32,934 bases of DNA. Source: Verrucomicrobiota bacterium (GTDB taxonomy: Bacteria > Verrucomicrobiota > Verrucomicrobiia > Chthoniobacterales > SZAS-18). Position numbers and translations under genes: made by a program. Below the pieces are notes generated by a model. It did not search any database and was not told the DNA's origin. It saw only the letters and a list, made by a program, of their open reading frames with translations. Where the stretch lies: contig JANXRG010000020.1 in the NCBI GenBank assembly GCA_025353105.1, positions 1 to 32,934 of the forward strand, in the 5' to 3' direction. Below, piece by piece: positions 1 through 32,934 of the stretch (positions within the stretch are counted from its first letter, which is position 1; each line of letters begins with the position of its first letter).

Positions 1-990
1 CCGGCCGATCTCAAGGCGGCCCGCGACATCAATCGCTTTGTCGCCACGTTCCTGACGTCTCCGGACGGCGCCTTCTACACCAGCATGGATGCCGACCTCA
101 AACCCGGTGTGCAAGCCGAGGGGTATTTTAGATTGGGCGACGCGGCGCGGCGCAAGAAAGGCATCCCGCGGATCGACAAACACATTTACGCGCGCGAAAA
201 CGGCTGGATGATCGACGCGCTGGTGGCGCTGCATGATGCGACAGGCGACGAGTCGGCGCTGGCTCAGGCTCGCCGGGCGGCGGGGTGGATTATTGCGAAC
301 CGTGCGCTCCCCGACGGTGGATTCCGGCACGATGACGTCGATGCGGCGGGTCCTTTCCTTGGCGATTCGCTCGCGATGGGTCGCGCGTTTCTCGCGCTGC
401 ACGCCGCGACGGGCGAACGCGCGTGGCTGGACCGCGCGCAAGCGGCCGCGGGATTCATCGCCGTAAATTTTCGATTACCGGGTGGCGCGGGCGTCGCAAC
501 GAGCGGAACCAGGCCCGAAGAAATGCCGCCGCCGCGACCACAATTCGACGAGAACATCGAGCTCGCGCGTTTTGCCAACCTGCTTTTCCACTACACGGGA
601 AATGACGCGGACCGCGAAATCGCCGGCGTGGCGATGCGTTATCTCGCCACCTCGGAAATCACCGCGCCACGCCGCGCGTACGTGGCTGGCGTGTTGCTCG
701 CGGCGACGGAATTCGGCAGCGAGCCGCTGCACGTGACGGTGGTGGGTCCCAGGGGCGACGCGGCCGCGCGGGCGCTAGTGCGCGCGGCGCTCGGGCTTCC
801 CTTTGGCTATCGCCAGCTCGAGCAATGGGATCCGGCATCGGGTCAGGCTGCAACGGGCGGGATCGAGTATCCGGTCCTGCCGAAGCCGGCCGCATTCTTA
901 TGCGCGAATGGCGCGTGTTCGTTGCCGCTGGAGACGCCGGAGGCGCTGCGGGCACGGGTGGAGAGATCGACGCAACGTGCGACGAAATAA
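1..990 (+). CDS. YyaL/SPATA20-type thioredoxin-domain protein (DUF255), C-terminal part
   Basis: The frame is open from the first base of the window, so this is the last 329 residues of a longer protein whose start lies outside. The segment GAFYTSMDADL near the window edge and the ending CANGACSLPLETPEAL match the (alpha/alpha)-barrel half and the conserved cysteine-containing tail of the YyaL/SPATA20 family. Full members are roughly 600-700 residues with an N-terminal thioredoxin-like domain, which is not visible here. Family function is poorly defined; a role in redox or carbohydrate-related chemistry has been suggested but nothing here settles it. The gene ends at TAA 988-990, two bases before the oppositely oriented clpX stop, so there is no room for a separate terminator between them. 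Confidence 0.85.
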   Translation, partial: PADLKAARDINRFVATFLTSPDGAFYTSMDADLKPGVQAEGYFRLGDAARRKKGIPRIDKHIYARENGWMIDALVALHDATGDESALAQARRAAGWIIANRALPDGGFRHDDVDAAGPFLGDSLAMGRAFLALHAATGERAWLDRAQAAAGFIAVNFRLPGGAGVATSGTRPEEMPPPRPQFDENIELARFANLLFHYTGNDADREIAGVAMRYLATSEITAPRRAYVAGVLLAATEFGSEPLHVTVVGPRGDAAARALVRAALGLPFGYRQLEQWDPASGQAATGGIEYPVLPKPAAFLCANGACSLPLETPEALRARVERSTQRATK

Positions 991-992
991 AC

Positions 993-2276
993 TTACGCGG
1001 CGTCGGCGTCCTGCTTCTTGCGCAAGAGCGGCGCGGCTTTGCCGAGGACCGCGGCGCGATTGATCGTGACCGACTCCACGTCGCCCCGGCTCGGAATATC
1101 GTACATCACATCGAGCATCAGGCGCTCGAGCAGGGAGCGCAGAGCGCGCGCGCCCGTTCCCTTCGCCAGGGCCTGCTGCGCCAGCGCGCGGACCGCCTCG
1201 CGCGTGACGTTCAACCCGACGCCCTCGATCGAGAACAGCTTTGCGTATTGCTTCACCATTGCGTTCTTCGGCTCGGTGAGGATTTGCACGAGTTCGTCCT
1301 CGGTCAGCGCCGTGAGGGACGCCGCGATCGGCAGGCGACCGACAAATTCCGGGATCATTCCGAATGCGAGAAGATCTTCCGGTTCGACCACGAACCCCGC
1401 CTCGTTCGGCATCTGGCCCGGGCCTTCCGTGGTCACGCTGCCGAAGCCCATCGTCTTCCGACCGAGTCGGCGCTGGATGATCTTGTCGAGACCCACAAAC
1501 GCTCCGCCGCAGATGAACAGGATCTTCTCCGTGTTCACCTGGATGTATTCCTGGTGCGGATGCTTGCGACCGCCCTGCGGCGGGACATTGCACACGCTGC
1601 CCTCGAGAATTTTCAGCAACGCCTGCTGCACGCCCTCGCCCGACACGTCGCGCGTGATGCTGACGTTATCAGTCTTGCGGCCAATCTTGTCGATTTCGTC
1701 GATGTACACGATTCCGACTTCGGCACGCTTCACGTCGTAATCAGCGCTTTGCAACAGGCGCAGGATGATATTCTCCACGTCCTCGCCGACGTAGCCGGCT
1801 TCCGTGAGGGTGGTTGCATCCGCAATGCAAAAAGGCACCTCGAGGACCCGGGCCATGGTGCGGGCCAGAAGCGTCTTGCCGGACCCGGTGGGACCCAGCA
1901 GGAGGATGTTGCTCTTCTCGATCTCGACATCCGCGAGCGGATCGAGCGGAAGCGTCGCCTTGGCCGCGTTCTCGTTCGCGAGCGTGATGCGCTTGTAATG
2001 ATTGTGGACCGCGACCGAGAGCACCTTTTTCGCCAGGTCCTGGCCGATAACGTAACGGTCGAGCTCGTGCTTGATCTCAGACGGCTTGGGGACGCGCAGG
2101 AGCGGGACCGCTGAGCTCTTGCGCGACTCATCGCTAAGTTCCTTGTCGAGGATGTTTTTGCAGACCGTGATGCAGCTGTCGCAGATGTACACCCCGGGTC
2201 CGGCGACGAGCTTGCGCACTTCCGCGTGGCTCTTGCCACAGAAGGAGCACATCGTGAGATTGGTCGCGCGAGCCAT
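993..2276 (-). CDS. clpX: ATP-dependent Clp protease ATP-binding subunit ClpX
   Basis: This is the AAA+ unfoldase that feeds substrates to ClpP in the cytoplasm. The 427-residue protein has the N-terminal C4 zinc-binding domain (Cys10, Cys13, Cys32, Cys35), Walker A GPTGSGKT at about residues 128-135, Walker B IVYIDEID at about 189-196, the GYVGED pore loop near 161, and the [10 protein letters not shown] segment further on. The frame is open 69 codons further upstream, but the ATG at 2276 gives the standard start just before the zinc finger, so it was chosen. It is the last gene of the tig-clpP-clpX block, 100 bp after clpP. No good Shine-Dalgarno sequence precedes it. Confidence 0.97.
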
Positions 2277-2376
2277 GTCGAAGCGGTGAGAGCGGGATTG
2301 AACGCTGGATCTCCCCTCCGTAAAAGCAGGAAACGTGACAGCCCGCAGAAGAATTCGCGCTTCGCGGGTCAGCGGC

Positions 2377-3084
2377 CTACTCTGTCTTGGGAGAAGGGGG
2401 CGTCGGAAGGGGCGTTGGGCCCGCGGGCGGAAGCAATTCGGGTCGTCCCTCGGGGCCAAGCTGCTTGCGCGATTCGACCACATTGTCCACGAGGCCGTAG
2501 TTCTTGGCCTCGTCGGCGGTCATGTAGTAATCCCGATCCGAATCGCCTTTCACCTGTTCGTCCGTCTTGCCGGTGTGCCGCGCGATAATGTGGATGAGGC
2601 GCTTCTTCAGCTTGTACATGAACTCGACCGTGCGCTCGACGTCGCTGGCGGTGCCCTGCGCGCCGCCGGAGACCTGGTGAATCATGATGTCTGAATTCGG
2701 CAGGGCAAAACGCTTGCCCTTCGTGCCGGCGCAAAGCAGCACCGCCCCCATGCTGGCGGCCATGCCGATGCAATAGGTGACAACGTCGCAAGTCAGGAAC
2801 TGGATCGTGTCATAGATCGCCAGACCCGCGGTGACGGACCCGCCCGGGGAGTTGATGTAGATATGGATGTCCTTCTTTGGATCCTCCATTTGCAGGAATA
2901 AAAGCTGGGCGATCACGGCGTTCGCCACTTGATCGTCGATGGACGTGCCGAGGAAGACGATCCGGTCCTTCAGCAACCGGGAATAAATGTCGTAACTACG
3001 CTCGCCGCGACCGGTTTGCTCGATCACGTACGGCATATAGTAGCTGGACTGCGGTCGGCTCGGCGACGGATCGGTCATTCGCAT
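2377..3084 (-). CDS. clpP: ATP-dependent Clp protease proteolytic subunit ClpP
   Basis: This is the serine protease chamber of ClpXP. The catalytic triad is visible: Ser111 in GMAASMGA, His136 in IMIHQ and Asp185 in [12 protein letters not shown]. These positions coincide with those of the E. coli precursor. The protein is 235 residues, longer than the usual 195-210, because of a proline-rich C-terminal tail of about 28 residues (ending PTPPSPKTE) after the normal end of the fold. The N-terminus [20 protein letters not shown] has a second ATG at codon 3, so the start could be two codons later. It lies 26 bp after tig and 100 bp before clpX, in the common bacterial order. Confidence 0.96.
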
Positions 3085-3110
3085 TTGGGAATCCTTTTGG
3101 GGAGTTCAGC

Positions 3111-4445
3111 TCAGGCGCCCGCCGGAGGGTTCTCCGGCAGCGGTAGAACGGTAGCATTCGAGGTCAGGTAGGCAAGGGTCTTGCCGATGAGCAGCTCCTC
3201 CTCGATGCCCGTCAACGCGTCCCGTTCGACGAGATCCTTCTGCATTTTGTCGAACGACGTCCCATAGCGGACGGCAAGGGCGGTGACGCGTTCGTTCAGT
3301 TCGTTCTTGCTGACCCGAATGCTCTCTTTCTCGGCGATGCGCGTGAGGATGAACGCGCCCTTCAGCCGTTCGTGGGCCGCGGCCTGTGCGTTGTTCGCAA
3401 TCTCCTTCTGGTTCTCGATGATCTTTTCGTCGGTCACGCCGCGCTCCTGATTTTGCCGCACGATGTCGGCGGCGATGCGCCGCACTTCACCGCGCAGGAG
3501 ATTCGCGGGCAGATCGAATTCCACGCTGCGGTTGAGATGCTCCAGGATCTGCCGGCGTTTGCCTTCCTCGATGAAGTCGCGCTTTTGATTTTCGACGTCG
3601 GCGCGGAGCAGGTCGCGGAGTTCCGCGAGCGTCTTGCCCGGCGCCACCTTGGCGGCGAACTCGTCGTTCACCTCCGGCAGGACCTGCCGCTTGATTTCAC
3701 CCAGCTTGACCGTGTAGTCGATTTTCTTCGCCGCCAGCGCGGGGTCCGGAAAGTCGGCCGGCAGGTCGATCGAGAACTCCCGGGTCTCGTCCGGATTCAT
3801 GCCCCCCACCGCCTCGCAGAATCCGGGTAGAAAATTTCCCGGGCCCAGCTTGATCCAGAAGCCTTCCTTACCCTGCAGTTCCTGGCCCACGTTCGTCGGA
3901 ACTGCTTCGCCCACCGGCTGGCCATCCACCTTACCCGCGACGTCGAGCACACAAAAGTCATCCATCGCCAGCGCGCGACCCGTGACCACTTCGAAATCCG
4001 CCAGGCGCGCGCGCAGACGCTCAATCGCCTCGTCGATTTCCTTCTCCTCGACCTTCATGTCGGGAGCGTGAACCTGGAGTTTCTCGTACGACGGAAGCTC
4101 AAACTCCGGCGCGGTCACGACTTTAGCGGTAAAGGTAATGGGGCCGTTCGCCTCCTGCTTCACGTCCTCCACGGCCTCGACCGTAAGCACGCGCAGTTTG
4201 TGCTCCTGGATGGCCTCGCGCACCCCGGCGGCCAGCAACGCCTGGTTCAACTCGTCGGCGATCTTCTGCTTGTACTTCGCCTCGACCACCATGCGCGGCG
4301 CCTTGCCGGGCCGATAGCCCGACACCTGCGCGTGCAACATAAAGTCGCGCACAATGCGGTCGCGCTCCTGGCCCACGCGGTCGGCGGGCAGTTCAATGTG
4401 AAGCGCGGAAATGCAATGAGGCTGTTTTTCGAGGGTCGCAGTCAT
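3111..4445 (-). CDS. tig: Trigger factor, ribosome-associated chaperone and peptidyl-prolyl isomerase
   Basis: Trigger factor binds ribosomal protein L23 near the exit tunnel and shields nascent chains. The 444-residue length is typical. The ribosome-binding signature GYRPGKAP sits at residues 43-50, the same position as in E. coli. A central FKBP-like segment with MDDFCVLDVAGKVDG follows at about 160-245, and the rest is the helical chaperone domain. Trigger factor heads the tig-clpP-clpX block. The upstream M16 peptidase gene ends 62 bp before it on the same strand, so all four genes may share a transcript. Confidence 0.95.
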   Translation of the reverse strand: MTATLEKQPHCISALHIELPADRVGQERDRIVRDFMLHAQVSGYRPGKAPRMVVEAKYKQKIADELNQALLAAGVREAIQEHKLRVLTVEAVEDVKQEANGPITFTAKVVTAPEFELPSYEKLQVHAPDMKVEEKEIDEAIERLRARLADFEVVTGRALAMDDFCVLDVAGKVDGQPVGEAVPTNVGQELQGKEGFWIKLGPGNFLPGFCEAVGGMNPDETREFSIDLPADFPDPALAAKKIDYTVKLGEIKRQVLPEVNDEFAAKVAPGKTLAELRDLLRADVENQKRDFIEEGKRRQILEHLNRSVEFDLPANLLRGEVRRIAADIVRQNQERGVTDEKIIENQKEIANNAQAAAHERLKGAFILTRIAEKESIRVSKNELNERVTALAVRYGTSFDKMQKDLVERDALTGIEEELLIGKTLAYLTSNATVLPLPENPPAGA

Positions 4446-4507
4446 GGTGGGGAAAAGGGGCGGGAATCTAGCACGCGCGAATCAAATGACGAGTCGTGCC
4501 GCCGCGC

Positions 4508-5797
4508 TCATGCCGGACGAAAGGCGCGGCCGATTTGATCATCGGAGAGGGTCACCGGCCCGACGGCGGCGACCGCGACACGCCCGGCGCCAAGAAAACA
4601 GTCGCGCGCGACGGCTTGGACGTCGGCGGCCGTGACCGCCGCGATCTGGGCGCGCGCGGTATCCGGGTCCACGATGCGGTCGTACGCGAGGAGCGTTTCG
4701 CCCAGCCAGGACATCTGGTTGGTCGTGCTCTCGAGGCTGAGCCGATGCTGGCCGACGAGGTAATCGATGGAGCGCTGCAGTTCGCCGCTCGCGACCCGCT
4801 TCGAGGCAATGCGCGCGATTTCGCGCCGGATGAGCTCCAACGTTTCCGCGAGGCGGTCCGCCTCGAGTCCCACGGTCACGGAAAACATCCCGGTCTCATG
4901 CAACGTCTCCAGGTGCGTGTGGACCGAGTAGCAAAGCCCGCGCTCCTCGCGCAGCCGCTGGAACAGCCGCGAGCTCATGTTCTCGCCGAGAATCGCGCTG
5001 AGCACGCGGACCGCAAACCGCCGCGGATCGTGCCGGCCCGGACCCGGGAAACCGATGGTCAACTGGACCTGCTCGACCTCCTGCCGCTCCACGCGCACGA
5101 CCACATCGCGCGACGCGCCAGCCGCGCGGACGCGGCGAAAGCGGGCGCGCTGACCCGGGCGCGTGCGAGCGAGCGACGCGCTCAAGCCCGTAAGCACCTC
5201 GCCGTGCACCACGGGTCCCGCGACCGTGAGCACGGTGTTTCCGGACGAATAGCCAGCGCGCCAGAAACCGGTAAGGTCCGCGCGGCGCAACGCGGCGACA
5301 CTCTCGACCGTGCCCGTGAGCGGTCGGCCGACGGGATGACGCGGCCAGAAAGTGGCGGTGAGCAGTTCCTCGGCGACCTGGGCCGGCTGGTCGCGCCCCA
5401 TCAAAATTTCCTCGCGAATCACGCCCCGTTCGCGTTCGACCTCGTGCAAGGGCAGCGCCGAGTGCTGGTACATATCGAGCAACACGTCGGCGACGCGTGG
5501 CAGATGGCGCGCCTCGGCCTTGGCGAAGTAACACGTGTGATCCTCGCTCGTGAACGCGTTCAGATCGCCCCCGAGTCCCTCGACTTCGCGGGCGATTGCG
5601 GACGCGGAGCGCCGGCGCGTGCCCTTGAAAAGCAGGTGCTCGAGAAAGTGGGCTGCGCCATTGGTGCGATCCGACTCGTGGCGGCCGCCGGCGCCGGCCC
5701 AGATTCCGACGCTTACGCTTTCCATCGCGGGCATCTCGGCGGTCGCGACGCGCAGTCCGTTTTCGAGCCGGGAGAGATGATAAGTGGCGAGCGGCAT
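4508..5797 (-). CDS. M16 family zinc peptidase (pitrilysin / processing-peptidase-like)
   Basis: The inverted zinc motif HxxEH is present as His50-Phe-Leu-Glu53-His54, and the third ligand Glu130 (in GVIREEI) lies exactly 76 residues after His54, as in family M16. With the ATG at 5797 the protein is 429 residues, the usual size of short M16B peptidases with an active and an inactive half. The frame is open 39 codons further upstream, but those codons run into an A/T-rich repeat and the conserved N-terminus LENGLRVATAEMP begins just after the chosen start. No signal peptide is evident, so it is probably cytoplasmic. It lies upstream of tig, clpP and clpX on the same strand, which fits a role in protein turnover. 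Its substrate is unknown. Confidence 0.93.
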   Translation of the reverse strand: MPLATYHLSRLENGLRVATAEMPAMESVSVGIWAGAGGRHESDRTNGAAHFLEHLLFKGTRRRSASAIAREVEGLGGDLNAFTSEDHTCYFAKAEARHLPRVADVLLDMYQHSALPLHEVERERGVIREEILMGRDQPAQVAEELLTATFWPRHPVGRPLTGTVESVAALRRADLTGFWRAGYSSGNTVLTVAGPVVHGEVLTGLSASLARTRPGQRARFRRVRAAGASRDVVVRVERQEVEQVQLTIGFPGPGRHDPRRFAVRVLSAILGENMSSRLFQRLREERGLCYSVHTHLETLHETGMFSVTVGLEADRLAETLELIRREIARIASKRVASGELQRSIDYLVGQHRLSLESTTNQMSWLGETLLAYDRIVDPDTARAQIAAVTAADVQAVARDCFLGAGRVAVAAVGPVTLSDDQIGRAFRPA

Positions 5798-5900
5798 CAG
5801 GGGCCGGGATTCTAACGCCGGCGCGACGATGTGCAAAAAATGGGTGGAAACGCGGGGCTGATCGGGCGCGGATGGCGGATCACAGAATACGGAACCAGTT

Positions 5901-5933
5901 ATCAAATTCGCCAAATTTACAGAATTTTTGACG
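5901..5933 (+). repeat. A/T-rich dispersed repeat, copy 1 (divergent)
   Basis: This A/T-rich tract contains CAAATTCGCCAAATTT followed by ACAGAATTTTTG. It aligns loosely with the better copies at 19899, 24079, 31000, 31068 and 31318, which share the core GGAAAATTTGGTAATTTTG. It stands out sharply from the GC-rich surroundings and lies about 104 bp upstream of the M16 start. Confidence 0.5.
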
Positions 5934-5960
5934 AGTGGGAGTTGGGGAGCCGATCGAAGA

Positions 5961-6080
5961 GGGACGACCGTCCTCGGTCCCCGAAACTAACGGGTGGGAT
6001 CGCACGAGGAGGCGACTACCGGACGCGCGGCAACCGCTTCGCGCAGGGCGTGGGACGACCGGGGACGGTTATCCCTACCT
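5961..6080. repeat. Inverted pair of REP-like hairpins, locus 1
   Basis: Two copies of a palindromic unit with consensus stem GGGACGACCG / CGGTCGTCCC and a 4-base loop face each other. The left copy at 5961-5982 has loop TCCT (reverse orientation). The right copy at 6052-6075 has loop GGGA (forward orientation), followed by TACC. About 70 bp of unrelated sequence separates them. The same arrangement recurs at 25546-25667, which argues for a dispersed element resembling REP/BIME sequences. No REP-associated transposase gene is in the window. Confidence 0.7.
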
Positions 6081-6142
6081 TAGCCATCGCGTCGGGACGA
6101 CCAGATCCACGTGATCACGCGCGCATCGAGGTCGCGGGTCGC

Positions 6143-6829
6143 CTAAGGAAACACGGCCCACACTTCGACGAGGCGATTGTTCCCGACGGTTTCCTTGTTC
6201 AGGACCTCCGCACCGCCCATGCCGACCGCGTACATGACGTTCGCCACGCCACCCTTGTCGCGCATCGTCGCCAGGACACTTTCGGCGCGATCGATGGATG
6301 TCTTCTCGTTGGTTTTCGGATCACCCTTTTTGTCGGTGTAACCAAGGATCACAAAGACGAGCGTGGGATCCTCCGTGAGTTTCTTGATCCCCGCCGACTG
6401 GATAGCGTTGACAAGGATTTGCCCCTCCGCCTGCGCGAGTGTCTTGCGGCCGTCCGCAAACGGAACAATCAAGATGGCCCCCATGCCTCGCGCGCGATCG
6501 ACCGAGGAATACAGCCGGTTCTTTTGCTCCTGCGTCAGGTTCGGCATCTGATCGATGCGCTTGATGACGTCCTGCCGTGCCCGCTCGTTCTCGTTTTCGA
6601 GTTTGAAATTCGGTTTGTCCACGGCGCGCGCGGGTTCGGCAGCGGCGGTCGACGCCCCCGGATCCGTCGGTTGAGTTGACGTGCCGGGCTTGGGCGTCGG
6701 CGTCGCATTGACCACGGGCGGCGCCGGAGGGGCGGGGCGGATAAAGTTGTCGTAAACGAAATAACCTCCGGCCCCCAGCAGGGCCAGGATGATGATCATT
6801 GGAACGAGTTTCAGGCGGCGGCGGCTCAT
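6143..6829 (-). CDS. OmpA-like domain protein with an N-terminal membrane anchor
   Basis: This 228-residue protein has a positively charged N-terminus, one hydrophobic segment at about 10-26 (MIIILALLGAGGYFVYD), a proline/threonine-rich linker to about residue 70, and a C-terminal domain resembling the OmpA C-terminal peptidoglycan-binding fold. In the latter, VILGYTDKKGDPKTNEKTS followed by DRAESV corresponds to the GxTDxxG...N..LSxxRA..V signature, and NNRLVEV matches the NRRVEI end. It is probably anchored in the inner membrane and reaches into the periplasm to contact the cell wall. It lies downstream of the ferredoxin gene on the same strand, 223 bp away, so co-transcription with the cytochrome locus is possible but not shown. 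Confidence 0.75.
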   Translation of the reverse strand: MSRRRLKLVPMIIILALLGAGGYFVYDNFIRPAPPAPPVVNATPTPKPGTSTQPTDPGASTAAAEPARAVDKPNFKLENENERARQDVIKRIDQMPNLTQEQKNRLYSSVDRARGMGAILIVPFADGRKTLAQAEGQILVNAIQSAGIKKLTEDPTLVFVILGYTDKKGDPKTNEKTSIDRAESVLATMRDKGGVANVMYAVGMGGAEVLNKETVGNNRLVEVWAVFP

Positions 6830-7052
6830 GTCAGTAGGATGGGAAATTGCGCTCTATCGGCAGCGGCCGTCGGCTGGGACAATGTCGCACGGCCCGCGAT
6901 GGGCGATCGAGCAGGATTCGAGGTCGTCGAATCGGCCCGGACTGAACTCGGTCATCGGTGGGTTGGTGGGATTGGTGGAGAGGGAGGGAGAGGCCGCTCA
7001 GAGTTTCAGCTCCGAACGGCCCCTGTGTTACCCGGCGTGAATGTGAGAGCGA

Positions 7053-7298
7053 TTATCCGTCATTGCCAATGGCCTGGGTCGGACACAAATCGAGTGCTTC
7101 CTGCGCCGCCTCTTCCTGGCCCGGTCCGGACGGCTGGACCGCGAAGTGGACTTTGGTCTCGTCGGCGTTGTACTGCATCATGGGATGGGCCGTCGCCGGC
7201 CCCGCGATGTCGATGCACGTATGGCAGGGCGTGCACGTGTCATCGACGTACCAACGGCCGGGCGCGTTGTCCGGATTACGAAGTGAATTGTCGGCCAT
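7053..7298 (-). CDS. Small [4Fe-4S] ferredoxin-like protein
   Basis: The 81-residue protein carries CTPCHTC near residues 22-28 and CPTQAIG near the C-terminus, the ligand pattern of single-cluster bacterial ferredoxins. The position that in two-cluster ferredoxins would hold a fourth clustered cysteine is instead IDIAGP, so only one [4Fe-4S] cluster is expected. No signal peptide is seen, which places it in the cytoplasm as an electron carrier. It lies 115 bp downstream of the decaheme cytochrome gene. In that gap there is a TTGTCA box at 7371-7376 (minus strand) with only a poor -10 (TTGTAA, 17 bp away), and an AGGAGG at 7340-7345 too far from the ATG to be its ribosome site. It could therefore be co-transcribed or have its own weak promoter. 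Confidence 0.85.
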   Translation of the reverse strand: MADNSLRNPDNAPGRWYVDDTCTPCHTCIDIAGPATAHPMMQYNADETKVHFAVQPSGPGQEEAAQEALDLCPTQAIGNDG

Positions 7299-7413
7299 GG
7301 CTGATGATTTTCTGAACTCGTGTGAACGGGTGACGGAGACCTCCTAGTTACAACAAAAATTCCCTACCGCTGACAAGCGCCAGATCGCATTTTCACACTT
7401 TATTTTCACCGCG

Positions 7414-10400
7414 TCAGGGCTTCTTCGTCGGCAGAATCGTGGGAGCCGGGATGGCCGGTGGGGGTTCCGACTTTCCAGTGGCTGGCGCCGCGGGCTTTTC
7501 GCCCGGTTTCGCCTTCAACATCAGCAGGCGGTCGACCGCGGTGCCCTGGATCAATCCGCCGGTCTCCGGACCCGGGGGCGGGATCGGTGTCGGGGCGGGA
7601 CTGGCGGCCGGCAGGGGCTCGTCCGGGCGGGTTGGGTCGAGCAGACGGAGCATGCGATTGACGGAATCAGGCTGCAGGAACTCGTTCTTCTGCGCGGGCG
7701 TCTGCGGCGGTGCGTTCGGATCCCGCGGCTTGCCTGCCTCATAGAAATCTCGCGGCGTCGCGAGCGTTCCACCGAACGCTGTGAACAGGTCGCCCACGAT
7801 CAGGCCGTCGCGCGGTTGCGCCACCTTCACGTCGTCGACGCGGTAGTACGGACCGGTCCGCGTGGCCGCCTGGTTGGCGGTAAAGACATCATTGTGGTGC
7901 CGCAGGAACATCAGCGACTCGGTCGACGTGAATGGCCGGGAGCCGCGCCGGCCGAACACGACGGTTTGGCCGCCGGTTTCATCCACCACGCGATCGCGAT
8001 CCACGCCGCGCGAAACGGCAAGCGCCTCGCCATGATGCGTGTGGAAAGTGGCAATCAAACGCGGGTTCGGTGCCGGCGTGAAGCCCGCGACTCCGGGAAC
8101 GGTGTCGGGTGTCATCAGCGAAAGGACGTGCATGCCGTTGTGTCCGTCGGCCACGACGGCGTAGATCGACGCGGCAACGGTGCCGAGCTGGACGGCGCGC
8201 GTGTCATTCATGTGGCCGTCCGCGTTGTATTTCATGAACAAGCGCGGCTTGGTCGGATGCTCGACATCAATAATCGCCAGGCCTTCCTTGCCGTTCGCGA
8301 CGTAGGCATAGGTGCGGCCAACATAGAAACGTTGGGCGTCGCGCAATCGGACGGTCGAGCGCGGAATCGGGATGGGCCGGTTGGGATTCGAGACGTCGAA
8401 CACCTTGAAGCCCTCCTCGTCCGTCACGAACGCGTAGTGAAATTGAACGGAAACGGCGCGCGGGTTGCGCAGGAAAGAACCGCGATATTGCCCCACGAGT
8501 CGCGGGTGCAGCGGATCGGCGACGTCCACCACGAACAATCCCTGCGGACTCGTGATGTAGAGTTTCTCACCCGCGGCCCAGAGATGCGTGGCGCCGGTCA
8601 GCAAGCCTGCGCCGCCGCCGCCCTTCGGGTCGCCCGCGCCCGGATTGTAGGTCGCATCCTTGTAGAGGAAATTGTTGTCAGGATTGCCGTCGAAGAGGGT
8701 GAGCGTGTTGATGACGACCAATCCCTCGACCGTGTCGGTGCCGTAGACATACGCGTAGAACGGGCGGATCGGCTGCTCCTCATTCACGGCACGGCCGTCG
8801 ACCATCACCGGCTTGCGTCCGGCATCGATGGCGAGCGTACTCGGCAGCGCCATGGCCGTGGCAACTCCTTTGGTCTTCACGCGCATGTTCTGGCCGAGGG
8901 GCGAATTCGGACTCGCGACGATGCGCTCCGAGAAGCCCTTGTTGTCGATGTTCGCGATGTCAAAGACCTCGAAGCCGTGATGACCGTTGGCGGTGTAGAG
9001 GAATTCGTTGCGGACGGTCAGGTCGCGCACGTCGCCATGGTGCTCGTAGGCCTCCTTGTATTCGCGGTGATCCTTCTCCACGAAGTTCCGGAAATTATCT
9101 GGGTACGCGAGTTCGTGGAAGCGACTGCCGAGGGGCGCCTGAGGCTCCTCGCGCTCAGTCCACGGAATGCCCCACAGTCCGCCCTCGCCGGCACCGAGCC
9201 AGAGATAGCGGCTGAGAAAATTGACCGTGCCGGTGCCGTAGCCCAGCAACGAAGCCATCCACGCGTTGTTACTGCCGTCCCTCGCCATGTGGCAATCGGT
9301 GCAGCCCTTGGTCGTGCCGACGGTGCTCGTGGTGTGCGCGAAGTGCGGGTTGAAGGCCTGGCCGCTGTAGCCCTCCCAAGCGATGGTCTGCTGCTGCGAG
9401 TAAACCCATTCGCGCGCCGCATTCTGCGAACTTACAATGACCTGGCTCGACGCGCGGAGGACCGCCAGCTTGTGTTTCTTCACCGTGCCGTCGATCCCGA
9501 GCATGAACACGTCGTCGCGCACGGTCTCAGGATTGTAGCTGACAAAATTCCGGCTCGTCGTGCCCTCGAACTTGTTTTGCGGGGATTTGACGTTCGCACG
9601 CATCGGGAGGTGGCAGCCGAAGCAACTGGTCACCCACGAACTGTGACAGATCTGGCATTCAATCTTCTCGTTGTTGTGCGCGATTTTTTGCATCCGCTCC
9701 TGCCCATTGCCGGGCACGTCGCCCCAGGTCGTACCGTCGCGATAAATCGTCTTGGAGTAACGCGACTTCGGATTGTAATGCGGGCGCACGGGACCGTATT
9801 TCGGGTCGTTGTCGTACGGCGCAGTGTATGTCGGATCGAGCGAATCCATGGTCTGCGGAATTTCCCAGCGGATATTCGGATCCATCGCGGAGAATTGATA
9901 GAGCACATTCCGGACAATGCCCTTTTCGTCGATCTTGTTTTCCCACTTGAAGCGCGGGCCCCAGGAGGTGACCGAACCGTTCAGATCCGCCGTGCCACCC
10001 GTGTTGCTCGTGATGAGCGTGGGCCGCTTGTCAACCGTGCCGTGGCAATCGATGCATGCGATGCTCGTCGCGTTGCGCGCCTCGACGTAGAGGGTGCCGT
10101 CGCCGTGGACGTCCTGCAGGAAGTGGCAGTCGACGCACTGCATGCCGTTCGCGAGGTGGATGTCCTTCAGGTGAACCGCCTTCTGCCACTTGTTCGGATC
10201 GTCAAAGCGAATCGGGTTGTCCTTCGCGTCGAGCAGGACGCCCTTCTTGTCCTTCTTGAAAATCGCGCGGAAGACCCAGCCGGCACGATGATAATCGGCA
10301 AACTGCGTGTGCTTGAGCTTGGGATTCAACTCAGAAACCTTTTCCAGAAATTCGAGGTCGCCCCAAAGCCCGCGCGCGGCCGCCAACTCGGGATTCTCCC

Positions 10401-11937
10401 GCACCGCGCCCGCGAGATCTTCGTCGGTCGGGTTCTTCTGTTGCTTCGGATACATGTGCTCGCCATCGCTCTCCTGGTCCCACCACGTGTAGCCGAGGTA
10501 CGGATTGACGAAGAGGTTGCCCTGGTGGCCGTGGCAGGTCATGCACTGCGAGGACGGAATCGTGCGCGTGAACTGGTGCGAGATGGGATGGGCACGCTCA
10601 TTCTTGCGGATGGACTGGTCGCCGGTGAACGAAAGGGCCTGGTTGCCGAATCTGCCGTACCAGCCGGAGTTCGTCGGGGAACGATCGTTCGCGTAAATCG
10701 TGTGGCACGCGGTGCAGCCGGAAGCGCGATAATCGCCCGGATGATCATTCGTCCCGGGGAACGGCAGCAATGGATCATTGAGACGGGTCTTGTGCGCGCC
10801 GAGCGCGGTCGGGTCGATGCGCAGCAGCGTGCCGAATCCGCGATTCGAGAGCGCGCGCTCGGGTTTGCCCGGTGCGGCATTGGGTTCGGGCGAGCCGAGC
10901 TCGGGCGGCTTCACGCCGCCTTTTTCGAAAGTACGGAAGACGTTTCCGGGCTGCGTGATGTTGTAGCGCGGCAGCGGGATGAGGAAAGGCACGACGCCTT
11001 TCGTGCGGGTCATCTCGGGCGTGACCTTCGTAAAGCTGTTGATTTTCAGCGGCGCGCCGTCGCGGCCGTAGGACTGGCCGAAAATGTAGGTCTTGAGCGG
11101 GAAGCCGCCGTTGTTGTAAAGCGCGGCGCCCCAGAGGTGCGCGCCGTGGCTCATCAAATTGTGCGAGACATGATTGATGCTGTTCATATGGCAGAGCCCG
11201 CAGCCCTGCTCGACGACGCGGAGATCGCCGGGGTTCACAAAACGAATCCACTCCGGGTTCTCGTGGTTGTAGATCTGCACGTTTACCGGTGGGTTCGCCG
11301 CCGTGCGCCAAAATTCCGGATACGTCGGCTTCGGGTGCGCTTCCTCCACCGCCAGCCCGCGCTTCGGATTGCCGCCGTGACAGTCGGTGCAGCCCAGCAC
11401 GACGAAAGGCGACTTGTGCATCGGTTCCACGCCTTGGTGGCACTCCATGCAACCCGCGCTCTTCGCATTCGCTTCGGCCTGCGTTTGATCGATCCAGTTG
11501 CGCGCGGGCAATCCGGCTCGGCTCGGCCTCGTTAGATCATTTGGCACCGAAATCGCCGGCCCCCATCCTGAGCCGGTCTTGTCGCCGGTCTCGAGTTTCA
11601 CGATTGTCGGGATTTGCGGTATCGGCGGCGCATCCTCACCGCCGGGTTGCACCCGAATCGTCGGTGGCGCGATAATCTGCGGCGGCAGCGGCATGGCCTC
11701 GGGAATCGGCGTCGGCGTCGCGGCGGGCGGCTGGACCTTGGGCGTAATCGAGGGCGTCTGCACCGGCCGCGTGCCGGTCGGACCAATGATGACCGGCGCC
11801 GGGAGGTCGGGCATCGGCCGACGCGTGTCCTGTTGGGAAAACAGTTCGTAAACCGCCCCGGCTCCAAGCCCGAGCGCCAGCAGGGCGCCCAACGCGAGGC
11901 GCTGCCAGGTACGGTGGAGATGTCGGACGATCGGCAT
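7414..11937 (-). CDS. Decaheme c-type cytochrome fused to an LVIVD-repeat propeller
   Basis: The 1507-residue protein has an N-terminal hydrophobic segment (about 14-31) that could be a signal peptide or anchor, a proline-rich linker (41-115), ten CXXCH heme-binding motifs with cysteines starting at residues 163, 183, 246, 408, 465, 601, 628, 761, 772 and 879, and then a region from about 970 with repeats such as FEVFDIANIDN, FVVDVADPLHPRLVG, FKVFDVSNPNRP and LAIIDVEHPTKP. These are LVIVD-type beta-propeller blades. The tail is proline/alanine-rich. There is no lipobox cysteine. Ten hemes imply long-range electron transfer outside the cytoplasm. The gene starts 5 bp after the stop of an outer-membrane barrel gene, so the two are almost certainly translated from one mRNA. 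An electron conduit partner role is inferred; the electron donor and acceptor are unknown. Confidence 0.93.
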   Translation of the reverse strand: MPIVRHLHRTWQRLALGALLALGLGAGAVYELFSQQDTRRPMPDLPAPVIIGPTGTRPVQTPSITPKVQPPAATPTPIPEAMPLPPQIIAPPTIRVQPGGEDAPPIPQIPTIVKLETGDKTGSGWGPAISVPNDLTRPSRAGLPARNWIDQTQAEANAKSAGCMECHQGVEPMHKSPFVVLGCTDCHGGNPKRGLAVEEAHPKPTYPEFWRTAANPPVNVQIYNHENPEWIRFVNPGDLRVVEQGCGLCHMNSINHVSHNLMSHGAHLWGAALYNNGGFPLKTYIFGQSYGRDGAPLKINSFTKVTPEMTRTKGVVPFLIPLPRYNITQPGNVFRTFEKGGVKPPELGSPEPNAAPGKPERALSNRGFGTLLRIDPTALGAHKTRLNDPLLPFPGTNDHPGDYRASGCTACHTIYANDRSPTNSGWYGRFGNQALSFTGDQSIRKNERAHPISHQFTRTIPSSQCMTCHGHQGNLFVNPYLGYTWWDQESDGEHMYPKQQKNPTDEDLAGAVRENPELAAARGLWGDLEFLEKVSELNPKLKHTQFADYHRAGWVFRAIFKKDKKGVLLDAKDNPIRFDDPNKWQKAVHLKDIHLANGMQCVDCHFLQDVHGDGTLYVEARNATSIACIDCHGTVDKRPTLITSNTGGTADLNGSVTSWGPRFKWENKIDEKGIVRNVLYQFSAMDPNIRWEIPQTMDSLDPTYTAPYDNDPKYGPVRPHYNPKSRYSKTIYRDGTTWGDVPGNGQERMQKIAHNNEKIECQICHSSWVTSCFGCHLPMRANVKSPQNKFEGTTSRNFVSYNPETVRDDVFMLGIDGTVKKHKLAVLRASSQVIVSSQNAAREWVYSQQQTIAWEGYSGQAFNPHFAHTTSTVGTTKGCTDCHMARDGSNNAWMASLLGYGTGTVNFLSRYLWLGAGEGGLWGIPWTEREEPQAPLGSRFHELAYPDNFRNFVEKDHREYKEAYEHHGDVRDLTVRNEFLYTANGHHGFEVFDIANIDNKGFSERIVASPNSPLGQNMRVKTKGVATAMALPSTLAIDAGRKPVMVDGRAVNEEQPIRPFYAYVYGTDTVEGLVVINTLTLFDGNPDNNFLYKDATYNPGAGDPKGGGGAGLLTGATHLWAAGEKLYITSPQGLFVVDVADPLHPRLVGQYRGSFLRNPRAVSVQFHYAFVTDEEGFKVFDVSNPNRPIPIPRSTVRLRDAQRFYVGRTYAYVANGKEGLAIIDVEHPTKPRLFMKYNADGHMNDTRAVQLGTVAASIYAVVADGHNGMHVLSLMTPDTVPGVAGFTPAPNPRLIATFHTHHGEALAVSRGVDRDRVVDETGGQTVVFGRRGSRPFTSTESLMFLRHHNDVFTANQAATRTGPYYRVDDVKVAQPRDGLIVGDLFTAFGGTLATPRDFYEAGKPRDPNAPPQTPAQKNEFLQPDSVNRMLRLLDPTRPDEPLPAASPAPTPIPPPGPETGGLIQGTAVDRLLMLKAKPGEKPAAPATGKSEPPPAIPAPTILPTKKP

Positions 11938-11942
11938 GGCGG

Positions 11943-14135
11943 CTAGTACGTAAGCGTGACGGCGAAAATGCCGCTGTAATTCCAGTTGCTGTCCGTCTTC
12001 CCGGGATTCGCCAGGTTGGTGTACCCGGGAATCGGCCGCGTGTTTTCACGGTTGATGTCCCGATATCCTGGACCCGGGATAAAGGCGCCCATGCCGGCGG
12101 TGATGACAATATTCTGGGTCAGCGTCGGCCGGTAAAAGAATCCCAGGCTGATGTCGTAACCGAAGTTGCGATCGACAGAGGGCACAAACAGCGCGGTCTT
12201 CAACGGGTCAGTGGTGACAAACCGCACCCAGTTCGCGTTGAACTGAGCCTTGAGCCGCGGCGTCACATCCACGTCGAGCCCGAGACCGACGATCAGCGTG
12301 CCGGGATTCACGAAGTTCGACTGCCCCTGAAACTTGCTCGAGCGCAGGCTGTTGAAAATGCTGTTCCCCGTCTTCGTCGTGATGCCCGTGTTGCCGAGGC
12401 CCAAGCCCTGGCGCGCATAGTAACTGAACGGATTGCCAATGAAGGTCGGCGAATCGAGGATCGAATCGAAGCCCGTGGCTCGCCGGTCTGTCGTCTTGTT
12501 GTCACCCGAGGCGTAAAGAAACGAGAATTTCGGACGGATGTAGTCTTTGTCGTACGACAATTCCAATGCGAACATCTGCGCGTTGATGTCGACGGCCCGG
12601 CCGGCGAGGTTGTTCAACGAGTCGCGCCCGAGGGCCCAATAGAAAGCGTGCGTGATGTTCAACCAGCCGATGTGGCCGTCGCCCGTCCACCCGAGGTAGT
12701 AGGCCTGAACCTGGTGAGGCACCACGGTGCCGACCGGCGCCGGACGCACGATGGAGCCGTTGCGATCGTAGGCGACGCCGCCGTGATCAATATTGCCGAT
12801 GATGCTCCACTGCGCGGTGTAACCGTGCCAGATGAAGTCCTGCTTGTAGAGATTCAAGACGAAGACGTCCTGGTTGCGGGCGTCGAACGTATTCAGGTTG
12901 GAGAACGTGTCTTTCTCGCGCATCGAGAAGTACACGAGGTTGTACTGATAGGTGTTGTTCTTGTAGTTGCCGAAGATGCGGATGCCGAGGTTCGTGTCGT
13001 TGAAGATGAAGCCCCGGAAGTCCGCATTGAAGGGCTGCAGACCGAGCTTGGAGCTAAGAAAATCGTAGTTGAGGCTGAGATCCTTGAGGTGGAACTCGAG
13101 GAACGCTTCCTGGAGGTTCACCGAGTTGCGGAATCGCCGCGTGTAACTCGTCCCGGCCAGGTCAACGGAGGTCGGGATGAAATACCGGCCAAAAAACAAC
13201 CCGATGTCGCCCGGATTGCGGATGACGCCCGGGGGCAACGGCGGCGGAATGAAATACCCGCTCGAGCCCGATCCGCGCGGATCCGGCTTCACGACGTTTT
13301 CCTTCAATTCCACGTAGTTCACGTTGAAGACCGGCGTGATGTGCAGCGCCCATTCCACCGGCTTGAACGCCGTCTCGCCCTTGAACAGCTCGAACGTGAC
13401 CGAAACATTGTTGGAGATGATGTAGCCATCGCCGCGGCCGAAAAACTCTGAACCAAACGGCCTCGCCGAGCTCACCCCGCTGGGCGTCGCCACGCGACGC
13501 GCCTCGATCTCGAATTGATCGATAACGGTGATGTTCAGGAAAATATCCTCCCCGATGATCGGGAAATCGCCCTTCAACAGACTCGGCTTGTACGGATCAA
13601 ACGTGGAGTAAATGTGGTAGCTCCCGTACGGCTGCTCGAGGCGCGAATTGCCGTAACGCGGAAAGGCCGCCGTGCCCAGACCGCTCCCCGGCAGGCGCCA
13701 GCGATCGGTCAACGGCGTGAAACCCGGCAGCAGGCCGATGCCCTGGTTCGTCTGGCGGTATTCGGGGTTTTCAAGTTTGGAGCCGAGACGCCGGTCCTGC
13801 ATTTCAAGCGTCCGGCGGGGCAGGCTCAACGAACGCGGAGGCAAATCATCGGCAAATCCCGGCGCCTTCGTCGGCACCGCTGGCTCAAACAGGCTCGGCA
13901 ACGGGACGACCCGCGGGCTCGTCGATTGAATCGGCGCCTGTCGCCCGCCCGGGTCCGGATTGAACTGCGTCGGCGCGATGGGCTCGACCGCATCGTAGTT
14001 CTGCGGCTTGGCGGGTTTCTCGGCTTCCTCGGCCCGCAGTCCCGACGGCCCCAGCGTGGCGCACGCGAGCAAAGCAAGACCTTTCAACCACCGCAAACGC
14101 GGGAGATCGAGAGTCGGTCGGTGTGAGCAAGCCAT
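11943..14135 (-). CDS. Outer-membrane beta-barrel (porin-like) protein paired with the decaheme cytochrome
   Basis: The chosen ATG at 14135 gives 730 residues beginning with a signal peptide (hydrophobic core LKGLALLACATLGPSGLRA, cleavage near residue 35). The frame is open to 14315, but the upstream part lacks signal-peptide character. A proline-rich stretch of about 130 residues follows. The rest alternates polar and aromatic/hydrophobic residues with many Tyr, Phe and Asn, and ends IFAVTLTY with a terminal aromatic residue, all typical of outer-membrane barrels. No CXXCH is present. I do not recognise a named family. The 5-bp spacing to the decaheme cytochrome suggests it forms the outer-membrane sheath in which the cytochrome, or part of it, sits, by analogy with MtrB-type and Geobacter porin-cytochrome complexes. 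This role is inference. Confidence 0.85.
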   Translation of the reverse strand: MACSHRPTLDLPRLRWLKGLALLACATLGPSGLRAEEAEKPAKPQNYDAVEPIAPTQFNPDPGGRQAPIQSTSPRVVPLPSLFEPAVPTKAPGFADDLPPRSLSLPRRTLEMQDRRLGSKLENPEYRQTNQGIGLLPGFTPLTDRWRLPGSGLGTAAFPRYGNSRLEQPYGSYHIYSTFDPYKPSLLKGDFPIIGEDIFLNITVIDQFEIEARRVATPSGVSSARPFGSEFFGRGDGYIISNNVSVTFELFKGETAFKPVEWALHITPVFNVNYVELKENVVKPDPRGSGSSGYFIPPPLPPGVIRNPGDIGLFFGRYFIPTSVDLAGTSYTRRFRNSVNLQEAFLEFHLKDLSLNYDFLSSKLGLQPFNADFRGFIFNDTNLGIRIFGNYKNNTYQYNLVYFSMREKDTFSNLNTFDARNQDVFVLNLYKQDFIWHGYTAQWSIIGNIDHGGVAYDRNGSIVRPAPVGTVVPHQVQAYYLGWTGDGHIGWLNITHAFYWALGRDSLNNLAGRAVDINAQMFALELSYDKDYIRPKFSFLYASGDNKTTDRRATGFDSILDSPTFIGNPFSYYARQGLGLGNTGITTKTGNSIFNSLRSSKFQGQSNFVNPGTLIVGLGLDVDVTPRLKAQFNANWVRFVTTDPLKTALFVPSVDRNFGYDISLGFFYRPTLTQNIVITAGMGAFIPGPGYRDINRENTRPIPGYTNLANPGKTDSNWNYSGIFAVTLTY

Positions 14136-14334
14136 CGCGCGCCTTAGGGATATTTTTTTTAAGCCCTCCTTGGCAAGACTGAATTGGAAGAATCTCCTAA
14201 TTTGCATCGCCAAACCGTTTCGAAATTGCCTCCGCGTTCGCCGGCGGGACAGGTGAATGACGCCTTTCCGGTCGCCCGGTTCGCCCCGCGCGCGCGGCGC
14301 TTGCTCCGGCAACAAAACCCGTCAGACTCCCCGC

Positions 14335-14667
14335 ATGGCCGCGCGCTCCATCAGTTTTTTACTGGCCGTCTTTTTTGCCGCGCACGCCGGACTCTTTTCG
14401 CGTTCGCATTTTCGCGTCGACTTGATGCCGTGTTGCGCGATGCGGGACGCGGGGTCCGCCGCCCACCAAAGCCAGTGCCCGGCCCCGGGCAAAGCCGCTG
14501 ATGCGTGTTGCCAGGATTGTCCGTTGCTGCTGCCGGCGCTGATGGCGGAGGGGTCGAGGCAACAACCGGCGATCGCGCGCCCGCAAATTTCGACGACTCC
14601 CCTCGTTTCCTGGCACGCGACCCGCCGCGTGGAGGAACCGCCCGTGCCGCCGCCACGAGCCGGGTGA
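14335..14667 (+). CDS. Putative secreted cysteine-rich protein (110 residues), unknown function
   Basis: From the ATG at 14335 the frame encodes a signal peptide (MAARSISFLLAVFFAAHA), then a cysteine-rich stretch with MPCCAM, a single Cys in SQCPAPG, and CCQDCPLLLP, and then a proline-rich tail. The frame is open from 14257, but only the 14335 start puts the signal peptide at the N-terminus. I do not recognise a family. Paired cysteines suggest metal binding or disulfides. It precedes another short secreted cysteine-rich gene by 71 bp on the same strand and is divergent from the porin-cytochrome locus. There is no clear Shine-Dalgarno site, and opposite-strand frames overlap it, so its reality is moderately supported. 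Confidence 0.5.
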   Translation: MAARSISFLLAVFFAAHAGLFSRSHFRVDLMPCCAMRDAGSAAHQSQCPAPGKAADACCQDCPLLLPALMAEGSRQQPAIARPQISTTPLVSWHATRRVEEPPVPPPRAG

Positions 14668-14738
14668 AATCTCCGCGTCGGGATCGGCAGTTGCGCCGAT
14701 CATCACATTTATTCCATGGTTTGAAAAAGTACCTTGAT

Positions 14739-14882
14739 ATGAAAACAAAAATCTCTCTCGCCGCGCTTGCTGCCATCGTCCTCACGGTGGTCGGCTTCGC
14801 CACGGCGGCCCCGCGTGAAATGGCAGCCCCAAGCTGCTGCACGCCGGGTGCCGAGTGCTGCGGCGGGGCTTGCTGCAAGTAA
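14739..14882 (+). CDS. Small secreted protein with a CC-CC-CC tail (47 residues)
   Basis: The ATG at 14739 begins MKTKISLAALAAIVLTVVGF, a clean signal peptide ending near ATAAPREMAA. The mature part is only about 20 residues and ends CCTPGAECCGGACCK: three cysteine pairs in 14 residues. This resembles a minimal metal-binding or disulfide-rich peptide, but I know of no named family. It is followed 38 bp later by a good intrinsic terminator, which supports its being a real expressed gene. It is the second of two tandem cysteine-rich secreted genes divergent from the decaheme cytochrome locus. Confidence 0.75.
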   Translation: MKTKISLAALAAIVLTVVGFATAAPREMAAPSCCTPGAECCGGACCK

Positions 14883-14919
14883 GCCCCCTGGCCCTCGGGC
14901 TTAGATTCGGTCTCTCAAG

Positions 14920-14950
14920 ATATGCGCTCCACCCGGGGCGCATATTTTTT
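14920..14950 (+). terminator. Intrinsic terminator after the cysteine-rich genes
   Basis: An 8-bp perfect stem, ATATGCGC at 14920-14927 and GCGCATAT at 14938-14945, encloses a 10-base loop and runs into six T residues (14945-14950). The T tract is only on the plus-strand side, so it ends the transcript of the small gene at 14739-14882 and not that of the beta-lactamase-like gene coming from the right. Confidence 0.85.
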
Positions 14951-15032
14951 CCCCCGCTCGAGTCCACCGATTGCCACTCCTCCAGGACTGTCTGGCCACG
15001 CTGGAGATCTATTGAGGCGGGTCGCCGCCGCT

Positions 15033-15944
15033 TCATTTGCCAAAGTGATCCCAGACGATTTTTGACGCCTCGCGCAGGAGAACATGGCCGGCGTTGTCGG
15101 ATTGGTAGCGCTCGTCGCGCTGGTTCTTCGTGATAAGACAAAAAACGTAATCGCCGCCGGGCGCGTGCACCAGCATCACCTCCGAGCGGGAACGATCGAC
15201 CGACCCCTGCTTCGACGCGACCTGCACCGTCGCGGGAATCGCGGACAGCGCCTCCGCATCGTAAAAGGAACGCTCAAGCATCCGGTGCGCCCGATCACCG
15301 GTCGCCGCCGAGGTCAGCTCGCCGCGCGTCAGGCGCACCATCAGCTCCGCCATCTCGCGTGGCGTGGTCTGGCCCCAGCCGAGCTTGGTGCGGTCCGCCT
15401 CGCGGCCGACCGTACGGGAGTTCACGCGAGTTTCCTTGAAACCCTTTTCCGCGAGCCACTCGTTGATCGCCGACCCGCCACCGGCCAGATCCTGCAGCCA
15501 AAGCGAGGCGTTGTTGTCGCTAAAGGAGAGCATCAAGGCGACCACGTGATCCAGGGGCAGCTTCTCGCCGGGCCGAAATTTCGCGAGCAGGTCGTCTCCC
15601 GCCTCATAGTTGATCCGCGCGGGATCGTAGGTCAGCTCGTCGTCCCACTTCAATCGTCCCGCGTCGATCTCCGCGCCGACCTTCGCGAGAATCGCCACCT
15701 TCACCAGGCTGGCGGTCGGGAACCGTTCATCGGCGCGCCACGCGACCTCGCGGCCATCCCGGAGATGACGGACGAAAAAACCAGCGTCGCCGTCGAACCC
15801 TTCCGCCAGGGTCTGCAGTTGTTTCTGGAGGACCGAATCGAAGCGGGCGGCGGGGGTCGATTCCGCCGCCGGAAAGGCGGGAAGAGGCATGATCGTCAAC
15901 GCGAGGCAAAGAAGGATCCGGCTGTTCGGCATGGGGACCCGCAT
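15033..15944 (-). CDS. Class A beta-lactamase-fold serine hydrolase, exported
   Basis: The 303-residue protein has a signal peptide (about 1-26, ending PLPAFPA) and the serine-hydrolase motifs of the beta-lactamase/PBP fold: SxxK as Ser79-Leu-Val-Lys82, SDN as Ser142-Asp143-Asn144, and KQG at 245-247 in place of KTG. The omega loop between SDN and the TTPREMAELM segment does not show the class A ExxLN signature; the nearest acid is Glu182 in VGREADR. Without that general base, true penicillinase activity is doubtful, and a peptidase or esterase role is possible. A second ATG at codon 5 (15932) would leave a good signal peptide too. Its neighbours give no resistance context. Confidence 0.85.
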   Translation of the reverse strand: MRVPMPNSRILLCLALTIMPLPAFPAAESTPAARFDSVLQKQLQTLAEGFDGDAGFFVRHLRDGREVAWRADERFPTASLVKVAILAKVGAEIDAGRLKWDDELTYDPARINYEAGDDLLAKFRPGEKLPLDHVVALMLSFSDNNASLWLQDLAGGGSAINEWLAEKGFKETRVNSRTVGREADRTKLGWGQTTPREMAELMVRLTRGELTSAATGDRAHRMLERSFYDAEALSAIPATVQVASKQGSVDRSRSEVMLVHAPGGDYVFCLITKNQRDERYQSDNAGHVLLREASKIVWDHFGK

Positions 15945-16058
15945 GGTGGAGCGTAGCAGGCGCCGGGAGGCGAGTCACGCCGGGCCGCGATTCGGCCATG
16001 AATGTTCTTGCCATGGCCGCGCGCTCCCCGCTATCCGTTGGGAGATTTATTTCGTCCC

Positions 16059-17732
16059 ATGCGTTTGAAGTTTCTTCCCCTCCTTGCCGCCACGTTCACG
16101 GCGATGCTTCCGCTGCGCGCGGAAGCGCAGGCCCAGCTCGCGCTGACGGACGTTCAAGTCATCCTCTCGCAGTCCGTCAGCCGCGCGGTCGAAATTTCAC
16201 CGCAAGCGATCATCGCGATTGTCGACAACAACGGCATTGTCTTGGCGGTTTGGTCAGTGAGCGGAGCGCCCCCCAGTCTCAATCTTGTCCTCGCCGTGGG
16301 CGCAGCCGTCCGGGAGGCCGGAACCGCCGCATTTCTCAGCAGCGATCAAAGCGCCCTTAGTTCGCGAACCGCCCAATTCATCATCCAGCAAAATTTCCCG
16401 CCCGGGATCAAGAATCAAGGGCCGGGTCCGCTCGTCGGCGTCGCTTTCTCGAACCTATTCCTGTCGACGGATTTCGTGAACGTTTTCCGCTCGGATGTGA
16501 ATCGCTTCAAAGGCAAGGATGCCGTGACGCCTTTCAACGGATCGACGCCAACTGGCCTCGGATTTGGGGTGCCCAACACCCGCCTCGGCGCGCGCTGTTC
16601 AAGCGCCGCTCTCTACAAGAATGGGACGATGGTAGGCGGCATCGGGGTCTACCCGATTCCCAATCCCACGGTGGCGCAGGAGGTCATGGACGCCTTCGCG
16701 GTGGAATTGGCCAATCAAGTGGCCGGGCAGAACAACGAGGAAGCAGTCGCCGTGGCGGGCACCATCGGTTTTCAGTCGTCGCCGGCCATCACCGCCAACA
16801 ATATCCTGATCAATGGCATTCGTTTCCCGTACGTGCTGGCGACGCCGCAAATCAATCGACTGATTCCATTCGCCACCCTGCCGGGAAACGCGGTGGTCAT
16901 CCCGCCGCTGGGTGGCTTGCCCGCTTTTGATTACACCCCGATGGGGGCGCCCCCGCAGCCGGTCCTGACCACCGAAACCTTCAACGGCCAGACTGGCAGT
17001 TACTACTATCCGATCATGGCCGATCCAAATCCCGGCTTGATCAATGGCGTGGCGCGGTTGTCCGCCGCGGAAGTTCACAACATCGTCGCCAATGGTGCCA
17101 TTCGTGCCTCCACGACGCGCGGCGCCATCCGCTTTCCCGTCGGCGTGCCGATGCAGTGTTGGGTCACGGTTGTAGGCAACCCCAATGTCCCGGGCCAGCC
17201 GCCGCCCGTGCTGGCCGCGTTCCGCACGCCAAACGCGCCGATGTTCAGCTTCGACGTGGCGGTGCAGAAAGGCCGGACCGCGCTCTTCTTTTCCAGCAGC
17301 CAGGTAGCCCAATCCTCGCGCACGGTCGGCTTCCTCGCCCAAGATTACTATCCGCCCGGGCTCAATGCTAATCCCCCGACGATTTACGGACCCGAACAGA
17401 GCCTGAACGGTGTTCCAAGCTTTAACGGCCTGCAGTTGCAATTTTCGTTTCCGGCACCGGCGGGCTACGCACCAGACGGCAATCTCCCAAACGGCATCAC
17501 AGTTTTCCCCGGCGGGTTTCCGCTTTATCGCATTCGGGGTGACGGCGTCCCGATCTTAGTCGGCGGGGTGGGGATCTCAGGCGACGGCGTCGACCAAGAC
17601 GACATCGTCGGCATCTCCGCCACCGTGGGCTATCAGGCGCCGCTCAACATTCGCGCGGATTCCTTCACGCTGGGCGGCGCCCGGCTCCCCTACGCGAAGA
17701 TTCCGCGCAATCCGGATACCGCAAACGATTAG
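16059..17732 (+). CDS. Exported protein with two GlcG/HbpS-like (DUF336) domains
   Basis: From the ATG at 16059, preceded by GGGAG about 14 bp upstream, the protein is 557 residues with a signal peptide (MRLKFLPLLAATFTAMLPLRAEA). Two related halves follow. Each starts with a short helix (LTDVQVILSQSVSRAVE; LSAAEVHNIVANGAIRAS), has a strand/variable segment, then FLSSDQSALSSRTAQF or FFSSSQVAQSSRTVGF, and ends with a glycine-rich GGIGVYP or GGVGISGDG. This is the order of elements in GlcG/HbpS domains, some of which bind heme or sense redox state. The frame also runs from 16002, but the signal peptide fixes the later start. It lies 111 bp upstream of resB, so a heme-related role is plausible but unproven. 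Confidence 0.75.
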   Translation: MRLKFLPLLAATFTAMLPLRAEAQAQLALTDVQVILSQSVSRAVEISPQAIIAIVDNNGIVLAVWSVSGAPPSLNLVLAVGAAVREAGTAAFLSSDQSALSSRTAQFIIQQNFPPGIKNQGPGPLVGVAFSNLFLSTDFVNVFRSDVNRFKGKDAVTPFNGSTPTGLGFGVPNTRLGARCSSAALYKNGTMVGGIGVYPIPNPTVAQEVMDAFAVELANQVAGQNNEEAVAVAGTIGFQSSPAITANNILINGIRFPYVLATPQINRLIPFATLPGNAVVIPPLGGLPAFDYTPMGAPPQPVLTTETFNGQTGSYYYPIMADPNPGLINGVARLSAAEVHNIVANGAIRASTTRGAIRFPVGVPMQCWVTVVGNPNVPGQPPPVLAAFRTPNAPMFSFDVAVQKGRTALFFSSSQVAQSSRTVGFLAQDYYPPGLNANPPTIYGPEQSLNGVPSFNGLQLQFSFPAPAGYAPDGNLPNGITVFPGGFPLYRIRGDGVPILVGGVGISGDGVDQDDIVGISATVGYQAPLNIRADSFTLGGARLPYAKIPRNPDTAND

Positions 17733-17843
17733 CGCGTCGGCCCGCGCGAACCTCGGGAAATATCGCCAAGACGGGGTTGAATGCCCCTGCCCGTTCGGCC
17801 ACAGTCGGGGGAGAGCTAACGTCCGTGCTGTTTCTTTGTCGTC

Positions 17844-19841
17844 ATGCCGCCTGTTTCCCCGGCCCCCGCGCCCCGTACCGCCCCGCCCCACCCGGCGGCT
17901 GCGACCCGTTCCCTGCCCGAACGTGTCGTTCACAAGCTCTTCAAATTTTTCTCGTCCGTTCGACTCGCGGTCATTCTGATCTCGGTCCTGGTCATCGGCA
18001 GCGTCGCAGGCACGCTCTATGAAACCACCTTCGACGCGAAGGTCGCCCGCGCGTACGTCTACGGCGCGTGGTGGTTCAATTTCTGGCTGTTTTTTCTTGG
18101 CCTGAACCTCCTTTGCGCTGCGCTCTCGCGCTGGCCGTGGAAACGTCACCACACGGGCTTCCTCATCACCCACCTCGGCATCATCACGCTGCTTATCGGG
18201 TCGTACATCGGACGGACCTGGGGCATCGAGGGCACGATGACGCTCTTCAAGGATCGGCCACCGAACAACCAGCTCGTCATCGACGAAAAAATCCTCCACC
18301 TCCAGCAGGACGGCGCTCGCTCGCTCGCCTGGCCCGTTGAGATCATCGGCCGCAAGCCGACTGCGCAACGCCCGTGGAAACTGGGCATGACGACCAGTGG
18401 CTACAAGATTGAGCTCGTGGATTACGCGCCTTCGCTTTCGGCCTCGCTCGAACCCAAGCCCTCGGACGACCCCGCCGCCAAGCCCGCCGCGCACATCAAG
18501 CTTGTGTCGGCGCGTCTCGGTCAGACGATGGATCGTTGGCTCCTCGCCGACGAGAACCCCGAGAACAACGCGCTCGACCTCGGCATGGCCGCCGTGCGCC
18601 TGCGCCCGCTGGCGAAATCCACGGACGCCGCCGGCAGCATGGCCCCGCCGGCCGCCGCCGACGCGGCCAAGCTTCCGCCGGGCACGGTGAACGAAGCCAT
18701 CATGGTTTTCGCGCAGAAGCCCGGAGAGCAAATCACGAAGCCGGTTGCCGGCACCGCGCCGAGCGGCGTGAAACTCGCGCTCACGGCTGACATGAACCAG
18801 CGCCAGCTCGCCGTGACGTGGCGCGGCGCGACCTACGAATTTGATCCCGTGGCCGACAAGGGTCGCGATGAGGAACTCGGCAGTGGCAGCGGCCTCAAGA
18901 TGCGGATCGAAAATTTCTGGCCGGACTTCGAAGTCAAGGATGGCAAGCCCGCGACGGCGTCCGACGTCCCGCGCAATCCCGCCGTGCTCGTCACCATCTT
19001 CGGCCAGCTGGCCCCGGCGGGGGAACCTGATTCTCCGCTTGCCGCGACTGAACCGGCTCCGGTCGCCGGCAACAACCAAGCGCTGGTGTTTGTGGCGCCG
19101 GATGGCGCGATGACGTACGAATTGCGCGCGTCGGCGACCGCCGCACCGGGGAAGGGCGTGCTCAAGCCCGGCGAGTCGATCAACACCGGCTGGGCCGATT
19201 GGACCCTCACTGCGATCGAATCGATTCCGCGCGCGGTTGAGTTCATGAAGTTCGCGCCCGCGCCTGAGAAAAAAGGACCGAAGGCCGGGATGGCGACGGT
19301 GACCGAAGGCGTGCGCGTGCGTCTCAGCAAGGGCGCCGAGTCGCATGAGGAATGGGTTCCGGGCGGATGGCGGGTGAGCCTGCCGACCCAGCCGCGGCCG
19401 GTGCTTTTCACCTACGGCTACCGCCTCGAGCCGCTACCGATCGGGCTCGAGCTGATGAATTTTGAGGTGGAGCGCAACGAAGGCAACGACTCGCCCGCCG
19501 GATTCAAGAGCACGGTGCGGGTCACGGATCGCACGGGGCAAAGCGCGACGGGGTTCGCGTTCATGAACAACCCCTTCAATTTTCCGGCGGGGATTCCGTA
19601 CACGTTCACCGGTTTCACCTACAAGGTCTCGCAGGCCTCGTGGAATCCGGAGAATCTTAACCAGAGCTCGGTGCAAATTCTGCGCGATCCGGGCTGGTCC
19701 TTGAAATGGATCGGCTCGCTCCTCATCTGCCTCGGGATTTTCACGCTGTTCTATCTCCGTCCCGCGCCGAAATTCGCCACCGCAGCCGCGCCCAAGCCCG
19801 ACGATGCCCGCGCGCGCAAGCCGAAAAAGAGCGGGCGCTGA
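17844..19841 (+). CDS. resB: ResB/Ccs1-like cytochrome c biogenesis protein
   Basis: ResB works with CcsA/ResC in system II cytochrome c maturation, delivering heme to CXXCH sites outside the inner membrane. The 665-residue protein has three N-terminal membrane segments: VRLAVILISVLVIGSVAGTL, WWFNFWLFFLGLNLLCAAL and TGFLITHLGIITLLIGSYIG. A large extracytoplasmic domain of about 480 residues follows, then a last membrane segment IGSLLICLGIFTLFYL near the C-terminus. This is the ResB layout. Length is somewhat greater than the usual 400-600 because of alanine/proline-rich inserts in the soluble domain. ccsA follows 32 bp later, so the two form an operon. Confidence 0.88.
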   Translation: MPPVSPAPAPRTAPPHPAAATRSLPERVVHKLFKFFSSVRLAVILISVLVIGSVAGTLYETTFDAKVARAYVYGAWWFNFWLFFLGLNLLCAALSRWPWKRHHTGFLITHLGIITLLIGSYIGRTWGIEGTMTLFKDRPPNNQLVIDEKILHLQQDGARSLAWPVEIIGRKPTAQRPWKLGMTTSGYKIELVDYAPSLSASLEPKPSDDPAAKPAAHIKLVSARLGQTMDRWLLADENPENNALDLGMAAVRLRPLAKSTDAAGSMAPPAAADAAKLPPGTVNEAIMVFAQKPGEQITKPVAGTAPSGVKLALTADMNQRQLAVTWRGATYEFDPVADKGRDEELGSGSGLKMRIENFWPDFEVKDGKPATASDVPRNPAVLVTIFGQLAPAGEPDSPLAATEPAPVAGNNQALVFVAPDGAMTYELRASATAAPGKGVLKPGESINTGWADWTLTAIESIPRAVEFMKFAPAPEKKGPKAGMATVTEGVRVRLSKGAESHEEWVPGGWRVSLPTQPRPVLFTYGYRLEPLPIGLELMNFEVERNEGNDSPAGFKSTVRVTDRTGQSATGFAFMNNPFNFPAGIPYTFTGFTYKVSQASWNPENLNQSSVQILRDPGWSLKWIGSLLICLGIFTLFYLRPAPKFATAAAPKPDDARARKPKKSGR

Positions 19842-19873
19842 TTTTTCAAATTCACCAAGCACAGCCTGATCTT

Positions 19874-21643
19874 ATGACCCGTCGATTCCTCCCATCTTCA
19901 TTTGGTCAATTTGGAAAATTTAGAAATTTGGTGATTCTTCTCACCACTTTCCTTGCGGCCTCGCGCCTGCTTCCCGCCGCCGATCTTCTGCCGGGCGACT
20001 TCCAAGAATTCGGCAAGCTCGCCGTGCAGGACAACGGCCGCCGCAAGCCGACCGATACGTTCGCGCGCGAGTCGCTCTTGCGCATCACGGGGCGTTCGAC
20101 CTACGAGGCGGCCGACGGCCGCGGGTGGACCCCAAACGAATTTGTTCTTTCGATGCTGCTCGAGACGCACGATTGGAAAAAGGAACCGATGATCCTGGTC
20201 GGTCACCGTCCGCTCGTCGAAAAACTCGGACTCGATCCGGCGCAAAAGCGCTACTCATTTGAGCAACTCTCCAAGTTACCCGAGCTCGAAAAAATGGCGA
20301 AGGCCGTGCATCAGCTCCGCGCCACCGAGGAAAAACCGGAGCTCGATCGCATGCAGCAGGAAGTCGAAAGCGTCTCCGGCCGCATCGGCCTCTTCATGTC
20401 GATCGCGCAGGGCTCCACCATGCTCGTCGTTCCGCCCAAGCTGAGCGCCAAGGAGCCATGGGTCATCCCGCCGCAATTCGGGGTGTACTACAAGGAGAGT
20501 GACTTCACCAACGCGACGGAAAAGCTTCAGGCGATGGCGAAGGGTTATCAATCCGGTGACGGCTACAACTTTAGCCTGGGCGCGCGCAATCTTCGTCTTG
20601 CGCTCCGCGAGATGTCGCCCGCGATTTATCCCTCTGAGAATTCTCTCCGCCTCGAGTATTTCTACAACCACCTCGAGGCGTTTTCGCGCGCGGCGTGGCT
20701 GTATCTCATTGGCTTCATCGGACTCGGTGTCTATGCGGCGCGGCCGGGCGCCCCAAAGGCGTTCAAGTGGATTGGCCTCGCCGCCGCGCTCGGCGGCCTC
20801 GTGCTCCACGGCACCGGCATCACCCTGCGTTGCTTCATCGCCGGGCGCCCGCCCGTGACAAACATGTTTGAGTCGGTCGTGTGGGTCGCGTTCCTCGCGA
20901 TCCTCTTCGGCTTCGTCTTCTTCCTGCGCTATCGCGCCGCGCTCTATCTGCTCGCGGCCCTGCCGGTCGGCGCCCTGTGCCTCGCCCTGGTGCTCAACAT
21001 CCCGGTCGCGATGCCGCCCAATATCGATCCGCTTGTGCCGGTGTTGCGTGATAATTTCTGGCTGACGATTCACGTGCTCAGCATCACCGCGAGCTACGGC
21101 GCGTTCACCCTCGCCATGGCATTTGGCCACATCGTGCTCTTCCGCTACGCCGTCTGGCCGGAGGCGACCCGCAAGGACGCCACGCTCCATTTCTGGAATT
21201 ACCGCATCATCCAGCTCGGCACGCTGCTGCTCGCGGCGGGGACGATCCTCGGCGGCGTGTGGGCGAACTATTCCTGGGGCCGTTTCTGGGGCTGGGACCC
21301 GAAGGAAACCTGGGCACTCATCGCGCTGCTTTGTTACATCGTCGCGCTCCACGGCCGCATCGCCGGCTGGTGGAATCATTTCGGTCTCGCGATGGCCAGC
21401 TGCGTGTGTTTTCTCGCTATCCTGATGGCCTGGTACGGGGTCAATTTCGTGCTCGGCAAGGGCCTTCACAGCTACGGCTTCGGCATCGGCGGCGAAGGCT
21501 ACGTCGCGAGCTTCCTCGTCCTCGACGGACTCTTCCTTGCCTTGGCAGCCTACCGTCATCTCGCGTCCGAGCGCGCGCGGCTGGCCCGACGGTCCGGAGA
21601 CGTTGCAGCCGCCAAACCGCTGGACGATCCCACGACGGCTTGA
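19874..21643 (+). CDS. ccsA: CcsA/ResC-like cytochrome c heme lyase subunit
   Basis: CcsA carries heme across the inner membrane and, with ResB, attaches it to apocytochromes. The heme-handling WWD motif WGRFWGWDPKETW is present (around 21275-21313). Multiple hydrophobic helices fill the C-terminal two-thirds, including the conserved PPVTNMFESVVW segment. The N-terminal 250 residues form an extracytoplasmic region after a signal-like start. The ATG at 19874 was chosen because the preceding sequence to 19706 overlaps resB and has no conserved character. Residues 10-23 (FGQFGKFRNLVILL) are encoded by an A/T-rich dispersed repeat, so part of the signal sequence derives from it. GTG at 19931 is an alternative start. 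Length is 589 residues from ATG. Confidence 0.92.
   Translation: MTRRFLPSSFGQFGKFRNLVILLTTFLAASRLLPAADLLPGDFQEFGKLAVQDNGRRKPTDTFARESLLRITGRSTYEAADGRGWTPNEFVLSMLLETHDWKKEPMILVGHRPLVEKLGLDPAQKRYSFEQLSKLPELEKMAKAVHQLRATEEKPELDRMQQEVESVSGRIGLFMSIAQGSTMLVVPPKLSAKEPWVIPPQFGVYYKESDFTNATEKLQAMAKGYQSGDGYNFSLGARNLRLALREMSPAIYPSENSLRLEYFYNHLEAFSRAAWLYLIGFIGLGVYAARPGAPKAFKWIGLAAALGGLVLHGTGITLRCFIAGRPPVTNMFESVVWVAFLAILFGFVFFLRYRAALYLLAALPVGALCLALVLNIPVAMPPNIDPLVPVLRDNFWLTIHVLSITASYGAFTLAMAFGHIVLFRYAVWPEATRKDATLHFWNYRIIQLGTLLLAAGTILGGVWANYSWGRFWGWDPKETWALIALLCYIVALHGRIAGWWNHFGLAMASCVCFLAILMAWYGVNFVLGKGLHSYGFGIGGEGYVASFLVLDGLFLALAAYRHLASERARLARRSGDVAAAKPLDDPTTA
19899..19939 (+). repeat. A/T-rich dispersed repeat, copy 2, inside the ccsA 5' coding region
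   Basis: The tract contains ATTTGGTCAATTTGG, then AAAATTTAGAAATTTGGTG, matching the core seen at 24079, 31000 and 31068. It is preceded by CCCATCTTCA, similar to the CATCTCA and CATCCCA prefixes of the copies at 24079 and 31068. It lies in frame within the first 25 codons of ccsA. Confidence 0.75.
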
Positions 21644-21674
21644 CGCGAAAAACCGCAACAGCTTGTATCCCGGC

Positions 21675-21703
21675 TTGACACTGACCGCCAAACATTGATT
21701 GGT
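21675..21703 (+). promoter_or_regulatory. Possible dnaN promoter
   Basis: A perfect -35 hexamer TTGACA lies at 21675-21680, about 100 bp upstream of the dnaN ATG in the 133-bp ccsA-dnaN gap. The matching -10 is weak: TTGATT at 15 bp or ATTGGT at 17 bp. A second TTGACG at 21640-21645 overlaps the ccsA stop. Confidence 0.3.
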
Positions 21704-21776
21704 GGGCAGCGGTCACGGCGCAGCGTCTTCCCCACGCGCCGGACCTGCCGGGACGTCTTCCCAAATCTCCGCCGCC

Positions 21777-22874
21777 ATGAAATTTACGCTCAGCCGCGAC
21801 AAGCTTCTCGAAGGTCTTCAGCAGGTGCAAAACGTCGTCAGCACCCGCACCACCCTCCCCATCCTTTCGAACATCTTGATCAAGGCCCAGAAAAACGGCC
21901 TGACCATGACGGCGACGGATCTCGATGTCGGCGTGCAAGGCTTCATCGAGTGCGAGGTCGAGCAAATCGGCGGCGGCACACTGCCCGCCAAACGATTCTT
22001 CAGCATCATCCGCGAACTGCCCGCGAACGACGTACGGATCGAGATCGACTCGAAGAACATCGCCACCATCCGCAGCGGCCAGTATGTCTCGAAAATTGTC
22101 GGCCTGCCGGAGGGCGAATTTCCCCCGCTGCCAAAGTTCGACGAATCCCGCTCGTTCACGCTCAAGCAGGCGGAGTTGAAGGATGGTCTCAAGCGCACGG
22201 CGTACGCGATCTCGACCGACGAAACCCGCTACGTGCTCAACGGCGTGCTCTGCGCGTTCAAGGATAACAAGCTCACGCTCGTGGCGACCGACGGACGCCG
22301 CCTCGCGTTGATGGACATCGAGGCCGAAATCACGGCCGAGCAGGAGGTCTCGTTGATCGTGCCGGCCAAGGCGGTGAACGAATTGCAGCGTCTCCTGAAG
22401 GACGAGGGCGACGTAAAGATCAAAGTCGGGCAGAATCAAATTGCGTTCGAGCTGAACAACGCGCTGCTCATTTCCAAGCTGATCGAGGGCAACTATCCGA
22501 ATTACCGCCAGGTCATTCCGGCGGAGACCAAGGAGCGCGTCACGCTCGAGCGGGAATCCTTCCACAACGCGGTGCGCCGGGTGGCGCTGCTCACGAGCGA
22601 AAAATCGAATTCGATCAAGCTCGTCCTGACGAAGAACAATCTCGACGTTGTCGCCAACAGCCCCGAAATCGGCGAGGCCAAGGAAACGATTGCGGTGAAA
22701 TACAGCGGTAAGGAATTCACCATCGCCTTCAATCCCGAGTTGCTCATGGCGCCGCTGCGCAACCTCGTGGACGACGAAATCTACCTCGATCTCATCGACG
22801 AGATGAGTCCCGGCTTGATTCGGACCAAGGGACCGTTCCTGTATGTGTTGATGCCGATGCGCATCAATTACTGA
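21777..22874 (+). CDS. dnaN: DNA polymerase III beta subunit (sliding clamp)
   Basis: The 365-residue length matches the E. coli clamp (366). The N-terminus MKFTLSRDKLLEGLQQVQNV, the STRTTLPILSNILI segment, TATDLDVGV, LVATDGRRLA and the C-terminal ending FLYVLMPMRI are hallmark dnaN features. The protein is a homodimeric ring that tethers DNA polymerase to the template. The ATG at 21777 was preferred over upstream starts to 21699 because it gives the canonical N-terminus. The usual neighbours dnaA and recF are absent here. The stop TGA at 22872-22874 directly abuts the stop of the convergent peptidase gene. Confidence 0.98.
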   Translation: MKFTLSRDKLLEGLQQVQNVVSTRTTLPILSNILIKAQKNGLTMTATDLDVGVQGFIECEVEQIGGGTLPAKRFFSIIRELPANDVRIEIDSKNIATIRSGQYVSKIVGLPEGEFPPLPKFDESRSFTLKQAELKDGLKRTAYAISTDETRYVLNGVLCAFKDNKLTLVATDGRRLALMDIEAEITAEQEVSLIVPAKAVNELQRLLKDEGDVKIKVGQNQIAFELNNALLISKLIEGNYPNYRQVIPAETKERVTLERESFHNAVRRVALLTSEKSNSIKLVLTKNNLDVVANSPEIGEAKETIAVKYSGKEFTIAFNPELLMAPLRNLVDDEIYLDLIDEMSPGLIRTKGPFLYVLMPMRINY

Positions 22875-23810
22875 TTACTGTCCGACCGGATCGCGGGCGG
22901 ATTTGCGGGGCGGATCGATGGCATCGCGAATCGAGGCCTGCGGGGCGCGGTCGTTGAAGACAATCCGTCCGGCGTGCGGCTCGATGCCGAGTTCGCGCCA
23001 CAGCGCGGCGAGGTCGGGCGCATAGGTCGCCGCCCCCATCTTCTCGTAAAGCTCCCGCAGCACCGGCACGCCGGTCGCCCGGTCCCCGATTTCGAAAGCG
23101 CGCCGCAGGTCCCAGTCGTTTTCGATCGTGCCGCCGGCCCGGAGAATGGCGCGCAACGCATCCTGCAGCCCCTGGCGATTGCCGGTGCGCCGGCGGATTT
23201 CCACGTCCGCGAGCAGACAGAAGAGCGCGCCGCCCCAGTAGGTTCGGCCCCACGTCGGCGTGAAATCGAGACCGCGATCGCCCGCCTCGGGCAGGCCCTG
23301 CGGCACGCCCTCGACGAGATCCTTCCACGCGTCCTCCGCGGAAATGATGCCCGCCCGCGCCCTGGCGATGGGCTCTACGTACACGGAAATGCCCTCCTCG
23401 ATCCAATGATGGCGCTCCGCGACCGACGGGAAAGCCAGATGGATCATTTCGTGGGTCATCATCCAGTCTGCGGCGAAATCCCGCGCCGTGTTTGCCGCGC
23501 CGGCGGAAATCGTGATGTGCGCCCCGCGCCACCCGGAGGCCCGTCCGGATCGCACGCCGCGGCCGGAGTGAAAGTCGATCCGGATTTCCACCTGCGGCAC
23601 CGGATACTGTCCGTAGTAGAGAGCCACGGCGCCCGCGGACGCCGTCACCCAGTCGAGCACGAGCTGGCGCAGCGGCTCCCCGGGCGGGGTGACAAACACC
23701 ACGGTAATGGTCGCGCCGGCGACCTGGAGCCGCTCGTCGGGGGTGGCCGCCGCGAGGACAGCGGGCGCGATGCCGGCGATGGCCACGAGGAGCAGGAAAA
23801 GTCGGTGCAT
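22875..23810 (-). CDS. Exported zinc metallopeptidase of the MA clan (Peptidase_MA-like)
   Basis: The 311-residue protein begins with a signal peptide (MHRLFLLLVAIAGIAPAVLA) and contains HEMIH at residues 120-124, followed by WIEEGISVYVEP with Glu138/Glu139 about 15 residues on. HExxH plus a downstream (W)xEGxxxY segment is the gluzincin pattern of small MA-like peptidases; the spacing is shorter than in M1. The C-terminal half has helical character, with WGRTYWGGALFCLLAD resembling the downstream helix of M61-type enzymes. Location should be periplasmic or secreted. Substrate is unknown. It converges on dnaN with no bases between the two stop codons. Confidence 0.8.
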   Translation of the reverse strand: MHRLFLLLVAIAGIAPAVLAAATPDERLQVAGATITVVFVTPPGEPLRQLVLDWVTASAGAVALYYGQYPVPQVEIRIDFHSGRGVRSGRASGWRGAHITISAGAANTARDFAADWMMTHEMIHLAFPSVAERHHWIEEGISVYVEPIARARAGIISAEDAWKDLVEGVPQGLPEAGDRGLDFTPTWGRTYWGGALFCLLADVEIRRRTGNRQGLQDALRAILRAGGTIENDWDLRRAFEIGDRATGVPVLRELYEKMGAATYAPDLAALWRELGIEPHAGRIVFNDRAPQASIRDAIDPPRKSARDPVGQ

Positions 23811-23887
23811 GACGGGGAGTCTGGTCGGGCGGATCCATCCACGGCGAGGTTCCGAGCCAGCGGCACGCTATCGCCACGGGCTTTAAC

Positions 23888-23915
23888 TTGCGAGCGACGT
23901 CGGTCGGGATATCGT
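23888..23915 (+). promoter_or_regulatory. Possible promoter for tRNA-Leu
   Basis: TTGCGA (23888-23893) and TATCGT (23910-23915) are separated by 16 bp. Each matches 4 of 6 bases of the sigma-70 consensus, and they sit 17 bp before the mature tRNA 5' end. The position is right but the match is modest. Confidence 0.3.
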
Positions 23916-23931
23916 TCGCGCCCACAGTAAC

Positions 23932-24012
23932 GCGCACGTGGCGGAATGGCAGACGCGCACGGCTCAGAACCGTGTGAGGCAACTCGTGGAGGTTCGACTC
24001 CTCTCGTGCGCA
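23932..24012 (+). tRNA. tRNA-Leu(CAG)
   Basis: A full cloverleaf can be drawn: acceptor GCGCACG / CGTGCGC (23932-23938 with 24005-24011), D arm GCG...CGC, anticodon stem CACGG / CCGTG (23958-23962 with 23970-23974) with loop CTCAGAA, a long class II variable arm with stem GAG/CTC, and T arm GGAGG-TTCGACT-CCTCT. The anticodon CAG at 23965-23967 reads CUG leucine codons. The discriminator is A24012 and CCA is not encoded. No tRNA-linked integrase or attachment-site duplication was seen. Confidence 0.97.
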
Positions 24013-24078
24013 ATTCATCCAGGGCAGGACGCGGAGGGACCAAATATGAAGCGCTCACTGCCCCCATCTGAACCATCT

Positions 24079-24121
24079 CAATTTCGTAAATCTGGAAAAT
24101 TTGGTAATTTTGTGAAGAAAA
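24079..24121 (+). repeat. A/T-rich dispersed repeat, copy 3
   Basis: The tract contains CAATTTCGTAAATCTGG followed by AAAATTTGGTAATTTTGTG. It matches the reverse complement of the copy at 31000-31035 at about 32 of 36 positions, counted by eye. It lies between tRNA-Leu and coaX, about 80 bp upstream of the coaX start, and its 3' flank GAAGAAAACAGCCGCGT resembles those of the copies at 31068 and 31318. Confidence 0.8.
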
Positions 24122-24201
24122 CAGCCGCGTCGATTCCGATGGAAACTTGCCGCCGACCCGACTGACCCTTGCCCGACGCGCCGCGCAAGCTAAGGACTCA
24201 C

Positions 24202-24951
24202 ATGTCGGAACGCTGGCTCCTGATCGAAATCGGAAACACCCACGCAAAATTCGCGGTCGGGTCCGACGGTCGCATCGGCCGGCGACGCGTTCGGGTTCCC
24301 ACGGGCACCCTCAACGCGGCTACACTCGAGCTCGCGAGCGCCCGATTCCGTTTCGACCGCGCCATCCTCTGCTCCGTCGTCCCCCGCGCTTCACGCCACG
24401 TCCACCGCTCTTTCGGCGCGGCCTTACTCGAAGTCTCCGCCTCGTGCGATCTCGGTTTCTCCCTCGCCGGTTATCGCCAGACAAAAACGATCGGCGCCGA
24501 TCGCCTGGCCAACCTCGCGGGTGCGCTCGCCGCGGGCGTCAAGCTGCCGCTCGTCGCGGTTGATGCCGGCACCGCCACGACGTTCGACGTGCTCGATCGG
24601 GCTCTTTGCTTCCGCGGCGGAGTCATCGCGCCGGGGCCCGAGATGTTCACCGACTACCTCCACACGTGCGCTGCGCAATTGCCGATGGTAAACGTGAATC
24701 CGCGCCGGCCTCCGCCCGTCCTCGGCCAATCCACGGGCGCGGCCATCGCCGCCGCGGCCGTGCACGGCTTTCGAGGCATGGCGCGGGAGATCCTCGGGGA
24801 GATCAGGACCACCCTCGGGGTTTCGAACCTGAATATTGTCTTGGCAGGCGGTGCGGCGGACTGGATCGACCCAGCCCCGGCGGACGCCCTGATGCGGGAC
24901 CCGGACCTGACGCTTCGCGGCATGCTGGCCATTGCCCACCGGAATGGCTAG
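24202..24951 (+). CDS. coaX: Type III pantothenate kinase
   Basis: CoaX catalyses the first step of coenzyme A synthesis, ATP-dependent phosphorylation of pantothenate. The 249-residue protein has the ASKHA-fold motifs of the family: IEIGNTHAKFAVG at the N-terminus (phosphate-1-like loop), IGADRLANLAGA, VAVDAGTATTFDVLD (phosphate-2-like) and FRGGVIAPGPEM. The first motif carries Glu where most CoaX proteins have Asp (DxGNT). The ATG at 24202 is chosen because TAAGGA lies 5 bp upstream, one of the few good ribosome sites here; the frame is open to 24169. It is followed by secG after 87 bp. Confidence 0.93.
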   Translation: MSERWLLIEIGNTHAKFAVGSDGRIGRRRVRVPTGTLNAATLELASARFRFDRAILCSVVPRASRHVHRSFGAALLEVSASCDLGFSLAGYRQTKTIGADRLANLAGALAAGVKLPLVAVDAGTATTFDVLDRALCFRGGVIAPGPEMFTDYLHTCAAQLPMVNVNPRRPPPVLGQSTGAAIAAAAVHGFRGMAREILGEIRTTLGVSNLNIVLAGGAADWIDPAPADALMRDPDLTLRGMLAIAHRNG

Positions 24952-25038
24952 CCCCCGGTCGCAATCCCGATTTTACAAGCGGTCGATCTCATCCCATCTT
25001 ACGCGCCCGTTTTACTCCGCCGCTCCCGTCGTCCGCCC

Positions 25039-25500
25039 ATGAACATTCTCATCAACCTTTGTATCGGTCTTCACATCGTGCTCTGCTTCCTGATTGTCGT
25101 TGTCGTGCTCATGCAGCGCCCGAAGAGCGAAGGCCTCGGCGCGGCGTTCGGCGGCGGAATGACGGAGAACATCTTCGGCGCGCGCACGACCGACGTGCTG
25201 CAGAAGTTCACGAGCTACCTCGCCGGCGGCTTTTTCTTCCTGACGGTCCTCCTGGCTTTTCTCTACGCGAAGCAAAGCGTTGGCGGGACAGCCATTCAGA
25301 GCAAATTACTGAGTATTCCGGCCGCCACCACGCCGGCCGCGGCCCCCGCTTCTTCACCGGCGACTGGCACCGCTCCTGCCGTCGTGCCTGCAACCCCGCC
25401 TGCAGCGTCACCCGCTCCCACGGAGGCAGCGCCGGCCCCCCGCGCCGCCTCGTCGCCGACCGCCACCGAGGCGGCCCCTGCTGCGACGCCCACGAAGTAA
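25039..25500 (+). CDS. secG: Protein translocase subunit SecG
   Basis: SecG is the small accessory subunit of the SecYEG channel in the inner membrane. The protein has two membrane segments (about 4-25 and 60-77) around the conserved loop MQRPKSEGLGAAFGGG, with GLGAAFGGG at residues 32-40. At 153 residues it is longer than the usual 75-115 because of a low-complexity alanine/proline/threonine tail of about 70 residues. The frame starts at ATG 25039, 87 bp after coaX on the same strand. Confidence 0.93.
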   Translation: MNILINLCIGLHIVLCFLIVVVVLMQRPKSEGLGAAFGGGMTENIFGARTTDVLQKFTSYLAGGFFFLTVLLAFLYAKQSVGGTAIQSKLLSIPAATTPAAAPASSPATGTAPAVVPATPPAASPAPTEAAPAPRAASSPTATEAAPAATPTK

Positions 25501-25545
25501 CGCACGGATGGTTCTTCGCATCGATCCGACGCGGTACCAGCGGTC

Positions 25546-25667
25546 GGGATCACCGTCCCCGGTCGTCCAAAATTCCCCCCGTCGCGCCTTCCGGTCGGGG
25601 AGCCTGACGATCGGCTCTGTTGCCTCGTCCTATGGATCAGATTGGGACAACCGGAGACGGTCGTCCC
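25546..25667. repeat. Inverted pair of REP-like hairpins, locus 2
   Basis: The left unit at 25546-25568 is GGGATCACCG-TCCC-CGGTCGTCC (reverse orientation). The right unit at 25644-25667 is GGGACAACCG-GAGA-CGGTCGTCCC (forward orientation), followed by TACC. About 75 bp lies between them. This is the same unit, order and spacing as at 5961-6080. It fills most of the 186-bp gap after secG and precedes a convergent hypothetical gene, so it might also help end the secG transcript. Confidence 0.7.
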
Positions 25668-25686
25668 TACCATTCGCCGCTAACAT

Positions 25687-26019
25687 CTACCATTTCGACA
25701 GCGGCTCGTGCGGATTTTTCAGCCATTTCTTGAGCAGGAAGGTGGCTTCAACTCGCGAGCAGTCGTCCGCGATGAAAACGTCGTGCTTCGCGTCATCTAC
25801 CTGGAGCGTCCGCTTCCGATAAATCACCGGTTTGATGATCGGTTTCCCCTTCATCTCGGCCATTTGGTGAAGACTCAAGATTTGCAGGCCCTCGTCGATT
25901 TCCGATTCAAGCACAGGGGGCCATCCCCCGAGCAGAAGACGCCGGGCCAACGCGCTCGGCTGGGATTCGGCAGGCGAGGCTTCGCCACTCGGGGGCGATT
26001 CGTCACCAAGGGAAATCAT
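25687..26019 (-). CDS. Hypothetical protein, 110 residues
   Basis: I do not recognise a family. The frame encodes a soluble, charged protein with a Ser/Pro-rich N-terminus, then a compact segment containing SEIDEGLQILSLHQMAE and a basic/hydrophobic part with KPIIKPVIYRKRTLQVDD. It has no signal peptide or membrane segment. It was preferred over the overlapping plus-strand frame (25708-26034) because its composition looks more protein-like, with mixed charged and hydrophobic segments. It lies divergently from the peptide-binding lipoprotein gene, with 185 bp between starts, and converges on secG with a REP-like pair between. Confidence 0.5.
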   Translation of the reverse strand: MISLGDESPPSGEASPAESQPSALARRLLLGGWPPVLESEIDEGLQILSLHQMAEMKGKPIIKPVIYRKRTLQVDDAKHDVFIADDCSRVEATFLLKKWLKNPHEPLSKW

Positions 26020-26204
26020 TCTTCAAAAGTGTAGGCCGGTGAATTGCGCTCGACAAGGTCGGAAGACTTCAAGCCGTTCCCGTGCCGCGCCCGGCGCTTT
26101 GAGTGCCGCGGCGCCGCGAGTATCTCTCTCGCCCCTGCCGCGTCCTGCCCCCTCCGATTTACGTCCGCGCTACCAATCCTTCCCTGCCTCGCTATTCTCC
26201 CACC

Positions 26205-27794
26205 GTGTTCCTGTTCTCTGCGCTCCGCTTCGGCCTGATCCTTGCGATCGCCGCGCTGGCCGCCTGCGACCAGTCCGCCGCTGGCCGTGCTGATCTCGTC
26301 GTCCTCAACGGCGCCGAGCCCGAGACGCTTGACCCGCATTTGATGACCGGCCAGCTCGAGCAACGGCTCGCCTATGCGCTCTACGAGGGCCTCGTCTTCA
26401 ACGACGAAGCCGGGGAAATCCAGCCCGGCGTCGCGGAAAGTTGGGACATGTCGCCCGACGGCCTTACCTACACGTTTCACCTCCGCCGGAATGCCACCTG
26501 GTCCAATGGCGACCCGGTTACCGCGTCTGATTTTGTCGCATCGTGGAAGCGCTGCCTGGAACCCGCGACCGCCGCGGAATACGCCGGGCAGCTGCACTAC
26601 ATCAAGAATGCAAAGCCCTTCAACGAGGGCACGCTCAAGAATTTTTCGCCGGTCGGGATTCGCGCAGAGGATGACCACACGCTGGTCGTCGAACTGGAAA
26701 ATCCGACTCCGTTTTTCATCGGCTTGTGCGCGACCACGCCGCTGCTCCCAGTGCATGCGACCACCATCGCCGCGAAGGACGGATTGTGGATGCGACCCGG
26801 GAAAATGGTCACCAACGGCGCGTACGAACTCGCCGCGTGGCGCTTGAACGATCGTATCCGCCTCCGCAAGAATCCACGCTACTGGGCGAAGGACGGCGTC
26901 AAAATGGAGACCATCGACGTGCTCCCGATCAACCGGCCGAACACCGCGTTGAATTTCTACGGCTCGGGCCAGGCGGACGTCATCATCGACAAATTTCTGA
27001 CGCCGGTCGGGCTGCTGGCGGAACTCAAGAAGCGGACCGATTTTCATTCCGGCCCGTTCCTCGGCGTGCTCTTTCTGCGCTTCAATGTCACGCGCAAGCC
27101 GTTCAACGATTCGCGCGTGCGCCTCGCGTTCGCGTACGCCATCGACCGGAAGGAAATCTGCGAGAAGATTTTGAAGGCGGGTGAAATCCCGGCGTTTTCC
27201 ATGACGCCGCCCGGCACGGGCGGTTACGCGCCTCCCCGGGGCGTGGTGTTCGATGAGGACCGCGCGCAACTCCTGCTCGCCGCGGCTGGCTATCCCGGCG
27301 GCAAGGGTTTCCCGCCCGTCAGCTATCTCTACAACGAAGGCGATCTCAGCGCGGCGGTCGCGGTGGAGCTACAGGCGATGTTTAAGCGCGTGCTCAACGT
27401 GCAGGTGAACCTGCGGCCGATGGAGAACAAGGTGTATCAAGTCACGATGAGCCAACTCGATTACGACCTCTGCCGCTCAAGCTGGATCGGCGACTACAAC
27501 GACCCGAACACGTTTCTCGATCTCTTCCTCACCGGCGCCGGCAACAACCGCACCGGTTGGAGCAATCCCGCGTACGACAAGCTCATCGGCGACGCCGCCG
27601 CGGAACTCGATCTGGAAAAGCGCCACGCCATCTTCCGTCGCGCGGAGCAGCTCCTCATCAGCGAAGGCGCCCCCGTCGCGCCGATTCATTTTTATGTCGG
27701 CGTCCAGATGTACGACGCCGGCCGCCTCGGCGGCCTCCAGGCCAACCTGCTCGACGAGCACCCGTTCAAGAGCATGTACTGGAAGAAGCGCTGA
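26205..27794 (+). CDS. Peptide ABC transporter substrate-binding lipoprotein (OppA/SBP_bac_5 family)
   Basis: This family captures oligopeptides outside the inner membrane for an ABC importer. The mature part begins with LVVLNGAEPETLDPHL and contains YEGLVFND, VAESWDMSPDGLTYTFHLR, NGDPVTASDFVASWKRCL and the later FNVTRKPFNDSRVRLAFAYAIDR, all hallmarks of SBP_bac_5 proteins. A GTG start at 26205 gives a lipoprotein signal (hydrophobic core LILAIAALAAC, lipobox Cys at residue 21) and a protein of 529 residues. The ATG at 26103 would place a 34-residue unlikely extension before it. No permease or ATPase genes are adjacent, so the partner transporter is elsewhere or this is an orphan binding protein. 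Confidence 0.9.
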   Translation: MFLFSALRFGLILAIAALAACDQSAAGRADLVVLNGAEPETLDPHLMTGQLEQRLAYALYEGLVFNDEAGEIQPGVAESWDMSPDGLTYTFHLRRNATWSNGDPVTASDFVASWKRCLEPATAAEYAGQLHYIKNAKPFNEGTLKNFSPVGIRAEDDHTLVVELENPTPFFIGLCATTPLLPVHATTIAAKDGLWMRPGKMVTNGAYELAAWRLNDRIRLRKNPRYWAKDGVKMETIDVLPINRPNTALNFYGSGQADVIIDKFLTPVGLLAELKKRTDFHSGPFLGVLFLRFNVTRKPFNDSRVRLAFAYAIDRKEICEKILKAGEIPAFSMTPPGTGGYAPPRGVVFDEDRAQLLLAAAGYPGGKGFPPVSYLYNEGDLSAAVAVELQAMFKRVLNVQVNLRPMENKVYQVTMSQLDYDLCRSSWIGDYNDPNTFLDLFLTGAGNNRTGWSNPAYDKLIGDAAAELDLEKRHAIFRRAEQLLISEGAPVAPIHFYVGVQMYDAGRLGGLQANLLDEHPFKSMYWKKR

Positions 27795-27818
27795 AGAAGC
27801 CGTCGAGGGTCGAGAGCT

Positions 27819-27928
27819 TTGTAGCCGGCCGCGCTGAGGCCGGGGCGCGTGTGACATCTGAGTCGAGGGATGGTCGCCATCCAGATTGCGGGTTCCATCC
27901 GCCCCGGCCCCAGCGAGGCTGGCTACAA
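27819..27928. repeat. 110-bp element with 29-bp inverted ends between convergent genes
   Basis: The left end (27819-27847) starts TTGTAGCCGGCCGCGC and the right end (27900-27928) is its reverse complement with 3 mismatches in 29. Inside lies a small hairpin GGATGG-TCG-CCATCC at 27868-27882. The right end touches the NIF3-family stop codon at 27929, and the left end begins 24 bp after the stop of the peptide-binding lipoprotein. It may be a mobile palindromic repeat that also acts as a two-way terminator. No flanking target duplication is obvious. Confidence 0.8.
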
Positions 27929-28684
27929 CTACATTCCGCTGGGATGGTCGATGAACTCCCACGGCACGCCAAACTTCGCCGCCACATGGGCGGCGAGCGC
28001 CTTCACGCCGAGCGTCTCGGTCGCGTAGTGGCCGCCATAGAGAATATTGATGCCCAGTTCTTCGGCGAGCCCAAAGGTCCAGTGCTGGCCTTCACCGGTG
28101 ACAAAGGTCTCGACCCCGCAGGCCGCCACGTCGCGCGCCTCCGCCCCGGCGCCACCGGTGATCACGCCGACCATTCCCACCTGTTTCGAACCGCCCGGGC
28201 ACACCGTGACTCGGCCTCCGACCGCGAACTCGAGCCGCCGCACTAACTCATCGCGCGTGATGTCCAGCCGCGCTTTGCGTCCGACCAGCGTGCCTTTGAG
28301 ATCGAGGAAGGGCTCCGGATTCTGAAGCCCAAGTGCCTTCGCGAGCAGGGCGTTGTTCCCGAATTCCGGATGCACATCCAGCGGCAGATGCGCGCTGTAT
28401 ACCGCCAGGCCGGCCTCGATCGCCGCTCGCCACATGTGAAACCAGCGCCCCCGCAGCGGCTGCACCCCGCCCCAAAACAGCCCGTGGTGAACCAGCAACA
28501 GGTCCACCCCGCGCTCGACGGCGCGCGAGACAGTCGTCACGTTGGCGTCCACCGCGGCCGCCACCTTGGTCACGCGATTCGCGGCATTCTCGAGCTGGAG
28601 CCCGTTGCAGGCGTTCGGCCAGTCGTCGATTTCGTCAATGCGCAGCAATTGGTCGAGGTACGTGCGGAGGTCGGAGAGGATCAT
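27929..28684 (-). CDS. NIF3-like / DUF34 dinuclear metal-binding family protein
   Basis: NIF3/DUF34 proteins bind two metal ions; some are annotated as GTP cyclohydrolase I type 2, but the general function is uncertain. The 251-residue protein has the family motifs PNACNGLQLEN, LLLVHHGLFWGG (two metal-ligand His), YSAHLPLDVHPEFGNN and GEGQHWTFGLAEELGINILYGGHYATE near the C-terminus. ATG at 28684 (MILSDLRTYLDQLL) was chosen, because the frame upstream to 28789 looks non-coding. It is divergent from ychF (107 bp between starts) and its stop abuts the palindromic element at 27819-27928. Confidence 0.92.
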   Translation of the reverse strand: MILSDLRTYLDQLLRIDEIDDWPNACNGLQLENAANRVTKVAAAVDANVTTVSRAVERGVDLLLVHHGLFWGGVQPLRGRWFHMWRAAIEAGLAVYSAHLPLDVHPEFGNNALLAKALGLQNPEPFLDLKGTLVGRKARLDITRDELVRRLEFAVGGRVTVCPGGSKQVGMVGVITGGAGAEARDVAACGVETFVTGEGQHWTFGLAEELGINILYGGHYATETLGVKALAAHVAAKFGVPWEFIDHPSGM

Positions 28685-28791
28685 AAGGCGTGGGACGCGA
28701 CGCAAAAGTTGCACGCATCGCCGGGGAGGGCTAATGACGGCGTCCGCCCGCTCCGGGCGACTCGAACGTTCACCTCCATCATTTTCCATTC

Positions 28792-29928
28792 ATGCTCAGC
28801 GCGGGAATCGTCGGTCTGCCCAACGTCGGCAAGTCCACCCTCTTCAATGCCGTCACGCGCACCCGCAAGGCGCAGGCGGCGAATTATCCGTTCTGCACGA
28901 TCGATCCGAATGTCGGCGTCGTGACCGTTCCGGACGCCCGCCTTACGGTCCTCAGCAAGATCTCCGGCTCACAAAAGCTCATTCCCGCCGCGATTAACTT
29001 TGTCGACATCGCCGGGCTCGTGAGCGGCGCGAGCGCCGGCGAGGGCCTAGGCAACCAGTTCCTCAGCCACATCCGCGAGACCGACGCCATCGTGCAGGTC
29101 GTGCGCTGCTTCGAGGACGCCGACATTCACCACGTCAGCGGAACGGTCGACCCCGTGCGCGACATCGAGGTTATCAACACGGAATTAATTCTCGCCGATC
29201 TCGCGTCCGCACAGAAACGCCGCGACCGCCAGGCCAAGTCCGCGAAATCCGGCGACAAGCTCGCGCAGGCTGAGATCACGCTGCTCGATCGGTTGATCCC
29301 ACAGCTCGATACGGGCAAGCCCGCACACATTTTCACGGTCAACGACGAGGAGAAGAAACTGCTCAAGTCGTTTTTCCTGCTTTCCGCCAAGCCCACGATT
29401 TTCGCGTGCAACGTCGCCGAGGCGGACCTCGCGTCGTTCGCCGACGGTAAAACCGACACCTCGACGCCCGCCGGCAAACACGTCGCCGCGGTGCGCGAAT
29501 ACGTGAAGAACCATCTCGAAACCGAGGCGGTCGTGATCAGCGCGCAGATCGAAAGCGAGCTGGTCGATCTTTCGGAAGAAGAGGCCGCGAGCTATTTGAA
29601 GGAGCTGGGCGTCGGCGAGGAGGGCAGCGGCGTCAGCGCGTTGATTCGCGCCGTCTATCATTTGCTCGGCCTGCAGACCTATCTCACGACCGGCGAAAAG
29701 GAGACCCGCGCGTGGACCATCCACAAGGGCGACAAGGCGCCGGTCGCAGCGGGCGTGATTCACTCCGATTTTGAGCGCGGCTTCATCGCCGCGGAAGTCA
29801 CCGCCTACGATGAACTCGTGAAGTACGGTTCGTTTGTGAAGGCCCGCGAGGCCGGCCGCCTGCGCATCGAAGGGAAGGAATACGTCATGCAGGATGGCGA
29901 CGTGGTGGAGTTTCGCTTCAACGTCTGA
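28792..29928 (+). CDS. ychF: Redox-/stress-linked P-loop NTPase YchF (Obg family)
   Basis: YchF is a conserved ribosome-associated ATPase of the Obg family. The 378-residue protein starts [16 protein letters not shown], with the P-loop at residues 8-16, followed by [15 protein letters not shown] and [21 protein letters not shown] (G3 region). The usual NKxD is replaced by NVAE (in [10 protein letters not shown]), which is the family's known reason for preferring ATP. The C-terminal TGS domain ends [16 protein letters not shown]. The convergent moxR gene ends 12 bp after its stop. The start ATG at 28792 gives the canonical N-terminus without a clear ribosome site. Confidence 0.97.
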
Positions 29929-29940
29929 CGTCGTTGAAGA

Positions 29941-30927
29941 TCATGCTCCGCGCAGCGCTTCCTCGATGATCCGATCCGGCGTCACGCCCTCGGCTTCGCC
30001 TTCGAAATTCAGGATGAGACGATGACGCAGCGCCGCCAGTGCCGCGCGATCCAGATCCGCCTTCGCCACGTGGTAACGGCCGTCGAGCAGCGCGTAAATC
30101 TTGCCCGCCAGAATCAGCGCCTGCACTCCGCGCGGACTCGCACCGTAACGGACATACTTCTTCGCCAGCGGCGTGGCCCGGTCGCTCTCGGGATGCGTCG
30201 CCAGCACCAGATGAATCGCGTGCGCCTGAATCTCCCGCGTCATCGGAACCTCGCGAACGAGGTCACGCAACGAGGAAACGTCGGTCGCGGTGATCACCTT
30301 CTGCACGGTCGGCGTGTGCGCCTCCGTGGTCCGCTCGATGATCGTGTGGAGATCCTCCTCCGACGGATAACCGATTTTCAGCTTGAAGAAGAAACGGTCG
30401 AGCTGCGCCTCGGGCAGCGGGTACGTACCCTCCATCTCGAGCGGATTTTGCGTCGCGAGCACGAGGAAAGGCGCCTGCATCCGGCGCGTCTCGCCGGCGA
30501 CCGTGACCTGTTTCTCCTGCATCGCCTCCAGCAGCGCGCTCTGCGTCTTTGGGGTGGCGCGATTGATTTCATCGGCCAGCAGCAGGTTGGTGAAGATTGG
30601 CCCCGGTTGAAATTCAAAGCTGCGCCGGCCGGACCCGTCCTCGCGAATGATGTTCGTGCCAATGACGTCGGCGGGCATCAGGTCGGGCGTGAACTGGATG
30701 CGCGAAAAATGCAGGTTCACCGCCGCGGCGAGCGTGCGGACGAGGGCGGTCTTGCCGAGACCGGGCGCGCCCTCGAGGAGGACGTGGCCATCGGCAAAGA
30801 GGGCGGCGAGCACGCCCTCGATCACTTCGTCCTGGCCGACGATGACGCGTTGCAGCTCCGCCTTCAGGCGGTGAAAATCGTCACGGAATTTGGCGGCGCG
30901 CTCGGCCACCGCGGCAGGTTCGGTCAT
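29941..30927 (-). CDS. moxR: MoxR-family AAA+ ATPase
   Basis: MoxR ATPases act as chaperones that help assemble or activate membrane-linked complexes, often with DUF58 and von Willebrand A proteins encoded next to them. The 328-residue protein has Walker A GAPGLGKT at 53-60, Walker B LLLADE at 115-120 followed by INRATPKTQSALLEAM, and sensor segment LATQNPLEMEGTYPLPEAQ. The common downstream DUF58 gene is not present here: ychF converges instead. Upstream on the same strand are a 47-residue membrane protein and a long coiled-coil membrane protein, which are likely partners. About 210 bp of repeat-rich DNA separates moxR from the small gene. Confidence 0.95.
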   Translation of the reverse strand: MTEPAAVAERAAKFRDDFHRLKAELQRVIVGQDEVIEGVLAALFADGHVLLEGAPGLGKTALVRTLAAAVNLHFSRIQFTPDLMPADVIGTNIIREDGSGRRSFEFQPGPIFTNLLLADEINRATPKTQSALLEAMQEKQVTVAGETRRMQAPFLVLATQNPLEMEGTYPLPEAQLDRFFFKLKIGYPSEEDLHTIIERTTEAHTPTVQKVITATDVSSLRDLVREVPMTREIQAHAIHLVLATHPESDRATPLAKKYVRYGASPRGVQALILAGKIYALLDGRYHVAKADLDRAALAALRHRLILNFEGEAEGVTPDRIIEEALRGA

Positions 30928-30999
30928 GGCGCGGAAACCTATCGGCGGGATCGGTCCAAAGAACAGGACATTTTCGTCTGGGCGATCAAGGAAGGGATA

Positions 31000-31109
31000 A
31001 CAAAATTACCAAATTTTCCAAATTAACGAAATTCAAGGGCGTGGGATGACCGACTTTTTTCTCATCCCAATCTGGTAATCTGGAAAATCCGGCAGTTTTG
31101 TTCAAAAAA
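31000..31109. repeat. Inverted pair of A/T-rich repeats (copies 4 and 5) around a hairpin
   Basis: Copy 4 (31000-31035) is in reverse orientation: CAAAATTACCAAATTTTCCA, then AATTAACGAAATTC. Copy 5 (31068-31109) is forward: CAATCTGGTAATCTGG, then AAAATCCGGCAGTTTTG. Between them TGGGATGA (31042-31049) pairs with TCATCCCA (31062-31069), so the whole stretch could fold into one long imperfect stem-loop. It lies in the leader region of moxR (start at 30927). Confidence 0.8.
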
Positions 31110-31136
31110 TGGCGGCGTTGAATTTGCCGGGTAAAT

Positions 31137-31280
31137 TCATTTGGCGGGCGCCGTGACGAACTCACTGGGGTCCAGCGGCACATACGCACACTTCCGGGCG
31201 AGGACCGCCATGATGAGCAAGAGGCAGATCAACCAGACCAACACGGTCACGAATCGGGATGACGATGCTGTTTCGTTCAT
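31137..31280 (-). CDS. Small single-pass membrane protein (47 residues)
   Basis: An ATG at 31280 opens a 47-codon frame ending in TGA (31137-31139). It encodes MNETASSSRF, then a membrane helix VTVLVWLICLLLIMAVLA, then a short basic-to-neutral tail with YVPLDPSEFVTAPAK. The clean hydrophobic block flanked by polar ends, and its place between moxR and a coiled-coil membrane protein gene on the same strand, support it as real. I know of no family name. There is no evident Shine-Dalgarno site, in line with most genes here. A/T-rich repeats lie on both sides. Confidence 0.6.
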   Translation of the reverse strand: MNETASSSRFVTVLVWLICLLLIMAVLARKCAYVPLDPSEFVTAPAK

Positions 31281-31317
31281 TGGTCACGGTCGATGGCGGT
31301 GCGGAAGTAATGGGTAA

Positions 31318-31359
31318 CTAAATTTCCGAATTGGAAAAAATGGCAATTTTGTAAAAATC
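31318..31359 (+). repeat. A/T-rich dispersed repeat, copy 6
   Basis: The tract reads CTAAATTTCCGAATTGG followed by AAAAAATGGCAATTTTG, and its 3' flank TAAAAATCACAGCATTCAACG resembles those of copies 3 and 5. It lies just upstream of the small membrane protein gene and 25 bp after the stop of the coiled-coil gene (minus strand). Confidence 0.75.
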
Positions 31360-31383
31360 ACAGCATTCAACGCGCGGACAGGA

Positions 31384-32934
31384 TCATTCCGGCGGCCGGA
31401 TCGCTTCGAAGTATTTGCGAACATAAACCCGCGCGCCGAGCGGGATATTCTCCTGCTCCACCGCGTCCTGCGCGGCGGGCGCCATCACGCCATAAAGATC
31501 GCGATAGGCGGCGGTCGCCTTGCCGCCCGCGCCGGGGGATTGCATGAACTCTTGGAGCGATGCACCATCGCCCAGCAGGCCCTCAAGCCGGCGCGCCGGG
31601 CCCTCGGCCGCTTTTGCCTCTGGCGTCTTGTCGGCGAACAGTCGGTTGCTCGCGCCGCGATCCTTCTCGGTGCCCGGCTGACCGCCCGGAACGTCACTCT
31701 CCTCCGGCTTCGGTGAGCCGCCGGACGGTGGCGGCGGACCACCCGATCCCGGGAGCGGGATGCGCAGGAGAGCGCGCGACGCTGCATCAGCGGCATCTTT
31801 ATCCGCGCCGTCCGACTGCTTCAATTTCTCCAGCGCGTTGATCAATTCCTGCAGGGTTTTCGCGTTCAGCGGCACCCGTGCCGTCGACAAACCCTTGCCA
31901 TCGCCGGGCTTTGATTGACCCGGTTTGCCAACGGGCTTGCCCACTTGCTTCAACAGTTCCGCCAGCCGCTGGAGCAACTGGTGCACTTGCTCGGAGCGGC
32001 CCGCCTGAGCGGCTTGCGCGGCCTGCTCCATCTGCCGCGCCACCTCATTTTTTTGGTCGGCGCTGAGCTTGCCGGCCTGCTCCTGCATGGACCGCGCCAG
32101 CTCTTCCATTTGCTTGGCGGCGTCACCGCGTTGCTTGAGCTTTTGCAGCAAGTCTTCCAACTGCCGTCCGGCTTCGGGGGCGTCGCCGCGCTTCAACGCC
32201 TCCGCGGCATCCTTTCCCCCCGGTGAACGCGCCAGCGCTTCCGCGAGCGCCGCAAGTTCCTCCGGCGACACCTTGGGCGCATTCGCGTTCTGCTGCATCT
32301 CGCGCAGCATCGCTTCGAGCGACGAAATCTCGCGGAGCGCCAGCTGGTCGGCATCGCGGTCCTTCGCCGCGCGATCCTTCAACCGAGCCGCGCGGCCCTG
32401 CATTTCCCGGGCGAGCTTCGCAAGTTCCTCGTCATTCCGCGTCTCCGCGGCCTTGGCCAGCTCGGTGGCGATTTGCTCAAGCGTCTTGGCCTTTCCTTCC
32501 ACCCGGGCCTGGGCCGCCGGATCCGGCCGGTTCGCGCGCGCCTCGAGCGCGGCGTGCCAGTGCAGCAGCGCGATCGATGCGATCGGCGCCAGCGCCCATA
32601 TCGCCTGCTGCGGGAACCGCAGCGGAATCCAGCGCTCCATCTCAAACCCCGACGCGTATCGCTCGCATTCGTCGATCGCGAGCGCTTCAAACTCCGCGCC
32701 CGCCGGCCGGCCCGCAAAGGCGAGGGCGGTCTGGAAGCGATCGCGCGTTCCAGCCAGTTGGTCCAGGGCCGCCGCGGTGGCGGCGATCGATCGAAAGCTG
32801 AAGGCCGCCAGCCCCAGCGAGCCGACGAACCAAAGAGCGAGCGAAGTCACAACCAGCACGGCATTCACGACCGGGACGCCGCGCAGGAAATTTGCGACGG
32901 CCCACGCGAGCGCCCCGAGCGCGACGCAGAGACA
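31384..32934 (-). CDS. Coiled-coil membrane protein, 5'-truncated by the window edge
   Basis: The frame stays open from the GTG at 32868 through to the last base of the window, and those extra codons encode another hydrophobic stretch (VALGALAWAVANFL), so the true start lies outside. Visible parts are two or three membrane segments near the visible N-terminus, a third at WALAPIASIALLHWHAAL, a long alanine/glutamate/lysine/glutamine-rich coiled-coil region (about 115-310 from the GTG), a glycine/proline-rich linker, and a C-terminal globular end with AAYRDLYGVM and IPLGARVYVRKYFEAIRP. This resembles the large DUF4175-like proteins found near MoxR genes, but I cannot assign the family firmly. 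Probably an inner-membrane partner of MoxR. Confidence 0.8.
   Translation of the reverse strand, partial: CLCVALGALAWAVANFLRGVPVVNAVLVVTSLALWFVGSLGLAAFSFRSIAATAAALDQLAGTRDRFQTALAFAGRPAGAEFEALAIDECERYASGFEMERWIPLRFPQQAIWALAPIASIALLHWHAALEARANRPDPAAQARVEGKAKTLEQIATELAKAAETRNDEELAKLAREMQGRAARLKDRAAKDRDADQLALREISSLEAMLREMQQNANAPKVSPEELAALAEALARSPGGKDAAEALKRGDAPEAGRQLEDLLQKLKQRGDAAKQMEELARSMQEQAGKLSADQKNEVARQMEQAAQAAQAGRSEQVHQLLQRLAELLKQVGKPVGKPGQSKPGDGKGLSTARVPLNAKTLQELINALEKLKQSDGADKDAADAASRALLRIPLPGSGGPPPPSGGSPKPEESDVPGGQPGTEKDRGASNRLFADKTPEAKAAEGPARRLEGLLGDGASLQEFMQSPGAGGKATAAYRDLYGVMAPAAQDAVEQENIPLGARVYVRKYFEAIRPPE

Follow-up and report, generated by a model that had tools for sequence, protein, structure and literature searches.

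Introduction

Several described systems combine an outer-membrane barrel with a multiheme cytochrome. In MtrAB, PioAB and MtoAB, the gene for the barrel adjoins the gene for an exported decaheme cytochrome, and the MtrB barrel has 26 strands. The Omb/Oma/Omc and Ext conduits of Geobacter likewise encode a barrel and a multiheme cytochrome in one operon. ExtI of G. sulfurreducens is a porin-like protein that is tied to a cytochrome cluster without being a proven wire, and it has been reported to be unique to Geobacteraceae (PMC5877670). Within Verrucomicrobiota, He et al. 2017 proposed a novel porin-multiheme complex with an eight-heme cytochrome, with strain IMCC26134 among its carriers (PMC5615132). 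Genetic work in Desulfovibrio ferrophilus cautions against taking multiheme genes by themselves as proof of extracellular electron transfer (PMC9769857).

Here, we analyze a barrel gene and a decaheme cytochrome gene in a 32,934-nucleotide stretch of verrucomicrobial DNA, which we refer to as the window. The pair shares its adjoining genes with MtrAB, PioAB and MtoAB, its single operon with the Geobacter conduits, and its phylum, underlying idea and host IMCC26134 with the 2017 complex; its barrel resembles ExtI in being a porin-like protein associated with a cytochrome. A search of the literature outside subscription papers found no published description of this pair.

Results

A barrel and a decaheme cytochrome form an obligate pair

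Both genes lie on the minus strand, and the cytochrome start is 5 bp past the stop codon of the barrel gene. The barrel ORF begins with an ATG at 14135, encodes an N-terminal signal peptide and ends in ...FAVTLTY; the C-terminal residue is aromatic (Y, F or W) in 63/63 barrel homologues. The source genome has one copy of the cytochrome gene, whose product has a Sec-type signal peptide and ten CXXCH motifs at residues 163-879. An initial annotation made from the DNA alone had described exactly this arrangement of an outer-membrane barrel gene followed by an exported ten-heme cytochrome. Homology of both genes ruled out chance or antisense ORFs, and a 1239-aa plus-strand ORF at 7816-11535 was discarded as an antisense shadow of the cytochrome.

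Table 1. Features of the barrel-cytochrome locus, in window coordinates.
Feature	Position	Strand	Description or basis
Outer-membrane beta-barrel	11943..14135	-	730 aa, signal peptide, C-terminal Tyr, AlphaFold2 model
Pre-barrel segment of barrel protein, residues 131-197	13545..13745	-	conserved, unfolded when modelled alone
Exported decaheme c-type cytochrome, C-terminal beta-propeller	7414..11937	-	1507 aa
Heme-binding region, residues 163-883, ten CXXCH	9289..11451	-	motif count, homologue alignment
7-bladed LVIVD beta-propeller, about residues 907-1315	7993..9219	-	PF08309, fold matches
4Fe-4S ferredoxin, next gene downstream of cytochrome	7053..7298	-	81 aa, PF13370 3e-10
Exported HbpS/GlcG-like protein	16002..17732	+	PF03928 1e-13
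ResB-like System II cytochrome c maturation protein	17844..19841	+	PF05140 2e-11
CcsA-like cytochrome c assembly protein	19706..21643	+	PF01578 7e-33; true start probably further in

A pattern scan of 84,980 species genomes yielded 101 relatives, of which the best 80 were retained as a lower bound. Nearly all of these best 80 are from Verrucomicrobiota, and two are from Planctomycetota. The named records that matched best are Verrucomicrobiota metagenome genomes, and because contigs recorded as Spartobacteria are among the relatives assigned to the same order, the host most likely belongs to Chthoniobacterales. Of the 62 loci whose upstream sequence was long enough to judge, 57 have the barrel gene directly upstream of the cytochrome gene; for three loci (L042, L081 and L092), the barrel is not missing but located elsewhere in the genome. 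Among 38 related genomes, ten have the cytochrome, and these ten and no others have the barrel. A naive estimate places the chance of this identical distribution at 2e-9, a figure that kinship between the genomes raises. Three genomes of the sample (G010, G019 and G026) carry both genes unlinked. That the two genes stay partners even where they are unlinked is our strongest evidence that the barrel and the cytochrome work together. The mirror-tree correlation of the two proteins was 0.88, which we did not count as evidence because shared ancestry explains the correlation. From the 38-genome sample and the scan (best 80 of 101 loci), on which the distribution argument rests, we conclude that the barrel and the decaheme cytochrome are an obligate, phylum-wide pair. 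Computation established the pair, its conservation and its co-occurrence, and confirmed the observation made in the initial annotation.

The barrel is modelled with 18 strands and an AlgE-type fold

The AlphaFold2 model, built with 54 homologues, has 18 strands with a pLDDT of about 90 or more across most of the barrel; the initial annotation had looked to a barrel of 20 or more strands, which the model contradicts. The best structural relative is AlgE (Foldseek E 8e-16; Z 29.4, rmsd 2.9 over 360 residues), and Occ/OprD channels, which share the 18-stranded fold, are also among the top fold matches (AlgE and Occ at Z about 25-29, about 13% identity). An MtrB chain was not among the fold matches listed, which proves nothing alone, and none of 55 barrel homologues matched the Pfam family MtrB_PioB at E up to 1. 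The C-alpha radius of the 18-strand barrel is about 16.5 Å versus about 24 Å for a 26-strand barrel, and in the model the lumen looks too tight for an MtrA-like plug or heme wire.

The fold bears on the main rival explanation, in which the barrel acts as a selective channel for a solute, the cytochrome serves in the periplasm as the oxidoreductase for the entering compound, or as electron donor to one, and no electrons cross the outer membrane. The 18-stranded AlgE/Occ fold speaks for such a channel, as do the 2/55 barrel homologues that match Alginate_exp (PF13372; best E 1.2e-5) and the precedent of ExtI, a porin-like outer-membrane protein that belongs to a cytochrome cluster and without which selenite and tellurite reduction is impaired (PMC5877670). 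The window barrel itself has no PF13372 match and no recognised polysaccharide biosynthesis gene beside it, and the absence of any fixed substrate-specific neighbor gene argues against this explanation. In contrast to AlgE and Occ (OprD), our barrel also has an obligate multiheme partner and a longer conserved N-terminal segment. The 67 residues before the barrel have a mean column conservation of 0.66, equal to that of the barrel, but most of this stretch is modelled with low pLDDT in isolation; this points to a protein partner and again argues against a simple channel. We consider this stretch a candidate partner-binding or plug segment. In the barrel, conservation is 0.74 at inward-facing and 0.59 at outward-facing positions. 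Together with the conserved segment, this pattern points to a partner-binding segment and a specific lumen, and is compatible with either a heme partner or a solute.

The cytochrome is heme-sparse and ends in a beta-propeller

Each of the ten CXXCH motifs is kept in 70-71 of 71 aligned cytochrome homologues, nearly all of them from Verrucomicrobiota. The ten hemes are distributed over about 720 residues, or about one per 72 residues, and the cytochrome is heme-sparse, unlike a compact MtrA-type plug. It is also 4-5 times larger than MtrA and carries an LVIVD propeller (PF08309, 67 bits vs a cut-off of 20.2, E 9e-19) that matches 7-bladed propellers in fold (Z 25-29). The propeller, which like the barrel fold was established computationally, had been missed in the initial annotation. 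Profile searches found no catalytic domain in the cytochrome, and it has no MtrA-family match. We assigned no fold to the heme region because its model is of low confidence (pLDDT mostly under 70), and PDB sequence matches in this region were dismissed as local CXXCH similarity only. The signal peptide is without a lipobox; lipobox-like sequences occur in 2/78 homologues, both doubtful.

These results cut both ways for the solute channel explanation. The signal peptide, being periplasmic-looking and without a lipobox, is consistent with a periplasmic oxidoreductase, as is the weak, local likeness of the region around hemes 6-7 to octaheme nitrite reductase and NrfB, whereas known periplasmic terminal reductases resemble neither the propeller nor the heme-sparse region of 720 residues. 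Taken together with the barrel evidence, we regard a solute channel as a serious explanation, though an unlikely one.

Another way to read the cytochrome is as a terminal oxidoreductase of the outer surface that the barrel anchors or exports, while a different protein carries electrons across the membrane. Surface decahemes such as MtrC are less heme-dense than MtrA, and ten hemes over about 720 residues resemble the former, not the latter. Moreover, BtuG on BtuB (8blw and 8bmx among the fold matches) offers a precedent for a propeller on a barrel. The cytochrome is without a lipid anchor, however, and a search of limited sensitivity detected no second conduit of the octaheme-porin type in the source genome, where no relative of the porin from the IMCC26134 octaheme pair described below was found. 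Both points weaken this reading. We judge it to be quite improbable.

An inner-membrane decaheme cytochrome co-occurs with the pair

An inner-membrane-anchored decaheme cytochrome is found in the same ten of 38 genomes as the pair, plus a fragment in G006. The co-occurrence of barrel, cytochrome and inner-membrane decaheme fits an electron path from the inner to the outer membrane and supports such a route. In many relatives, the anchored decaheme is encoded with NAD(P)H-dependent flavo-iron-sulfur, cyclic-nucleotide-binding 4Fe-4S and membrane b-type-like proteins. Near the pair itself, 25/81 loci have some of the following: an NAD(P)H/FAD/2Fe-2S (FNR-like) protein, a cNMP-binding 4Fe-4S protein, a b-type-like membrane protein, the anchored decaheme with its N-terminal membrane helix and a c554-like multiheme protein. 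In the source genome, the anchored decaheme and c554-like genes are together on another contig. L139 and L093 1-5514 show the recurrent set of FNR-like, cNMP-binding plus 4Fe-4S, membrane b-type-like, anchored decaheme and c554-like genes, a set that resembles a module for moving electrons from NAD(P)H to the periplasm.

The ferredoxin gene downstream of the cytochrome has a homologue after the cytochrome in about 14 loci, some of them without an adjacent barrel; where the pair is split, this cytoplasmic-looking protein stays with the cytochrome and not with the barrel. An NHL-repeat propeller protein is encoded near, and usually directly after, the cytochrome at L059 (11774-13066) and in 17 other loci, and cytochrome clusters of Desulfovibrio ferrophilus also carry NHL proteins (PMC9769857). 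Upstream of the barrel gene on the same strand, the window encodes a class A beta-lactamase-like exported protein (15033-15944, minus strand; PF13354 E 2e-45). Between these two genes, from 14739 onward on the plus strand, is a cysteine-rich ORF of 47 codons with a signal-peptide-like start and terminal CC pairs, possibly a small exported metal-binding peptide.

Also upstream of the barrel, but on the other strand, is the HbpS/GlcG-like gene of the window; its homologues are divergently oriented near the barrel in 31 loci, and the gene still adjoins the barrel in two genomes with an unlinked pair (L168 and L169). The HbpS/GlcG-like protein may be a third component. The same association, retained where the pair is split, would also be expected if the pair were non-respiratory and the cytochrome sensed or stored redox equivalents, or heme or iron, with the HbpS-like neighbor. 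A non-respiratory role, which we consider very improbable, is at odds with the co-occurrence of the pair with the inner-membrane decaheme and with redox genes linked to NAD(P)H.

The pair differs from described conduits

The profile searches agree with the initial annotation that neither protein resembles MtrAB or Omb/Oma/Omc in sequence. Compared with MtrAB, PioAB and MtoAB, our barrel is 18-stranded, AlgE-like and outside the MtrB_PioB family, and we rejected membership in the MtrAB type on that family, on barrel size in the AlphaFold2 model (26 strands expected) and on the missing compact, MtrA-like heme wire. In contrast to Geobacter Omb/Oma/Omc, our pair has no outer-surface lipoprotein multiheme cytochrome in its operon, and the window encodes no separate surface cytochrome and has no third multiheme cytochrome gene next to the pair. 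ExtM (NF040943) gave a partial match of 94 bits against a cut-off of 800, and membership was likewise rejected.

In strain IMCC26134, our pair is located at 2.417-2.423 Mb. At about 2.59 Mb, the same genome encodes a barrel-like protein of 763 aa and, beside it, a protein of 269 aa that has eight heme motifs; this octaheme/porin pair has no sequence relation to ours. Matched by description and not by locus tags, the octaheme-porin cluster is likely the pair published by He et al. 2017, which has eight conserved hemes where ours has ten. Because IMCC26134 holds this unrelated pair besides ours, we rejected the identity of our pair with the 2017 complex. Our pair appears to be a second, undescribed verrucomicrobial type. 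The octaheme locus (L140 7423-12268) contains a NapC-like multiheme protein together with the octaheme cytochrome and the 763-aa barrel-like protein, and in another IMCC26134 protein (L135 8285-10546), HEAT and TPR repeats are fused to a region with eight CXXCH motifs.

Discussion

We propose that the barrel and the cytochrome make up a single redox complex of the outer membrane and that this complex exchanges electrons with the cell exterior, a reading to which we assign a probability of roughly 0.5. In this proposal, an 18-stranded AlgE/Occ-type barrel would partner an exported ten-heme cytochrome with a C-terminal propeller. The membrane-anchored decaheme cytochrome would bring electrons from the inner membrane into the periplasm, from where they would pass to the outer-membrane pair and be exchanged with something outside the cell. 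The barrel would be the point of passage through the outer membrane. Its lumen and unfolded N-terminal segment, both conserved, may bind the cytochrome or allow a portion of it to emerge at the surface, and the mouth of the barrel may be where the propeller docks. The physical complex, the direction of electron flow, the membrane crossing and the external partner are all elements that we infer.

We favor electron exchange because of the obligate pairing, the co-occurrence with the inner-membrane decaheme, the redox neighbors and the ten conserved hemes, and also because of the inward conservation of the barrel, the lack of a catalytic domain in the cytochrome and the nearby cytochrome c maturation genes. 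Counting against it are the 18 strands, the solute-channel relatives AlgE and Occ/OprD, the missing lipobox and the lack of a separate surface cytochrome in the window. The porin-cytochrome conduit put forward in the initial annotation therefore survives in part: the pair is real and conserved and co-occurs with an inner-membrane decaheme, whereas an 18-strand barrel, one heme per 72 residues and no third, surface lipoprotein cytochrome do not fit it. A conduit role for the pair is plausible but unproven. More tentatively, and with some doubt, we suggest that the pair could represent a new trans-outer-membrane conduit architecture in Verrucomicrobiota, with a narrow 18-stranded AlgE-type barrel, a heme-sparse decaheme, a barrel-docked propeller and a feed from an inner-membrane decaheme.

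Soils, peat and lakes are rich in Verrucomicrobiota, yet little is known of the electron acceptors that these bacteria use under anaerobic conditions. Many of them carry this barrel together with the large ten-heme protein, and the two probably move electrons at the outer membrane. The co-occurring barrel, propeller-cytochrome and inner-membrane decaheme make electron exchange in this phylum directly testable, and the barrel-cytochrome pair is present in IMCC26134, a strain with a complete genome. If it is true that a narrow barrel passes electrons, this would change the current view, in which conduits depend on a compact heme wire enclosed by a very wide barrel.
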